Source: Lysinibacillus sp. B2A1 (lineage in GTDB: Bacteria > Bacillota > Bacilli > Bacillales_A > Planococcaceae). From it: 64,000 bases of DNA. Location of the stretch: contig CP027224.1 in NCBI GenBank assembly GCA_002973635.1, positions 4,102,501-4,166,500 of the forward strand. Direction: 5' to 3'. Under the pieces are notes generated by a model, which made no database searches, had not been told where the DNA came from, and worked only from the letters and a program-made list of their open reading frames with translations. Every line of letters starts with the position of its first letter. Position 1 is the first letter of the stretch. Made by a program: the position numbers and the translations under genes. This document shows positions 1-64,000 of this stretch, in pieces.

Positions 1-561
1 GACATATTCATGTTGGCGACTTCTCAATGCCTCTGGAGTAGCTACCTTAACGTGAAACATATTGGAAGCAGTCTCGCCTTTTAGTCCGATCTCCAAATCC
101 AAAGAAATGAAAACTTGCTCCAAACTATTAGGACGCCACTTTTCAATAGAGGCAACATTTGATGAGGATAAATCTCTTAATTCTAGCTCAACCACTTTTT
201 CGCCTTCCACTATATCGTAACCTTCATACTCCCATCGAACATATCTTCTCAAGTAACTATATGATTCTTCCTTTGATGATTTAGAACAAATTTGCAATAT
301 TTCTTTAATGGTATCTTTGATCTTTTTGAAATCAAATTCATCAATAACTAAAATTCTCTTTAACATATAATGATTATATTGACGAAAATTATTTCTCAAT
401 GCCTCAGGGGTAGCAACCATTACAACATTCTGACCTATAATAGAGCATGCTTCGCCTACAAATTCAAACTCTAATGCCACTTGGAAGAAAACACGCTCCA
501 AACTATCAGGATATTCAATAAAATCTTGTAAATGTAAATTTTTTAATTCCCATTTAACCAA
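1..561 (-). CDS. Tandem Imm8-like immunity protein, 3' end beyond window
   Basis: The minus strand is open from a TTG at 559-561 to the left edge (about 187 codons). The TTG follows an AGGAGG at 8 nt, and the only nearby ATG (566) is out of frame and stops at once. The product holds two copies of one domain of roughly 110 residues. Each opens with a WELKNL / ELELRDL strand, continues with SLE-plus-VFF/VFI, and reaches VATPEALR; the first copy ends in RYVRWEYEGY. This pattern resembles the Imm8 family of polymorphic-toxin immunity proteins. Such proteins sit in the cytoplasm and neutralise a cognate secreted toxin. No intact toxin is visible, so this may be an orphan immunity gene. Family assignment is by recognition only. 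Confidence 0.6.
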   Translation of the reverse strand, partial: MVKWELKNLHLQDFIEYPDSLERVFFQVALEFEFVGEACSIIGQNVVMVATPEALRNNFRQYNHYMLKRILVIDEFDFKKIKDTIKEILQICSKSSKEESYSYLRRYVRWEYEGYDIVEGEKVVELELRDLSSSNVASIEKWRPNSLEQVFISLDLEIGLKGETASNMFHVKVATPEALRSRQHEYV

Positions 562-742
562 TGCATTCCCTCCTATTTTTGCGATAACCCTCTTGTAGAA
601 TACTAGCAATATATTCTCTGCTCAAAGGATAGACACGACATTTTATCTCGCATGTCCATAAATCAAAAATAACTGTCCTTCTCAACAAAAGGAACGGATA
701 TCGCTTCAAACAAAGCTCGTAATTCATCTGAGCAATCTTCAA
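554..742 (-). CDS. Doubtful small ORF before the Imm8-like gene
   Basis: A 62-codon frame starting at TTG 742 and ending at 554, overlapping the TTG start of the Imm8-like gene by 8 nt. It has no clear ribosome binding site and no family I recognise. A TAG stop lies four codons upstream in frame, so it may be the remnant of a longer gene, for example the tail of a toxin whose immunity gene follows. The overlap with a well-supported start hints at former translational coupling, but chance is equally likely. Confidence 0.2.
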   Translation of the reverse strand: MKIAQMNYELCLKRYPFLLLRRTVIFDLWTCEIKCRVYPLSREYIASILQEGYRKNRRECIG

Positions 743-805
743 GGATTGGCGTAACTAGACGCCCCCTATATTGTCATTTAGAACTTTTTGATTTTCCAAC
801 TCTAT

Positions 806-1327
806 TTAATCTAAATCAGAATAAACAATGTACTGCTGGCATTCTAAGCATTGGAACAAATAGCCTTGATGTGAACCATTATTGCGTAAAGTAGCAGCTA
901 ACTCTTCATTTGTATCACCATCAAAATGCTCCAGCTTCTCCGTAACACCCATTTCTACAAGCTCATCCCACCCGACATAGCCAATAAACGCACAGTAATC
1001 TGTACAATGGGCTACCCAATTGTTGCCTTGCCAACTAGCATAACCTGGTGTTCGATGTAATATCTCATCCGTGTAGGTCTCATTGTTAACAAGCTCTGAA
1101 TTGAGTAAATCTTGCTGAAATTCGCCATCGAATTTTTCGGCAGCCTGCCCGCTATGAATACAGCTTGGGCAAAGATACTCTACTTCTGTCACCGCATAAA
1201 TTCCACCTGTATAATAAATCTCCACTTCCTGCTCACAGCAATCACAAACAACGATTTCTCCTGTTTCAAAAATGTTGGCTTGGATTGGGTTTGGCATATA
1301 TTTAAATGTTGGTAATGGTGTTTTCAT
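806..1327 (-). CDS. CbrC family protein (UPF0167)
   Basis: About 173 residues. The family is named after E. coli CbrC, linked to colicin E2 tolerance; its biochemical role is unknown. The N-terminal pattern (PTFKYMPNP, then an acidic stretch, CDCCEQE, YTGGIYA, YLCPSCI) carries two cysteine pairs likely to bind a metal, and another pair (CLECQ) lies near the C-terminus. I chose ATG 1327 because an AGGAGG lies 8 nt upstream; the same frame is open further upstream but that part overlaps the preceding gene. It follows a small gene by 1 nt and is surely co-transcribed with it. The setting among immunity-like genes suggests an accessory protective role (inference). Confidence 0.8.
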   Translation of the reverse strand: MKTPLPTFKYMPNPIQANIFETGEIVVCDCCEQEVEIYYTGGIYAVTEVEYLCPSCIHSGQAAEKFDGEFQQDLLNSELVNNETYTDEILHRTPGYASWQGNNWVAHCTDYCAFIGYVGWDELVEMGVTEKLEHFDGDTNEELAATLRNNGSHQGYLFQCLECQQYIVYSDLD

Positions 1328-1328
1328 C

Positions 1329-1634
1329 TCAATTTCCTCCTGAATAATACATGGTAATAAAGGCTTTACATTTTGTGGATTGTCCATCCAATAGAGAATC
1401 GTACTGTATTTCTTTTTTATTGTTCACGTCCATAACAGATATAAAAATTTTGTATGCCTCATCATACATGTACAACATACAGAAGATTTCGACAAGTAAG
1501 CGTAAATTTATCTCTGTTGGCTCTGCTTGTTGAACTTGCTCCTTTAATTCATGCATGGCATTAATTGCTTTGGCATTCTTCATATTAAATGCTTTTCTTT
1601 GTACTTGCCACTGTGCCATAAGATTTTCTGTCAT
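1329..1634 (-). CDS. Small hypothetical helical protein coupled to cbrC-like gene
   Basis: About 101 residues, not recognised. The sequence is largely helical with a TPR-like rhythm (KAINAMHELKEQV, LRLLVEIFCMLYMYDEAYKIF). I prefer ATG 1634, which has AAGGTGG 8 nt upstream; a GTG at 1646 is in frame. The stop at 1329 directly precedes the CbrC start, and the last codons double as its ribosome binding site, so the two genes are translationally coupled. No membrane segment or signal peptide is seen. A role as partner or regulator of the CbrC-like protein is inference from position only. Confidence 0.6.
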   Translation of the reverse strand: MTENLMAQWQVQRKAFNMKNAKAINAMHELKEQVQQAEPTEINLRLLVEIFCMLYMYDEAYKIFISVMDVNNKKEIQYDSLLDGQSTKCKAFITMYYSGGN

Positions 1635-1669
1635 TTCTCCATCCACCTTTTGACATACGATTTAATGAT

Positions 1670-1935
1670 TTAGAACATCTCTCCTTCACCACTCACGTCA
1701 AAAAACCAACGCCATGCTTTTGTGTCAGCTCTCTCATCACACGATAGGCTTCATCAGCGACTGATCATCCAAACGCCCCATAAATAATCGCATAGCCGAT
1801 ACTATAATCCGCACAACGGTTTGCCAGTTCTTTATCTTCATCTAGCAATTCATCCTCCATCACATTCATATCTATAGAGGTGGGAGACTTCTGCTGAAAG
1901 AAGTTAAAACTTAAATTTCCTGCTATCCACACAAA
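1670..1935 (-). pseudogene. Broken accessory gene with in-frame stop
   Basis: One minus-strand frame can be followed from about 1935 to a TAA at 1670 with a single TGA in the middle, directly after GAFG and before SVADEAYRVM. Both halves look like real protein (LLDEDKELANRCADY before the stop; LTQKHGVGFFDVSGEGE after it). The TGA falls where a TGG tryptophan codon would read naturally. The 5' part is missing, so this is a gene remnant rather than a simple nonsense mutant. Family unknown. It fits the decaying character of the immunity-like patch at this end. Confidence 0.5.
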
Positions 1936-2002
1936 CTAACTTTAGTGCTTATTAGTAGAGCTATCAAACATTTCAATGATTCTATCCGTTCCCTCAAAAC
2001 GA

Positions 2003-2037
2003 TAAAAAGCCTGCACTAAACGCTAGTGTAGGCTTTC
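2003..2037 (-). terminator. Terminator after ccdC
   Basis: Arms 2008-2018 and 2024-2034 pair with one G-T wobble; on the minus strand the stem is followed by a short T-rich run. It lies 3-35 nt past the ccdC stop. Confidence 0.8.
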
Positions 2038-2039
2038 CT

Positions 2040-2537
2040 TTACAAATTTTTAAGCGGAATGGTTTTTTTGACTTTGATAAATTGAACAAGCATGGCAATT
2101 CGCCAAGGAACTAACATGGCGAAGGCCAAAATCCAAAACATTCCTGCTAGCTCACCAACATCAATGGAGCTACTTAATATCATTTTCGCCACAACTCGGA
2201 ACACTAAGAGCCCGATTAAAATAAAAACGAAGGCTTTTGAACGTTTTAAATAAATATCTTGTCCCTTTACTTCAAATTTTGAAGTAGCAATTAGTATAGT
2301 TGAGAACACCATTCCGACTGCTGAGGCCTCTAAAATTTGCATAGGCGGCACACGGAATTGTTCAAATAAAAACATTAACGCACCTGAAGACATTGCGATA
2401 GGTGGAATAATAATTTTCTTCTCATTTGTTGGTTTTTTGGATGCTCTCATACGTATTACCATGACAAAGCTACCCATTAAAATGGCCATTATGGTCGAAC
2501 CTATAACATAATAGTGAGAAGGGATATTGCTTAACAT
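2040..2537 (-). CDS. ccdC: CcdC-family membrane protein
   Basis: 165 residues with four to five hydrophobic segments, matching the CcdC/YneJ family (DUF1453). Marks are the conserved RASKKPTNEKKIIIPP loop after the first helix, the FEVKGQDIYLKRSKAFVFI segment near the centre, and a final LVPWR-type helix. In B. subtilis it sits in the ccdA-yneI-ccdC cluster; it is not strictly needed for cytochrome c assembly and its function is unclear. Here it is the last gene of the same three-gene order on the minus strand, 24 nt after the CheY-like gene and followed by a terminator. Located in the cytoplasmic membrane. Confidence 0.88.
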   Translation of the reverse strand: MLSNIPSHYYVIGSTIMAILMGSFVMVIRMRASKKPTNEKKIIIPPIAMSSGALMFLFEQFRVPPMQILEASAVGMVFSTILIATSKFEVKGQDIYLKRSKAFVFILIGLLVFRVVAKMILSSSIDVGELAGMFWILAFAMLVPWRIAMLVQFIKVKKTIPLKNL

Positions 2538-2561
2538 AAAAAATCCTCCTCTAATGTCAAA

Positions 2562-2930
2562 TTAACAATTTTGTCCCAGCAATTGATCAACTACAGCTTT
2601 CAATCTTTCTGGCTCAAATGGTTTTGTGATAAAATCTTTCGCACCACTTTCAATCGCTTCCACAATTAACTTTTGTTGACCTAAAGCTGTAATCATAATT
2701 ATTTTTGCATTTGGAAATTCAGGGATGATTTTTTTTACTGCCGCAATACCTGTCATAACGGGCATCGTTACATCCATTGTGACAAGATCTGGTTGCAACT
2801 CTCGATACATCGCTACAGCTTCCTTACCATTGGCTGCCTTGCCGACTACCTCATAACCCCACTCTGTAAACATATTACTTATTGCAACACGCATAAATAG
2901 CGTATCATCCACTACCAAAACTGTAGGCAT
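2562..2930 (-). CDS. CheY-like single-domain response regulator (YneI/CcdB type)
   Basis: About 122 residues, a lone receiver domain. The acid pair DD lies near residues 8-9, the phosphoacceptor Asp is in LVTMDVTMPVMTG (about residue 53), the switch Thr in IIMITALGQQ, and the conserved Lys in DFITKPFEPERL. No output domain follows. ATG 2930 is preferred over the GTG at 2948 because a GGAGGG precedes it at about 9 nt. In B. subtilis yneI occupies the same slot between ccdA and ccdC. The cognate kinase and target are not evident here; the conserved position suggests a link to membrane thiol or cytochrome assembly functions. Confidence 0.88.
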   Translation of the reverse strand: MPTVLVVDDTLFMRVAISNMFTEWGYEVVGKAANGKEAVAMYRELQPDLVTMDVTMPVMTGIAAVKKIIPEFPNAKIIMITALGQQKLIVEAIESGAKDFITKPFEPERLKAVVDQLLGQNC

Positions 2931-2983
2931 CTGTTCATCTCCCTCCACGTTAAAGTACGGGTATGCCTCTTTAGTTTAACAGA

Positions 2984-3694
2984 TTAAAAGCCTGTAAATC
3001 CACCGAAAATAGGCTGTAACAAGCGTGTAATATACGTTAACCCATCAAAAAATAACAATATCCCAACGGCAATCATTATATAGCCACCGATTTTCACTAT
3101 TTTTTGACTATGTGTACGAATCCAAGTCATACGTGAAATAAAGAACGATAGCACGAAGAATGGAATCGCAAAGCCTAAATAATAAGCAAGCATATAGCTA
3201 AAGCCTGCACCTGGGTTTGTACTAGCTAACATAATTATCGATGCTAAAATTGGACCTGTACATGGTGTCCAGCCAGCCGCAAAGGCTATCCCGATTAGAA
3301 CAGACCCTAGATAACCAGATGGTCGATTTTTAAATTGGAATTTACGATCCTTCATTAAAAAGTCAATTTGTAGTAAACCTACAATCATTAAACCAAATAC
3401 GACGATTAAAATAGCACCAACCTGACGTAATAAGGTTTGATAATTAAGGAAGAACTCTGCTGCTAATGATGCGCCTAGTCCTATCATAATAAAGATAATT
3501 GAAAATCCTAGTAAAAAGAACAAGGTGTGAGAAACAGCACGCTTTTGCATCATGCCTCGTTCAGATTTTAGCTCATCTAAAGTCATACCCGTTATGTATG
3601 ATAAAAATGCTGGATACAGTGGAAGGGTACATGGTGAAATAAAGCTTAAAAACCCTGCACCGAAAGCTAAAAATACGTTAATATCAGTTTCCAT
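2984..3694 (-). CDS. ccdA: Cytochrome c biogenesis thiol transporter CcdA
   Basis: 236 residues with six predicted membrane helices. CcdA carries reducing equivalents from cytoplasmic thioredoxin across the membrane to extracytoplasmic thiol-disulfide proteins, needed for cytochrome c maturation and spore cortex steps in Bacillus. The two redox cysteines sit in conserved proline-flanked motifs: FISPCTLPLYPAF in helix 1 and AGWTPCTGPILAS in helix 4. It is the first gene of the minus-strand ccdA / CheY-like / ccdC operon, with 53 nt to the next start. No ResA or thioredoxin-like partner is present in the window. Confidence 0.93.
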   Translation of the reverse strand: METDINVFLAFGAGFLSFISPCTLPLYPAFLSYITGMTLDELKSERGMMQKRAVSHTLFFLLGFSIIFIMIGLGASLAAEFFLNYQTLLRQVGAILIVVFGLMIVGLLQIDFLMKDRKFQFKNRPSGYLGSVLIGIAFAAGWTPCTGPILASIIMLASTNPGAGFSYMLAYYLGFAIPFFVLSFFISRMTWIRTHSQKIVKIGGYIMIAVGILLFFDGLTYITRLLQPIFGGFTGF

Positions 3695-3984
3695 ATTTTC
3701 TCATTCGCTCCTTACAGTTACTGCCTCCATCGTACCAAAAAACACTGTAAAATGCGCCATTCTTGATTGTGAACGTTTCATGGCAATAAAGTGTTAAAAA
3801 AGTGAATTATCCTATTACTCTTATGCACAAATTTCACAATCGACCTTAGTAACATAGATATAATTGTTCGTGTACTTATGCATTATGCCCTTCACTTGCA
3901 TTATCTGTCAACAAAATTCGAGTTATTTCTACAAACAGAATTTCCCATTTAAAAGAGGCTGGGACAAAACCCTTCTCTAAACTA

Positions 3985-4028
3985 AAAAGCCGGTGAAATT
4001 TTACGATCAGTAAAATTTCACCGGTTTT
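3985..4028 (+). terminator. Hairpin inside left end of the IS
   Basis: Perfect 14-bp arms (3990-4003 and 4011-4024) with flanking A and T runs, so it can end transcription in either direction. It probably shields the transposase gene from outside promoters. Confidence 0.85.
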
Positions 4029-4111
4029 GAATTTTTGTCATAAAAAATAAGGACCACATCTGATAAAATTAAGTCACCACAACAAAACTTTTATACGAAA
4101 GAAGGGTCCTT

Positions 4112-5680
4112 ATGTTTAAAGATTATAACATGAATCAAGTTGTTTTACCGTTAGATTTAGAAATAAAACTTCAAGAAAATGATATCGCCTACGCCATCAA
4201 TGATTTAGTGGAAAGTATTCCAAATGAAGCGTTGGATTTATTTCTTAGAAGCACGGGTTGTCCCGCTTATCATCCACGAATGATGTTAAAAATTATTCTG
4301 TGTGCTTACACCCAATCGGTTTTCTCTGGAAGAAAAATTGAAGATCTCGTAAAAGACAGTGTTCGAATGATGTGGTTAGCTCAAGGTTATGAACCGAGCT
4401 ATCGAACAATTAATCGTTTTCGTGTTCATCCAGCGGTAAAGGAATTATTACGCCAATGTTTTGTCCAATTTCGTTGTCAGCTTGTGCAAGAAAAGCTGAT
4501 TGAGAATGAAGCTATTTTTATCGACGGAACTAAGATTGAAGCGAATGCCAACAAATTTACATTCGTGTGGAAAAAGTCGATTGAGAAATATCATAACGGA
4601 CTAATTGAAAAGTCAAACCAGCTATACGATGAACTACTTGAAAAAGAAATCATCCCAGAAATTGAACGGGAAAATGAAAAGGAATTAGCATTGGAAGACC
4701 TCGCTCAAATGGTCGAAAAAGTAGATGAAGCGATCGCTGAATATGATCGAAAAATTGAGGACTCATCAGATGTAGCAGAGCGAAAGGCTTTAAGAACGGA
4801 ACGGAAATTCCCAAAGAAAGCCCGCAAACAATTAATCGACTATATTGAACGCAAACTAAAATACCAAAGAGACTTCGAAATCTTTGACGAACGAAATAGT
4901 TATTCGAAAACAGACCCAGATGCGACATTTATGCGTATGAAAGATGACTATATGAAAAATGGTCAATTGAAGGCAGGTTATAACATACAAGTGGCAACAG
5001 AAGGTCAGTATGCGCTTGCCTACAGCATTTTTCCAAACCCAGCGGATACACGTACATTAATCCCATTTTTAGATGAAATCGAACAACATTATTTTAAGCT
5101 ACCAAAACACATCGTCGCAGATGCCGGATATGGCAGTGAACAAAATTATGATGATATCCTTTCGAATCGTAAGCGAGAAGCTTTAATCACGTACACCATG
5201 TATGTAAAAGAACAGAAGAAAACGTATAAGCAAAACGAATTCAATACAGCGAACTGGGATTATGATAAAGAAAATGATCGATACACATGCCCAAACCAAC
5301 AACATCTTGTATTTAAATATCGTACCACGAAAACGGATAAGTATGATTTCACGCGTGAGTTTAAGGTATATGAATGTGAAGACTGTTCCGGATGCCCCCT
5401 CCGTTCATTATGTACAAAAGCAAAAGAAGGAAATAATCGTAAGTTAATGGTGAATGAGAAGTGGGAACAACAAAAAGAATATGTGAGAGCAAAGCTTTCA
5501 GAAGAAAAAACGAGTACCCTTTATCGTCAACGCAAAATTGACGTGGAACCAGTTTTTGGATTCTTGAAGGCTAATTTGCGTTTCACTCGATTTTCTGTAC
5601 GAGGAAAATCGAAGGTGGAAAACGAGATGGGCCTCGCATTAATGGCCGTGAATATAAGAAAATTCACAGCCATTAGCTAA
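4112..5680 (+). CDS. IS1182 family transposase
   Basis: 522 residues. The N-terminal segment with AYHPRMMLKIILCAYTQ and SGRKIEDLVKDSVRMMWL is the typical IS1182/DUF772 domain. The DDE-type core follows: FIDGTKIEANANK (first Asp, about residue 139), HIVADAGYGSEQNY (second Asp, about 342) and EPVFGFLKANLRFTRF near the C-terminus (Glu). A cysteine cluster (CEDCSGCPLRSLC) lies before the last motif. The frame is full length and intact, so the element may be active. A GAAGGG ribosome binding site lies just before ATG 4112. Confidence 0.95.
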   Translation: MFKDYNMNQVVLPLDLEIKLQENDIAYAINDLVESIPNEALDLFLRSTGCPAYHPRMMLKIILCAYTQSVFSGRKIEDLVKDSVRMMWLAQGYEPSYRTINRFRVHPAVKELLRQCFVQFRCQLVQEKLIENEAIFIDGTKIEANANKFTFVWKKSIEKYHNGLIEKSNQLYDELLEKEIIPEIERENEKELALEDLAQMVEKVDEAIAEYDRKIEDSSDVAERKALRTERKFPKKARKQLIDYIERKLKYQRDFEIFDERNSYSKTDPDATFMRMKDDYMKNGQLKAGYNIQVATEGQYALAYSIFPNPADTRTLIPFLDEIEQHYFKLPKHIVADAGYGSEQNYDDILSNRKREALITYTMYVKEQKKTYKQNEFNTANWDYDKENDRYTCPNQQHLVFKYRTTKTDKYDFTREFKVYECEDCSGCPLRSLCTKAKEGNNRKLMVNEKWEQQKEYVRAKLSEEKTSTLYRQRKIDVEPVFGFLKANLRFTRFSVRGKSKVENEMGLALMAVNIRKFTAIS

Positions 5681-5707
5681 AAGCTATCTGGAAAAACATA
5701 AAAGATC

Positions 5708-5747
5708 GAGAAATCCGACTTTGAATGAATTCAAAGTCGGATTTCTC
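5708..5747. terminator. Perfect palindromic hairpin inside right end of the IS
   Basis: 19-bp arms (5708-5726 and 5729-5747) with a 2-nt spacer and no mismatch, 27 nt past the transposase stop. It ends transposase transcription and could also stop read-through from the flank. Confidence 0.8.
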
Positions 5748-5788
5748 ACGAATTGAAGCTAGTTATGTCCCAGCCTCTTATGTTTCTT

Positions 5789-8700
5789 TTATTCAATTTC
5801 AATTAACAAATCACCTGTTGAAATCGCATCGCCTGCACTTGCATAGACCTCTTTCACGATCCCGTCTTTTGGTGCTTGGACGGTTGTTTCCATTTTCATG
5901 GCCTCCGTAATTAGCAGGTGGTCTCCTCGTTTCACTTGACTGCCCTTCGATACCACTACCTTTAACACTGTTCCTGGCATTGTGGCACCGATTTGATTAG
6001 GATTGCTTGGATCTGCCTTTAACGCTATACTGCCATCTACCTCAACCGTCATATCTTGAATCACAAGTTCACGAGATTGACCGTTTAGCTCAAAGTAAAT
6101 GACGCGTGTTCCATCGTGCTGTGGCTCACCGATAGAGACTAGTTTTATAATCAGCGTTTTACCTTTTTCGATTTCGACCTCGATTTCTTCCCCAAGCTTT
6201 AATCCATAGAGGAAGGTCGGTGTATCCAATACCGAAATATTGCCAAAGGAGTCCACTGTTTTGGCGTATTCTTCAAATACTTTTGGATAGAGTGCATAAG
6301 CGAGTACATCTTTCTTCGTGACTGGACGATTTAATTTGTCCTCCAACACTGCTTTCAACTGCTCGAAATGGACAGGCTCTAGTAGTTCACCCGGACGTAC
6401 TGTGATCGCTTCACGGTCCTTTAACACAACCTTTTGCAGTGCCTCAGGGAAGCCGCCGTGTGGTTGTCCTAAATATCCTTGGAAGAACTCAATGACAGAG
6501 TCTGGGAAGTCGATCGTTTGCCCTCTTGTTAAGACTGTCTGTTCGTCTAATTCATTTTGCACCATAAATAATGCCATATCCCCGACTACTTTTGAGGATG
6601 GAGTAACTTTAACAATATCACCAAATAGAAGGTTCACGCGAGAATACATGCGCTTCACTTCCTCCCATCTATCGCCAAGGCCAACTGCTTTTGCCTGCTG
6701 CTGTAGATTACTGTACTGACCGCCTGGCATTTCATGCACATAAATTTCAGAATGCGGGCTCATCATGCCACTTTCAAAATCCTTATAATAGTGACGTACA
6801 TCCTCCCAATAGTAGGATAGCTCTTCTAATGCATCAATATCGGCACGGACTGCACGGGAACCGCCCTTCATCGCATAATACAGGGAGTTCGCACTTGGCT
6901 GTGACGTTAAGCCCGCCATCGAACCGAGGGCTGTATCGATAATATCTACGCCTGCTTCAATGGCTTTGGCATATAGATAAATACCGTTTCCACTTGTGTC
7001 ATGTGTATGCAAGTGGATTGGCAAACTTGTTGTCTCTTTTAACTCGGAAATTAAACGATACGCTGCTTCTGGTTTTAATAAACCAGCCATATCTTTAATG
7101 GCTAAAATATGAGCACCTGTTGCTTCTAGCTCCTTCGCCATGTCCTTATAGTATTGCACCGAATATTTCGCACGCGTGTCATCCAAAATATCGCCTGTGT
7201 AACAGATGGCTGCCTCAGCAATTTTCCCTGATTGACGTGCCGCATCAATGGCTGTTTCCATCCCTTTTAACCAGTTTAAGCTATCGAAAATACGGAACAC
7301 ATCAATTCCTGATGCTGCTGATTCTGCGATAAATTCGCGGATTAAATTATCGGGGTAGTTGGTATAGCCTACCGCATTGGCCCCACGCAGTAACATCTGG
7401 AATAGCACATTTGGTACCTGTTCACGCAGCTTCGCAAGGCGCTCCCATGGGTCTTCTTTTAAGAAACGATAGGCCACATCAAACGTCGCCCCTCCCCACA
7501 TTTCGAGCGAGAAGAAATTATGCATCAGACGCGCTGTGGCGTCAGCAATTTGGAACATATCCTGTGAACGTACACGTGTTGCCAGTAAGGATTGGTGTGC
7601 ATCTCGGAACGTTGTATCGGTAAGCAGTACATCTTCCTGCGCCTGAATCCATTTCACAAGCCCCTCTGCTCCTTGGGTATCTAAAATTTGCTTTGTTCCT
7701 GCTGGTGGCACAATGAATGAATCCACCTTCGGCATGCCTGGCTGTACAAAAATTGGCTTGGCCTTCTTTTCTACCCCTGGGAAGCCATTTAATGTCACAT
7801 TGCCAATATAGCTTAACAGCTTTGTCCCACGGTCCTTGCGCACAGGGAAATGAAATAGCTCAGGTGTAGTATCGATAAAGCTTGTATCGAAGGCACCTGT
7901 TAAAAACTTCTCATGCGTCACCACATTATTTAAAAACGGAATATTTGTTTTGACCCCGCGAATACGGAATTCTTTTAAGTTACGGTCCATTTTCGCAGCA
8001 GCTTCTTTAAACGACATTCCTGATGTTGAAATTTTCACCAGTAGGGAATCATAGTATGGTGTCACAACAGCGCCCTGGAAACCATTCCCTGCATCTAGTC
8101 GGACCCCAAAGCCACCACTCGAACGATACACCATTAGCTTCCCTGTATCGGGCATAAAATCATTGGCAGGGTCTTCTGTTGTCACACGTGCCTGAATAGC
8201 ATAGCCAATCATTGGCATCTCTTCCTGCTTAGGCAGATGAATTTCTTCACTGTGCAGCGCATAGCCTGCCGCCACCTTAATTTGCGTGTGCACGATATCG
8301 ATACCCGTAATCATTTCTGTAATGGTATGCTCCACTTGAATACGAGGGTTGACCTCGATGAAATAAAAATCTTCACCCGCTACTAAAAATTCCACTGTCC
8401 CAGCATTTATGTACGAGACATTTTTCATTAGCTGCACAGCCGCCTCACAAATTCGATTTCTTAAATTTTCTGAAATTGAATTCGATGGCGCGATTTCAAC
8501 GACCTTTTGATGACGACGCTGAATCGAACAATCACGCTCATAGAGATGCACGATATTGCCCTGTTGATCGCCAATAATTTGAACCTCAATATGCTTTGGC
8601 TTGATGATTGCCTTCTCTACATACACCTCATCCGAGCCAAAAGCAGCCTTTGCCTCCGATTTTGCTCGTTCATAAGAAGAAGCAAGCTCTTCTGATGTAT

Positions 8701-9223
8701 GCACAAGACGCATCCCGCGACCACCACCACCAAGTGCTGCCTTAATCATAACTGGATAGCCATAAGTGCTGGCAAATGCCTCTACCTCTGCTAAATCAGC
8801 GACAGGACCATCTGTACCAGGAATAACAGGAATCCCGGCAGCAATAGCTTGTGAACGTGCTTTAACCTTATCTCCAAACATATCTAAATGTTCAGAAGTA
8901 GGTCCAATAAACACAATGCCCTCCTGCTCACAACGACGTGCAAATTCTACGTTTTCTGATAAAAAACCATACCCTGGATGAATGGCATCCACACCAGCAT
9001 CTTTAGCAATCCTTATAATGCCCTCAATATCTAAATAAGCATCAATCGGCTTTTTACCCGCCCCTACTAGATAGGCCTCATCTGCTTTAAAGCGATGGAA
9101 GGCGCCACTATCCTCTCGTGAATAAATGGCTACTGTTTGGATATGAAGCTCCGTGCAGGCACGGAAAATACGAATCGCAATTTCTCCCCGATTGGCTACG
9201 AGAATTTTACGTATGAATATCAA
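5789..9223 (-). CDS. pyc: Pyruvate carboxylase
   Basis: About 1144 residues, the usual length. It makes oxaloacetate from pyruvate, bicarbonate and ATP, refilling the TCA cycle. Domain order: biotin carboxylase (KILVANRGEIAIRIFRA at the N-terminus, ATP-grasp loop GGGGRGMR near 165, EVNPRIQVEHT near 290), carboxyltransferase (TDTTFRDAHQSLLATR near 540, metal-binding HLHTHDTSGNG near 740), and C-terminal biotinyl domain with the biotin lysine in EAMKMET (about 1110). The start is taken as TTG 9223, placed 7 nt after GGAGGG; the upstream ATG 9238 overlaps that ribosome binding site. It stands alone on the minus strand. The right end of the IS lies 10 bp past its stop, and no terminator is visible between them. 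Confidence 0.96.
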   Translation of the reverse strand: MIFIRKILVANRGEIAIRIFRACTELHIQTVAIYSREDSGAFHRFKADEAYLVGAGKKPIDAYLDIEGIIRIAKDAGVDAIHPGYGFLSENVEFARRCEQEGIVFIGPTSEHLDMFGDKVKARSQAIAAGIPVIPGTDGPVADLAEVEAFASTYGYPVMIKAALGGGGRGMRLVHTSEELASSYERAKSEAKAAFGSDEVYVEKAIIKPKHIEVQIIGDQQGNIVHLYERDCSIQRRHQKVVEIAPSNSISENLRNRICEAAVQLMKNVSYINAGTVEFLVAGEDFYFIEVNPRIQVEHTITEMITGIDIVHTQIKVAAGYALHSEEIHLPKQEEMPMIGYAIQARVTTEDPANDFMPDTGKLMVYRSSGGFGVRLDAGNGFQGAVVTPYYDSLLVKISTSGMSFKEAAAKMDRNLKEFRIRGVKTNIPFLNNVVTHEKFLTGAFDTSFIDTTPELFHFPVRKDRGTKLLSYIGNVTLNGFPGVEKKAKPIFVQPGMPKVDSFIVPPAGTKQILDTQGAEGLVKWIQAQEDVLLTDTTFRDAHQSLLATRVRSQDMFQIADATARLMHNFFSLEMWGGATFDVAYRFLKEDPWERLAKLREQVPNVLFQMLLRGANAVGYTNYPDNLIREFIAESAASGIDVFRIFDSLNWLKGMETAIDAARQSGKIAEAAICYTGDILDDTRAKYSVQYYKDMAKELEATGAHILAIKDMAGLLKPEAAYRLISELKETTSLPIHLHTHDTSGNGIYLYAKAIEAGVDIIDTALGSMAGLTSQPSANSLYYAMKGGSRAVRADIDALEELSYYWEDVRHYYKDFESGMMSPHSEIYVHEMPGGQYSNLQQQAKAVGLGDRWEEVKRMYSRVNLLFGDIVKVTPSSKVVGDMALFMVQNELDEQTVLTRGQTIDFPDSVIEFFQGYLGQPHGGFPEALQKVVLKDREAITVRPGELLEPVHFEQLKAVLEDKLNRPVTKKDVLAYALYPKVFEEYAKTVDSFGNISVLDTPTFLYGLKLGEEIEVEIEKGKTLIIKLVSIGEPQHDGTRVIYFELNGQSRELVIQDMTVEVDGSIALKADPSNPNQIGATMPGTVLKVVVSKGSQVKRGDHLLITEAMKMETTVQAPKDGIVKEVYASAGDAISTGDLLIEIE

Positions 9224-9357
9224 TTGACTTCCCTCCATTTAGTAAGATTTTTTGATTTTAAGATAAAAATTTTAATGCTTAGTCTCTTAGAAAAGAGAGA
9301 ACGCTTCCAAGAGACTTTAGTTGTAAATCTTTCATATTTAAATAGACCGTTCATTTA

Positions 9358-11033
9358 CTATGGAATCATCCAAGCTAGTACATTACTTTGTAAGTAGGTA
9401 AGAATACAAATAAATAACAGCAGCATAATACTATACTTTATAGCAAAGCGTAGTAATTCAGATTCACGTCCAACAAGACCAACAGCTGCTGCTGCCACTG
9501 CAATCGATTGCGGTGAAATCATTTTACCAGTTACACCACCCGATGAATTCGCTGCAAGTGCTAGTACAGGGTCCATCCCGACAGAATCTGCAGTAACCTG
9601 TTGCAGCTTGGCAAATAATACATTTGACGAGGTATCTGATCCAGTGATAAATACACCAAGCCACCCTAATACAGGTGAGAAGAATGGGAATAATGCACCC
9701 GTTTTTGCTAACACTAAGCCAAGCGTCGCCATCATACCAGCTGTATTTGTAACATAGGCATAGCCAACAACGCTACAGATTGTGATTAGTGGAAACTTAA
9801 TCTCATTTAACGTTTCGAAAAACGTTTTACTCCATTCCCCCAAGAAATATTTAAAATAAACTTGGACACAATAGCCGCTAACAAGATGGCTGTTCCTGCA
9901 GCACCTAACAACTCTAATTTATAGACAGCAGCAATTGGATCGCCAGTTGTACCATTCAATACTTGATTATGCAAAAAAGGTACTTCAGGCATAAATGTTA
10001 GGGCTTGTCCTAAGACATTTACACCTTTGAGTATCATATTTGCGCCTTCATAATGTCCTGTAAGTGCACTTTTAATCGTAGGAATCCCCCAGCAAGAAAT
10101 AAAGAGCGTTAGAATAATAAACGGTGACCATGCCTTCACAATCGCTGCTCCACTATATGATTCATTGGTAGCCTTCGAAATAGGAACCTCTCGCTCTGAA
10201 GCAAAGCGATAAATTGTTTTTGGTTGCCAAAATTTCATAAAAATCGCTAGTGCAAATAATGATACCAAGGCAGATAAAACATCTGGTAATTCAGGTCCTA
10301 AAAAATTAGAGCTTAAATATTGTGTAACAGCAAATGAAATTCCAGATACTAAAATTGCTGGCAAAACTTCCAAAGCTTTTTTAAAACCAGTCATAATGAA
10401 AATTAAAAAGAATGGAATAAAGACTGCCAGAAATGGCAATTGTCGACCAACCATTTTCGAAATTTCGAACGCTGATATACCTGTTGGACCTTCCATTGCT
10501 GTAATAGGAACACCTATTGCTCCGAATGCTACTGGCGCTGTATTAGCAATAAGACATAGTCCAGCGGCATACAAAGGATTAAAGCCAAGTCCAACCAATA
10601 ATGCTGCTGATATGGCAACAGGTGCTCCAAATCCAGCAGCGCCTTCAAGGAAAGCCCCAAAAGAAAATGCTACGAGTAAAGCTTGAATACGCCGATCCTC
10701 AGTAATTGATAATACAGAATGACGAATGATATTAAAATTTCCTGTTTTCACTGTTAAATTGTATAAGAAAACAGACGTTACAATAATCCAGCCAATTGGT
10801 ACCAGCCCATAAACCGCTCCTTGAGAAGCAGACATAATAGCTGTTGCTACAGGTACTTTAAAAGCAAAAACAGCCAACAGTAAGGACACAAATAGCGTTG
10901 TTAAACCTGCCATATAGCCCTTCATTTTCTTTACCGCTAAAGCCCAGAAAAAATAAAGAATCGGAATTACTGCTACAGCGGCTGACCACCCAAGACTATC
11001 TCCAACAGCTGTGAAATTTTGTGTAAATGTCAA
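9358..11033 (-). pseudogene. lutP: L-lactate permease LutP, frameshifted
   Basis: The reading frame from ATG 11033 encodes about 407 residues of a LutP/LldP-type lactate permease (FLEGAAGFGAPVAISAALL, ANTAPVAFGAIG), then runs into a stop at 9807. The rest of the permease (GSDTSSNVLFAKLQ, AANSSGGVTGKMISPQSIAVA) continues in another frame to 9358. Lining up with B. subtilis LutP from memory, one added A in the AAA run at 9813-9815 joins ...VKRFSK to TLNEIKFP without gap and gives about 560 residues, the normal size. The gene has its own promoter and a LutR-type operator, facing away from lutR. This is either a true one-base deletion or an assembly error; without it lactate uptake by this protein would be lost. 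Confidence 0.85.
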
Positions 11034-11256
11034 ATTTCATACCCCCATATATTTTCTCCCAAATTCATTTTTACGCCACATTAGTACTCGGTATTTTTCA
11101 CTCCTCTCAAGTCATTCACATCACCAGAAGATTTTTCTGTCGATTCCGTTCCCTTCTTGTAGAAATAACTTCTAACAAAAGAAATACACTATCGCTCCCA
11201 TGTTATTGTAATAAACCTTCAAATTCTTCTACTGCTATTTAAACAACAGAATATTA

Positions 11257-11271
11257 GGTCATCTGATGACC
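11257..11271. promoter_or_regulatory. LutR-type operator before lutP
   Basis: Perfect palindrome GGTCATC-T-GATGACC. It lies about +4 to +18 relative to the predicted lutP start of transcription. The same core is found before lutA (12311-12323), which makes LutR the natural binder (inference). Confidence 0.7.
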
Positions 11272-11281
11272 GCATGATAAG

Positions 11282-11310
11282 ATTATATTAACTATATTCT
11301 CAAAATTCAA
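11282..11310 (-). promoter_or_regulatory. Promoter of lutP
   Basis: On the minus strand: TTGAAT (11305-11310), 17-bp spacer, TATAAT (11282-11287). The palindrome at 11257-11271 lies just downstream, so bound repressor would block initiation. Confidence 0.7.
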
Positions 11311-11464
11311 TATTTTTTTGAAATCTTAAAATTCGACATATAAAAATTATTTGTTACTTATAGTTCCATATTATTTACACAAAGTATTCACGTTAAAGAG
11401 TAAGTAAATTACTTTTCTTCATGTATAATAAAGATATGATTGAGCATAAATGAGGTGTAGCTCC

Positions 11465-12193
11465 TTGGAATTAAGAAAAATTAAACCAAAAAAAATCTAT
11501 GAAGAAGTATCCGAAATCCTTTATGAAAAAATTAGAGCTGGAGTACTGAAACCTGGTGATCGTCTTGACTCTGTTGAACAGCTTGCAGAACAATTACAGG
11601 TAAGTAGATCCGCTATACGAGAAGCACTTTCTGCTTTAAAGGCAATGGGACTCATTGAAATCAAACAGGGTTCGGGAACCTTTGTTAAAAGTATCCAGCC
11701 GAGCCAACTTGATTTTCCCCTATCGACAGCAATATTAACAAATAAACAAGATGTTGCTCATTTGTTAGAAGTGCGCAAAATCATTGAAGTAGGTGCAGCT
11801 GCAAGCGCGGCTATCCATCGAACGGACGAGGACATTCAAGCCATGATTCAAATATTGGATGAAATGAAACGTGTACAAGGAGATGGCGAGCTAGGCGAAA
11901 AAGTGGATTTCCAATTTCATGCGGCAATTTCTAAAGCATCACAAAATCCCCTGCTTGCAACTATATTAGACCAAGTCTCAGGGTTAATGATTGAAACAAT
12001 GAAAGAGACACGTCGAATTTGGTTATACTCTAAAAAAACAACAAGTGAGCAGCTATACGATGAGCATATGCAAATCTTCCTTGCCATTAAACAGCAAAAT
12101 GAAGAGCTGGCAAAGCATGCTATGGCCTCCCATTTAAGCAATGTCGAAAAGGTTTTAATGCAATATTTTGAAACAACTGAATCAATGAAATAA
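11465..12193 (+). CDS. lutR: GntR/FadR-family regulator of lactate use, LutR type
   Basis: About 242 residues. N-terminal winged helix typical of GntR proteins (GVLKPGDRLDSVEQLAEQL, VSRSAIREALSALKAMGLIE, KQGSGTFV), then an all-helical FCD ligand domain (EVRKIIEVGAAASAA, DFQFHAAISKASQNPLL). In Bacillus LutR represses lutABC and lutP and is relieved by lactate. TTG 11465 is chosen because AGGTG lies 8 nt before it; ATG 11450 has no ribosome binding site. It sits between lutP (divergent) and lutABC (same direction), each preceded by the same palindrome. Confidence 0.88.
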   Translation: MELRKIKPKKIYEEVSEILYEKIRAGVLKPGDRLDSVEQLAEQLQVSRSAIREALSALKAMGLIEIKQGSGTFVKSIQPSQLDFPLSTAILTNKQDVAHLLEVRKIIEVGAAASAAIHRTDEDIQAMIQILDEMKRVQGDGELGEKVDFQFHAAISKASQNPLLATILDQVSGLMIETMKETRRIWLYSKKTTSEQLYDEHMQIFLAIKQQNEELAKHAMASHLSNVEKVLMQYFETTESMK

Positions 12194-12256
12194 CAATAGC
12201 TGCCTAGTTTTTATATAGGCGGCTTTTAAATTTTTCGAAAATTTATAATAAACACT

Positions 12257-12285
12257 TTTACTCATTTGAAAAGTTGTAGTATTAT
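12257..12285 (+). promoter_or_regulatory. Probable lutABC promoter
   Basis: TTTACT (12257-12262), 17-bp spacer, TATTAT (12280-12285). The -35 box is weak. The LutR-type palindrome lies about +20 to +32, where a repressor could act as a roadblock. Confidence 0.5.
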
Positions 12286-12310
12286 AAAAACAATCTATTT
12301 GCCCAACATA

Positions 12311-12323
12311 GTCATCAGATGAC
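12311..12323. promoter_or_regulatory. LutR-type operator before lutA
   Basis: Perfect palindrome GTCATC-A-GATGAC, the same core as the operator at 11257-11271. No other copy was noticed by eye outside the lut locus. Confidence 0.7.
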
Positions 12324-12434
12324 CGGTTGAATTATGCAGAATTTCAAGTCAATCGTAATTGTTTGGGAAATGAATCTACCACTTAAAAGATCTTCCCCAG
12401 TTAATGTAGGAAATAATAAAAAGGAGCGATAATC

Positions 12435-13151
12435 ATGAAAGTTACACTATTTGCAACTTGTTTAGTTGATATGTTTCAAGGAGATGTAGGAAAAGCTGTT
12501 GTTGAAGTACTTGAAAGACTTGGCTGTGAAATTGATTTTCCAGAAAATCAAATTTGCTGCGGTCAGCCAGCCTATAATAGTGGCTACGTAAAAGAATCTA
12601 AAAATGCCATGAAAAAAATGATTACAGCATTTGAACATGCTGAATATGTGGTCTCTCCTTCAGGCTCCTGTGCGTATATGTTTAAGGAATATCCAGAGGT
12701 TTTTAAGGAGGACCCGATTTGGGAACAAAAAGCACAAGCATTAGCAGACAAAACCTTTGAATTTACAGAATTTATTGTCAATGTATTAAAGATTGAGGAC
12801 GTTGGAGCCCATTTAGAAGGCATAGCTACTTATCATACATCCTGCCATATGACACGCCTACTTGGAGTAAAAGAAGCACCACTTAAATTATTACGTCAAG
12901 TGAAAGGTTTACAATATGTGGAACTGTCAGGAAAAGATCGCTGTTGTGGATTTGGTGGTACCTTTTCAGTAAAAATGGGCAACATCTCAGGAGAAATGGT
13001 TACTGAAAAAGTACAAAATGTAGAACAAACAGGAGCAGATATCCTTATTGGCGCTGATGCTGGTTGTTTAATCAATATTGGCGGCCGAATTGATCGGCAG
13101 GGGAAGCCAATTAAAGTGATGCATATTGCAGAAGTATTAAATTGCCGATAG
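12435..13151 (+). CDS. lutA: Lactate utilization protein A
   Basis: 238 residues with two CCG domains, the cysteine-rich heterodisulfide-reductase type fold that holds iron-sulfur or redox cysteines: [12 protein letters not shown] near residue 40 and [12 protein letters not shown] near 174. With LutB and LutC it oxidises L-lactate to pyruvate at the membrane side of the cytoplasm. First gene of lutABC; an AAGGAG precedes ATG 12435, and lutB starts 19 nt after the stop. Transcription is probably controlled at the upstream palindrome by LutR. Confidence 0.95.
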
Positions 13152-13170
13152 ATTAGAGGGGGTAATAGCA

Positions 13171-14598
13171 ATGGCAATGAAAACTAGTGACGATCAATTT
13201 AATCATCGAGTAACGAAGGAGTTAGAAAATACATTTATGCGTGGAGCTGTGTCAAGTGCACAGGAACGCTTTCAAACACGTCGACTTACACAGGCTGAAG
13301 AGCTTGGTCATTGGGAGGAATGGCGCTCTCATGGAGAAGAAATTCGCAAGCATGTGCTAGCAAACTTAGATTTTTACTTATATCAGTTAAGTGAAAATGT
13401 TGCAAAAAGAGGTGGACATGTTTACTTTGCACAAACAGCAAAAGAAGCAACAGACTATATTCAAGGTATTGCAAAAAAGAAAAATGCTAAGAAAATCGTA
13501 AAGTCAAAATCAATGGTTACAGAAGAAATCAATTTAAATATTGCGCTAGAAGAGCTTGGTTGTGAAGTTATTGAAACAGATTTAGGTGAATACATTTTAC
13601 AGGTGGATGATCATGAGCCACCATCTCATATTGTTGTTCCAGCTCTGCATAAAAATAAGGAGCAAATACGAGATGTTTTTAAAGAAAAGCAAGGCTATGA
13701 TAAAACTGAAAAACCAGAGGAGCTTGCCCTCTATGTCCGTGAAAAACTTCGGAATGAATACTTGACTGCTGATATTGGAATCACAGGCTGTAATTTTGCC
13801 ATTGCAGAAAGTGGCTCTATTACACTTGTTACAAATGAAGGTAATGCAGATTTAGTGACTGCCCTACCGAAAACTCAAATTACCGTTATGGGAATGGAAC
13901 GAATTGTTCCTACATTTGAAGAGATGGAGGTCCTTGTCAGTTTATTAACAAGAAGTGCTGTTGGTCAAAAGCTAACGAGCTATATTACAACTTTAACGGG
14001 AATAAAAGAAGAAGGCGATACAGATGGCCCAGAGGAATTCCATTTAGTCATTGTTGATAACGGGCGCTCCGATATTTTAGGAGGCGAATTCCAGCCAATT
14101 CTACAATGTATTCGCTGTGCAGCATGTGTCAACGCATGTCCAGTTTATCGTCATGTTGGTGGTCATACGTACGGCTCCATCTATTCAGGACCTGTGGGTG
14201 TTGTGCTCTCTCCATTATTAGGAGGTTACGATGATTTTAAAGAACTACCATATGCCTCCACATTGTGCGGGGCATGTACAGATGCTTGTCCTGTGAAAAT
14301 TCCATTACATCAGCTTATTCATCGCCATCGTCAAGTAATTGTTGAAAACGAAGGAAGAGCACCTGTTTCTGAAAAGCTATTAATGAAGGCATTTGGTCTA
14401 GGTGCCTCCTCCCGTACTCTTTATAAAATGGCGACAAAGATGGCCTCACCTGCAATGTCACCATTTACCAAAGACAATAAAATCTCAAATGGTCCTGGTC
14501 CTTTAAAAGCGTGGACAGAAGCAAGAGATTTTCCTGCACCCAATAAAGATAGTTTCAGAAATTGGCTAAAGCAACGTTCTAAAGGAGGAGAGCACTAA
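13171..14598 (+). CDS. lutB: Lactate utilization iron-sulfur protein B
   Basis: 475 residues. N-terminal LUD domain ([44 protein letters not shown]), then two 4Fe-4S motifs: [16 protein letters not shown] near residue 313 and [13 protein letters not shown] near 366, and a C-terminal DUF3390-type tail. It passes electrons from lactate oxidation within the LutABC complex. Middle gene of the operon; its TAA stop overlaps the lutC ATG by one base (TAATG), so the two are translationally coupled. Confidence 0.95.
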
Positions 14599-15314
14599 TG
14601 ATAGGTACTATAGAAAATAGAGATGCCTTTTTATCAAAAATCGCCCAACAGCTTGGACGTACACCTAAAACTGAGCTTGCACAACCTATATGGCAATATC
14701 AGCCGCAAGAGCGCGTACTGAAAGATGTAACAAAAGATGAATTAGTAGAGGTTTTGGTGGAGCAATGTAAAAATATTCATACAGACATTGTTCTGACAGA
14801 TACGGCTAATCTCACAAAGGAATTACAAAAAGTCGTTGATAATTATGGAGGTCATTCAGTAGTAACATGGAAAGATGAACGTTTTGAACGTTATGGCTTA
14901 ACATCACGTATGACAGAACAGTGGTCACAAATGGGAATTCAACTGTATGAATGGAACTCGGCACAGCATGAGGAAAACATTCAACAGACTGAAAAGGCAA
15001 ATATTGGCATTACTATAAGCGAAATGACATTAGCAGAATCAGGGACTGCTGTACTTTTTAGCAGCAAAGATAAAGGTAGATCTGTTAGCTTCTTACCAGA
15101 GAAATCCATTATTTTGATTCCTAAAAGCACAATCGTTCCACGTATGACGCAAGCTGCCCGCTTTATTCGTGAAAAAATAAGAGACGGAGAGCAAATTGCC
15201 TCCTGTATAAACTTTATTACAGGACCAAGTAACTCTGCTGATATCGAAATGATTCTGATTGTTGGTGTACATGGGCCTATTAAAGTAACATACATTGTCA
15301 TTGAGGACCAGTAA
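14598..15314 (+). CDS. lutC: Lactate utilization protein C
   Basis: 238 residues, a single LUD domain as in the C-terminal half of the family: GITISEMTLAESGTAVLFSS, VSFLPEKSIILIP, then INFITGPSNSADIEMILIVGVHGP near the end. It completes the lactate-oxidising LutABC set. The start codon overlaps the lutB stop; GGAGGAG lies 8 nt upstream. A terminator follows 52 nt after the stop. Confidence 0.94.
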   Translation: MIGTIENRDAFLSKIAQQLGRTPKTELAQPIWQYQPQERVLKDVTKDELVEVLVEQCKNIHTDIVLTDTANLTKELQKVVDNYGGHSVVTWKDERFERYGLTSRMTEQWSQMGIQLYEWNSAQHEENIQQTEKANIGITISEMTLAESGTAVLFSSKDKGRSVSFLPEKSIILIPKSTIVPRMTQAARFIREKIRDGEQIASCINFITGPSNSADIEMILIVGVHGPIKVTYIVIEDQ

Positions 15315-15365
15315 TTTTCTCTGGCACTATCGCTACTGATTTTAAATTCATAATGCAGCTAGAAA

Positions 15366-15409
15366 AACCAGACATCCTTTAAATTGAAGAATGTCTGGTT
15401 ATTTTTTTG
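15366..15409 (+). terminator. Terminator after lutABC
   Basis: 10-bp perfect arms (15366-15375 and 15391-15400) followed by A and seven Ts. Confidence 0.9.
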
Positions 15410-15424
15410 TATATAAAAGCCTTA

Positions 15425-16711
15425 TTAATTTGTGACTCCCTCAGTGACAATTTCTTTATTATAAAATTCTGGGTGTGCTTCTTTTAAGACAGAAGTACGA
15501 AGCAAAACCAATGTAATCGTCACAATAATCGCACTAGTAGAGAGTAAAATAGCCGTTGCTGGTAATGTATCGTACAAAATGCCGTACACCATCATACCAA
15601 TTGGCATCATCGACATCGCCATTGTTTCCATTAATCCAAATACACGCCCTCGATACTCTTCTGCTATTAGCTTTTGCATATAAACACCAATAGGCATGTT
15701 AATACCCATTTCAAAGATTGCAAAAATAAAATAAATCACAATATAAAAAATCACAATCGTTAAATACGATAATTTCATCAATAACGGAAATACAGCCAAG
15801 CTCAAACTACTTGCTAGCAGTAATAAGCTGATTTTAGAAAAACGTAGCGGTACTTTAACCTCTGCCCTTGTCGCAAAATAAATGGAAGCAATAAGCATAC
15901 CAAAAGCACCGGAAGCTTCGATAAAGCCAAAATGTGTAGATTTTACTTTTAGTAACTCAATAATAATGTAAGTCCCTCCAACAACAATGGCAGAAAAGAA
16001 TAAATTAATCCATAATGACATCCACATTACAGTTTTAATAACCTTTTGCTGCTTAATATAGCGAAAGCCACTAGTAAGCCCTTCCCAAATCTTTTCCTTT
16101 TTCACATCTTCTTCTCTAGTACTATAAAGATTAAAGTTCATCGTTGCTTCCAAGAGAAAAGCAATTGAATAGGCAATCATATTGACAATTAAAAATACTT
16201 TCATTGAGAAAAACCCATACATCATTCCCCCGATTACTGGCCCCCCAATTGCAGCAACAGATACCGATAATTGGTTGAATGACATGGCACGCTGTAACCG
16301 CTCTGGATTGACCAATGTTGCGATAGCAGATGAGAATGTTACACCTGAAAAAGCGGAGAATATCGCAGTAAAAACTGTTGCTACATAAATAGCATAGACC
16401 GACATCCCTACTGTTTCTGTATAGAGCAGTAAGCCCCCTACTGTTACAATCGTTCCTGCTTGTGCAAGTAGAATTGTACGTTTTTTCGAGTAATTATCAG
16501 CTACATGACCAGCTAAAGGTGCAACAAGTGCTCGCGGTAATACTGAACAAATCATGTTGGTCGCAAAGCTTGTTGCAGACCCCGTCATGGCTAAGATATA
16601 CAAACTAATCCCAAAGGATAGCACATTTGTCCCTAGCATCGCTATTAATTTACTGGCTGTAAATGTCCACAAATGATAGGTCCCCTTTTTATATTTTGCC
16701 GCTTCATCCAT
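15425..16711 (-). CDS. MFS-type efflux transporter
   Basis: About 428 residues with twelve predicted helices. The N-terminal half shows LGTNVLSFGISLYILAMTGSATSFA and the A-type loop GHVADNYSKKRTILL, as in DHA3-type drug exporters (MefA/EntS-like). ATG 16711 is chosen because GGAGGG lies upstream; the frame continues upstream without signals. It is divergent from an XRE-TPR regulator, with two matching palindromes between them (16747-16763 and 16801-16819), so that regulator probably controls it. Substrate unknown; macrolide-like drugs or a siderophore are possible by family only. Confidence 0.85.
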   Translation of the reverse strand: MDEAAKYKKGTYHLWTFTASKLIAMLGTNVLSFGISLYILAMTGSATSFATNMICSVLPRALVAPLAGHVADNYSKKRTILLAQAGTIVTVGGLLLYTETVGMSVYAIYVATVFTAIFSAFSGVTFSSAIATLVNPERLQRAMSFNQLSVSVAAIGGPVIGGMMYGFFSMKVFLIVNMIAYSIAFLLEATMNFNLYSTREEDVKKEKIWEGLTSGFRYIKQQKVIKTVMWMSLWINLFFSAIVVGGTYIIIELLKVKSTHFGFIEASGAFGMLIASIYFATRAEVKVPLRFSKISLLLLASSLSLAVFPLLMKLSYLTIVIFYIVIYFIFAIFEMGINMPIGVYMQKLIAEEYRGRVFGLMETMAMSMMPIGMMVYGILYDTLPATAILLSTSAIIVTITLVLLRTSVLKEAHPEFYNKEIVTEGVTN

Positions 16712-16746
16712 CCTAAATCCCTCCAAATTTTTAACAATATTAAAAA

Positions 16747-16763
16747 GTTTAATTTTATTAAAC
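16747..16763. promoter_or_regulatory. Operator copy 1 in the MFS/XRE divergent region
   Basis: Perfect palindrome GTTTAAT-TTT-ATTAAAC, located in the 5' leader of the MFS gene. Matches the arms of the palindrome at 16801-16819; centres are 55 bp apart. Confidence 0.65.
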
Positions 16764-16800
16764 AAAATATAGCACAACTTCTACTTTTCACGCAAGAAAA

Positions 16801-16819
16801 AGTTTAATATAATTAAACT
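16801..16819. promoter_or_regulatory. Operator copy 2 over the XRE promoter
   Basis: Perfect palindrome AGTTTAAT-ATA-ATTAAACT. It contains TATAAT (16808-16813), the probable -10 box of the XRE-TPR gene, which suggests autorepression. Confidence 0.65.
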
Positions 16820-16851
16820 AAGGACATGTTATGAATAAAGGAGGCGAGGAA

Positions 16852-18099
16852 GTGAACTCTTTAGGCACTCGTATTCGCAATTTAAGGAAAGAACGAAAAT
16901 TAACATTAGAGGCACTTGCTGGTGATCGCCTAACAAAAGGTATGCTAAGTCAAATTGAAAATGATAAGGCTAATCCCTCGATGGAAAGTCTTGAATATAT
17001 CGCGGAGCGTTTAGGGGTAAAAGCAAGTGAACTACTTGAAGAAATAGCACCTTCTACGATACGACATCTTCTAGAGCAGGTGGAAATTTTCTATGCAGAA
17101 ATACAGCTTGATGATAAAAAAAACCTACAGCAAACCATAGAAATGATTAAGCCTTATGTAGAAGAGCTCCCACTTAGCTATGAAGCAGGTCGTTTACTTT
17201 ATATTTACGCGGTAGCACAATATCTTTCAGGCATAACGACATGGGAGTCGCCACTCAAACGTGCACGCTTTATGTTTAAAGAAATTAATTTACTGAGTCA
17301 TTGGTTCGAAACCTATGTATTACAGTCAGCTGTATTTATGGAAGGTCGAAACTATAAAATGGCTTATTCTTGCATCTTACAGGCTAAGGAAGAGGCTGAG
17401 CAAGAAAATTATCAACTAGATTCACGGGATGCTGGGAAAATGGCTTATTATATTAGCATTTTTCAATTAGCCATCGGAGAACATGAAGCAGGGAAACAAC
17501 TCGTTAAAGAATCAATTGCCAATGCACATAAAAACCAATTTTATTATTATATTGATGATATGTATCGTATTGCAGCGTTTTGTGCAATGGTTGACAATGA
17601 TTTCGAGCAAGCAGAGCATTTGATTACGAAGCTAGAGCAGTATCGTGTTTTTGTGGAGCAAGCGAATGTGGATGCTTTTATCTTCACATTACGAGCACAT
17701 TATTATAACAATTACGCCTATGATTATGAAAAGGCACTAGAGGAGATAGAGCGTTTTCGTCCACTTATGGATATAGGCGCAATTAAATTTGATAAAAACT
17801 TATATTATTGTGAAAAAGGTAAATCCTTATATTTGCTAGGTCGGTATGAAGAGGCTAAAGAAGCTTTTGAACATTTTACAAACATTCCTTCATTCATCCT
17901 ACATCCATTTGACATTTTAGGCTTTAATGAATGCTTCTCTTATAAGGCACTCTGTTATGCACATTTTGGTGAGTTAACAACAGCCTACGAAATTGCAAAA
18001 ATGGCCTATATGGATTCACAGGATTTAATCGATCTTCCATATAAGCAAAAAATTGAAGAAACCTATAATACCATTAAGGCACAGATTGACACTGTGTAA
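16852..18099 (+). CDS. XRE-family regulator with TPR domain
   Basis: About 415 residues. The first 60 form a helix-turn-helix (LGTRIRNLRKERKLTLEAL, TKGMLSQIENDKANPSMESLEYIAERLGV). The rest is a chain of paired helices like the TPR domains of PlcR/Rap-type sensors, which often bind peptides; no peptide gene is seen here. GTG 16852 is preferred because AAAGGAGG lies 7 nt upstream, while ATG 16831 overlaps that site. Divergent from the MFS exporter with shared palindromic sites, so it is the likely repressor of both. Ligand unknown. Confidence 0.85.
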   Translation: MNSLGTRIRNLRKERKLTLEALAGDRLTKGMLSQIENDKANPSMESLEYIAERLGVKASELLEEIAPSTIRHLLEQVEIFYAEIQLDDKKNLQQTIEMIKPYVEELPLSYEAGRLLYIYAVAQYLSGITTWESPLKRARFMFKEINLLSHWFETYVLQSAVFMEGRNYKMAYSCILQAKEEAEQENYQLDSRDAGKMAYYISIFQLAIGEHEAGKQLVKESIANAHKNQFYYYIDDMYRIAAFCAMVDNDFEQAEHLITKLEQYRVFVEQANVDAFIFTLRAHYYNNYAYDYEKALEEIERFRPLMDIGAIKFDKNLYYCEKGKSLYLLGRYEEAKEAFEHFTNIPSFILHPFDILGFNECFSYKALCYAHFGELTTAYEIAKMAYMDSQDLIDLPYKQKIEETYNTIKAQIDTV

Positions 18100-18102
18100 T
18101 GA

Positions 18103-18142
18103 AAATGACCTATTGTCAACAAATAACAATAGGTCATTTTTA
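18103..18142 (+). terminator. Terminator after XRE-TPR gene
   Basis: 12-bp perfect arms (18105-18116 and 18126-18137), then a T run. With the A-run on its other side it may also serve the convergent HAD gene. Confidence 0.85.
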
Positions 18143-18156
18143 TATTGTTTCATCAA

Positions 18157-18801
18157 TTACTCATTTAAACTTAGTAAATTTGAAACTTTATGTATACAAA
18201 AAGTTGGTGATTCTGTTAATAGAAGCTCTTCTGAATGGCTCCCCCAGGTTACAGCACAGGTCCTACAACCAGCTGATTTCCCCATCTGGATATCAAAAAT
18301 AGCATCACCAATCATAATACTATCTTCAATGTCTATTTGATAACGTTCAACTAGTTTTAAAATACCATCTGGGTGAGGCTTATAATTTTCCACTTGATCT
18401 GAACCGATGTAATCTTTAAAAAATTGAGCGATTTTAAGTGTCTGTAGATTTCTTAAAAGCACATCTGTTTTTTTGCTTGAGACAACAAAGCATTGTTTTC
18501 CTTGACAATTGAGTTCTTTCAATACATTCATCATATCAGGGAAAAGGACTAGTGAGTCATTTTCAAATCTTTTATATTCCTGTCGAAAGGTATCAAGTAA
18601 CCTCTCGAACTTTATATCGTCTATTTGTTTGGATAACATTTGTTTAAAAGACTGTTCAATGGGAATACCCATATAATATTCAATATCTTCTATACTTGGA
18701 ATCTCAAGATCTAGTATTTGAAATGCTTCTTTTGTTGCGAGAATACTGCATTGTTTTGAGTCAGCTATTGTTCCATCAAAATCAAAAATATATGACTTCA
18801 T
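18157..18801 (-). CDS. HAD-superfamily phosphatase (phosphoglycolate phosphatase-like)
   Basis: 214 residues. HAD motif I is FDFDGTIADS at residues 6-15 with the nucleophilic Asp, motif II is the VVSSKK segment near 106, and motif III/IV is KPHPD...MIGDAIFDIQMGKSAGC near 142-180. The cap between motifs I and II is helical (type C1). Such enzymes dephosphorylate small metabolites such as phosphoglycolate or PPi-type substrates; the exact substrate cannot be told. It is 102 nt downstream of the MutS2-like gene on the same strand. Confidence 0.85.
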   Translation of the reverse strand: MKSYIFDFDGTIADSKQCSILATKEAFQILDLEIPSIEDIEYYMGIPIEQSFKQMLSKQIDDIKFERLLDTFRQEYKRFENDSLVLFPDMMNVLKELNCQGKQCFVVSSKKTDVLLRNLQTLKIAQFFKDYIGSDQVENYKPHPDGILKLVERYQIDIEDSIMIGDAIFDIQMGKSAGCRTCAVTWGSHSEELLLTESPTFCIHKVSNLLSLNE

Positions 18802-18902
18802 ATTTTTTCACCCTTCTGCTCTTAATAATCATTATTTTACAAATCATACCATGAAATAAAAGGGGAGAGAAAAGGAAATTTCCCTCCACCCTACCATAAT
18901 CC

Positions 18903-20804
18903 TTACCCCTTATCTCTTCTCATTTCCTTCTGAATCTTGCGTAGAGCTTTTTTCGAACCACGCTCAATATCATGCTGAAGCTTGCGTTCTTTATAGTTCA
19001 CAAATAATGTCTCCAAATCGTATTCTTCAGGGTATAGTTCAGTTGAAGGTAGCTCTAATTCCAAACGCTTGATATTTACCTCCATAAACTGTTCCTTATA
19101 AAACACAACAACATTAAAATAATTATCCATTTCTTTGTAGACAAGACCAACATCTTCATAATCTAATAATTTCACTCGATCTCCTTTGGAAAATTTATAA
19201 GTCGCTTTAGTACTCCCTTTCCCTATTTTGGGTCTTCTAATTTTACTGTCATGAATCCGTTCTAGCTGGTAATCCTTATTGTCCAAATAGTCCTTCGCTC
19301 GTTGTAATACTGTTTTACGAATATTCATTTTCTGCGAAATCCAAAGTGCATTACTTTCCCCAGAGGCACCAATCATTAATTGATACAACGGCTCTAAAGT
19401 TTTACTATTAAAACGCATTGCCGCATTCATAAAGTCGCTGTGCATTTCAGAAAAACGTTTTATTTCACCATAATGGGTTGTGGCAACTGTTATACAGCCC
19501 ATATAATAGAACTCCTCTAAAATAGATATAGCTAATGCTGCTCCTTCGTTTGGTTCCGTTCCACTACCGATTTCATCAAAAAGTAATAATGTATGATTAT
19601 TTGATGCCATCATAATGTCCGAAAGATTTTTCATATGAGATGAAAATGTACTAAGGGCATTTTCAATACTTTGATTATCACCAATATCTACAAAGATTTT
19701 ATCAAATACAGCCATTTCGGTTCCTTTTTCGGCTACAATATGAAAGCCTGACATGGTTGCCAATGTTAAAAGACCAATCGTCTTGAGGACAACCGTTTTT
19801 CCACCAGCATTAGGTCCTGTAATAATTAAACTCCGATAGTCTTGACCGATTTCAAACGTTAATGGAACCGCATTGCCTGTTAATAAAGGATGCTTACCAT
19901 TGATTAATTTGATAAAGCCAAAATCATTCAAGCTTGGCTCGATGCCTCCTACTTTCTTGCTATACTTAGCTTTAGCAAAAACCATATCATACTGACTGAT
20001 CAACTCCATATTAATCGTGATCTCTCGTATATTTTCCATCAGAAGTCCAGATAATGAGGCTAAAATCTGATATTCCTCTATAGCTTCCTCTGCTTTCAGG
20101 GTCGCCAATTCTACATTTAATTTTGCGACTGCGCTTGGTTCTATAAAAACTGTAGCACCCTTCGATGAAATCTCTACTACCGTTCCTTGAACATGATTTT
20201 TATAGGAGGCCTTGATGGGAATTGTATAACGATCATCCTTTTTACTAATAAAGAATTCTTGTATATAGGTTTTATTAGCACTGCTATTTAAAAATTTCGT
20301 TAAGCGCTCTTTAATTTTCTCCTCTGTTGCTTCAATATGATTTCGAATCCGCTTTAGTTCTCGACTAGCTGCTGAATCTACGCGATTAGCCTTAATCGCA
20401 AAATTAATTTCCTCTTCTATACTTTTAAATTCAGCCATTGACAAGGCATAGGATGCAAGAATTGGTGCAAAAAATTCCTTCTCCAACATAAAGTTTTTAA
20501 TTTTGCGACATCCGCGTAAAAAATCTGAAATGCTTATTAATTCATTTGGGTCTAAAATTACTCCTTTTTCAAGCTTCTTGATGATACTTTCAATATTGGA
20601 TACGCCTAAAAACGGAATATGCCCTTCTGCATCTAAAATGATCCGTGCCTCAGTCGTTTCATTCAACCGATTTCGAACAACAGATATATTGGAACTTGGC
20701 TCTAATTTATCTAATAACTGTTTACCTAATCCACTAACACAGTAGAACTTCACATTTTCCTTCAATTCATTGTATTGTAATTTTTCAAGAGTAGTATGAT
20801 TCAT
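18903..20804 (-). CDS. MutS2-like ATPase lacking Smr nuclease domain
   Basis: About 633 residues, against about 785 for true MutS2. Present are the N-terminal helical core and clamp (YNELKENVKFYCVSGLG; SKGATVFIEPSAVAKLN near 220), Walker A GPNAGGKT near 329, Walker B LLLFDEIGSGTEP near 404, and TTHYGEIK. A KOW-like segment (FSKGDRVKLLDYEDVGLV) follows, but the C-terminal Smr endonuclease domain is absent. Known MutS2 binds collided ribosomes and splits them or suppresses recombination; this paralogue can at most do the ATP-driven part. ATG 20804 is chosen (GAGGAG 8 nt upstream). A leader of about 270 nt with an intrinsic terminator precedes it. Confidence 0.85.
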   Translation of the reverse strand: MNHTTLEKLQYNELKENVKFYCVSGLGKQLLDKLEPSSNISVVRNRLNETTEARIILDAEGHIPFLGVSNIESIIKKLEKGVILDPNELISISDFLRGCRKIKNFMLEKEFFAPILASYALSMAEFKSIEEEINFAIKANRVDSAASRELKRIRNHIEATEEKIKERLTKFLNSSANKTYIQEFFISKKDDRYTIPIKASYKNHVQGTVVEISSKGATVFIEPSAVAKLNVELATLKAEEAIEEYQILASLSGLLMENIREITINMELISQYDMVFAKAKYSKKVGGIEPSLNDFGFIKLINGKHPLLTGNAVPLTFEIGQDYRSLIITGPNAGGKTVVLKTIGLLTLATMSGFHIVAEKGTEMAVFDKIFVDIGDNQSIENALSTFSSHMKNLSDIMMASNNHTLLLFDEIGSGTEPNEGAALAISILEEFYYMGCITVATTHYGEIKRFSEMHSDFMNAAMRFNSKTLEPLYQLMIGASGESNALWISQKMNIRKTVLQRAKDYLDNKDYQLERIHDSKIRRPKIGKGSTKATYKFSKGDRVKLLDYEDVGLVYKEMDNYFNVVVFYKEQFMEVNIKRLELELPSTELYPEEYDLETLFVNYKERKLQHDIERGSKKALRKIQKEMRRDKG

Positions 20805-20840
20805 TGTTAATTGCTCCTCACTATGATTTTCTAGAATCAT

Positions 20841-21350
20841 TCATGAAGATACCTATTCATTAGATAGCAATGATTTATATATAAATAAAACAATCATGAG
20901 TTTCTGACTCTCAACCCAATCATGAAATAGTTTTTTTCACAGAAAAAAGCCGTGGGGATACCACAGCTTCCACATTACAAAGGCAAAAGTAATAAGCATC
21001 ATGAAAAAGACCTCATCAACATGAAGTTAGTCAGAGCATTACACGCTTTATAAAGTATTGTAGGTATCTTCATAGGTTTGGAAATAAAAGCATGACTAAA
21101 TAAAGGGTCCTTTTTTTACTATAAATCCCTGTCATCGTCAATCATTTTATTTCGATGTAATTATTCCTATTTAGAACCTACTACACTCACAAAAAGCACC
21201 TCTCAATAAATATCATTGTTATCTAATTTGTCATTATCTTACTATATGCAGTAAAAAAAGTAAAGGTGCTTTTACCTACAGCTAAAAATAAGGAGAAATG
21301 CTCTCTGCTAACAGACTTTTTTGAAATAGGAATTCAATATAATAACAAAT
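20841..21350 (-). promoter_or_regulatory. Long leader of the MutS2-like gene, possible attenuator
   Basis: This 510-bp gap holds no full gene. Read on the minus strand it contains a 24-codon open frame (ATG at 21073, TGA near 20999; no clear ribosome binding site), an intrinsic terminator at 20943-20969, and a 13-bp inverted repeat joining the start of the small frame (21061-21073) with a site just before the MutS2-like gene (20843-20855). A segment inside the small frame (AAAGCGTG near 21036) can pair with the 3' arm of the terminator apart from one bulge, as an antiterminator would. A further 10-bp inverted repeat, 21192-21201 with 21264-21273, is unexplained. Confidence 0.4.
20943..20969 (-). 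terminator. Intrinsic terminator upstream of the MutS2-like gene
   Basis: On the minus strand the arms 61-69 and 47-55 of the 20900 block form a 9-bp stem with one U-G pair, followed by six Us. It lies about 140 nt before the start codon, where it would stop transcription before the gene. Confidence 0.7.
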
Positions 21351-21380
21351 AAAAAAACCTGTAGAAAATTTCTACAAGTT
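21351..21380 (-). terminator. Terminator overlapping the end of rarD
   Basis: 10-bp stem (21371-21380 with 21356-21365, one T-G pair) followed on the minus strand by a T run; it overlaps the rarD stop codon. Confidence 0.8.
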
Positions 21381-22289
21381 CTTGTAAGCAGATTTATGAT
21401 GAGCCTTCCTCGTTTCAATGATTTTCGAGCCAGAAAACAGTAGTAAGGCTGCCCAAATAATACTGAATGCGATTAGCTCTACCTGACTAAAAGGCTCTTT
21501 ATATAACACAACCCCCAAAATTAATACAATAGTCGGGGAGACGTATTGAATAAAGCCTAGTAAATAAAGCGGAATATTTTGTGCACCTTTTGCAAATAAA
21601 ATTAAAGGTATAGCTGTCACCAAACCACTAACAATCATCAGGATGTTTGTTTTTACATCGACGTGTAAGAATGAGGCTTGCTGTGTTGTGAACAGATAGA
21701 CGTAATAGCCTAATGCAATCGGTAAAATAAATAATGTCTCTATAGCTAGGCCTCTTGTGGCATCGAGTGTAATTTTCTTTTTCAATACACCGTAAATGGC
21801 AAAGGATAATGCAATAAGCAACGCCACCCATGGAACGGAGCCATAGTTAATCGTTAAAATTATGACTGCAATAAAGGCAATTCCTGTAGCTACCCATTGT
21901 GCACGGTTAAGTGTCTCTTTAAAGAAGATGACCCCAAAAATAACTGAAAGCAGTGGATTAATATAATAGCCTAAGCTTGTCTCAATTAAATGGTTATTTG
22001 TAACCGCCCAAATATATAGATACCAGTTCATAGATATCACAAAGGAAGCTCCCGCCAGCTGCCAGAAATGCTTTTGATGTGACCATAAATATTTTAAATC
22101 TGCAAGAAGATCCTTTCGCATGCCAAACAGGAATACTGCTATTACCGTAAAGGCAAAGGACCAAATGACACGTGATAATAAAATTTCCATACTCGGCACA
22201 TGCTCAAGTAATTTCCAATATAGAGGAAAGGCACCCCAGAAGACATAAGCCAAGAACGCTGCCAAAACCCCTTTTTTTTCATTCGACAT
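21372..22289 (-). CDS. rarD: RarD-type EamA transporter
   Basis: 305 residues, ten predicted helices. The N-terminal pattern GVLAAFLAYVFWGAFPLYWKLL, the motif SRVIWSF, and NWYLYIWAVTNNHLIETSLGYYINPL mark the RarD subfamily of drug/metabolite transporters (chloramphenicol-sensitivity protein family). The transported substrate is not known in Bacillales. Single gene on the minus strand with its own terminator. Confidence 0.92.
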   Translation of the reverse strand: MSNEKKGVLAAFLAYVFWGAFPLYWKLLEHVPSMEILLSRVIWSFAFTVIAVFLFGMRKDLLADLKYLWSHQKHFWQLAGASFVISMNWYLYIWAVTNNHLIETSLGYYINPLLSVIFGVIFFKETLNRAQWVATGIAFIAVIILTINYGSVPWVALLIALSFAIYGVLKKKITLDATRGLAIETLFILPIALGYYVYLFTTQQASFLHVDVKTNILMIVSGLVTAIPLILFAKGAQNIPLYLLGFIQYVSPTIVLILGVVLYKEPFSQVELIAFSIIWAALLLFSGSKIIETRKAHHKSAYKNL

Positions 22290-22415
22290 TGCCTCTAACT
22301 CTCCTACTCTTGTTGAAGTCGATTATGACTTTGCGTAATTCTTAAAGAATAGACTAATTATAGGACTTTGCTAGAGAACTGTAAATGCTGAATTTACTTC
22401 CCACCTATATGGATG

Positions 22416-22949
22416 CTAGGCTTTATCTTCAGATTCAAGCTCAGAAATATATTTACGCACCATACTATAGCTAATATCTGGATTAATTTGTCGTTTAATT
22501 CGAATATGGATTTCCTTAATGCCTACACCCTGCTCTCGCATATCACGAATCATGGATTTGAGTGGACCTGAAAGTGACTCCCTCGACAATGCAGTGTATT
22601 TACTTAATTCAATTAGTAGCTCGGTATTTTGTCTGCGAAGCTCCTTCAGCTCGTCAACTGCACAATTATATTCCGTCAACTTTTTTTGTAATACCGCATT
22701 TTGCTGCTTTAATTTTTGTACTTCCTCCAATAGCTGTATATTTTGTTTTTTTAACAGTTTTCGCTCCTGCTCTAAAATATGATGTTTCTCATCTACATCT
22801 ATATGCATGGCATGATACAGCTCTTCTATATGCATTAATCCCTGATAGCGATTTCGTGGTACGAGTATAAGCGTTTCTGTCGTATTAACAGCAAGTGCTC
22901 CATCTTTTAATGTTTCACAAGACAATCTAGTTGCATTCATTTTACTCAT
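22416..22949 (-). CDS. Coiled-coil protein behind a Fur-type promoter, unknown function
   Basis: 177 residues, family not recognised. Residues 1-45 form a small globular part, residues about 50-115 are a long leucine-rich coiled coil (LEQERKLLKKQNIQLLEEVQKLKQ), and the last 50 residues (SMIRDMREQGVGIKEIHIRI, then PDISYSMVRKYISEL) look like a helix-turn-helix of the kind seen in invertases and small regulators. No membrane segment. Its promoter is overlapped by sequences close to the Fur box, which suggests expression in iron limitation. It could be a DNA-binding or adaptor protein; no iron-uptake gene lies beside it. Confidence 0.7.
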   Translation of the reverse strand: MSKMNATRLSCETLKDGALAVNTTETLILVPRNRYQGLMHIEELYHAMHIDVDEKHHILEQERKLLKKQNIQLLEEVQKLKQQNAVLQKKLTEYNCAVDELKELRRQNTELLIELSKYTALSRESLSGPLKSMIRDMREQGVGIKEIHIRIKRQINPDISYSMVRKYISELESEDKA

Positions 22950-23028
22950 TATCGTTTCATCACTCCACTACTAAAATATTCGTGTAATGGTATTGCTTTA
23001 ATAATCATCTATCCGCGCCCTTCTCATT

Positions 23029-23080
23029 TGATAATCATTCTCATTTATCTAATCATAATCATTATTTTCTTTTTTGTCAA
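23029..23080 (-). promoter_or_regulatory. Strong promoter overlapped by Fur-box-like sites
   Basis: Minus strand: TTGACA (23075-23080), 17-bp spacer, TATGAT (23052-23057). TGATAATCATTCTCA at 23029-23043 differs from the 7-1-7 Fur box TGATAATNATTATCA in one base, and a second AT-rich partial copy spans 23051-23065 across the -10 region. Placement fits iron-dependent repression. Confidence 0.65.
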
Positions 23081-23157
23081 AGACAAATCCATAGATATTT
23101 TCCAATAGATAAAGAGACAAGAGATTTAATCATTCACTTTTAATATCCTACGCAAAG

Positions 23158-23188
23158 AAAAGCTTCTTGCAGTTGTGCAAGAAGCTTT
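23158..23188 (-). terminator. Terminator after telA
   Basis: 13-bp perfect arms (23158-23170 and 23176-23188) just past the telA stop, with a T-rich tail on the minus strand. Confidence 0.85.
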
Positions 23189-23192
23189 CTGG

Positions 23193-24362
23193 TTACATTT
23201 TTTTCAGTTTTTCATATTCAAGCTGCAGGCGTTCTATACGTTTACGGCCTTCCTCACGATTTCTCGCTGTCTCCGCTTGAATTTGCTTCGTTTCTTGAAT
23301 ACCCGCCATAATCGTTTGCCATGTCGTTTCAATTGTTTCGATTTTTATGCTCGGGCTACCTGCAACACGTGCGATATTCACACTATTTTTACTAATATTC
23401 TCTGCATTGCGTACTAGCATTTCATTTGTACGACGGTCCAGCTCACTCATTGAATCTGAAATAAGCTTTTGGCGTTTTAATGTTACAGCATGTATAAGTC
23501 CTTGCTTAAAAATAGGTATAGTTGTAACAAATGCAGAATTAATTTTAGCAATTAAATGGTTATTCCCCTGCTGCATCAATCGTATTTGTGGAGCAGATTG
23601 GAATGAAACTTGCTGTGCCATTTCTAAATCGTAACGACGTTGCTCTAGCAAATCCACAGCACGAAGCAATGTTTCATATTCCATGGCTGCCAATTGATCG
23701 CCAGTTTGAGCTTTTTGTTCAAGCGCTGGTAATGATGCACGTACTTCATCAGTTCTTACCTCAATTGCTGCAACAAACTTACTCAACGTTTGGAAGTAGT
23801 CTAAATTTTGATCATATAGATTCTCGAGATCAACCGTATTACGTTTCATCTCAACTTCATACTTTTGAATCTCACGATAGATTACATCAACTTCCTTATT
23901 CATGCTGTCATATTTGGATAGGAATTTTTCTAATTGTTCCTTTCCTTTCGTGAATAGCCTTGTTAGGAAGCCTCCCTTTTTGTCCTCTGCAAAATCTTGA
24001 GGATCAAATTTATCCATAATTCGATTTAAGTTATTTAATAATACACTTGATTCCTCAAGCTTACTCGTTTTCATTGTTGCTAACATTTTATCTGAAAAAG
24101 TAGAAATGCCATTCGCTGTTTCTTTTCCAAGCTCTAGCATAGCAATTTGGTCTTTTACATCAATTTTTCGTGCTAATGCATGAACCTCAGGATCTTGCTT
24201 TAACGCCAACTGATTTTGAGCAATTTGAGAAAGCTCCTGCTCAGAAACAAGTACTGGTTTTTGCTCTTGTTCCACCTTTACTAATGGATTAGGCTGTAAT
24301 AAAGGATTTTCTGATGCGAATGGATCTTTCGATTTTAATAGGTCGTTGTTGAATTCAGACAT
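23193..24362 (-). CDS. TelA-family toxic anion resistance protein
   Basis: 389 residues of the TelA/KlaA/YaaN family, mostly long helices. Visible family marks are KKGGFLTRLFTKGKEQLEKFLSKY near 130, KYEVEMKRNTVDLENLYDQNLDYFQTL near 170, and ARVAGSPSIKIETIETTWQTIM near the C-terminus. Members are linked to resistance to tellurite and to cell-envelope stress, often with TerD-type proteins, but the mechanism is not known. It follows a small gene by 62 nt on the minus strand; the two probably form one transcript. Confidence 0.88.
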   Translation of the reverse strand: MSEFNNDLLKSKDPFASENPLLQPNPLVKVEQEQKPVLVSEQELSQIAQNQLALKQDPEVHALARKIDVKDQIAMLELGKETANGISTFSDKMLATMKTSKLEESSVLLNNLNRIMDKFDPQDFAEDKKGGFLTRLFTKGKEQLEKFLSKYDSMNKEVDVIYREIQKYEVEMKRNTVDLENLYDQNLDYFQTLSKFVAAIEVRTDEVRASLPALEQKAQTGDQLAAMEYETLLRAVDLLEQRRYDLEMAQQVSFQSAPQIRLMQQGNNHLIAKINSAFVTTIPIFKQGLIHAVTLKRQKLISDSMSELDRRTNEMLVRNAENISKNSVNIARVAGSPSIKIETIETTWQTIMAGIQETKQIQAETARNREEGRKRIERLQLEYEKLKKM

Positions 24363-24424
24363 ATTGATTTACCCCCTGCGATTTATCTTCTAATATTTAC
24401 GATTACATAACGAAAAAGTTTCAT

Positions 24425-24685
24425 TTACTCAAGCATTGCAAAAAATGAGTTAGTCAATCTATAGGAACCCTCTGAGTGCTCTAGTTGAAATCTATAATTT
24501 GTAGGGTTAGAAATATCGACAAAAACCTGCAATTGCTCACGATTATTCAAGATTGAGACTAAATCATCACTCTTAGGTGCCTGTTGCTCAAGCTTGACAA
24601 AAAACAGTTCCTTCTCTTCTTGTGATGCTACACGATAATTAGAGTTTTGTTTTAATCTAGCATCGATTTGTGCTTGCGATAACAC
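24425..24685 (-). CDS. Small hypothetical protein upstream of telA
   Basis: About 86 residues, not recognised. GTG 24685 is favoured because AAGGGG lies 8 nt before it; a frame opening at ATG 24703 overlaps that site. The sequence is soluble, with an N-terminal helix (SQAQIDARLKQNSNYRVASQ) and strands toward the end. Position directly before telA suggests a shared role, which is inference. Confidence 0.6.
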   Translation of the reverse strand: MLSQAQIDARLKQNSNYRVASQEEKELFFVKLEQQAPKSDDLVSILNNREQLQVFVDISNPTNYRFQLEHSEGSYRLTNSFFAMLE

Positions 24686-24784
24686 AGCCTCAACCCCTTT
24701 CATAAATTATAGCCTGTTTTACGAGGAAATTCGACAGAATACGTTAAATATTTGACATTGTTTTCTAGGTTTTACATGTACGAA

Positions 24785-24814
24785 CTAAAAAAGCAGCTAC
24801 AATCCATAGCTGCT
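24785..24814 (-). terminator. Terminator after the ABC exporter operon
   Basis: 8-bp arms (24792-24799 and 24807-24814) with six Ts on the minus strand, just past the permease gene. Confidence 0.8.
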
Positions 24815-24821
24815 CCATCAT

Positions 24822-26072
24822 TTATGTTGTCACTTTTAACACTGTTTTAATTTTTTGAATCACGCCACCCGAGCTATAAGTTAAGACACTACGTTTATAG
24901 AAGGAAAGGCTAAATAAATAAGCGACAATAATCGTTGCTACTAAAATGCCTAATGATAAAAGTGGTACCATCACCCCTATATCAGTAGCCCCAATGCGCA
25001 TCGGCATAACCATGCCAGATGTAAATGGAATATAGGAGAATATCTTAATAATAAGCGTGTCTGGATTGCCGATACCTGATAGCATTACATAGAAGCCGAT
25101 TAATGTAATCATCATTGCAGGCATTAATACTTGACCCGCTTCCTCGACTTTTGAAACTAATGAACCGAATAGTGCCCCTACAATTAAATAGAGGATAATT
25201 GTCAAGAGTAGGAAAAGTATTGCATAAATAACGTATCCCAGTGACAATTCCTTCACAATGCTTGTAGCAGCATCCCAAATAACACCGTTCTTCACAAATT
25301 TAGCATACACAAGGAATACCACTGCAATAATTCCCATTTGTGTTAAAGCTAATAACAGCACTCCAGCAATTTTTGCTTTAAAATGGGTAGCTGGTTTGAC
25401 ACTTACTAAAAGCATCTCCATTGCCCGAGAGCCTTTTTCTGAGGCAATCTCTGTTGTAATCATAGATAAGAATGTGGAAATAAAGAAATAAATTAAAATA
25501 CCAACTGCATAGGACACCCAAAGTCCTGATTGCTTTTCCTCTTCACTCTTACCACCAGTAGACTCTTCATTTAAATTTTTATTGGAGATAATTGTTTGGG
25601 CACTCATAATTTGTGCTGCTTGCTCAGAAGTTAATGATAACTGTTGAACAGCATAATGCTGACCCGCATATTGCAGTAACGAAGATATAGTTGTTTGATC
25701 ATTTAGTTTTAAAGGTGTATATGTAGCAATTTCAGCATGCAGTTGACCCTTCTGATCTGTAATTTTAACAATTGCATCAAGCTTTTCATCCTTGACCTTT
25801 TTCTCTAGCTTTGAGAGATTGGTTTCATTCTGTATAAATTCCATATCACCATTTGAAACAAAAAGTCCACTTAAATCGGCAGTTGTTTCATTCACAATGG
25901 CTATTTGCTTTGCCTGATCATTACCTGTAAATAACTCCTTTATATCCGACCAAAAAATTGCAACGGACATACCGAGTATATAAAGACATGTCATTAAAAT
26001 AAAAGACTTTGATTTTAATTTTGATCTATATAGTTGTTTCATTAATAAATTAAACTTCGACAATGTTGCCAC
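24822..26072 (-). CDS. ABC-2 type permease (YhaP/NatB-like)
   Basis: 416 residues: one N-terminal helix (SKSFILMTCLYILGMSVAIFW), an extracytoplasmic domain of about 150 residues, then five to six helices in the C-terminal half (GSRAMEMLLVSVKPATHFKAKI is the conserved cytosolic loop). It resembles B. subtilis YhaP and NatB-type export permeases. The start may be GTG 26072 or, by comparison with YhaP, TTG 26063; both lie inside the end of the ATPase gene, so the two are translationally coupled. Last gene of the padR operon. Substrate unknown (sodium, peptide or drug are all possible for the family). Confidence 0.85.
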   Translation of the reverse strand: MATLSKFNLLMKQLYRSKLKSKSFILMTCLYILGMSVAIFWSDIKELFTGNDQAKQIAIVNETTADLSGLFVSNGDMEFIQNETNLSKLEKKVKDEKLDAIVKITDQKGQLHAEIATYTPLKLNDQTTISSLLQYAGQHYAVQQLSLTSEQAAQIMSAQTIISNKNLNEESTGGKSEEEKQSGLWVSYAVGILIYFFISTFLSMITTEIASEKGSRAMEMLLVSVKPATHFKAKIAGVLLLALTQMGIIAVVFLVYAKFVKNGVIWDAATSIVKELSLGYVIYAILFLLLTIILYLIVGALFGSLVSKVEEAGQVLMPAMMITLIGFYVMLSGIGNPDTLIIKIFSYIPFTSGMVMPMRIGATDIGVMVPLLSLGILVATIIVAYLFSLSFYKRSVLTYSSGGVIQKIKTVLKVTT

Positions 26073-26955
26073 CTACCTTATCCTTAAAGATCTCATCTAA
26101 CGATAAGTAATCTAAGCTAAATTTCTCAATATATTTGCCATTTGAAAGCTGTTGGAAAATGCTTTGTGCAAAGCTCTCGTCCTTCAAAGTCAGCACTGTT
26201 TGCTCTTTCTCAACACGTACATCTTTAACGCCTTCAAGTGTCAGTAACTGCGTAGTAGACCAATCTGTACGCACAGCCAATTTGGTTTTTCCATATTGTT
26301 TCTTCAAATCTAGCAAGCTACCTGAAAAAAGAGAGACTCCACGTTTTAATAAACAAAGGTGATCACATAGCTCCTCTACATTATCCATTTGGTGACTAGA
26401 GAACAAAATCGTTGTACCCTGTTCTTTTAAAAGTAATATGGCATCTTTCAACAAATCTTTATTGACCGGGTCAAGACCACTGAATGGCTCATCTAAAATT
26501 AAGAACTGTGGCTTATGAATAAAACTCGCAATCAGCTGTACTTTTTGCTGATTCCCCTTCGATAATGTTTCTGCCTTATCTCTCCTTTTTTCCTCAAGCT
26601 CAAATCGGCTAATCCAAAAATCAATATCTCTCTTTAACTCCTCTTTCTTCATTCCACGAAGCTCACCGAAAAAATATAATTGATCCTCAACCTTCATTGT
26701 TGGGAATATACCTCGTTCTTCTGGTAAATAACCAAGAACATCACGGTTGATAGCATTCACAGGTTTACCATCCCACGTAATCGTTCCTTCCGTTGTTTCC
26801 TGCAAATCCAAAATCATACGGAAAGTCGTTGTTTTACCAGCACCATTTTGTCCAATTAACCCAAAAATCTCTCCTTTTTCAATCGTGAAATTAAGATCAT
26901 CTACTGCTGTAAAATCCTTATATTTCTTTGTGACATGCTGTAATTGTAATGTCAT
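26050..26955 (-). CDS. ABC transporter ATP-binding protein (YhaQ/NatA-like)
   Basis: 301 residues with a full nucleotide-binding domain: Walker A GQNGAGKTTT near 36, Q-loop region LPEERGIFPTM near 77, signature LSKGNQQKVQLI near 132, Walker B FLILDEPFSGLDP near 152, H-loop SSHQMD near 185, then a C-terminal regulatory tail. Works with the permease downstream to form an exporter of the NatAB/YhaQP type. It follows two DUF2812 genes and a PadR regulator on the minus strand; GGGAGG precedes ATG 26955. Confidence 0.92.
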   Translation of the reverse strand: MTLQLQHVTKKYKDFTAVDDLNFTIEKGEIFGLIGQNGAGKTTTFRMILDLQETTEGTITWDGKPVNAINRDVLGYLPEERGIFPTMKVEDQLYFFGELRGMKKEELKRDIDFWISRFELEEKRRDKAETLSKGNQQKVQLIASFIHKPQFLILDEPFSGLDPVNKDLLKDAILLLKEQGTTILFSSHQMDNVEELCDHLCLLKRGVSLFSGSLLDLKKQYGKTKLAVRTDWSTTQLLTLEGVKDVRVEKEQTVLTLKDESFAQSIFQQLSNGKYIEKFSLDYLSLDEIFKDKVGGNIVEV

Positions 26956-27006
26956 TCTTTTTCCTCCCTATTAGTCTATGTAATTCTTGTGGCAGTCCGT
27001 CTTCCT

Positions 27007-27537
27007 CTAATCCTCATAAATATGAGTAAGCAATTTTAATTTCTTTTTACGTTTGTGATTTCTAAATATCTCGATTATTAATAAGGAAATTAAAAAGACA
27101 TTAAATAAGCAAATCCATGGGAATGCTTGGTTAAATTGATGTATAAGCATAAAAGGTAAAATATTTACCATCACTGCAAAGGCATTTATTAGACATACCC
27201 AGATAAACAATGTATTAATTCGAGATAAATATTTTATTTTTTCTGATTTCCCGGAAAATATTTCGAATGGCCCCTCTTCTTTCCTTTTTCTAAAGTACGC
27301 CCATACCCCAAATGAATATACATGTTTAATATTCATTGTATCTAAAAAATCATAGTAATCTTTTTTTCGTTTTAACACCATTTCATTGCGATAAATGTAT
27401 TCGTCAGATTTGCTATATTCAAAGAGAAAAACGAATGGCCAAAACTTTTTTAAGTGCCAGCCTTGTTCTGCCATGTTATTAACCCATTGTTCTTCTCGTT
27501 CATGATCAATAAAAAAACGAAATTTAAATATTTTCAC
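27007..27537 (-). CDS. DUF2812 membrane protein, copy 2
   Basis: About 176 residues. The N-terminal soluble domain carries the DUF2812 pattern (FFIDHEREEQWVNNMAEQGWHLKKF, then YIYRNE) and ends with GPFEIFS; two hydrophobic helices follow (FIWVCLINAFAVMVNILPF, ICLFNVFLISLLIIEIF). GTG 27537 is chosen since GGAGG lies 8 nt upstream. DUF2812 proteins are regularly encoded next to PadR regulators; their role is unknown. Its partner upstream is a paralogue, probably from duplication. Confidence 0.75.
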   Translation of the reverse strand: MKIFKFRFFIDHEREEQWVNNMAEQGWHLKKFWPFVFLFEYSKSDEYIYRNEMVLKRKKDYYDFLDTMNIKHVYSFGVWAYFRKRKEEGPFEIFSGKSEKIKYLSRINTLFIWVCLINAFAVMVNILPFMLIHQFNQAFPWICLFNVFLISLLIIEIFRNHKRKKKLKLLTHIYED

Positions 27538-27553
27538 AGAGTTATCCTCCTCT

Positions 27554-28090
27554 CTAATCTGTAAACACATCCAGTTCCTTCTTCAAATTTTTACGCACTC
27601 GCATAAGTTTAAAAATTGGTCCCACTAATAACATAACAATAAGAATATTAGTACTATTCAGTAGTAATTTCAGCAAATCTGTATGCTGTCCTTTGAAAAT
27701 ACTAATAAGCCCTGTTAAACCAACAAACAAATTCAGTAGGAGAATCAATAACAACAGCGTAATTTTTTTGGACAAATTACTGATTTTAGTTTTTTTATCA
27801 GAATAAAGTTCAAAGGGTCCTTCATGAGCAGGCTTTCTAAAGAAAACAAAGTTTCCAGAACGGTCTACTTGTTCTATTCCAGATGATTTGAGAAAGTCTA
27901 GGTACTCATCTTCATAGGAAGTACCAAATCGCTCCAATTCATCATGGCGATAAATATAGCTACCTGGTTCATCTTGCTCAAATGTAAAACGAATCCAAGT
28001 AAATTTTTTCAAATGCCATCCTTGACTAGCCATCTCATTAACTCTTTTTTCAATAACATACGGATTCATCACTAACCAATACTTATGCAA
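27554..28090 (-). CDS. DUF2812 membrane protein, copy 1
   Basis: About 178 residues with the same design as the next gene: VNEMASQGWHLKKFTWIRF, GSYIYRHDE and EGPFELYSDK, then two membrane helices. The start is probably TTG 28090, 9 nt after GGAGG; ATG 28099 touches that site directly. It overlaps the end of padR by 8 nt, so translation is coupled. DUF2812 proteins might act as membrane partners or anti-regulators of PadR (inference from frequent linkage). Confidence 0.75.
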   Translation of the reverse strand: MHKYWLVMNPYVIEKRVNEMASQGWHLKKFTWIRFTFEQDEPGSYIYRHDELERFGTSYEDEYLDFLKSSGIEQVDRSGNFVFFRKPAHEGPFELYSDKKTKISNLSKKITLLLLILLLNLFVGLTGLISIFKGQHTDLLKLLLNSTNILIVMLLVGPIFKLMRVRKNLKKELDVFTD

Positions 28091-28406
28091 AGTTCCCATC
28101 CTCCTTCGTTATACGGATACCATTGTCAAAAAGTTCCCTTAATCTTAAAATTTCATAGTGCACAACTTCTTTTCCACTCTCAGTTATTACATATTCCTTT
28201 TTTCGTCCATCATCTTCTAGTGCTTCAATCCATCCTCGTTCCAATAAGGTTTTTATCGCACCATAAATCGTTCCAGCTCCAAGCCGCACACGACCATTGC
28301 TCATTTCTTCTACCAATTGCATAATCCCATAACCATGCCTTGCGTCAAATAAAGCTAATAAAATATAATAAACGCCTTCTGTTAATGGCGGATGCTCTTG
28401 TGTCAT
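28083..28406 (-). CDS. PadR-family transcriptional regulator
   Basis: About 107 residues. Winged helix typical of PadR proteins: TEGVYYILLALFDARHGYGIMQ, VRLGAGTIYGAIKTLLERGWIE, DGRKKEYVITESGKE, then a C-terminal dimer helix. ATG 28406 follows a GGGGGGA. It heads a five-gene minus-strand operon with two DUF2812 genes and an ABC exporter, and very likely represses this operon at the TATATC-N7-GATATA sites over its own promoter. Inducer unknown; PadR/YhaQP-type units often respond to drugs or envelope stress. Confidence 0.9.
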   Translation of the reverse strand: MTQEHPPLTEGVYYILLALFDARHGYGIMQLVEEMSNGRVRLGAGTIYGAIKTLLERGWIEALEDDGRKKEYVITESGKEVVHYEILRLRELFDNGIRITKEDGNFA

Positions 28407-28418
28407 ACAAATCCCCCC

Positions 28419-28485
28419 TATATCGCACAACAATATATCGACCTACGATATAATAAAATATATCAGCAGACGATATAGTTGTCAA
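28419..28485 (-). promoter_or_regulatory. padR operon promoter with three operator sites
   Basis: Minus strand: TTGACA (28480-28485), 17-bp spacer, TATATT (28457-28462). Two perfect TATATC-N7-GATATA dyads lie at 28459-28477 (spacer and -10) and 28434-28452 (around the start), centres 25 bp apart, with a third copy having one mismatch at 28419-28437. Such placement fits PadR autorepression. Confidence 0.75.
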
Positions 28486-28604
28486 TGTTATTTCATTCAT
28501 TTAAAAAGCAGTTATTAAGATCGTGTGGAAGCCTGGTTCAGCTTCATAGTATAGATTATTTAAGTTAATTTGAGCGTTTCTTCTGACTTAAGGTAGATTT
28601 TGAG

Positions 28605-29165
28605 TCTACCTGCGCATTATTTCCTGTTAGCTAAGCGGTTCTGTTGTTAACCGATCTTTTTTTGGTTCTATTTGAGCGATTTTCTTCGGCCCTGAACACT
28701 TTTTGGTTCTATCTGAGCGGTTCTCTTCGGCACCCGAGCACTTTCCAGTTCTACCTGAGCGATTCTTACTGGCACCCGAGCACTTTCCAGTTCTACCTGA
28801 GCGATTCTCGCCATCACCCGAGCATTTTTTGGTTCTATCTGAGCGATTCTCTTCGGCAACCGAGCACTTTCCAGTTCTACCTGAGCGATTCTTACTGTCA
28901 ACCGAGCACTTTCCGGTTCTGCCTGAGCGGTTATCTTCGGCACCCGAGCATTTTCCGGCTCTACCTGAGCGGTTCTCCCATCACCCGAGCATTTTCCGGT
29001 TCTACCTGAGCGGTTCTCCCATCACCCGAGCATTTTCCGGTTCTACCTGAGCGGTTCTCCCATCACCCGAGCATTTTCCGGCTCTACCTGAGCGGTTCTC
29101 CCATCACCCGAGCATTTTCCGGTTCTACCTGAGCATTTCTCCCATCACCCGAGCATTTTTATTTC
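28605..29165. repeat. Array 1: 26 cores of a 20/21-bp unit (GAGCG/GAGCA)
   Basis: The core GAGC(G/A), or a near form, recurs at 28633, 28653, 28674, 28694, 28715 and then every 21 bp to 28967, after which steps alternate 20 and 21 bp to 29151. Units alternate between a TACCTGAGCG type and a CACCCGAGCA type, so the higher period is 42 bp, later 41 bp. Frames are open on both strands only because 21 is a multiple of three; the 20-bp units break them and no ribosome binding site is present. The array fills the space between the divergent padR and tetR promoters. Confidence 0.93.
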
Positions 29166-29173
29166 TATTTTTA

Positions 29174-29221
29174 TTGCATACAAAATTACACTATGCTAGC
29201 ATGTAAGTAATCACTTGCATG
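29174..29221 (+). promoter_or_regulatory. Promoter and operator of the TetR-permease pair
   Basis: TTGCAT (29174-29179), 17-bp spacer, TAGCAT (29197-29202). The near-palindrome CATGTAAGT-AATC-ACTTGCATG (29200-29221) covers the -10 and start region and resembles the perfect palindrome at 29841-29856. Confidence 0.6.
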
Positions 29222-29236
29222 AAAGGAAGTAATTTT

Positions 29237-29818
29237 TTGTCAACAAAAGGGACTGCTGATCGAATTATTGAAGCTGCATTACATCTTGTCAGTGAAAAAG
29301 GTTATACCGCAGCAACAACAAAAGCTATAGCTGAATTAGCTGAGGTTAATGAGGTAACCATTTTTCGCCATTTTGGTAGCAAGCAGGGCATTTTAAAAGC
29401 CATCATTGAAAAGTTTTCCTACTATCCTCTGATGCAGCAGGAGCTTACTACAAATGTGACATGGGATTTAGAAAGTGATTTATTGAATTTTTCCCTAAAG
29501 CACTTTAATTTTTTAATTTCCATTAAAGACTTTGTCATGATTGGCTTTAAGGAAGGGATGCAATTTCCTGAAATTAATGAAGAAATTGCGAATATCCCGC
29601 TCCTTATTAAAAATGAGCTTGTTCATTATTTAAAGGAGATGCATCAAAGAGAAAAGATTAGAGAAATCAATTTTGAAGCAGCTGCACTATCATTAATCGC
29701 TATGAATTTTGGACATTTTATGTCACGTGCACGCTTAGGAACAATTGTTTCAGAGATGCCAACGGAAGAATTGCTACAGACAAGTATTTCTATTTTTTCT
29801 AGGGGACTCGTTTCCTAG
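29237..29818 (+). CDS. TetR-family regulator
   Basis: About 193 residues. N-terminal helix-turn-helix: ADRIIEAALHLVSEKGYTAATT, KAIAELAEVNEVTIFRHFGSKQGIL. The rest is a helical ligand domain. TTG 29237 is chosen because AAGGAAG lies 7 nt upstream; ATG 29219 overlaps that site. The permease gene follows 54 nt later with a palindrome in between, so this protein probably represses itself and the permease. Ligand unknown. Confidence 0.87.
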   Translation: MSTKGTADRIIEAALHLVSEKGYTAATTKAIAELAEVNEVTIFRHFGSKQGILKAIIEKFSYYPLMQQELTTNVTWDLESDLLNFSLKHFNFLISIKDFVMIGFKEGMQFPEINEEIANIPLLIKNELVHYLKEMHQREKIREINFEAAALSLIAMNFGHFMSRARLGTIVSEMPTEELLQTSISIFSRGLVS

Positions 29819-29840
29819 AAAAAATTTTTCCATTCAATGC

Positions 29841-29856
29841 AAGTAAGTACTTACTT
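29841..29856. promoter_or_regulatory. TetR-type operator before the permease gene
   Basis: Perfect 16-bp palindrome AAGTAAGTACTTACTT, related to the site before the tetR gene (shared TAAGT/ACTT half-sites). It lies between the tetR stop and the permease ribosome binding site. Confidence 0.65.
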
Positions 29857-29872
29857 ATATAGGAGGTCTATA

Positions 29873-31072
29873 ATGAAAGGTTTACAAGCTTTATTTCGTA
29901 TAAAAGAAACATATATTGGTATAGTTGCTACCATAGCTTTTCAACTTATCTTTTTTTCAGTTTGGATGACTGCCTATGATGGTGTAAATGAGAGAGCTGA
30001 AAATCTAAAAATTGGCGTTTTCAGTGAGGATCATGAGATGGGCCAAGAGGTAGCAAATGGACTAAAAACATCACTTCCATTTGTCATTGAGGAATTTACT
30101 TCAATAAAGCAGGCTGAAGAAGCGTTGAATAAACGTCATATTCAAATGATAATGCATATACCTAAAAACTTTACTGCACAAATTCAGACGGGAAATGAAG
30201 CGGAAATTACTTATTCAATCAATCAAGCCGGTGCAAGTATGGTGAAAAGTATGATGGAAAGTACCGCCAAACAGCTGACAGAGGAAATCAATCATAATAT
30301 TTTTCCATTAAAACAAGAGAAATCGATTGAAATGTTTTCCCAAAAATTCAACCAGTTTCCGTTAGAACAAAACATGGCACTACAAATTACAGCTGCGGTT
30401 GAAGCTACAATTATGCAAGTAAAAGATCGTTCAATTAATGGCACAATCATTAAAACAAATAATGCAGAAGGATTTGCAGCCAACTTTGTTCCACTAATGG
30501 TCATCATCTCATCATTTGTTGGGGCGATGGTAATGATTATGCAGCATCAGCAGGCAGCACAACTAGTACAAACTATCGTTTCAAAATGGCAACTGTTCCT
30601 AGCAAGGCAAGTCTTAAATATTGGTGTAGCTTTTGTCTTACCCCTGCTAACAATAGGATTAATGCATCTCTTTACTATTGCAAGTGAAGAAAGCTTTCTA
30701 ACTATCTATCTCTTTCAGGCATTAATGTTCTGGGCATTCCTATGTCTTGCACAAGTTTTTGTCATGATTTTTGGCAATTTAGGTATGGTTTTTAATATTT
30801 GTGCCCTTTCACTACAGCTTGTAACATCAGGTGTGCTTGTACCAAAAACCATGCTTTCTGATTTTTATAATAAGCTTGCATCCATTCTTCCAGCTACTTA
30901 TGGAGCAGATGGCTATTACACCATTATTTTTGGCGGAAGTGCTGAAAATCTTCAGCAAAACAGTGGTGCATTAGGAATCATTATTGCTGTCACATTGATC
31001 ATTTCCTCTATAGCCGTTGCTCTTAAGAAAGCAAAAAATAATGAGGAAATATCATCTTCTACTGTTCAATAA
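29873..31072 (+). CDS. ABC-2/YhgE-type membrane permease without own ATPase
   Basis: About 399 residues: one N-terminal helix, a long extracytoplasmic domain (residues about 40-200), and five to six helices in the second half, ending near SSTVQ. The shape is that of ABC-2 permeases of the YhgE/Pip or DUF3533 kind. ATG 29873 has TAGGAGG in front. No ATP-binding gene is adjacent, so it either borrows an ATPase or acts in another way. The preceding TetR gene probably controls it, as in many drug-responsive exporter loci. Confidence 0.75.
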   Translation: MKGLQALFRIKETYIGIVATIAFQLIFFSVWMTAYDGVNERAENLKIGVFSEDHEMGQEVANGLKTSLPFVIEEFTSIKQAEEALNKRHIQMIMHIPKNFTAQIQTGNEAEITYSINQAGASMVKSMMESTAKQLTEEINHNIFPLKQEKSIEMFSQKFNQFPLEQNMALQITAAVEATIMQVKDRSINGTIIKTNNAEGFAANFVPLMVIISSFVGAMVMIMQHQQAAQLVQTIVSKWQLFLARQVLNIGVAFVLPLLTIGLMHLFTIASEESFLTIYLFQALMFWAFLCLAQVFVMIFGNLGMVFNICALSLQLVTSGVLVPKTMLSDFYNKLASILPATYGADGYYTIIFGGSAENLQQNSGALGIIIAVTLIISSIAVALKKAKNNEEISSSTVQ

Positions 31073-31078
31073 AAAAAT

Positions 31079-31116
31079 GGTAAAAATCCGCTTTAAAAAA
31101 TTCGCGGATTTTTACC
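31079..31116. terminator. Bidirectional terminator between convergent genes
   Basis: 13-bp perfect arms (31079-31091 and 31104-31116) with A/T runs inside and around; it serves the permease gene (plus) and the SLH protein gene (minus). Confidence 0.85.
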
Positions 31117-31125
31117 TTTAAAATA

Positions 31126-34100
31126 TTAATCTCTTGCTTCATGCTCCAGTGCTGCTTCTTGAATTTCATAGAATGCCCAGTGTTCTGGTGTTATATCTTT
31201 AAATTTGTTCTCAATCGTCAGTTGAATGGGTCCTCTTTCAAAGAGATGATTTAAGACCTTAACAGCCTGTGCTCGTGTTAATTTTTGTTCAGGACGAAAT
31301 GTTCCATCTCCCATCCCAGTCATAATCCCTATTTGAGAGATACGTTTAATAGAATCAGCAGCCCAATGCTTCTCTGAGACATCAGTAAACTCTTTTGCTT
31401 CATTCATAGACTTGCAGTAGCTAGCTTGATCCAAACTATTTAGACAATGTTTATCTATCCAACGCATTGCAATTACAGCCATTTGGGCACGTGTAATAGT
31501 CCCATTAGGTGTAAATGTATTGTCAGTAGTACCTGTCATTAGCCCTAAATCTCGAACATATTCAATTTCATCATATGCCCACACCTGCTGAATATCTCGA
31601 TAGCTGATTGTATGCGCCACAGGAACTTCATTTTGAGTTAAATGGCGTGCTAACATAGCTGCCATTTGCTGGCGTGAAATTGCTAGGTTAGGTCGGAAAG
31701 TGCCGTCACTATATCCCTGTATATATGGAAAATGTATAGCTTTCTCCTCTTTAGACATATCCTCTTCGACAACATCAATAGTTTTCCCTGGTTCTTCTAT
31801 AGAAAGAATGGTAAACATTGAGAAATGGTTAACATCAAATTCAATCCCTTTAAATGTTTCATCAAATTGTGTGATTCGACCATGAACAAGCTCTTTGGTA
31901 CCATTACTATGCTCAATAAAAATAGCTAAATGCTCTATTTGTGCTTGTGTTAGATTAGCTGGTAGTGGGAGTACAAGTGTAACAGGACGACTTTGCATAT
32001 TGGTTTCAATGGTAAGCGGGCGTCCTAGCACCTCAACAGTTGTATTTTTTCCTGCAACTATTTGTCTAATCTTTTCTTCCTGCTTCATACGATTTTCAAT
32101 ATCACTTTTTTCACTAGCAGTTTTTACAGGCACCAAACGGAAGTATAAATTATCTGTAACAGAACTTAACGATGCATGTGGTATCATTATTGTCCCATTT
32201 ACTGTACGGATTGAAATACCTGTATTTAATGAAGCAAGTGATAAGCTTGGAATTTCAATCATTGTTTCAGCAACCTCATCTTTTTCATCGGGAATAATAA
32301 TATAGGCAAAGTTATTTGGCATCTCAGTTACTTTTCCTGATACTTCTTTAGCACTTTCTGGTGTAATCGTTATTTTATCCTTCACTTGACCATTAGATTC
32401 GGTAGTTCTGGACATGACAGTATTAGAAATCCTTTTCCCCTCTTTTGCCAGTACATCTATAAAGATTTCCTTTTTTACTGAGGTCATTGGAGGTTCTATA
32501 GGTAATGATGGATAGTACCCTGAAGATGGATTAGATGGAGCCTTCACTACTTGTGCTATATTAAATGTCATATCCACCATATTCTTCGACTTGATTGTAA
32601 TTGATGCATAATAATTGCCTACGGATAATCCATTCTTTGCCTTAATTGAAAATGTTGTAGCGGGATGATCCTTATCTAGTTTTGTTAATAGGGGTTGAGT
32701 TAATTCAAAGCTATCCGCATTTGTTCCACTAAGCACTACGCTTATATTTTCTAAATCTGCTGTACCAGAACGTCTAATGGAGATAGTTTTTACCTCCTGC
32801 GTGCCACTTCTATAATCAGATAACAGCTCACTTAATATTTGATTATTAATAGATTCAATAGAGAAAGTTGGCTCTTCTATCCATTTTGCATATAACGTTC
32901 GATTTTCAGTAACTATACCTGTATCAAAATTCCAAGCTTCCTGCAATAAACTATCCTTATACCAACCATCGAAAATATAACCATGCCTTGTTGGAGAACT
33001 AGGTCTATAAATCTTTGTGTTATTTGGGACATTCTCATAATCTACTACTTGGCTGCCACCCTGTGAATCGAATTTGACCGTGAAAAAAAGAGCTGTAAAT
33101 TTTTGAATTCTACTATTCCCAAAATCAGCAACATAGACATTTCCCATGCTATCAATTGTAACTCCTGTTGGGTAGCTAAACTCCCCTAGCTCACTTCCAT
33201 CATTACCATCCGCTTTTCCCCACATACTCCATTCATTCGTTGAGATAGCTAGTTTTTGAATACGGTTATTGTTACTGTCTGCTACATATACATTTCCTTG
33301 GTCATCAACCTCCAGATTAAATGGTTCACTAAATTCCCCTAGTTCGTCACTCGAACCTCCGCTTGTTTTTTTCCATTCACTCCATTCATATGTATCAGAT
33401 CCTGCTCCATTTTCACTACTATTTTTTATAATCTTTACTTTTTGAATACGGTGATTTTCAGTATCTGCCACATAAATATTTCCCTCGTGATCAACTGCTA
33501 TTCCAGCAGGCTGATTAAATTCACCTAAATTACTTCCAGTTAAAGGGAGGTTTTTAGCATTGACCTTCCCCCATACTGTCCATTGACCCGTAAGTAAATC
33601 AAATTTCTGAATACGTTGATTTGTTGTATCAGCTACATAAACATTACCTTGACGATCTACTGTAACACCACTAGGATTATGAAATTCACCTGGATTGATT
33701 CCTGAGGCATTATCCAATACGTTTGGGCCTTGATATTCTTTCCCCCATTTACTCCATACGCCTGTCACTACATCTAGCTTTTGAATGCGATGATTTAATT
33801 TATCTGCCACATAAATATTTCCTTGACTATCAACAGCTACATCAGCCGGATAATTAAATTCCCCGAGAGCACTCCCCTCTTTACCATCACTCTTACCCCA
33901 ATAACTCCATACACCTGATGCAATATCTAGCTTTTGTATACGATTATTATCAGAATCAGCAACATAAATATTCCCCTGTGAATCTGCTGTAACGCTATTA
34001 GGATAACCAAATTCCCCTAGTTCGCCTCCTTCTTTTCCAAGCTGAATCCATTCATTGGCAGCTAGTACATGACTTGAGAACATTGTTAATGAGGACAGTA

Positions 34101-34146
34101 ACACAACTACACTCCAAATAAGTATCCTCTTTAGGTATTGATCCAT
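31126..34146 (-). CDS. S-layer-anchored NHL-repeat protein
   Basis: 1006 residues. Signal peptide at 1-29 (ILIWSVVVLLSSLTMFSSHVLA). About six NHL repeats at roughly 38-350, each with GEFxxPxGVxVDxxGNxYVADxxNxRIQK, would make a beta-propeller. A Listeria-Bacteroides (Flg_new) repeat follows (VKFDSQGGS to TLYAKWIE, about 353-420), then beta-rich regions to about 800, and three SLH domains at the C-terminus (GYSDGTFRPN, GTTDNTFTPNG, GMGDGTFRPEQ) plus the start of a fourth (FKDITPEHWAFYEI). It should be exported and bound to pyruvylated wall polymer. Function unknown; propellers of this kind bind protein or sugar ligands. Confidence 0.9.
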   Translation of the reverse strand: MDQYLKRILIWSVVVLLSSLTMFSSHVLAANEWIQLGKEGGELGEFGYPNSVTADSQGNIYVADSDNNRIQKLDIASGVWSYWGKSDGKEGSALGEFNYPADVAVDSQGNIYVADKLNHRIQKLDVVTGVWSKWGKEYQGPNVLDNASGINPGEFHNPSGVTVDRQGNVYVADTTNQRIQKFDLLTGQWTVWGKVNAKNLPLTGSNLGEFNQPAGIAVDHEGNIYVADTENHRIQKVKIIKNSSENGAGSDTYEWSEWKKTSGGSSDELGEFSEPFNLEVDDQGNVYVADSNNNRIQKLAISTNEWSMWGKADGNDGSELGEFSYPTGVTIDSMGNVYVADFGNSRIQKFTALFFTVKFDSQGGSQVVDYENVPNNTKIYRPSSPTRHGYIFDGWYKDSLLQEAWNFDTGIVTENRTLYAKWIEEPTFSIESINNQILSELLSDYRSGTQEVKTISIRRSGTADLENISVVLSGTNADSFELTQPLLTKLDKDHPATTFSIKAKNGLSVGNYYASITIKSKNMVDMTFNIAQVVKAPSNPSSGYYPSLPIEPPMTSVKKEIFIDVLAKEGKRISNTVMSRTTESNGQVKDKITITPESAKEVSGKVTEMPNNFAYIIIPDEKDEVAETMIEIPSLSLASLNTGISIRTVNGTIMIPHASLSSVTDNLYFRLVPVKTASEKSDIENRMKQEEKIRQIVAGKNTTVEVLGRPLTIETNMQSRPVTLVLPLPANLTQAQIEHLAIFIEHSNGTKELVHGRITQFDETFKGIEFDVNHFSMFTILSIEEPGKTIDVVEEDMSKEEKAIHFPYIQGYSDGTFRPNLAISRQQMAAMLARHLTQNEVPVAHTISYRDIQQVWAYDEIEYVRDLGLMTGTTDNTFTPNGTITRAQMAVIAMRWIDKHCLNSLDQASYCKSMNEAKEFTDVSEKHWAADSIKRISQIGIMTGMGDGTFRPEQKLTRAQAVKVLNHLFERGPIQLTIENKFKDITPEHWAFYEIQEAALEHEARD

Positions 34147-34302
34147 GGCTCTCCTATTTCTACTCCCTTCTTTTTCATTTACGCCCCAGCGAAATTACGT
34201 CTGGATTTTTTCGAGTTCTCTCAAAAAGCTCCCCATGACATACGCTAGAGGCTATCATGATTTATTATAGAAGGACATTATCTCAAAAAACTCTCAAACT
34301 AA

Positions 34303-34334
34303 AACGCCTGCCGTCTAACAGGAACAACAGGCTG
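34303..34334 (-). terminator. Probable terminator after the second TetR gene
   Basis: Minus strand: GCCTG-type stem with a loop of about 12 nt, followed by TTTT. Modest strength. Confidence 0.5.
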
Positions 34335-34350
34335 AGCATAGTGATATTTC

Positions 34351-34917
34351 TTAATGGCCAAATCGTAAAATAACTGCTAGTTGTTTATTTAATGTGTTGA
34401 CACTATCTGTAAAATCCTGACGATACCATTGAATAATAAGACCTATGATTGCATTTGCCTGATATGCACTGTAATACTCAATAGCTATTTCGTCTGGTAA
34501 CTTATGCTGAGCTGTAATGTCCCTCTTTAAAAGAGAATAAATTCCATCAAACAGCATGTAATAGTAGGTTAATGGTACATTTTTTGAAAAAACTATGCGG
34601 TAAAAAATTTTAAAGCGCTCAATATGATGAAAAATTCGTATGGTATTTGGGTCTAATTGATTCTTATCTAATGTCGTAACTGCACGGTATGGCTCCTCAT
34701 AGGACTTATATAAATCCTCCATAATTTCCTGAAAATATTCCTCAAATAATCCTTCCTTCTGTTCATAATGCAAATAAAAGGTTCCCCTATTCACGTTTGC
34801 AACTCGGCAAAGTTCAGCAATTGAAATGTTTTCGAGTGGTTTTTCACTCAATAAAGTCATTAAGGCATTGTGCAGCGCTTGCTTTGTTTTGATAACTCTT
34901 AAATCATTCACCTTCAA
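34351..34917 (-). CDS. TetR-family regulator beside an SDR gene
   Basis: 188 residues. Helix-turn-helix: TKQALHNALMTLLSEKPLENIS, IAELCRVANVNRGTFYLHYEQKEGLF; then a helical domain with an AefR/TetR_C_33-like look (YYMLFDGIYSLL). The start is TTG 34917 after GGGGGAG at 5 nt; GTG two codons later is an alternative. Divergent from an SDR dehydrogenase, with matching TGTTCA half-sites between them, so it probably represses that gene and itself. Confidence 0.85.
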   Translation of the reverse strand: MKVNDLRVIKTKQALHNALMTLLSEKPLENISIAELCRVANVNRGTFYLHYEQKEGLFEEYFQEIMEDLYKSYEEPYRAVTTLDKNQLDPNTIRIFHHIERFKIFYRIVFSKNVPLTYYYMLFDGIYSLLKRDITAQHKLPDEIAIEYYSAYQANAIIGLIIQWYRQDFTDSVNTLNKQLAVILRFGH

Positions 34918-34949
34918 ATTTTCTCCCCCTTATTCAACAATTTTTTTAT

Positions 34950-35036
34950 ATGTGTTCATTACTAGACAGTTCTTTCGATTTTGCTTATTGAAATCGCTTA
35001 CAAAAATATTATATTATTTTAATGAACACATGTTCA
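34950..35036. promoter_or_regulatory. Operator pair between TetR and SDR genes
   Basis: ATGTGTTCATT at 34950-34960 recurs inverted as AATGAACACAT at 35021-35031. The second copy is part of the perfect palindrome TGAACA-CA-TGTTCA (35023-35036). Likely binding sites of the divergent TetR regulator. Confidence 0.6.
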
Positions 35037-35118
35037 ATATCTAACTTTATATATTAGAGAAAAGTTCATAAATGCTTGAGCATTCTCTAAAAAACCACAT
35101 ATATAGGAGGTCCTTAAG

Positions 35119-35877
35119 ATGAGATTAGAAGGTAAAGTAGCTATCGTAACAGGTGCCGCATCAGGTATGGGGAAAGCAATTGCAGAGGGTTATGCTAAAG
35201 AAGGCGCAAAAGTTGTTGTTTCTGACTTAAATTTAGAGGGTGCACAAGCAGTAGTTGATGGTATTCAAGAAGCTGGTGGATCTGCAATTGCGGTACAAAC
35301 AAATGTTGCATCAACAGATGACTTAAAACGTTTATTTGATGAAACAAAAAAGGCTTATGGACAATTAGATATTTTAGTAAATAATGCTGGTATTATGGAT
35401 GGTATGGAGCCTGTGGGTGAAATATCTGATGAACGCTGGGATAAAGTATTTGCTGTGAACACTACAGCCGTTATGCGCTCCATGCGTATGGCAACAGAGA
35501 TTTTCTTAGCACAGGGACATGGTGTATTTGTCAACAATATTTCTGCTGGCGGTCTCTACGGGGCTCGTGCAGGTGCTGCTTATACTGCATCTAAACATGC
35601 TGTCGTTGGATTAACAAAAAATACAGCGTTTATGTATGCAGATAAAAACATTCGCTGTAACGGTATTGCACCAGGCGCGGTAATGACCAATATTGCCACT
35701 ACTATGACAAATATGAGTGAGGTTGGTGCTACTCGCCAAGGACTTGGTTTGGCTATTAATCCACGGGCTGGACAACCAGAGGAAATTGCACAGCTTGCTA
35801 TTTTCCTTGGTTCTGATGAGGCGAGCTTTGTTAACGGACAAGTCATCGCTGTTGATGGTGGCTGGACAGCTTATTAA
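35119..35877 (+). CDS. Short-chain dehydrogenase/reductase
   Basis: 252 residues, classical SDR. Cofactor motif TGAASGMGKAIAEG near 12-25, VSDLNL that favours NAD, NNAG near 89, catalytic Ser in NNISAGG near 141, Tyr and Lys in YTASKHA near 154-158, and GAVMTNIA after it. Substrate cannot be told; FabG-like or glucose/alcohol dehydrogenases are close relatives. TAGGAGG precedes ATG 35119. Expression is probably controlled by the divergent TetR protein. Confidence 0.92.
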   Translation: MRLEGKVAIVTGAASGMGKAIAEGYAKEGAKVVVSDLNLEGAQAVVDGIQEAGGSAIAVQTNVASTDDLKRLFDETKKAYGQLDILVNNAGIMDGMEPVGEISDERWDKVFAVNTTAVMRSMRMATEIFLAQGHGVFVNNISAGGLYGARAGAAYTASKHAVVGLTKNTAFMYADKNIRCNGIAPGAVMTNIATTMTNMSEVGATRQGLGLAINPRAGQPEEIAQLAIFLGSDEASFVNGQVIAVDGGWTAY

Positions 35878-35890
35878 AAAAATTTAGAAA

Positions 35891-35929
35891 GACACAACTC
35901 AATCCAAAATAGGTTGAGTTGTGTCCTTT
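35891..35929 (+). terminator. Terminator after the SDR gene
   Basis: 12-bp perfect arms (35891-35902 and 35914-35925) followed by TTTT. Confidence 0.88.
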
Positions 35930-35954
35930 TGGTATGATGAATAAACGAATATGT

Positions 35955-36716
35955 TCATACGTCTATCGTAAAGCTACGAATTTTTGCAGGCAAATGCTCT
36001 GTAGGATAACCGACTGCGTTAATATAAAATTTCCATTCAGCACGTTCATAAACGCTTTGCTCGTGACAATGCCCGAAAATATAGTAAGTTGCTTGCAAAT
36101 TGAAAGGATGAACATAGCAATATGCATGTCCATAAATGCCATGGCTTTTAATAAAAATGGGTGGCACATGTGTAATACACACATCAATATGCTTCATTTG
36201 CCTAAAACCTTTTTTCTCTGCTAAATGCTCCAGTCGAATATCAAAATCCTGTATAAGTTCTGAATCATTCATGCGCCTTTTGAAAAATTGAATCTCAGCA
36301 TAGTCCTCCAATGCATACCAATTAGTTGCACCAGCAAATATTTTCCCTTCTATTGCAATCGTATTGTAACGTTCTAATAGATGAATATTTTGCTCATGTT
36401 TTAATAAATGTTTTAGTTCGTCTACACGTTTTTGACTACTTTGCCCATACAAATGCTCCTGCTTTGAGATAACATAATAATCATGATTACCAAGCACCCA
36501 TATCACATGTGGGTAATGCTGTGCAAAATACGTTAACATCATGACGCTTTGCTGGTTGTAATGCGACAAATCCCCCGCAATAACGAGCACATTTCCTAAG
36601 ATTTCTGGTAACATGGAAGCTAAAAATGCTGTTGTTGTTTCATAAAGTATTTGAGGATCTTCACTATATGGTATATGAAAATCCAAATGCAAATCAGAAA
36701 TATAATCTATTTTCAT
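35955..36716 (-). CDS. Calcineurin-like metallophosphoesterase
   Basis: 253 residues. Metal-binding motifs in order: DLHLD near 8-12 (D-x-H), VIAGDLSH near 46, WVLGNHDYY near 74, THVPP near 184, and FGHCHE near 216. These are the two-metal-centre residues of the family. Substrate unknown; members cleave phosphomonoesters, diesters or cyclic nucleotides. Cytoplasmic, no signal peptide. GGAGGG precedes ATG 36716. Single gene. Confidence 0.9.
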   Translation of the reverse strand: MKIDYISDLHLDFHIPYSEDPQILYETTTAFLASMLPEILGNVLVIAGDLSHYNQQSVMMLTYFAQHYPHVIWVLGNHDYYVISKQEHLYGQSSQKRVDELKHLLKHEQNIHLLERYNTIAIEGKIFAGATNWYALEDYAEIQFFKRRMNDSELIQDFDIRLEHLAEKKGFRQMKHIDVCITHVPPIFIKSHGIYGHAYCYVHPFNLQATYYIFGHCHEQSVYERAEWKFYINAVGYPTEHLPAKIRSFTIDV

Positions 36717-36884
36717 AGTGCCCTCCTTTTTAGTGATATATTATACAAGGTAAAAGCACATCATTTTCCTATATAAAATATAACTCTGCTTATTTTTTAG
36801 ATTTCATTTTTACTACTTAGACAGTTACCATTAAAATAAATCGAAAAAACATTTTGCATTACTGCTTATATGGGGCCCAATAAG

Positions 36885-36930
36885 AAAAAGACACACGTTA
36901 GGATAAATAATTCATCCTAAATGTGTCTTA
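36885..36930 (-). terminator. Terminator after brnQ
   Basis: Arms of about 15 bp (36889-36904 and 36914-36928) with one bulge, followed by a T-rich stretch on the minus strand. Confidence 0.8.
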
Positions 36931-36937
36931 CTATACA

Positions 36938-38287
36938 TTAGTTAATACTTTTAACTTTTTTTGAAGGGAATATATAGCCTATGAAGGCACCTAGCAGAGC
37001 CGGCAACATCCATCCCAAGCCAATATCATAAAAAGGTAAAAAATCTGAATATAGCTGTTCTACTGCTTCAAATAGACCAAGTTTTACTGCTGGTATACTT
37101 GTTGCTAATGCTCGATAACCATCGATAAGACTAATGAAAAAAGTGAAGAACATGGCGATTAAATAGACTGTCTGCTTATTTTTAAATAACGAAGAGCTAA
37201 GTGCTAGTAAAACTAAGACAATCGCAAGTGGATATAAGAACATCAGCACAGGGACTGCGTATTGAATAATATTCGTTAAACCAAAGTTAGCGATTGTAAA
37301 TGATACTAAACACAGTATGAACACAAACCATTTATAACTGATTTTCGGGAAAACTTCGTGAAAAAACTCACTACAGGATGTAATTAAGCCGATACTAGTC
37401 TTTAAGCAAGCAAGGACAATAATGATTGCTAATAAAATAGCTCCAAATGAGCCAAAATAGTGATCGGCAACTGCTGCAAAAATTAAACCACCATTCTCGT
37501 ATGGACCAACCGCTTCCATACTAGATGTCCCCATATACGTGATAAGACCGTATATGAGCATCATTAATGCCATCGCAAAGATTCCTGAAGTCCACGTGGC
37601 CTTCGCAATTTCCTTTCGATCCGCAATTCCTGCACTTTTGATGGCATTAATTACAACAACCCCAAAGGCTAATGAAGCTAAGACATCCATTGTGTTGTAG
37701 CCTTCTTTAAAGCCTGTCATAAATGCTGCATCTATATAGTCACCAACTGGCTGCTGAAAATGCCCCATCGGCTTTACAATACTTGTAATAATTAAAATAA
37801 ATAACACAATTAAAAAAGCTGGTGTTAAATATTTACCGATATAATCCATAATTTTTGCTGGATTTAATGAGAAATAATACACGATGGCAAAAAATACAAA
37901 GCTAAATAATGCTAGTAGCAGTGCTGTATGCTGCTCTTGAATATATGGTTCAAAGCCAACGACAAAGGGTACTGTTGCTGTACGTGGTATGGCAAAAAAT
38001 GGACCGATTGTTAAATATAGCGCTAATGAAAAGATCACCCCAAATAAAGGATGGACACGACTCGCTAAATCACGTAATCCGTTACTGCCTGATAAACCAA
38101 TAGCTAGTATACCGAGAAACGGTAAACCGATAGCTGTTACTAAAAAGCCTATTAATCCAAACCAAAAATTAGTGCCTGCTAATTGACCAAGCTGGATTGG
38201 AAAAATAAGATTCCCTGCTCCAAAATACAGTCCGAAAAGCATTGTACCGATGACTGCATAGGTTGAGAAAGGTATTTTCTGTTGCAT
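36938..38287 (-). CDS. brnQ: Branched-chain amino acid transporter BrnQ
   Basis: About 449 residues with twelve predicted helices. Family marks: GTMLFGLYFGAGNLIFPIQLGQLAG at the N-terminus, FFAIPRTATVPFVVGFEP near 105, and LASLAFGVVVINAIKSAGI near 225. It imports leucine, isoleucine and valine with sodium or protons. ATG 38287 is chosen because AAGGAGT lies about 10 nt upstream; earlier in-frame codons lack such a site. Single gene with its own terminator. Confidence 0.93.
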   Translation of the reverse strand: MQQKIPFSTYAVIGTMLFGLYFGAGNLIFPIQLGQLAGTNFWFGLIGFLVTAIGLPFLGILAIGLSGSNGLRDLASRVHPLFGVIFSLALYLTIGPFFAIPRTATVPFVVGFEPYIQEQHTALLLALFSFVFFAIVYYFSLNPAKIMDYIGKYLTPAFLIVLFILIITSIVKPMGHFQQPVGDYIDAAFMTGFKEGYNTMDVLASLAFGVVVINAIKSAGIADRKEIAKATWTSGIFAMALMMLIYGLITYMGTSSMEAVGPYENGGLIFAAVADHYFGSFGAILLAIIIVLACLKTSIGLITSCSEFFHEVFPKISYKWFVFILCLVSFTIANFGLTNIIQYAVPVLMFLYPLAIVLVLLALSSSLFKNKQTVYLIAMFFTFFISLIDGYRALATSIPAVKLGLFEAVEQLYSDFLPFYDIGLGWMLPALLGAFIGYIFPSKKVKSIN

Positions 38288-38519
38288 TTTTGATGTACTC
38301 CTTAGATGTAATTGACGATAGCAAATTATTTTAATCGAATGATTTTTCACTACAATTCAATCATAGTATCAGGCATTTATTATAAAAACAATAGTTTTTT
38401 CGTTTATTCTTATTCATCCTGCATAAACGGGCACATGGGAGCTTATGACAAGGAGAAAACTACTCGTAAAAGTATAATTGTAAGTCCTTATGCATTATTA
38501 TTCCATTTATATTGCATAA

Positions 38520-38546
38520 GAAAAGAGCTGTTCACAGACAGCTCTT
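38520..38546 (-). terminator. Terminator overlapping the esterase stop
   Basis: 8-bp perfect arms (38524-38531 and 38538-38545) with a T run on the minus strand. Confidence 0.8.
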
Positions 38547-39297
38547 AGTTTGCTACAGACCATTCTACATGATCTAAAAATTTATATACATCCTCATACA
38601 CTTTATCACGTTCTTTATCTAGCGTAATAATATGACCAGAATTTTCATACCAGATAATCTCTTTATCATCTGTTTTTACTGTATTTAATATAAAAGGTGC
38701 ACTCTCTTGATAGAGATCATCATCTAAAGATCCTTGCATGACTAATGTTGGTGCCTGAATTGTCGATAATTCTTCTCGTGTTTCAGTAGTTAAACGTGTC
38801 ACACCATCTAATGAATCTTTAGGTGTAATACGCAGTTCATGTAATTCTGAAATAATTTGATCCTTTGATTTATTTTCAAAGTGTTTATATAAACGAGCAT
38901 AATGGTATAAACGAGTAAATAAACCTTTTGAGTTATCACGTGTAATTGGTGCACACATAGCAACACATGCTTTTACTGGAAACTTCTCGGCTACTTTTAA
39001 CGAGAATACGCCACCAAGTGAAATTCCTACTACAGCAATTTCTTCATAGCCTTTACTTTGCAGGAAGTTATAACCTTCCACAACATCGTTCCACCAATCC
39101 TCTGGTTTTGTTTCTAGTAATGCTTCTGGCTCTACACCATGCCCACTATATATTGGTGCATGAACGGTATAACCACGTTTGGATAAAAATTCTCCTAGCT
39201 TTTTCACATCTTTTGTGCTACCTGTAAATCCATGCAATAATAGTACGGCTTTTTTGCCTCCCTCGATTGTTAGAGGTTGTGGCTTTATAAACTTCAT
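38545..39297 (-). CDS. Carboxylesterase, alpha/beta hydrolase
   Basis: 250 residues of the Est30/YvaK type. Oxyanion motif LLLHGFTGS near 20, nucleophile Ser in GISLGG near 93-98, Asp in QGSLDDDLY near 194, and His in ENSGHIITLDKER near 223. It hydrolyses short to medium carboxylic esters in the cytoplasm. In Bacillus the gene often sits near secG and rnr; that setting is missing here. Confidence 0.9.
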   Translation of the reverse strand: MKFIKPQPLTIEGGKKAVLLLHGFTGSTKDVKKLGEFLSKRGYTVHAPIYSGHGVEPEALLETKPEDWWNDVVEGYNFLQSKGYEEIAVVGISLGGVFSLKVAEKFPVKACVAMCAPITRDNSKGLFTRLYHYARLYKHFENKSKDQIISELHELRITPKDSLDGVTRLTTETREELSTIQAPTLVMQGSLDDDLYQESAPFILNTVKTDDKEIIWYENSGHIITLDKERDKVYEDVYKFLDHVEWSVAN

Positions 39298-39596
39298 TTT
39301 ATAATATCCCCTTCACGGAAATTTGTAATTGTGTATTTTATGTGTCTATCTTAACACCCTTTATTCATAATGTACAATTTATAGTTTTTATCATATTGAT
39401 GCATTTAACGCATTAACGATGTGAGGTTAAAACGTATTAAATCGCCTTTTCTTCATACTTTAAAAGTGTAAAATTTGGATTCGTTTATTTTCAGTACGAA
39501 TTCTTTTTAAAATTTTTTATGTTACCTATACTTCCTACTCTTTTCTCGTTATAATGCAGTTAGCTCAAAAAATACGGGAATAGAGGTGTTGAGGAA
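39298..39596. other. Divergent promoter region, no gene
   Basis: Spacer between the esterase and LysR genes. It is AT-rich and must hold both promoters, but I see no clear paired -35/-10 boxes or palindromic operator. Confidence 0.5.
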
Positions 39597-40478
39597 ATGG
39601 AGTGGCAACAATTAGAATATTTTGCAACAGTTGCAAAACTTGAGCATATGACACGTGCTGCGGAAGCATTAGCGATTTCCCAACCAGCATTAAGCCGTTC
39701 AATTTCAAAGCTTGAAGAAGAATTAGGAGTTCCTTTATTTGACCGTCAGGGGCGCTCCATTATGCTCAACCGATATGGGGAACTTTTTTTATACCGTGTT
39801 CAACGCATGCGCAAGGAATATGAAAAAGCAGTTTTAGAATTACAGGAGCTCAATAACCCTGAGCTTGGTGATGTGTCACTTGGTTTTCTACATACTCTTG
39901 GAACTAGCATTGTACCAGATTTAATCCGTGCTTTTCGTCAACAGCACCCCCATATCCGCTTTCACTTTACTCAAAATTACTCACACTCACAGCTTAAGCA
40001 ATTACTAGCAGGAGAACTAGACATATGCTTACTAGCAGCAATTGATACAGAACCTCCTGTTTGCTGGAGGGAGCTGTGGCGTGATGAGCTTTTTATCATG
40101 GTGCCAGTTGATCATCCGTTTGCTCATCGCAAAAGCATCAAAATGAAAGAGTTGGAACAAGAAAACTTTGTTCTTATGAAAAAGGGATATGCATTACGTA
40201 GAACGGCAGATCGTTTGTTAAATGCTGCTGGAATTAAACCAAAAATTACTTACGAAGGTGATGAAGTATCAACAATTGCAGGTTTTGTGGGTGCTGGACT
40301 AGGCGTCTCATTATTGCCTGATGACGAAGACTTAAACCCTAAAAAATTAGCTAAAATTCGTGTGGAAGATATGGTCTGTGAACGTATTATCGGAATGGCA
40401 TGGATTGAAAATCGCTATCTCCCGCCTTCAGCAAGGCAATTCCAACAATTTGTTTTTGATTTTTATGAGAAAAGATAA
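39597..40478 (+). CDS. LysR-family regulator
   Basis: 293 residues. Winged helix at the N-terminus: LEYFATVAKLEHMTRAAEAL, ISQPALSRSISKLEEELGVPLFDRQGR. A LysR substrate domain follows (GDVSLGFLHTLGT, LDICLLAAI, DELFIMVPVDHPFA, VGAGLGVSLLPDD). The target gene is not obvious: neither neighbour is a classic LysR partner, and the divergent esterase is the best guess. AGAGGTGTTGAGGAA precedes ATG 39597. Confidence 0.9.
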   Translation: MEWQQLEYFATVAKLEHMTRAAEALAISQPALSRSISKLEEELGVPLFDRQGRSIMLNRYGELFLYRVQRMRKEYEKAVLELQELNNPELGDVSLGFLHTLGTSIVPDLIRAFRQQHPHIRFHFTQNYSHSQLKQLLAGELDICLLAAIDTEPPVCWRELWRDELFIMVPVDHPFAHRKSIKMKELEQENFVLMKKGYALRRTADRLLNAAGIKPKITYEGDEVSTIAGFVGAGLGVSLLPDDEDLNPKKLAKIRVEDMVCERIIGMAWIENRYLPPSARQFQQFVFDFYEKR

Positions 40479-40482
40479 AAAT

Positions 40483-40515
40483 AAGCGACAGGTTGTAAGT
40501 GAACCCGCCGCTTTT
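40483..40515 (+). terminator. Probable terminator after LysR gene
   Basis: Imperfect stem (AAGCG...GGTT with AACC...CGCTT) followed by TTTTTATT. It lies between convergent genes. Confidence 0.5.
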
Positions 40516-40518
40516 TAT

Positions 40519-41316
40519 TTACTTTCCAATATATTTTACTCGATATGAATAAATATCTGAAAAATCACCATCAACCTCAAAAAGTCCTTGCTTTGCTAGA
40601 GCTATCAAGCGATTTTCGATAAATTCTTCATGTAAATAATCCTCCATTGCACCAAATGTTTCACCAATGATGCGTACTGGTAGCAACCATTCTTCGTTTT
40701 GGTGGACATGTACTCTTTTTGCACACTCGATTATAATCGCATCTAATGCATCTTCCTCTACATGCACAATACCATCTTTCCACATACGTAATGTACTTGG
40801 ATGGTGTTTCAGGTCCTCCCATTCCTTTGCAAGTCGCTGACATTCATTAATAGAAAAACGTTTTGCCTCTGGGCGAAGTTTCATAAACATTTCTGATGAA
40901 AGCTCCCCTGTGTGACGTATCATCATGTTGGGCTGGATACGTTTCAAGCCTTCTGTGGCATCTATTCCATAGACCATACTACACTTGTTGATAAACTCAC
41001 TCATAACATAGCGGAAGCCAATCTCTTCGTGGGTATTTTGACTATACCAAACCCAGACATCTACATCACATGGTAATCTATCTATTTTTTTCATCCAATC
41101 TTGATGAAAATCCTCAAACAATTCAAACTCTTCATGATCCCTAAAAAAATAGGTTTTAAGCCAATTTTTTCGTTCTTCTAGGCTATTCAGAGGACCAATC
41201 GAGAACACATCATTAATACAAATCACCGACTCATCACGTTGTAAATGGTTTTGCCGGATCGCATGTTTTATGGAACCTTGTGTAGATAAGCTAAAGGTGA
41301 TATGTAAAATTGCCAT
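40519..41316 (-). CDS. DUF1835 domain protein
   Basis: About 265 residues. N-terminal DUF1835 pattern: LHITFSLSTQGSIKHAI, then VICINDVFSIGPL near 35, WYSQNTHEEIGFRYV near 90. The C-terminal third looks like DUF3658. The family is common in Bacillales and its function is unknown. ATG 41316 is preferred (GGGGAA 7 nt upstream) over the in-frame TTG two codons before. The LysE gene lies 16 nt upstream on the same strand, so the two may be co-transcribed. Confidence 0.85.
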   Translation of the reverse strand: MAILHITFSLSTQGSIKHAIRQNHLQRDESVICINDVFSIGPLNSLEERKNWLKTYFFRDHEEFELFEDFHQDWMKKIDRLPCDVDVWVWYSQNTHEEIGFRYVMSEFINKCSMVYGIDATEGLKRIQPNMMIRHTGELSSEMFMKLRPEAKRFSINECQRLAKEWEDLKHHPSTLRMWKDGIVHVEEDALDAIIIECAKRVHVHQNEEWLLPVRIIGETFGAMEDYLHEEFIENRLIALAKQGLFEVDGDFSDIYSYRVKYIGK

Positions 41317-41331
41317 GATCAATTCCCCCTT

Positions 41332-41955
41332 CTACTGTTTACTCAGTGCAATTTTTATCCCAATAAAGCTAAGGATCACACCTTGCACCATATTTAATCG
41401 TTTCGCAATTGCAGGCTTTCCAATAATCACTTTTCTGACTTTACCAGCAAAAATACTAATTACTGAAAATAGGAAAAGTGCTTGAATTAAAAAGATAATA
41501 CCCAAAATAAGCATCTGTAAAGCCACATGACCATTGGATGGATTTACAAACTGTGGCAATAGTGCTAAGAAAAATAAGGAAACCTTTGGATTTAATATAT
41601 TCATTAAAATTCCTTTTCTATATAGTGCTACATAGGCCTGGGCATTTTGCTGATTCAATGTGAATGGATCGCCCTTCGCTCGAAATGATTGCCACGCTAA
41701 ATATAGTAAATATGCCGCACCCGCAAATTTCACAATAGAGAAAATAACAGTCGATTGATAAATAATTGCTGAAATACCAAGTACAGCAGCACCAATATGC
41801 ACAAGCAAACCTGTACATAAACCAAACGAAGTAGCAATGCCTGCCTTATTATCCTGTGCAATGCTTTGTGCTAAAACAAATAAGTTATCTGGTCCTGGCA
41901 TCAATGTTAATATAATTGCTGCTCCTAAAAAAGCTAATAATGTTGATAGCTCCAA
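41332..41955 (-). CDS. LysE-family amino acid exporter
   Basis: About 207 residues with five to six helices. LysE/RhtB marks: AIILTLMPGPDNLFVLAQSI near the N-terminus, GLCTGLLVHIGAAVLGIS near 45, KFAGAAYLLYLAWQSFR near 70, and GILMNILNPKVSLFFLALLPQFV near 115. It exports amino acids or related metabolites. TTG 41955 is chosen because AGAAGGGG lies about 8 nt before it. Confidence 0.88.
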   Translation of the reverse strand: MELSTLLAFLGAAIILTLMPGPDNLFVLAQSIAQDNKAGIATSFGLCTGLLVHIGAAVLGISAIIYQSTVIFSIVKFAGAAYLLYLAWQSFRAKGDPFTLNQQNAQAYVALYRKGILMNILNPKVSLFFLALLPQFVNPSNGHVALQMLILGIIFLIQALFLFSVISIFAGKVRKVIIGKPAIAKRLNMVQGVILSFIGIKIALSKQ

Positions 41956-42194
41956 TAATACTTCCCCTTCTCTCCATACTTTCAATCATTCCCAATATGG
42001 TTTTATTGTTCATTATACTACATGACAATGATATCATCTGATGTTAGTTTATGACTTTATCATGAATTTTGGAAGAAAAAAATTAATCACTCAATAATGC
42101 TCGTTAATGCAATACTTTTCTCCTTCAATATCTTATAATGAACATAACTATATTGAAACAAGGTGCATTGTTTTAAAGGAAGAGGTGTTTGTCG

Positions 42195-42578
42195 ATGGCA
42201 GTAAGTGATATTGTGGAGCAATATGAAGACGAGCATGGAAGCGTCTATTATAAAATGAAAACATATGACATTGAAGTACGTGCTACACAAAATACAGGCT
42301 TAGCACCTGTAATTACCTATTGGATGGGTGCAAAAGAAATTACGGACGATATTCGCAATTTACGCTTCAGTCCTCGAGCCCCCTCAAGCTATATCCAAGA
42401 TTATGAGGAATTTCAAGCATTGCTCTATACGAAGGAGCAGCGTGCCATCAACCAGCTTTATGAACAAATGAGCTTTAAACCTAAAAATATGTCTTCGGGG
42501 AAACAGATACTATGGAGCTTTTTTGTAATCGTTATAGCCATGCTCCCACTACTAATCGCCGTTTGGTGGTTAAAGTAA
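42195..42578 (+). CDS. Small membrane-anchored hypothetical protein
   Basis: About 127 residues, not recognised. Residues 1-105 are soluble and charged (IVEQYEDEHGSVYYKMKTY, FSPRAPSSYIQDYEEFQALL), and the last 20 form one membrane helix (ILWSFFVIVIAMLPLLIAVWW), so it is a tail-anchored protein facing the cytoplasm. ATG 42195 follows AGAGGTG at 7 nt. It lies alone before the proBA leader. Confidence 0.75.
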   Translation: MAVSDIVEQYEDEHGSVYYKMKTYDIEVRATQNTGLAPVITYWMGAKEITDDIRNLRFSPRAPSSYIQDYEEFQALLYTKEQRAINQLYEQMSFKPKNMSSGKQILWSFFVIVIAMLPLLIAVWWLK

Positions 42579-42733
42579 TTGTAGATAGCTATGTTTAATC
42601 CTCGTTTCTCACCATTCCCTTCTCATTTATTCAAAACTTTCTATTAACTTTCCTATTCAGCTTGACAGTGACAAAGAAGTAGTGCATTCTTTAGACAATT
42701 ACAAAAAACTGAACTACATATCAAGCATATTAA

Positions 42734-42972
42734 TATACTAAAACGCACGAAGACCAGTACTTAGCAACTACTTGATTAGAGAGCAATGTCCATAGGCTGA
42801 AAGGCATGCATAAGAAAGACTAATGAACCTCCTTCGTGAATCGTCCTAGCCAAACTAGGCGCAGTCTCAAGCGTTATGAGTAAAGTGGAATGTCAATGAT
42901 GTTCAATGTAGGTGGTACCACGGAAAGCAAGCCTTTTCGTCCTAGTTTCTAGGATGAAAGGCTTTTTTTATT
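42734..42972 (+). promoter_or_regulatory. Proline T-box leader of proBA
   Basis: A -10 box TATACT lies at 42734-42739. Stem I begins with CACGAAG (about 42745) and closes with CTTCGTG (about 42832-42838). Its specifier loop reads GAA-CCT, with CCT at 42828-42830, a proline codon. The T-box motif GGTGGTACCACGG is at 42911-42923. A terminator with arms of about 15 bp and a run of seven Ts ends near 42968. Uncharged tRNA-Pro would bind the specifier and T-box and let transcription enter proBA, so proline shortage switches the pathway on. Confidence 0.92.
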
Positions 42973-43046
42973 GTGAAGGTCAGAGTGACATAAACTTTAT
43001 GTCTAGTAAAAGATTAATTTAAAGGAATAACGAAGGAGGAAAAGAC

Positions 43047-44141
43047 GTGGAAAGAAAAAGAATTGTCGTCAAAATTGGAAGCAGCTCTTTAACCAACGCA
43101 AAAGGTGAAATTGATAAAATACGTTTAATGGATCATGTTCAAGCAATTGCTGAGTTAAAAAAATATGGTCATGAAGTATTACTTGTATCTTCAGGCGCAG
43201 TGGCAGCAGGTTTTAAACAGCTAGGCTATCCTTCACGTCCTGTAACAGTAAAAGGAAAGCAGGCTGCTGCTGCAGTTGGGCAAAGCTTACTCATTCAAAC
43301 CTACAATGCTTTATTTGGCATCTATGATATTGTGCCGGCCCAAATTTTATTGACACGTACTGATTTTTCAAAAAAAGAACGTTATAAAAATGCTTGTGCC
43401 ACATTTGAAGAATTACTTGAGCGCTCAATACTGCCTATCATTAACGAAAATGATACAGTCTCTGTCAGTGAATTAACCTTTGGTGATAACGACATGCTAT
43501 CAGCCCTTGTCAGTGGCCTGGTTCATGCCGATCAACTCATCATATTAACAGATATCAACGGACTATATAACGCCAATCCTATTAAAAATCCTCAAGCCAA
43601 ACGCATTGATCGCTTAACAGAGGTATCCGATGAAATGCTGGGCTTTGCAGATGGATCAGGCTCTAAGGTTGGTACAGGCGGCATGGAATCTAAGTTGCTC
43701 GCAGCTAGATCCGCCTTAAATGCCGGTGTCAAGGTATTTATTGGAACTGGACATGGTGCGAATAAGCTTGTCGACATTTTGGAAGGACATGGAGATGGCA
43801 CATATGTAGAGCATGATGCACTCGCGGTCCTAACAAATAACAAACAGTGGATTGCACTCACGGAAGTATCTGGTAAAATTTTTATAGATAGTGGTGCAGA
43901 GCATGCGTTATTAGCTAATGGGAAAAGCTTACTGCCTGCTGGTGTCAGTTATGTAGAAGGTGATTTCGAGAAAGGCGATGTTGTAGAGGTTTATAGTGAA
44001 AAGGGATTGCTTGGTCGTGGTGAGGTATTATACTCTTCCCTTGAGTTAGCACATGCGAGGGGAAAACGCACAGCTGAGCTAACAAACTACCCAATTGAGG
44101 TTATTCATCGAGATAAATGGCTAAAAATTCAAACAAATTAA
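43047..44141 (+). CDS. proB: Glutamate 5-kinase
   Basis: 364 residues: amino-acid kinase domain ([27 protein letters not shown] near 50, [22 protein letters not shown] near 135, [15 protein letters not shown] near 205), then a C-terminal PUA domain from about 270. It phosphorylates glutamate, the first step of proline synthesis. GTG 43047 lies 7 nt after GGAGG. First gene of proBA, controlled by the T-box leader; proA begins 13 nt after the stop. Confidence 0.95.
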
Positions 44142-44153
44142 GGAGGCATTTAC

Positions 44154-45404
44154 ATGACTAGTGAAGTTCAATTAAAAGGAAAACTGGCAAAAGCCGCAAG
44201 CTATGTGTTAAATATTAAAACTACTTGTGAAAAAAACGGTGCTCTTACAAAAATTGCAGAACAATTAATTGTGGATCAGGACACTATTATCGCTGAAAAT
44301 GCAAAGGATTTAGCTCATGGTGAGGAACAAGGAATGCCTGCATCTACACTGGACCGTATTATGCTTAACAAGGAACGTATAGAAGCAATGGCAAATGCCA
44401 TCCATCTACTCGTAGAATTAGATGATCCAGTAGGTAATTTACTAGAAAGAATAGAAAAGGATAATGGGCTGCTAATTGAAAAACGTATGGTGCCGATTGG
44501 CGTTATTGGAATGATTTACGAAGCCCGTCCTAATGTAACTGTTGATGCGGCAACATTATCTTTGAAAACTGGCAATGCTGTAATATTACGTGGAAGCTCT
44601 TCAGCTAAATTCTCAAATGTTGCAATAGTGACAAGTATTCATCGTGCTCTTGAAAAAACATCAATTCCTGTTGATGCGGTACAATTGATTGAGGATACAA
44701 ATCGAGAAACGGCAAAAGAATTATTCCATCTAAAAGAATACTTAGATGTCTTGATTCCTCGTGGTGGAAAGGCACTCATTGATTTAGTAGTAAGAGAGGC
44801 CACTGTACCTGTCCTTGAAACAGGTGCTGGTAATTGTCATATTTATGTAGATCAAACAGCCGATTACATAAAAGCGGAAAAAATTTGTTTGAATGCAAAA
44901 ATACAGCGACCATCCGTATGTAATGCAGCAGAAAGCTTACTTATTCATCCAGATTGGTTTAAGGAATATGGGCCACAACTCCTAAGCGCTTTGCATGAGG
45001 CAGGTGTCACAATTATCGGCGATGAATTCGTTTGTCAAGCGCTAGATTTCGCTCTTCCAGCATCGGAAGAGGATTATGCAACTGAATATTTAGATTTGAA
45101 GATAAGTGTAAAACTGGTAGAAAATGTGTACGAGGCAATTGAGCACATTAATAAATATGGTACTAATCACTCTGAAGCAATCATTACAGAGGATCAAATA
45201 GTGGCAGATACGTTCTTAAATAGCGTTGACGCGGCAGCTGTCTATCACAATGCCTCTACTCGTTTCACAGACGGCTTTGAGTTCGGCTACGGCGCTGAAA
45301 TCGGAATTAGTACACAAAAATTACACGCGCGAGGCCCTATGGGGTTACCAGCCCTTACCTCTACAAAATATTTCATTCACGGTAATGGACAAATCCGCGA
45401 ATAA
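44154..45404 (+). CDS. proA: Glutamate-5-semialdehyde dehydrogenase
   Basis: 416 residues of the aldehyde dehydrogenase fold. Marks: [24 protein letters not shown] near 115, [29 protein letters not shown] near 220, and the catalytic Cys in [11 protein letters not shown] near 255. It reduces glutamyl-5-phosphate to the semialdehyde, second step of proline synthesis. Follows proB in the T-box operon, and a terminator lies 15 nt past the stop. Confidence 0.95.
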
Positions 45405-45418
45405 AGGTAGAACTTAAT

Positions 45419-45457
45419 GGAAAGCCAGCAGTTGAGATACGTTGTTGGCTTTCTTTA
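45419..45457 (+). terminator. Terminator after proBA
   Basis: 10-bp arms (45421-45430 and 45443-45452, one G-T pair) with a T-rich tail. Confidence 0.85.
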
Positions 45458-45489
45458 TATTTACGATTCATACTGCTAACTGTGTGAAG

Positions 45490-46210
45490 TCTTTCCCCTT
45501 AGCCGAGCAATATGTATTACTACCTAAGCGAAGTTTTTCCTTAGCTAAGGGTCTTGCACTGGTACATGAGTGGAGTCTTCTCTTGGCCGAGCGATTCTCT
45601 TTGCTACCTGAGCGAAGTCTTCTCTTAGCTGAGCGATTTGTGCTAATACCTGAGCGGATTCTCTCCTTGGCTGAGCGATTTGTGCTAATACCTGAGCGGA
45701 TTCTCTCCTTGGCCGAGCGATTCTCTTTGTTACCTGAGCGAAGTCTTCACTTGGCTGAGCGGTTCGCACTGGTACATGAGCAGATCCTCTCCTTGGCCGA
45801 GCGATTCTCTTTGCTACCTGAGCGAAGTCTTCACTTGGCTGAGCGGTTCGCACTGGTACATGAGCGGATTTTCCCCTTGGCCGAGCAATTCTCTTCGTTA
45901 CCTGAGCGAAGTCTTCACTTGGCTGAGCGGTTCGCACTGGTACATGAGCGGATTTTCCCCTTGGCCGAGCAATTCTCTTCGTTACCTGAGCGAAGTCTTC
46001 ACTTGGCTGAGCGGTTCGCACTGGTACATGAGCGGATTTTCCCCTTGGCTGAGCGATTCTCTCTGCTACTTGAGCGAAATCTTCTCTTGGCTGAGCGGTT
46101 CGCACTTGTACATGAGCGGATTTTCCTCTTGGCTGAGCGATTCTCTTTGCTACCTGAGCGAAGTCTTCACTTTGCTGAGCGATTCATTCTGGTTCCTAAG
46201 CATCGACTTT
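45490..46210. repeat. Array 2: 34 perfectly phased 21-bp units (GAGCG core)
   Basis: The core GAGC(G/A), or a near form such as AAGC, recurs every 21 bp from 45505 to 46198 (33 steps of exactly 21 bp) with no insertion or deletion seen. Four unit types follow in order (ACATGAGCG, GGCCGAGCA, ACCTGAGCG, GGCTGAGCG) and form an 84-bp higher-order repeat; the ACATGAG type stands at 45778, 45862, 45946, 46030 and 46114. Long frames cross it on both strands, but the plus frame begins inside the proBA terminator and none has a ribosome binding site. The array fills the gap between proBA and the EamA gene. Confidence 0.95.
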
Positions 46211-46295
46211 CAAATGAAGTAAAAAAATGTAATCCTGCCCATCTTCATCAAAAGTTAACAACATCATTTATAAAAATTTAGAAAGAAGGTTATGT

Positions 46296-47204
46296 ATGAA
46301 CATTTCTGCGATAATAAAATTAACTGTTTCAATGGCACTCTTTGGCTCAATCGGATTTTTTACTGTTCATACTGGCGTGCCTGCGACCGAGCTAGTATTT
46401 ATCAGATGTATTTGCGCTACCCTCTTTCTAGGAGGACTATGGCTCATCACTGGTGGACATAAAACAGAGGTATGGGATAAAAATGAAATAGTACGAACAC
46501 TTATTTGTGGCGTCTTTATCGTCTTAAATTGGGTATTTTTGTTTAAGGCCTTTGAGGAAATGTCGATTTCCATTGTGATTTCTATCTATAATTTAGCACC
46601 CATTTTTGTTTTAATTTTTGGCGCATTATTTTTAAAAGAAAAAATGACAATCCAGGCACTCCTTGCAACAATCACTTGTTTTATAGGAAGCATGTTTATT
46701 ATCGGCTTAAATAATTTTTTGTCACTCTCTGAGTTTATGAAATCAGGCTTTATTTGGGCATTACTGTCTGCTGTATTTTACTCGTTTACAATGCTAACAA
46801 GTAAAACGATTACAAAGCTTAGTTCCTATGCATTAACCTATATTCAAACAACAGTTGGAATTATCATTCTCCTACCATTTATAGATTTTTCACTATTTGA
46901 AGGATTAACGTCAACCAATTGGCTATATATTTTAGGGACAGGCTTTATTCACACAGGCTTTGTTTACTATTTATTCTTTGATAGCATTCGTAGTCTCTCT
47001 ACAATTCTAGTTTCTGTTTTAGTATTTGTAGACCCAGTAGTGGCCATCTTGCTCGATATGTTGTTGCTTGATTTTATGCCAAGCCTTATGCAAACAATGG
47101 GGATATTATTGATTTTCGGGGGTATTTTTTATACCATCTATGTACCAAAGAAAAACGTGTGTCTCATACTTCGACTTAAACCAAATAGAGGAGGTTTTTC
47201 ATGA
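46296..47204 (+). CDS. EamA/DMT-family transporter
   Basis: 302 residues, ten predicted helices in two EamA halves: SMALFGSIGFFTVHTGVPATELVFIR, GALFLKEKMTIQALLATI near 110, then LSAVFYSFTMLTSK and DPVVAILLDMLLLDFMPSLMQ in the second half. Substrate unknown; nucleosides, amino acids or sugars are possible. Its stop overlaps the start of the sugar kinase gene (ATGA), so they form one coupled unit, which hints that the substrate might be a sugar or nucleoside (inference). GAAGG precedes ATG 46296, and array 2 ends about 85 bp upstream. Confidence 0.88.
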   Translation: MNISAIIKLTVSMALFGSIGFFTVHTGVPATELVFIRCICATLFLGGLWLITGGHKTEVWDKNEIVRTLICGVFIVLNWVFLFKAFEEMSISIVISIYNLAPIFVLIFGALFLKEKMTIQALLATITCFIGSMFIIGLNNFLSLSEFMKSGFIWALLSAVFYSFTMLTSKTITKLSSYALTYIQTTVGIIILLPFIDFSLFEGLTSTNWLYILGTGFIHTGFVYYLFFDSIRSLSTILVSVLVFVDPVVAILLDMLLLDFMPSLMQTMGILLIFGGIFYTIYVPKKNVCLILRLKPNRGGFS

Positions 47205-48175
47205 GTAAGCTTTATACGATTGGTGAATTATTAATAGATTTTACACCTACTGAACACTTTAATTTCCATGCTGAAGTTGAACACTTTGCTAAAAATGCAG
47301 GTGGTGCTCCTGCCAATGTTGCAGCTGCTTGTGCAAAACTGGGACAAGAGGCCGCCCTCCTCACGCAAGTCGGCCAAGATACCTTTGGAGATTTTCTTGT
47401 GGACACGTTAAAACAGGCTGGTGTCGATACAAACTACATTATGCAAACTAATGAGGGTGAAACAAGTCTAGCCTTTGTATCACTGGCGAAAGATGGAAGC
47501 CGCGATTTTTTATTTTATCGACGTCATGCAGCAGATTTGCTTTACAGTAAAGAGCAGCTTCCAGCTAATCTATTAACAGCAAAGGATATTCTTCATTTTT
47601 GTTCAATTAATTTAGTGGAAAGCCCTATGAAAGAGGCACACATAACCTTAATAGAGCAGGCACATCAAGCAGAATGTCTTGTGTCATTTGATTCCAATGT
47701 CCGTTTACCATTATGGCATGATGACAAGGCATGTCGTCAAACCATTTTGGAATTTATCCCAAAAGCTCATATTGTAAAGCTATCCGAAGAGGAGCTTTTG
47801 TTTTTAACAGCGATTACGGACGAAGAAAAGGCAGTTCACACATTATTTCAAGGAAAAGTACAAGTCCTGATAATTACTCGTGGAGCAGAGGGTGCAAGTC
47901 TTTTTACTAGAAAGCTACATGTCAGAGTGCCAGCTGACATGGTCCACACGATTGATACTACTGGAGCGGGTGATGCCTTTATTGGCGCTGTCTTAAGCAT
48001 TTTTCTTAACCAACAGATAACAGTTGGAAAACTAATCGATTTTTGTGAGCAGTATGCCGTACCTCTTCTGACATTCGCTAATCGTTATGCTGGAGCCTCA
48101 ACTGAAAAGTATGGTGCTATCGCTTCTTATCTAACAAAGCATGAACTGTCATTTGACTATGATACTTTCTTTTAA
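47201..48175 (+). CDS. PfkB-family carbohydrate kinase (fructokinase-like)
   Basis: 324 residues. PfkB marks: GELLIDFTP near 8, AGGAPANVAAACAKLG near 34 (first signature), and DTTGAGDAFIGAVLS near 255 (second signature with catalytic Asp). The sequence resembles bacterial fructokinases that phosphorylate fructose at O-6. Coupled to the EamA transporter by a 4-nt overlap and followed by a terminator. Confidence 0.9.
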   Translation: MSKLYTIGELLIDFTPTEHFNFHAEVEHFAKNAGGAPANVAAACAKLGQEAALLTQVGQDTFGDFLVDTLKQAGVDTNYIMQTNEGETSLAFVSLAKDGSRDFLFYRRHAADLLYSKEQLPANLLTAKDILHFCSINLVESPMKEAHITLIEQAHQAECLVSFDSNVRLPLWHDDKACRQTILEFIPKAHIVKLSEEELLFLTAITDEEKAVHTLFQGKVQVLIITRGAEGASLFTRKLHVRVPADMVHTIDTTGAGDAFIGAVLSIFLNQQITVGKLIDFCEQYAVPLLTFANRYAGASTEKYGAIASYLTKHELSFDYDTFF

Positions 48176-48220
48176 TTTATTTCAAGAATATGTAACCCTC
48201 GTTTAATGCACTACCACTGA

Positions 48221-48267
48221 AAAGCGCAAGAAATCAATTTTAGAAAGGCTGATTTCTCGCGCTTTTT
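48221..48267 (+). terminator. Terminator after the sugar kinase gene
   Basis: 16-bp arms (48221-48236 and 48250-48265) with one mismatch and a T run. Confidence 0.85.
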
Positions 48268-48284
48268 AAGGTTTTGACTAGCCT

Positions 48285-48983
48285 CTACTTTTCACTAATA
48301 AAATGTTGTATGTCATCTGATAAAATGGCCGTTTCTGACGGATACCAAAAATATGTATTACCATCATAGTGAACACTGTATTTATAGGTTATGGGTTCAT
48401 CCGTATATAAGATGATCTGATAGCTTATTGGATCTCCAGTGCTTGTATTCGGTTGAAATGCTGGAGCCTCTTTACTGTTCGAAAGGATTTCTAAGAAGTT
48501 CTCAATTCCAGCTTTATCCTCAATAGTAGCTATCTGCTGATTACCTGCCGGTGTTGCTGATTTATATATTTCTATCTTTTTAACTTGTTCTAATGAAACA
48601 TCATCAAAGTGCCATTTATACTTTGAATTATCCATTGCAAAATAGATCCGATAACCATTTATAGCAGCTTCGTCCTTGACAGCGATGATATTGTCTTTCC
48701 CTTTAATGGAGTAAAGTTTAGTCCCTTTCTCATGAAACGCAGCATCTCCATCTTTTAATTGATAGGATGGATTTGAAACATTATCTGCTACTTTAAAGCG
48801 AACTTCCCCTATTTCTTTTTCTATAAATGATGCATCGGCTATTTCACTATTGTGAACACCATTATATTCCTGACCATTCCATTGAATAAAATCTACCCAA
48901 TCAATTACTGCTTGACCGCCCATAAAAGGTTGACATCCTGCTAAGTATATTAAGAGAAAACTAAGCATTATCCATTTTTTCAT
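48285..48983 (-). CDS. Lipoprotein of unknown function
   Basis: About 232 residues. Signal peptide of the lipoprotein type: MKKWIMLSFLLIYLAGC, with the lipobox Cys at residue 17. The mature part is beta-rich, with EVRFKVADNVSNPSYQLKDGDAAF near 60 and VHYDGNTYFWYPS near the C-terminus. ATG 48983 is chosen; GGGGTG lies 6 nt upstream. Expected on the outer face of the membrane. No family recognised. A typical Bacillales secreted lipoprotein that stands alone. Confidence 0.8.
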   Translation of the reverse strand: MKKWIMLSFLLIYLAGCQPFMGGQAVIDWVDFIQWNGQEYNGVHNSEIADASFIEKEIGEVRFKVADNVSNPSYQLKDGDAAFHEKGTKLYSIKGKDNIIAVKDEAAINGYRIYFAMDNSKYKWHFDDVSLEQVKKIEIYKSATPAGNQQIATIEDKAGIENFLEILSNSKEAPAFQPNTSTGDPISYQIILYTDEPITYKYSVHYDGNTYFWYPSETAILSDDIQHFISEK

Positions 48984-49193
48984 CACCATCACCCCTTTAG
49001 AATATAGCAAGAAGTTGGAATAAGTGCACCACCATCCGTAAAATATGGAGGTTGTTTCTTTATGAGATTCTAAGAAGGTCTGGATTGTCAATTACTCGTA
49101 ACTTCAATGCCTCAGCTTTTAACTTACATCTTCATTTGAGCATGCTCAGATACCACCTAACATTATCAACATTTTACCTTTATTCCTTTTTGA

Positions 49194-50156
49194 TTATTTT
49201 TGAATGCTTGAATAGCTTTCGACATCTGCCAATTTTTTAGCGGCCTTTACACCCGTAAGTATCGCTTCCTCCATCACTTTTGTTGCTAAGTGACCTATAT
49301 AATCAACTGGATAGGCTCTAGTTCCTGTACCTAGTACAAAAATCGTATCACCATCCAGCATGGTATGAACAGGATATATTGTCCGTGCAAGAGCATTTTG
49401 AGTGAGCTGTGCAATTTTTTTTGCCTCTGCTTTCGTAAGCTTGGCATTTACTGCAACTACACCAATAGTCGTGTTTGTACCAGACAATGCTTCTGATTGC
49501 ACATGCTCCTCTAAATAAGCACAACAATCAATCCATTCTGCTGTATCCTTATTCCATGCACCTGCTAGCGTTTTTCTAGTAAAAGGATCTTTTACATCTC
49601 CAACAGCATTGACAGCAACAATGGCACCAACCACTAGATCGCCTTTGCCAGCGATCGAAGCACTACCTAGTCCTCCCTTCATGCAAAACTGAGGACCTGC
49701 TAATTTCCCAACAGTAGCACCATACCCAGCACCTGTATTGCCATTTAAAAATAATCCCACTCTGGCATTTTTAGCGGCTTCATAGCCCATTGCAGCAGTA
49801 GGTCTTGTTTTGGGATTACCTATAAACAAATCAAATAGTACAGCACTTGGAACAATTGGTACTTTGGCAATTCCTGTATCCACACCAATATCCTGTTCCT
49901 CTAGAAATTGCATAATTCCAGTCGCTGCATCCAGTCCAAATGCACTACCTCCAGATAAGCTAATAGCATGTACACGATCAATTTCATTGATTGGATCCAA
50001 TGCATCTGTTTCACGAGTGCCTGGAGCAGAGCCTCTTACATCAACACCACAAACTGCACCATTCTCTACTAAAATAGCTGTACAGCCTGTTATACCTTCC
50101 TTATTTTCCGAATGTCCCACCTTTACGCCAGGTACATCTGTAATATTTCCTAACAT
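49194..50156 (-). CDS. P1 family peptidase (DmpA-type aminopeptidase)
   Basis: About 320 residues. DmpA/P1 marks: ITDVPGVKVGHSE at the N-terminus, GVDVRGSAPGTRETD near 40, HAISLSGGSAFGLDAATG near 65, NTGAGYGATVGK near 145, and SGTNTTIGVVAVNAKL near 235, where autocleavage before Ser/Thr frees the nucleophile. Such enzymes remove N-terminal residues, including D- and beta-amino acids. ATG 50156 follows GAGGTG at 7 nt. Confidence 0.9.
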   Translation of the reverse strand: MLGNITDVPGVKVGHSENKEGITGCTAILVENGAVCGVDVRGSAPGTRETDALDPINEIDRVHAISLSGGSAFGLDAATGIMQFLEEQDIGVDTGIAKVPIVPSAVLFDLFIGNPKTRPTAAMGYEAAKNARVGLFLNGNTGAGYGATVGKLAGPQFCMKGGLGSASIAGKGDLVVGAIVAVNAVGDVKDPFTRKTLAGAWNKDTAEWIDCCAYLEEHVQSEALSGTNTTIGVVAVNAKLTKAEAKKIAQLTQNALARTIYPVHTMLDGDTIFVLGTGTRAYPVDYIGHLATKVMEEAILTGVKAAKKLADVESYSSIQK

Positions 50157-50171
50157 GGATAGACACCTCAA

Positions 50172-50573
50172 CTTTGAATAGATTAAATATTCTAATTATT
50201 TTATATAAAAACAAGTACACGTTGTTATTTTCCAATACACCCCCTTTCGCATTTTCACGGAAGATAATTAAGGAAATCATCATTTACTAGAAGTTCCAGC
50301 AGATTAATAGCATTCATTTCTATAACTTTACTAATATCACATAAAATCCTTTTCATATTTCCAGTTCATTCAATGGTATCATACAACCTTGCTGTAGTTA
50401 CTAATCTGAGCTCAAGGAAAATAGTTGTTTCGATTTATGAACCGTGCCAGCGATGTACACTCCAATTGAGAGATGTCTCACCTTTTTTGGTTATAACCTC
50501 TTTTAGAGCTTTTCTCTCTCTTTTTTGAGCATCTACTCGTTTCGAACAGGTCAAACTTTTCCCCAAAGGAAAA
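50172..50573. other. Intergenic region, no gene seen
   Basis: About 400 bp between the P1 peptidase start and the cvfC terminator. A lone pair of GAGC cores 21 bp apart (50506 and 50527) recalls the arrays but is not extended. Nothing else structured is evident. Confidence 0.5.
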
Positions 50574-50622
50574 ACCAACACCATATTTAAACAACAGTAG
50601 TTCAAAGAGATGCTGGTTTATA
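50574..50622 (-). terminator. Probable terminator after cvfC
   Basis: AACCAGCA / TGTTGGTT arms with wobble pairs and a loop of about 30 nt, just past the cvfC stop on the minus strand. Confidence 0.5.
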
Positions 50623-50625
50623 TTA

Positions 50626-51753
50626 TTATTGTTGACGAGATTCGGTCATTTGCTTCCACACAGAGCCTTTTGCTTCCTCGCCCTGTTCAATTCGTGCAAT
50701 CGCCATTTTTACTTGTAGCTTTACCTCAAATTCTTTATCGTCTTCTGCAGCCTCTAATGAAGGTAATGATTGCTCAGTACCTACCTCATATAAATACATG
50801 GCTGCCCGCCAGCGTACAAGCTTGTTTTTATCTTGTAAGGCAAGCTGCATAGCGTTCTCAAATTCCACAAACCCCAGGTCACTCATACAATCTCCTGCTG
50901 TTCGGCGTACAGCTGCACTTTTATCCTGTAATGCCTTTTCCAAATACGGCACAACCGACACATCTTCAATCATACCTAAATAAACAGTAGCCAGTCGTCG
51001 AATTGACATTTGCTCGTCCTGTAAAGCTACATCTAATAGAGGTAAGTCATTGAGCTCTGGATCTGCCATTTGGTCTAGCAGTTGGAAACGTTTCTCCCAT
51101 TCTGGTTGCATAAACTGCTCAACCGTTATTTTTAGCTTGTCGGGTTTTATAGCTGTTTTTTCATCATCATTAATGACTGCAGCAATTTCTTCTACACGTT
51201 CTGCTGAATAAGTGACATCGATCTCTTGCTTGACCGCTTCTGCAATTTCCTCAAGTTCACCATAACGCACGCCATAGTCAATCCACTTACGTTGGAAGAT
51301 ATAATTTTCATCGTCTGCAGTCTCAATAATTTTATTGAAAGCTTCCACAAAGCGTTCACCACAGCTTACACGGTGCTCTCGTTGATTATCAAATACCTTT
51401 ACTTGTAGTGGCACCTGCTTATAAAACTGGACATGGACGTAAACTTCACCATAAAATTCATTAGCAGCATGTATTTCATTTTCTTCCTGTACACTATCTT
51501 CGCCTAAAACTTGACGAATGCTTGCTAAAATACCTTCCCATGCATATTTCGCATTACGTTCGACTGCAAAAAAATCAGCTACATGATAAACACCCTTGAC
51601 CCCTTCGATTGCCAAAATTGCTGCTGCTTCACCAGTTGCTTCATTTTTATTATCTTTTGTAAAATTATAGCTTTTTCCAAATGGTAATTCTGTGTCCACG
51701 ACAATCTTCATTGAATTAGGGCTTGGTGTCGGTTCAATTGTTATAATCTTCAT
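50626..51753 (-). CDS. cvfC: Conserved virulence factor C (CvfC) family protein
   Basis: About 375 residues. The first 80 residues (IEPTPSPNSMKIVVD, then AILAIEGVKGVYHVADFFAVER) look like the NifU/Nfu N-terminal domain. The C-terminal 140 residues are HEAT-like repeats (DEQMSIRRLATVYLGMI, DKSAAVRRTAGDCMSDLG, DKNKLVRWRAAMYLYEVG). CvfC was named in S. aureus, where it affects virulence; its biochemical role is unknown. ATG 51753 has AGGAG 9 nt upstream. It follows the ABC-F gene by 13 nt and is co-transcribed with it. Confidence 0.88.
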   Translation of the reverse strand: MKIITIEPTPSPNSMKIVVDTELPFGKSYNFTKDNKNEATGEAAAILAIEGVKGVYHVADFFAVERNAKYAWEGILASIRQVLGEDSVQEENEIHAANEFYGEVYVHVQFYKQVPLQVKVFDNQREHRVSCGERFVEAFNKIIETADDENYIFQRKWIDYGVRYGELEEIAEAVKQEIDVTYSAERVEEIAAVINDDEKTAIKPDKLKITVEQFMQPEWEKRFQLLDQMADPELNDLPLLDVALQDEQMSIRRLATVYLGMIEDVSVVPYLEKALQDKSAAVRRTAGDCMSDLGFVEFENAMQLALQDKNKLVRWRAAMYLYEVGTEQSLPSLEAAEDDKEFEVKLQVKMAIARIEQGEEAKGSVWKQMTESRQQ

Positions 51754-51766
51754 GTCTAATCGCTCC

Positions 51767-53653
51767 TTATCCATTCACAATTTCTTCTAAATAAGACCAT
51801 CTTTCAATCAAATATTCATACTGGGCATTAAGCTCTTCCAGCTTTGCCGTTAATTCCTGTAGCATTGTAAAATCTGAGCCAGCATTAGCAATTCCTTCTT
51901 CAGCCACCATAATGGCAGTCTCTGTTTTTTCAATATCGTCTGAAATCGTTTCCCACTCTTTTTGCTCTTTAAAGGATAGCTTCTTCTTGTCCGATTTTGG
52001 CTTTTCCGTTTTTGTTTTTTCCGCTTTTGGTGCCTCTACTTTTACAGTAGCCTCCTGCTCACGTTTTACCAAATACTCACTGTAAAGATCCAGCGTCTCC
52101 TCTACCTGACCCTGTCCATCTAATATCCATAGCTTTTTCGCAATTCGGTCTAGGAAGAAGCGGTCATGAGAAATCGTGATAACAACACCAGGGAAATGTT
52201 CGATAAAATCTTCCAGCACACCCAATGTTTCAATATCCAAATCATTGGTAGGTTCGTCTAGTAATAGAACATTCGGCTGCTCCATTAATAAACGTAATAA
52301 ATGGAGGCGTTTACGTTCCCCACCAGATAATTTACCGATTGGTGTTCCATGTCCATGCAACGGAAACAAGAATCGTTCAAGCATTTGAGCAGCAGAGTAT
52401 CGTACCCCCTCTGCATCTGTAATATCGTTAGAGGCCTCACGAATATATTCAATCATGCGCTCATTTTCATTCATTTTCGGTAAAGTCTGCTTGAAATGTG
52501 CTAGTTTTACTGTTGAGCCAACAAGAATTTCACCTATATCTGGTGTCAGCTCTCCTGCTAGCATGTTCAATAAAGTGGATTTCCCTACTCCATTCGCACC
52601 AATAATACCGATACGATCACCCTGCTGGAGTATAAATGAAAAATCTTCAAGAATCTTTTGCTGTCCAAATGCCTTTGAAATATTTTCAGCCTCTAATACT
52701 TTACGACCAAGTCGTGTAGTAGCAAGCCCCATCTCTAACGAAACATCCTCTGTTTTACGCTCTAGGTTTTCTTCAAGCTGCTCAAAACGCTGAATACGTG
52801 CCTTTTGTTTTGTTGAACGTGCTTTTGCGCCACGACGAATCCATTTTAATTCTGAACGATAGCGATTGCGGTCTTTTTGGGCAGAGGCTGCTCTCATTTC
52901 TTCTCGGATAGCACGTCCCTCTAAATAATCCCCATAATTCCCTGTATGACGATACAACGTTTGATTAGCTAGCTCGTAAATATGCGTTGATAATTCATCT
53001 AAAAAATAACGATCATGGGTAATAAAGATAACGGCCCCTTTTAATCGTAAAACCATTTCTTGTAACCATTCCGTTGATTGTACATCTAAATGGTTGGTAG
53101 GCTCATCCAATAAATAAAGATCTGCAGGCTCAATTAACACCTTCGCTAAAGCTACCCGTTTTTGCTGACCACCTGATAATGTTAATACCTCTTTATCGAA
53201 TGTCTCAATGCCCAGCTTCGTTAGAGCTGTTTTCGCCAGTGCATTGACATCCCATGCCTGCTCTTCATCCATACGCTGCTGTAAGCTAAACAGTGTTTTT
53301 TGCAGGCTTTCCGAGTTAGGATTTGAAGCAAGCGCCGCTACTATTTCCTCATATTCACGATTCAACTTTAAAATTGGAGAATCGCCTGCAAACACAGCCT
53401 GTAAAACTGTTTCCCCGCTTGTAAATGTTGGCTCCTGTGGCAAATAAGCAATTCGATATTTATTAGGTCTGTCCACATTCATCGAATCCGCTTCAATCTG
53501 CCCAGCTATTATGGACAATAAAGTGGATTTTCCCGTTCCATTAATACCGATTAAACCAGTACGCTCTCCCTCATAGATTGTAAATTCAATATTTTGAAAG
53601 AGCGTTTTATCGCCCACCGTTTTTGTTAAATTTTGTACAATTAAATGACTCAT
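51767..53653 (-). CDS. ABC-F family ATPase, YfmR type
   Basis: 628 residues with two ATP-binding domains: Walker A GINGTGKST near 36 and GANGVGKST near 350; signatures LSGGQQKRVALAK near 158 and LSGGERKRLHLLR near 442; Walker B LLDEPTNHLD and LLDEPTNDLD. The linker after the first domain (RRGAKARSTKQKARIQRF) and a C-terminal coiled coil (from about 560) mark the YfmR/Uup branch. These soluble proteins act on stalled ribosomes rather than in transport. Forms an operon with cvfC. Confidence 0.92.
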   Translation of the reverse strand: MSHLIVQNLTKTVGDKTLFQNIEFTIYEGERTGLIGINGTGKSTLLSIIAGQIEADSMNVDRPNKYRIAYLPQEPTFTSGETVLQAVFAGDSPILKLNREYEEIVAALASNPNSESLQKTLFSLQQRMDEEQAWDVNALAKTALTKLGIETFDKEVLTLSGGQQKRVALAKVLIEPADLYLLDEPTNHLDVQSTEWLQEMVLRLKGAVIFITHDRYFLDELSTHIYELANQTLYRHTGNYGDYLEGRAIREEMRAASAQKDRNRYRSELKWIRRGAKARSTKQKARIQRFEQLEENLERKTEDVSLEMGLATTRLGRKVLEAENISKAFGQQKILEDFSFILQQGDRIGIIGANGVGKSTLLNMLAGELTPDIGEILVGSTVKLAHFKQTLPKMNENERMIEYIREASNDITDAEGVRYSAAQMLERFLFPLHGHGTPIGKLSGGERKRLHLLRLLMEQPNVLLLDEPTNDLDIETLGVLEDFIEHFPGVVITISHDRFFLDRIAKKLWILDGQGQVEETLDLYSEYLVKREQEATVKVEAPKAEKTKTEKPKSDKKKLSFKEQKEWETISDDIEKTETAIMVAEEGIANAGSDFTMLQELTAKLEELNAQYEYLIERWSYLEEIVNG

Positions 53654-54053
53654 TCCACTTTTCCATCTCTTTCACACTTAATATGTAGTCTTATTATTGA
53701 TATCCATTATTAATCATAACACCAAACGACTGGTAAACAAAGAACAACAAACCGAACGGTATAGGTCTAACATGAACGTGCTTAGCGTTGTCGAATTTCT
53801 TTTATAAAATTTTAGGGACGCTAGTGGTGGATTTCTTTCTACGAATCATCCTCTATAATCATTACATGGGACTGTACAAAATTTTGAAAACAACTTAATC
53901 AAGACTATATGTAATAAATAAAGCATAGGTGTGCAATTTTAATGCGACACCTATGCCTTATGGGGTTTCCATTGCCTGTAACGTGAAGATTGATTACAAG
54001 CAATAGGAGAGCTTGTTTTTTCATTAGGAATAAACAACTATTTCAGCTTCACT
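53654..54053. other. Intergenic region with one hairpin
   Basis: Apart from the hairpin at 53917-53956, this stretch contains no gene or repeat that I can support. Confidence 0.5.
53917..53956 (-). terminator. Probable terminator downstream of the HD hydrolase gene
   Basis: 10-bp perfect arms (53923-53932 and 53947-53956) followed on the minus strand by TTTATTTATT. It lies about 100 nt past the HD gene stop. Confidence 0.55.
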
Positions 54054-54677
54054 TTATTGACCAATTTCCTTTTGTAACTGCTGTAAAAAGCCTTCCATAA
54101 ACTGATGGCGTTCATTAGCCATTTGCTTGCCCTTATCGGTTGTCATTAAATCCTTTAAGAATAAAAGCTTCTCGTAGAAATGTGTGACTGAGGATGTATT
54201 TTTAGTACGATATTCCTCCTCCGTCATATTTGATCGTGCTTGCTCTGTTGTATCATATAGTTTCCGACCCTTCGCACCTCCATAAGCAAATGTGCGTGCG
54301 ATTCCAATGGCTCCAATAGCATCTAAGCGATCTGCATCTCGTACTATTTTTGCCTCAATAGAAGTTGCTTCAAGCTCATTGCCCCCATTAAATGATACTT
54401 GAGCAATACAATCTCGAATATGCTGCTTTTTATCTTCACTTAATGTTAACTCTGCAATTAGCTGATTTTCTTGCTCTTTACTATTGGTATACTTTTTATC
54501 ACTTACATCATGCAGCAGCACAGCAATTTTTACGACTTCCGCATCTGCTGTTGGCTCACTATGTAAAATGTCCACTGCATTTTGGTAAACACGTTCAATA
54601 TGCTGAAAATCATGGCTGGCATCAAACTGCTCATAAATGCCTCGTACTTTATCCATTAAATCATTCATGTTCTTCAT
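54054..54677 (-). CDS. HD-domain phosphohydrolase
   Basis: 207 residues. HD motif residues: H in ASHDFQHIERV near 22-26, HD pair in VLLHDVSDKKY near 52, and D in IVRDADRLDAIGAIG near 113. The pattern resembles the YedJ/YpgQ group, which splits nucleotides or pyrophosphate in vitro. Cytoplasmic. Single gene on the minus strand. Confidence 0.88.
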   Translation of the reverse strand: MKNMNDLMDKVRGIYEQFDASHDFQHIERVYQNAVDILHSEPTADAEVVKIAVLLHDVSDKKYTNSKEQENQLIAELTLSEDKKQHIRDCIAQVSFNGGNELEATSIEAKIVRDADRLDAIGAIGIARTFAYGGAKGRKLYDTTEQARSNMTEEEYRTKNTSSVTHFYEKLLFLKDLMTTDKGKQMANERHQFMEGFLQQLQKEIGQ

Positions 54678-55340
54678 TCAGTCCCTTCTTTTGCTATTAT
54701 ACTGATAAGTGATATTCTGCATCAATAAAAACAAGACAAACAAATGATTTCAATTGACTAATTTTTCAGAATATTATATGATAAATACACAGAACAACTT
54801 TGTTCTGTATCTCACTATTTCAATGTACGATAACTATGTTCTTCACAGATTATTTAACTAACTTCAGCGGGCTTACAATTGAATATCGTGTTACAAGATG
54901 ATGTCTGTAAATTTAAACCAATCATCTAAGAAAACAAATAAAAGTGAACACTTTCCCTTAGAAATTCTTTGTTTTAACCCGCATAGTGCCTGTACAAGAT
55001 GAAATAGGTGAGCAATCCGCTAGGCTTGTTTTCACAACCAGAAAGCTTTCATCATATGTTGCAAGTGTACATTACTTTTGTCATTAATTGATGTTGCCTT
55101 CTTTTATTCAATAACGGAATAAGTATGAACGTAGCTCCTCCCTTTAATGAAAAAGGTGTACAATAATTTGCTGACATTATGAGAATAGCTGACTCATTAG
55201 AGTTGTGTGAACAATAAAAGATAATTTTATTTAGGCAAATTTTTTCGAGTATCATTTAAGCCATAGAAGAAGTATTATGCTATGAAGGAAGTAGGAACGA
55301 TTTTTATGTACTGTTATACCCACCCGCTGGAGGGACAATA
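54678..55340. other. Long intergenic region, no supported gene
   Basis: 660 bp with scattered short frames of no recognisable content and no ribosome binding sites of note. ACAGAACAACTTTGTTCTGT near 54790 is a near-perfect palindrome (an operator or weak hairpin). A decayed gene cannot be excluded. Confidence 0.4.
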
Positions 55341-55384
55341 AAAGCTGCCCATCTCACTTACATGTAGATGAAGGCAGCTTTTAT
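55341..55384 (-). terminator. Terminator after the hyu-OPT operon
   Basis: 9-bp outer arms (55341-55349 and 55373-55381) with an inner CATCT/AGATG stem. It sits about 40 nt past the DUF917 gene. Confidence 0.8.
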
Positions 55385-55420
55385 TAATTAGGTTACTCTC
55401 TTATATTATTTCCTTCATTT

Positions 55421-56464
55421 CTATAGTTCCTTACCAATAACCGTGTCAATTTCCTGTAGCAGCTCGGCATTTTTCATCGTAGTGCTTAAATTTAAATGGC
55501 TTTGATCAACTTGAATAACAGCTATATGCATGCCTTCTTTGATACTAGCACTTGGTACAGGTACCATCCCTTCAATATCAAATGTCATTATTAAATCTGG
55601 AAATCTCGATTGGATGGTTTCTACCTTTGCTAAGGTCATATATTCATTCCAGAAAGTTAATTCAACATCTCCAACAGTTAAGCTGCCCACATCAAAGCCA
55701 TTTTCCTTTGTAAGAGAAAAATCCTTCACTCTTCCAGATACGATATGCTCGCCATTTAACAGATGAATAATATTTTCTAATTTTTCATCCATTGTTCGCC
55801 CGCTTAAAAAGCTGTATCCAAGCTCAATTGCGGTAGATATTGCATTTGGTGCACCGTGTTCCTTTAAATAGCCTATTGTTACTGGATTACGAGTTACCGC
55901 TACCAATCCTCCAGCTAGAATAGATGCATGACGAACTGTTTTTGCTGTGTTTTGTAAATTTCCTTCAGCAAAGCCTTGAATAGCGTATTCATTTTTTCCA
56001 CCTGCATAAAATTGAACGGATTGATAATCTTGTTGCTCATGTAGGTTTAGGGAACCCATAATACCAGTAGGGTGGGCTCGTCCATTACAAGGGGCATCAA
56101 CGACTGGTACGTTCAGTAATACTGATTGTAACCAGCTATTGATTGTCGTTATAGCACCATTTTCATTCGTAATAATTCCTTTTAATCGATGATCCATATA
56201 CGCATTCATCTGTTGATAGCTCCAGCATAGCTGTTCATTGGATACATATTGTTCTTCCGCCGAAGGTGCTCCAACCATTGCTACGCAGGCTACTAAATCT
56301 TCATGATTTAATGCCGTTATATCGATAAGTTGAGGTTTTCCAGCAGCGAAAATCTCCTCCACTAGCTTTAAACCTTCCTCAAGGAGGCCACCACCACCGC
56401 CTCCTAGGATTGCACCTCCATAAACAGCGGCTAAACCATCCTCATACGTTAACACCTTTACCAT
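55421..56464 (-). CDS. DUF917 protein (S-methyl-thiohydantoin desulfurase-like family)
   Basis: 347 residues. N-terminal pattern GLAAVYGGAILGGGGGGLLEEG and the central NGRAHPTGIMGSLNL are typical of DUF917 proteins, which are often encoded beside hydantoinases. The C-terminal part (TLAKVETIQSRFPDLIMTFDIEG) is the second domain. The family is thought to act in breakdown of hydantoin-type or related cyclic amides; the reaction here is not known. Last gene of the five-gene operon, 16 nt after the OPT gene; GGAG precedes ATG 56464. Confidence 0.85.
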   Translation of the reverse strand: MVKVLTYEDGLAAVYGGAILGGGGGGLLEEGLKLVEEIFAAGKPQLIDITALNHEDLVACVAMVGAPSAEEQYVSNEQLCWSYQQMNAYMDHRLKGIITNENGAITTINSWLQSVLLNVPVVDAPCNGRAHPTGIMGSLNLHEQQDYQSVQFYAGGKNEYAIQGFAEGNLQNTAKTVRHASILAGGLVAVTRNPVTIGYLKEHGAPNAISTAIELGYSFLSGRTMDEKLENIIHLLNGEHIVSGRVKDFSLTKENGFDVGSLTVGDVELTFWNEYMTLAKVETIQSRFPDLIMTFDIEGMVPVPSASIKEGMHIAVIQVDQSHLNLSTTMKNAELLQEIDTVIGKEL

Positions 56465-56480
56465 CTACCCTTACTCCTTT

Positions 56481-58055
56481 CTATTTTCCTATTTTAAGAA
56501 TGGAAGAGAAGAAGCTATATAAAGCGTCTCCAGCTATAACACCTGCTGCAAAGACAGTCATTTCAGACTCTCTCTTACCTTTCGTTACAGAAGTGAAAAT
56601 AACACGAAGTAAAATACCGACTAATACAGCCCAACCAGCTATAGGATTAATAAGTAATAAACCAGTCGCAAACAGAATACCCATTTGTCTCTTTGAACCG
56701 CCAATTAATTGAATCAATGCCCCAGGAATCGCCCAGATCAATAGCTGCTTTGCTACGTCTCCAGTCACTCCAGATTGGATAGTGGCTGCGTATACATGGT
56801 TGACAGGTGCTACTAAATCCTGTGCAAAATAAGATTGGTATGAAAGTAAAACGACTACTGCAGAAATTGAAAAGGCAAGCATACCTGCAATCATTTGCTG
56901 TTTACGCCCTTCCTTTTCTAATGCAGGATCACTGCCATTTCCACGTAGGATAAAACCTGTTTTCAAGTCGTAGCCCATATCCGCAAATGCTACCCCTGTC
57001 GCCGCACTATAGCCAGCTAACAAAGCAAGAGCTGGTGCCGGGAAACCAATTAGTATTCCGACAATTAGTGTGATAAACGCTACTGCGAATGCGGGGAACC
57101 AGCCTGCATGCATCGCAGCAATCCCAACGATAAGTTCGTGAACAAAAGCTGCAATTGTTGCGAAAATGATAAAGCCTATGAGCATTCCAAAGGACATATG
57201 TGAAATAATACCACCTAATAAAGCAATCAATAACGAAATCGCTAAATAAGCAATAAAGCCTACACCAAAACCTTGTCGAATTTCTTTTTGATCTTTCGAA
57301 TAGATTAATTCTTCTGAATTTTTAGCTGATCTTTTACTTAGCAAAGTAAAAGCAACCTGGAAAAGGGCTACAATGCCCGCACCAATCATAATGCCATGCG
57401 GAATATAATATTCATTTAAATCGACATTAAATAATTGGACAGAATAGCCTCTTAGTAAAAGACCAATTCCAAACATTGTAAGTGCCCAAATATTCCCGAT
57501 AAACGCTACCCCAAAAGCTGACATCGGAATTTTAAGAACAGACCCCACGATACCGATTAACACACCACCAATTAAAACCTTTGCATTTTTACCGCCTTTA
57601 TCGCCAGCCTTTATAGCTTCAGCTGTTGCAATCCCTGGTGGCCAAGTACCTGTTGCTGGGAAAATCTTTGTATCAAAAAATTTATATAATAATAAAGCAT
57701 CCACAAACATCGCTAAAATAACACCAATAAACAAAGGCAATACTAAATTTTCATACCCTAAAACATACGGAATACCGATTGGTAACATTAGGCTACTCGC
57801 TGCACTAAAAGTAGCCGATGATATCGCCGTTTGTATAATATTTTGTCTATGCACGGATTTGAAAGCAATTAGCTTACCAATTGGAATTCTTCCTAGAATC
57901 ATCGCAAATATAGCCCCAATGATGGATGTATTAGCAGAAATCCCTAAAGTCGTAATCAGCTGTATCCCAATAATTGCCCCTACTACAGATGTTAAGACGA
58001 TCATTAGTAGAGTTACAGGCTCCAAAGCCCGCGGATGTAATACTTTATTATTCAT
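56481..58055 (-). CDS. OPT-family oligopeptide transporter
   Basis: About 524 residues with some fourteen to sixteen helices. OPT marks: GAIIGIQLITTLGISANTSIIGA near 30, FPATGTWPPGIATAEAIKAG near 135, FGMLIGFIIFATIAAFVHELIVG near 290, and GYDLKTGFILRGNGSDPALEKEG near 375. It imports peptides or metal-chelate type compounds using the proton gradient. ATG 58055 has GGGGAG about 8 nt upstream. Its place between an IclR regulator and DUF917 in a hydantoinase operon suggests that it brings in the substrate. Confidence 0.9.
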   Translation of the reverse strand: MNNKVLHPRALEPVTLLMIVLTSVVGAIIGIQLITTLGISANTSIIGAIFAMILGRIPIGKLIAFKSVHRQNIIQTAISSATFSAASSLMLPIGIPYVLGYENLVLPLFIGVILAMFVDALLLYKFFDTKIFPATGTWPPGIATAEAIKAGDKGGKNAKVLIGGVLIGIVGSVLKIPMSAFGVAFIGNIWALTMFGIGLLLRGYSVQLFNVDLNEYYIPHGIMIGAGIVALFQVAFTLLSKRSAKNSEELIYSKDQKEIRQGFGVGFIAYLAISLLIALLGGIISHMSFGMLIGFIIFATIAAFVHELIVGIAAMHAGWFPAFAVAFITLIVGILIGFPAPALALLAGYSAATGVAFADMGYDLKTGFILRGNGSDPALEKEGRKQQMIAGMLAFSISAVVVLLSYQSYFAQDLVAPVNHVYAATIQSGVTGDVAKQLLIWAIPGALIQLIGGSKRQMGILFATGLLLINPIAGWAVLVGILLRVIFTSVTKGKRESEMTVFAAGVIAGDALYSFFSSILKIGK

Positions 58056-58077
58056 AGTGTCAGCTCCCCTATTGTTG

Positions 58078-58830
58078 TTATAGTTTAGATATGTGAGATT
58101 GAACTTGATGAGCAATTTTCACTAACTGTTCAAGCATGTATTTCTCCCTTTGTTCGTCAATGTCATATACTAATCCAGAAATCGTCAAAGATGCCATGAT
58201 TTCTTTCTTATAGTTGAATAATGGTACACTTATACCAAAAGCATGTTCATTGTACTCCCCTACAGTAACACACCACTTATTTTGTCGTATGGATTGTAGC
58301 TCCTCTTGTAAATTGTCAAGAAGCTTTTTATGTTCCTCTTCAGATTGCTTTTCATGAAAATAGGCTAACAATTCAAGCTGTCTTTCTTTGTCTAAATAGG
58401 CAAACATAACTTTACAGGAAGCACCGATATAAAGCGGTGTTTTTGTTCCTAATGACACCGCATATTTTATATTTTTATTACTTTCAGCAATTTTTGTTGT
58501 GACACCATACTCATTATCCATATAAGTTAGAAATACTGATTCATTGATTTCACTTGCAAGACTTTGCATCAATTCATAAATTGTAAAATGTGGGTCACTT
58601 GTATTGGAGAGAGCATCATGAAATATAAACATTTTATAACCTAATTTATATTTTTTTGTGGCTTCATCCTGTAATAAATACCCTGCTTCTGTAAATGTAT
58701 TGATTGTTCTTTGCACAACACTTGTATGCAGGTTTGTCATGCGTGAAATTTCACGTACACCTAATGCGCTTTCTGTAGTTGCAAAGCATTCTAGTATATC
58801 CAATGAGTTTTTTAATGTCTTGACAGTCAT
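58078..58830 (-). CDS. IclR-family regulator
   Basis: 250 residues. Winged helix: TLKNSLDILECFATTESALGVREISRMTNLHTSVVQRTINTF. The effector domain follows with NESVFLTYMDNEYGV, ASCKVMFAYLD near 140 and NEHAFGISVPLFNY near 195. It is encoded inside the operon it probably controls, between hyuB and the OPT gene (16 nt after hyuB). The IclR-like palindrome at 62595-62607 before hyuA is the likely target. Effector unknown, perhaps the imported amide. Confidence 0.88.
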   Translation of the reverse strand: MTVKTLKNSLDILECFATTESALGVREISRMTNLHTSVVQRTINTFTEAGYLLQDEATKKYKLGYKMFIFHDALSNTSDPHFTIYELMQSLASEINESVFLTYMDNEYGVTTKIAESNKNIKYAVSLGTKTPLYIGASCKVMFAYLDKERQLELLAYFHEKQSEEEHKKLLDNLQEELQSIRQNKWCVTVGEYNEHAFGISVPLFNYKKEIMASLTISGLVYDIDEQREKYMLEQLVKIAHQVQSHISKL

Positions 58831-58846
58831 GTATATATTTCTCCTT

Positions 58847-60526
58847 TTATGCGTTTTGGCAACCGTAACGTTTTTCAGCTACCTCTAAAGAAATATATCC
58901 ATTTAATAGATCTTTTTCAATTGCTTTCGTACTTCTCTCTTTTGGATTGCCATAGCCTCCCCCTGTTGCTGTGACAAGCTCAATACGATCTCCTTTCTGT
59001 AATTCATAATTGGCAAGTACTCCTACTGGTCCCACCTTAGTACCATCTTTTTTATGAATAATCAGATAGTTATGTGAGCCTTCCTCACCATCATTTAAGC
59101 CAAATGGTGCAAATTGATGTCTACCTAAGTTGACAGAAACCTTTTGGCCATCCTGATTAACGGTATAAACTCGGCGTACACCTAAGCCACCTCTAAATTG
59201 CCCTGCACCAGCACCATCGCAATTTAAGCTATATTCATCAATCTGAATTCCATATTTTGTCTCCGCAATTTCAACCGGAAGATTATACGTTTCTCCATCT
59301 CCCATACAATATTGCCCACTTTGACCATCCTCATCATTTGACGCTCCCCAACCACCTACTGAAGGTTCAACGATTAAGAAGGACTCATTGTTTTCAGGAT
59401 TTTTGCCTGTTAAGATAAATGTACAAACCGACTGTAAATGTCCTGCTGATAATCTTTCTGGTAAATGAGGAGCAAGTGCCTTCCAAATTAAATCTGCTGC
59501 TCCAATACGTGCCTCAAAGTTCATCGATACAGGATGTGGACGTTTGGCTGATACAATTGAATTTTCATCTGTAAGAATCGTTAAGCGTTTAAAGACTCCT
59601 TCATTAATCACATCAATATCGCCAAGTAATGCTAAGAACATTACACGAACACTAGCCATTAAACCAAATTGTGAGCAGTTTACTGGCACATTCACGGCAG
59701 GATGTGAGCCTCTAAAGTCACAAATAAATTCTTCATCACTAATCGTTACTTTCACTTTAATTGGATAAGGTCCGCCTTTTAATGGATCACCTTCAATAAA
59801 GTCCTCCGCATAAAATTCACCTTTTGGTAGATGTTGAAGCTCAAGCTCTACAATCTTTTCACCCTTGTCCAATAATTTTTGAATGGACAACTTCACCGAT
59901 TCAGCACCAAATTTCCGACAAAGCTCTGCAATCCGTTTTTCACCTGTTTTTAAGGCTGCTACTTGTGCAAACATGTCTCCAATAGAAAGCTCTGGTAGAC
60001 GAACATTTGTAGAAATAATTTCATAAATGCCTTCATTGAGCTCGCCCTTTTGATAAAGCTTTACACCTGGTAGCTGAAGACCTTCCTGATAGATTTCATT
60101 CGAATTACTTGTAAATGAGCCAGGATCCATCCCACCTACTTCGGTCCAGTGCGCTTTATTTGCAGAATAAGCAATAATATCTCCATTGTAGAAAATCGGT
60201 AAAACCAATCCTACATCCGATAAATGCGACCCTCCTCCAACATAAGGGTCATTTATAATGATGACATCACCTTCATGGAGCTTTTTCCCATTATCATATT
60301 TTTCAATGACACGTTGAACCATTGGACTTAGCATCCCAATAAAGCTTGTTACACCATTCCCTTGGCTAATTAAATTACCCTTAGCATCTGTTAAACCACA
60401 GGCATAATCTAAAACCTCATAGATAACGGGACTCATGGATGAGCGAGCTAATGCAACAAACATCTCATCTCCAATAGCCAGCAATGAATCCTGAATAATT
60501 TCTATAGCAAAAACATCTTTTTTCAT
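58847..60526 (-). CDS. Hydantoinase B/oxoprolinase subunit
   Basis: 559 residues. HyuB marks: ARSSMSPVIYEVLDYACGL near 26, VIINDPYVGGGSHLSDVGLV near 88, GGYGNPKERS at the C-terminus and DGAGAGQFRGGLGVRR near 440. With HyuA it forms an enzyme that opens hydantoin, oxoproline or acetophenone-type substrates with ATP. It follows hyuA by 3 nt and is tightly coupled to it. GGAGGGG precedes ATG 60526 by about 10 nt. Confidence 0.93.
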   Translation of the reverse strand: MKKDVFAIEIIQDSLLAIGDEMFVALARSSMSPVIYEVLDYACGLTDAKGNLISQGNGVTSFIGMLSPMVQRVIEKYDNGKKLHEGDVIIINDPYVGGGSHLSDVGLVLPIFYNGDIIAYSANKAHWTEVGGMDPGSFTSNSNEIYQEGLQLPGVKLYQKGELNEGIYEIISTNVRLPELSIGDMFAQVAALKTGEKRIAELCRKFGAESVKLSIQKLLDKGEKIVELELQHLPKGEFYAEDFIEGDPLKGGPYPIKVKVTISDEEFICDFRGSHPAVNVPVNCSQFGLMASVRVMFLALLGDIDVINEGVFKRLTILTDENSIVSAKRPHPVSMNFEARIGAADLIWKALAPHLPERLSAGHLQSVCTFILTGKNPENNESFLIVEPSVGGWGASNDEDGQSGQYCMGDGETYNLPVEIAETKYGIQIDEYSLNCDGAGAGQFRGGLGVRRVYTVNQDGQKVSVNLGRHQFAPFGLNDGEEGSHNYLIIHKKDGTKVGPVGVLANYELQKGDRIELVTATGGGYGNPKERSTKAIEKDLLNGYISLEVAEKRYGCQNA

Positions 60527-60529
60527 GTG

Positions 60530-62566
60530 TTATTTCCCCTCCATCTCTACAATTAGATTGCCGTATTTATCTATTTCAATAGATTGTTTTTCATTTATCA
60601 CAACTGTAGATGTAGGATTTTCCACAATAGCAGGACCAGTAATTACATAGCCAGGTGCTAATTTTTGTTGATCGTAGACATTAACCTCTACCCAGCCTGT
60701 TTCTTTGACGTATAACTTTCGTGTTGCTTTTATACATGTAGAAGCGTCAATATGTGAGAAATCTAACTCTTTAAACTGTACAGCTTCATCTTTCCCATAA
60801 ATTGTGAGGTGTAAGTTCACTAGCTCTATTGGTGTGTCTGGTAAATCAAAAGAGAACTCCTGTTTATGTTTGATATGGAATGCTTCTGCTAATTCAGCTA
60901 GCTCTTCTTCATGAATCGTAATATTTGATGCATTCAATTTAACAGCATGCTCTTGACCTTTATAGCGCAAATCATAATTTATCTCGAAATAATAATGTTC
61001 CTTTGATAAAGGTGCATCTGCATAAGCATTTTCAATAGCTTCATCAATATTTTTTTGAATAGCGGCTAGATGATGTTGATCAAACTTCATTAAGCTTGTT
61101 TGAATATAATCTTGTCGGTATTCCGTCATCATCATCCCCAATGCTGAAAAGACTGATGAACCATATGGAATAATGACTTTCTTCATGCCCAGTTCTTGCG
61201 CCAAATTAATCGCATGTAGTGGACCACCGCCCCCAAAGGCAACCATTGTAAAATCTTCAGGGTCATAGCCTTTACGAATAGAAATTAGCTTAAGCGCATT
61301 TAGCATATTAGAATTAGCAATATCTAAAATTCCTTGCGCTGCTTCTTCTGCTGTCACATTAAACGGTTTCGCGATTTCTTCAGTTAGTGCCTTCTCTACT
61401 TTGTCAATTGACACTGGATTATCGAAGTTTTCTAATGATAATCTTCCTAAATAGACATTTGCATCTGTAATTGTTGGTTGCGTATTGCCTAAGCCGTAAG
61501 CAACGGGGCCTGGATTTGCACCAGCAGAATCTGGACCAACCTTTAAGGAGCCGAATTGATCGACACGTGCAATGGAACCACCACCATTACCAATTTCAAC
61601 AATATCAACAACAGGTGTTTTAATAGGATACCCAGCAAATTTTTCATTTCTTTCAATATAGTAATCTGTTGTAACATTTACTTTTCCTTCTGTAATGAGT
61701 GAACATTTTGCTGTCGTCCCACCAACATCAAAAGCGATAATATTCGATTCATTTAGCAGTTGGCCTAATTTCGCTGCTCCAAACATACCTGCAACAGGAC
61801 CTGATTCTACTAGGTTAATTGGCAGTTCCATCGCTTTATCAAAGCTTGTTGTACCACCATTCGATTGCATAATTTTCAAATGATCTGTTATACCAATCGT
61901 GCTTAATTTTTCTTTTAAGTTTTTTAAATAAGCATGTGCAATTGGCTTTACATATGAATTTAAAACAGTAGTGTTTGTTCTTTCGTATTCTCTATATTCT
62001 TTAATCGTTTCGCTTGAAAGTGTGATATACACCTCTGGCCAAAGCTTTACAATTTCTTCTTTTAGCTGTAGTTCATGAATTGGATTTTTATAGCCATGAA
62101 TCAACGAAATGGCAATAGCCTCTACACCTAATTCCTTAAATTTTCGAACGATTTCTCCGACTTCCTCGGTATTAAGCGCTTTCATAATATTTCCTTTAAA
62201 ATCGATGCGTTCATCAATTTCTTGTCGTAAATAACGCTCTACAAAAGGTTCTGGTTTTTTATACTTAAAATTATATAAGTCTGGACGGTTACCACGAGCA
62301 ATCTCTAATACATCACGGAAGCCTTTCGTTGTAATTAACCCAACTATGCCTCCTTTTCTTTCTGTTAATGTATTAATAATGACTGTTGAACCATGAATAA
62401 ATGATTCAATTAATGAATCTTCCGTCACATGTCGCCCTAATACATTTAAAATACCGTCCTCGAAATGACCTGGAGTGGTATGTTCCTTGTCAAAATGAAG
62501 ATTTCCCTTCTCATCTGTGTAAACTAGGTCAGTAAAAGTACCGCCAATATCTGTTGCGATTTTCAA
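60530..62566 (-). CDS. Hydantoinase A/oxoprolinase subunit
   Basis: About 678 residues. The ATP-binding ASKHA-type motif DIGGTFTDLVY lies at the N-terminus; GSTVIINTLTERKGGIVGLITTKGF near 60, VESGPVAGMFGAAKLG near 260, IAFDVGGTTAKCSLI near 283 and FGGGGPLHAINLAQELG near 445 follow. It activates the cyclic amide with ATP for ring opening together with HyuB. TTG 62566 lies about 9 nt after GGAGG; the frame upstream of it is AT-rich promoter DNA. First gene of the five-gene operon. Confidence 0.93.
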   Translation of the reverse strand: MKIATDIGGTFTDLVYTDEKGNLHFDKEHTTPGHFEDGILNVLGRHVTEDSLIESFIHGSTVIINTLTERKGGIVGLITTKGFRDVLEIARGNRPDLYNFKYKKPEPFVERYLRQEIDERIDFKGNIMKALNTEEVGEIVRKFKELGVEAIAISLIHGYKNPIHELQLKEEIVKLWPEVYITLSSETIKEYREYERTNTTVLNSYVKPIAHAYLKNLKEKLSTIGITDHLKIMQSNGGTTSFDKAMELPINLVESGPVAGMFGAAKLGQLLNESNIIAFDVGGTTAKCSLITEGKVNVTTDYYIERNEKFAGYPIKTPVVDIVEIGNGGGSIARVDQFGSLKVGPDSAGANPGPVAYGLGNTQPTITDANVYLGRLSLENFDNPVSIDKVEKALTEEIAKPFNVTAEEAAQGILDIANSNMLNALKLISIRKGYDPEDFTMVAFGGGGPLHAINLAQELGMKKVIIPYGSSVFSALGMMMTEYRQDYIQTSLMKFDQHHLAAIQKNIDEAIENAYADAPLSKEHYYFEINYDLRYKGQEHAVKLNASNITIHEEELAELAEAFHIKHKQEFSFDLPDTPIELVNLHLTIYGKDEAVQFKELDFSHIDASTCIKATRKLYVKETGWVEVNVYDQQKLAPGYVITGPAIVENPTSTVVINEKQSIEIDKYGNLIVEMEGK

Positions 62567-62594
62567 GTCCTCACCCCTCCTTGTTCCTATTATC

Positions 62595-62607
62595 GGAACA
62601 GTGTTCC
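62595..62607. promoter_or_regulatory. IclR-type operator before hyuA
   Basis: Perfect palindrome GGAACA-G-TGTTCC, about +10 to +25 from the predicted start of transcription. The form resembles known IclR-family sites. The IclR gene in the operon is the likely binder. Confidence 0.65.
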
Positions 62608-62624
62608 AATTAAGAATTAAATAA

Positions 62625-62653
62625 ATTATATTTAAAAGAAAAAGAAAATTCAA
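62625..62653 (-). promoter_or_regulatory. Promoter of the hyu-OPT operon
   Basis: Minus strand: TTGAAT (62648-62653), 17-bp spacer, TATAAT (62625-62630). No other strong promoter is visible inside the operon. Confidence 0.7.
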
Positions 62654-62877
62654 TGTATTTTTTAAATAAAAATTCATTTGACAATTAAATTTATGGTAAA
62701 AATCCACTTTTTCTTACCATTGTTGGGTAGTTGTTTATAAAAAACACCAAATATTACATTATATAAATCTGCCTTTATAGGTAACAAAAACACAAAAAGA
62801 CCCTAGTCATAAACCAGAGTCAGCTACATAATAAGTTTAATCAGCTCATATCCTTTTTTAGGAAAGGATGATTATCT

Positions 62878-63111
62878 ATGAAAAGCCTTTTAGAAAATAT
62901 AAGCTTGTTAGAAAACATTTATGAATTATCTATTGCCGTACTTCTTCTATGTTCCCTGTTTACTGTAAGACTTCTTAAAAAAATAAAGCGAGAAAGAAAG
63001 CTTTCTGTCTTTGAATTTACAATGAATATGCTCATTCGAATAGCCATTTTTTTATGGCTAACTAGTTTCTTACTTATTCAATATGGTGCCTATCTACCTT
63101 TGAATTTTTGA
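62878..63111 (+). CDS. Small membrane protein, unknown
   Basis: 77 residues with two hydrophobic helices (SIAVLLLCSLFTVRLL and IRIAIFLWLTSFLLIQYGAYL) separated by a basic loop (KKIKRERK). AGGAAAGGA precedes ATG 62878. No family recognised. It lies between two minus-strand genes with its own direction; a real gene is likely but not certain. Confidence 0.55.
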   Translation: MKSLLENISLLENIYELSIAVLLLCSLFTVRLLKKIKRERKLSVFEFTMNMLIRIAIFLWLTSFLLIQYGAYLPLNF

Positions 63112-63115
63112 AAAA

Positions 63116-63160
63116 TAGTAAAAGCTGCCCTTTCTAACTTAAAAGGAGCAGCTTTACCAT
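63116..63160 (-). terminator. Terminator after fhs
   Basis: Arms 63118-63128 and 63148-63157 plus inner CCTTT/AAAGG pairing; it can also end transcription of the small plus-strand gene. Confidence 0.8.
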
Positions 63161-63170
63161 ATTATATTAT

Positions 63171-64000
63171 TTAGAACAACCCTATTGCATGGCCCTCATT
63201 ATCCACATCCATACGCAATGCTGCTGGTGCTTTTGGTAAGCCTGGCATTGTCATAATGTCACCAGTTAAGCAAACTAAGAAGCCTGCACCTAGCTTTGGA
63301 ATAACCTCACGAATTGTTACCGTGAAGCCCTCTGGACGACCGAGTAAATTTGGTTGATCGGATAAAGAATATTGCGTTTTTGCCATACAAATCGGGAGCA
63401 AATCCCAGCCAAATTTTTCTATCTGGGCGATTTGTTTTTTCGCTTGGTCGGTAAATTGTGCATCTTTTCCACCATATACCTTTTGTACGATGGTACGAAC
63501 TTTTTCTTCGATGGATTCTGTTTCATCGTATAAAGGGGAGAAGTTGTTTTCTTCATCTAAAACAGCTAATACTTGTTCAGCTAAGGCAAGACCGCCTTTT
63601 CCGCCCTCTTCCCAGACATTTGTACGGGCAATGCGCACATGATTCATTTTACACCAATTTAGCACTGCCTCTAACTCGGCTTCTGTGTCTGTTATAAAAC
63701 GATTTAATGCGATAATCGGCTCAACGCCAAATGCTCGAATTGTTTCGACATGTTTAGCTAAATTTTCGATTCCTTGTAATAATGCAGCAACGTTTTCTCC
63801 TACAAGCGCTGTTTTCGCAACACCACCATGCATTTTTAAAGCTCGGATCGTTGCTACAATAACAACGGCACTTGGTTTAAAGCCGGCTTTACGTGCTTTA
63901 ATATTCATGAATTTCTCAGCACCTAAATCAGAGCCGAATCCAGCTTCTGTAATCACTATATCCGCTAACTTACGAGCAGTTTGTGTCGCCATAATCGAGT
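63171..64000 (-). CDS. fhs: Formate-tetrahydrofolate ligase, C-terminal part
   Basis: The minus frame is open to the right edge, giving the last 276 or so residues of an enzyme of about 556. Family marks: TEAGFGSDLGAEKFMNIKAR near the edge, KPSAVVIVATIRALKMHGG, FITDTEAELEAV, and MTMPGLPKAPAALRMDVD at the C-terminus. It joins formate to tetrahydrofolate with ATP, feeding one-carbon metabolism. The ATG at 63992 is internal; the N-terminal P-loop part lies outside the window. Confidence 0.94.
   Translation of the reverse strand, partial: SIMATQTARKLADIVITEAGFGSDLGAEKFMNIKARKAGFKPSAVVIVATIRALKMHGGVAKTALVGENVAALLQGIENLAKHVETIRAFGVEPIIALNRFITDTEAELEAVLNWCKMNHVRIARTNVWEEGGKGGLALAEQVLAVLDEENNFSPLYDETESIEEKVRTIVQKVYGGKDAQFTDQAKKQIAQIEKFGWDLLPICMAKTQYSLSDQPNLLGRPEGFTVTIREVIPKLGAGFLVCLTGDIMTMPGLPKAPAALRMDVDNEGHAIGLF

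Follow-up and report, generated by a model that had tools for sequence, protein, structure and literature searches.

The 64-kb window analyzed here (64,000 nucleotides of Lysinibacillus sp. B2A1, genome G000 in our set) harbors a long array of short direct repeats built on the core GAGCR, denoted array 1, in the gap between proA and a gene encoding an EamA-type transporter; a second array separates two regulator genes (Table 1). Read at 45505 + 21k (k = 0–33), array 1 presents 34 core positions, 30 of which are perfect GAGCR; those at 45526, 45568, and 46198 carry one GAGC mismatch each, and that at 45547 carries two. None of the 33 steps between 45505 and 46198 changes in length, and 29 perfect cores (45589–46177) form an unbroken 21-bp chain, whereas among 20 order-1 resampled 64-kb windows the longest chain was a single core in 19 and two cores in the other. 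Self-identity is highest at a lag of 84 bp (0.83), followed by 42 bp (0.70) and 21 bp (0.46), and 71 to 81 of 84 positions agree between the block at 45778 and each of the 84-bp blocks at 45694, 45862, 45946, 46030, and 46114. The original prediction, a 34-unit array with an exact 21-bp phase in which four unit types alternate to give an 84-bp super-repeat, is borne out on both counts; its limits, 45490 and 46210, are better moved outward to those of Table 1. Array 1 also looks noncoding, as originally proposed: a frame open across it begins within the terminator-like hairpin and has no Pfam match over the cut-off, and no homologous protein was found at E 1e-5.

Table 1. Features of the window and array-borne insertion element (IS) copies in the genome
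Feature	Position	Strand	Remarks
PadR-family regulator	28083..28433	-	left of array 2
Array 2	28591..29205	+	23 GAGCR cores, mostly 21- and 20-bp steps (28674–29155), degenerate flanks; between divergent regulators
TetR-family regulator	29219..29818	+	right of array 2
proA, aldehyde-dehydrogenase family	44154..45404	+	left neighbor of array 1; gene name inferred (gamma-glutamyl phosphate reductase)
Terminator-like hairpin	45419..45454	+	after proA, just upstream of array 1; consensus match only
Open frame across array 1	45442..46281	+	279 aa, TTG start; judged spurious
Array 1	~45486..46218	+	34 positions, 21-bp phase; + strand of linkers is rich in pyrimidines
84-bp higher-order repeat	~45694..46197		within array 1
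EamA-type transporter	46296..47204	+	right neighbor of array 1
Array-borne IS copies (L299, L301–L305)	G000 1.39, 2.28, 2.46, 2.75, 3.79, and 4.59 Mb		1385 bp; one copy 1384 bp

The start of the EamA gene follows proA in all 30 genomes of the genus fetched for comparison (as read by eye), and the gap holds 30 cores in Lysinibacillus sp. B2A1, 28, 6, 6, 3, 3, 3, 2, 2, and 1 in nine others, and none in the remaining 20. Sister species conserve the core in this gap with altered linkers, and G005 retains ACCYGAGCG. These counts, together with the G005 core, indicate that arrays expand, shrink, and are missing in many species, with core and phase persisting wherever an array is present.

Arrays across the genome and the family

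Searching beyond the window for the 21-bp unit, a check that accompanied the original prediction, reveals that array 1 is not alone. The pattern of three GAGCR at 21 bp matches the genome of Lysinibacillus sp. B2A1 380 times (246 forward and 134 reverse), compared with none for the reversed control. Within the 864 kb of this genome examined (28 stretches picked for pattern matches, 12 spread 20-kb stretches, and the 64-kb window), we find 32 merged arrays of at least four cores, a few of which are pieces of a single array divided by an insertion element; none falls in any of the 12 spread stretches. All but one of the 32 lie outside called genes, the call having omitted ORFs lying largely inside arrays, and the remaining array reaches into the 5′ part of a long ORF with a mechanically assigned start. 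The strict phase of array 1 is not shared by every array of the genome, as others include 20-bp steps: of 451 core-to-core steps of 15 to 27 bp, 392 are of 21 bp, 46 of 20, three of 19, one of 22, and nine of other lengths. The averaged unit of 30 pyrimidine-type arrays or pieces is ACCYGAGCRRTTTT, in which GAGCR is the selection criterion, followed by a free pyrimidine-rich stretch; the ACCY flanks are likewise common to these 30, and the linkers vary from array to array. Five purine-type pieces have CCYGAGCR in common, again with GAGCR as the selection criterion.

An IS3-like element with seven copies of an identical transposase (rve domain) in this genome, and nine weaker matches to relatives, marks the same core. 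Six of the seven copies reside within arrays and the seventh outside any array. In all six, in either orientation of the element, the 4-bp target starts directly 3′ of GAGCR, with a perfect 4-bp duplication in five and one off by a single base in the sixth; the chance of an equal phase five further times is (1/21)^5. As judged from these insertion sites, this shows that something in the cell, either the transposase itself or a core-bound protein, distinguishes the position 3′ of GAGCR.

Among relatives, the three-GAGCR pattern is matched in 40 of 61 genomes (Lysinibacillus sp. B2A1 plus 60 others), and a four-unit GAGCR match is found in 82 of 200 genomes of the family, representing 12 of 19 genera. 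The word varies by species at a constant 21-bp step. Lysinibacillus sp. B2A1 uses CCYGAGCR; other words are TTKGAGCGG (G018 and G002), ATWGAGCG followed by S/W bases (G033, of another genus), CCGCGGAGCA (array word in G019 and G023), and CCGCGAGTATT; the last or a word close to it is the one in the reversed-control matches listed for G011 and part of G031, and this control matches 71 to 91 times in G011, G024, and G031. CCGCGGAGCA was also noted for G016, and G019, G023, and G016 are species nearly devoid of the focal word. Counts of repeated 6-mers at the loci retrieved put the leading lag at 42 bp for five genomes and at 21 bp for G031. The relatives' loci were chosen by GAGCR or RCGAG at 21 bp, so other words and periods are missed and the dominance of 21 bp there is partly built in. 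Ten of 31 other genomes of the genus have only zero to four exact three-unit matches (G021 and G026 none; G011 and G031 use the reversed-control word), and many of the few matches left in array-poor genomes look coding by eye. Array number thus varies widely within the genus, which indicates that arrays are dispensable. Clades with different words have few array sites in common, and our comparison of cross-clade orthologous sites found very few shared flanking genes, roughly the chance level by a rough estimate.

Across named genomes generally, there are at least 118 four-GAGCR-unit stretches; most of the 80 listed, which come from high-GC or distant organisms, are presumably chance coding matches, and three of the 118, from Oceanobacillus arenosus, Sporosarcina P32b, and Sporosarcina P34, were read as arrays. 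Viral contigs contain 21 stretches with the pattern, and one of six inspected, from a metagenomic contig labeled viral (L345), looks array-like, with a run of CCYGAGCA units at 21 bp.

Core conservation, phase, and replication polarity

The original prediction read the strict phase of array 1 as either a selected protein-binding platform or a very recent amplification. Between units 42 bp apart, GAGC mismatches amount to 1 to 6%, against 12 to 56% at most linker positions (G000, G001, G018, G002, and G033); the comparison conditions on one intact core, which by itself would halve the core figure, but relative to most linker positions the core rate is much less than half. Arrays of G031, the linkers of which differ by up to 16%, are too uniform for this contrast. 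Substitutions were not spread evenly over the unit, as they would be in a simple VNTR minisatellite, in any of the five genomes. Furthermore, 85 of 105 units with linkers resembling no other in their array still stand at exactly 21 bp, and of all 1705 steps of 15 to 27 bp, 1567 are of 21 bp, 88 of 20, 12 of 22, 12 of 19, and 26 of other lengths. The arrays are thus direct repeats at a helical multiple with a conserved core, as in iteron-like arrays. Because substitutions are far rarer in the core than in the linkers, the 21-bp spacing is kept among unrelated linkers, and the proA–EamA gap of sister species retains the core, selection is favored over mere recent amplification; the local 42- and 84-bp higher-order copies reveal that amplification occurs as well. 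Random unit lengths and the lack of a conserved core in related strains, which would have spoken against the original prediction, are not what we find, since many relatives conserve the core at 21 bp. The prediction captured the array itself and missed its membership in a genome- and family-wide class, the species-specific words, and the replication polarity.

Outside arrays, the longer core words are found at about expectation on the two strands (CCTGAGC, 23 and 35 vs. 26 and 35 expected; CCCGAGC, 4 and 9 vs. 8 and 10); only ACCTGAGC (26 vs. ~17) and ACCCGAGC (8 vs. ~5) are slightly more frequent than expected. It is therefore the arrayed form that seems to matter.

Array orientation in G000 flips between 3.37 and 3.67 Mb, and the GC skew of the stretches flips at 3.36 to 3.50 Mb. 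We took the G-rich strand of the flanks as leading and its complement as lagging. Among 97 arrays from five genomes of the genus, the linkers are pyrimidine-rich on the lagging strand in 91, and the core lies on that strand in 85. Five of the six polarity exceptions are nearly balanced (0.50–0.57 pyrimidine) and one is clear at 0.72 (L255 in G002). The leading-strand purine fraction of other non-ORF DNA is only 0.520 (88 kb). Neighboring genes do not explain array polarity: agreement with replication is 55/57 where genes run with the fork, 24/27 where they are convergent, and 5/6 where they are divergent, and all seven arrays between genes read against the fork follow replication; these seven correspond to five independent cases (two orthologous pairs), and in one of the five the linkers are nearly balanced and a neighboring gene belongs to an IS. 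The G033-type genus retains core and phase with no clear linker polarity (9/15), and polarity may therefore belong to the genus of Lysinibacillus sp. B2A1 and core and phase to a wider group.

In G000, G001, and G002, no listed array lies within ~0.3 to 0.7 Mb of the presumed origin in either direction, an observation that is suggestive only. The gap in G000 extends over 0 to 0.58 and 4.81 to 5.51 Mb, with similar gaps in the other two, and covers 0.21 to 0.23 of each genome (post hoc p 0.0003–0.006). Array spread along the replichores of G000, G001, and G002 does not differ from uniform by the KS test (p 0.32, 0.67, and 0.40, respectively). We do not rely on this gap, given the KS result, its post hoc definition, the rough placement of origin and terminus, and the many arrays that G000 and G001 share.

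The array core was also considered as a Chi site and is disfavored, as CCTGAGC and CCCGAGC outside arrays show neither enrichment nor a leading-strand bias; counts of GAGCG and GAGCA deviate by no more than ~10% from expectation per strand, though 0.61 to 0.65 are leading. The strongest leading-strand word of 14 counted is GAAGCGG, found there 76 times vs. 25 expected (about threefold) and 70% leading in the sampled stretches of G000. GAAGCGG, the Chi sequence of S. aureus, is likely the Chi site of Lysinibacillus sp. B2A1.

Interpretation and relation to known systems

On balance, we favor the reading that array 1 is probably one of about 30 chromosomal platforms for a putative, coevolving trans-acting DNA-binding factor. 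It draws on core conservation, the 21/20-bp phase, recurrence, species-specific words, replication polarity, and IS insertion at the core, all seen in the sequence; a bound protein, its cooperativity, and a benefit to the cell are what we infer from them. Each platform would offer many copies of a short core word, one every two helical turns, and this spacing would allow copies of the putative factor to bind next to one another along the same helical face, presumably with cooperativity. The recognized word would shift between species, presumably along with the factor; within the genus, the arrays are mostly oriented one way relative to the replication fork. A bolder version, which we put forward only tentatively, is an undescribed chromosome-organization or fork-control system of Bacillales, in which a fast-evolving DNA-binding protein might coat phased arrays at ~30 sites, nearly all of them oriented alike with respect to replication, and thereby provide a fork or DNA translocase with a polar landing pad or barrier. 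In this version, protein and arrays would coevolve genome-wide, since each species has its own word, as do eukaryotic satellite DNA and its binding proteins.

The main rival of the platform reading is recombination drive, in which the core serves as a hotspot or break motif particular to each species and arrays with good cores expand and homogenize by molecular drive with no benefit to the cell. The local 42- and 84-bp higher-order repeats and the lineage-specific unit sets at the same site point to expansion and homogenization, and the patchy presence of arrays fits as well; on the other hand, Chi, the hotspot word known best, seems here to be GAAGCGG rather than the array core, and drive alone does not easily explain why units whose linkers are unrelated keep an exact 21-bp phase. 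We consider this reading unlikely. To our knowledge, species-specific recombinogenic minisatellites of replication-fixed orientation are not known in bacteria, and such elements would thus be new even if the drive reading were true.

We hold it improbable that the arrays function at the RNA level, as transcripts whose core is bound in RNA, e.g., a Rho-type or 3′-end processing platform. Their position outside called genes, that of array 1 after a terminator-like hairpin, and the strong pyrimidine bias of one linker strand in the genus are what such an element predicts, but polarity tracks replication and not the neighboring genes, and the skew is absent from the G033-type genus. A structured RNA family is likewise disfavored, as the 64-kb window has no Rfam match and the fold of a 300-nt array piece is nothing unusual (z = −1.37 and +1.86 on the two strands).

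A fork trap of the known RTP–Ter or Tus–Ter type would accommodate the coincident flips of array orientation and GC skew, but is very doubtful, since arrays are found along both replichores and not only near the terminus and RTP (PF02334) is absent from six of six genus genomes tested, which speaks against RTP–Ter termination in these; a fork barrier involving a new protein may exist. An RTP-family protein scores over the cut-off in three of four tested genomes of another genus, g3 (G033, G142, and G176). Even less probable are neutral slippage repeats with a core free of selection, which agree with the local higher-order copies but not with the core–linker difference, the ACCY flank common to ~30 arrays, or an exact phase without copying. 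Finally, a repeat protein gene (21 bp = seven codons) is scarcely credible: of 87 arrays that measure 300 bp or more, 48 have some frame open over >90% of their length, and three frames are nearly stop-free in the five arrays of G031, an exception, but no core-relative frame is stop-free across arrays in the other five of six genomes, 46 of 92 arrays contain frame-breaking steps, and the search at E 1e-5 found no homologous protein.

If the arrays are binding platforms, they would represent a large, patchy, and fast-evolving noncoding system unremarked in a common bacterial family and a natural species series in which DNA word and reader may have changed together. Owing to their polarity relative to replication, a part in fork progression, chromosome folding, or strand-specific repair can be tested directly. 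Our PubMed Central searches, which cover neither subscription papers nor preprints, turned up no account of such arrays among the papers listed.

Plasmid iterons and other direct-repeat binding arrays resemble the arrays described here in that their direct repeats span about two helical turns and combine a conserved core with a freer spacer. In contrast to iterons, the arrays are chromosomal, occupy ~30 sites of up to ~30 units each, use species-specific words, and have a replication-tied orientation; no replication initiator gene lies beside the two window arrays. Chi and KOPS/SRS are single words found throughout genes with a leading-strand bias, and they resemble the arrays in their replichore-tied direction, whereas the array word is conserved in arrays outside genes with the core mostly on the lagging strand. 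REP/BIME, HIP1, and TAACTGA repeats are numerous and intergenic, as are the arrays. REPs are hairpins and HIP1 is a lone palindrome, and some dispersed intergenic repeats of this class are targets of insertion elements; we know of none that combines a species-specific core, a fixed 21-bp phase, and replication polarity. TAACTGA direct repeats consist of one heptamer and, in the main genome of that study, are reported to lie for the most part immediately upstream of putative start codons (PMC4679880). VNTR minisatellites share with the arrays tandem units, copy-number change, and higher-order copies; what distinguishes the arrays is a core and a phase that stay conserved from locus to locus and where linkers are unrelated.
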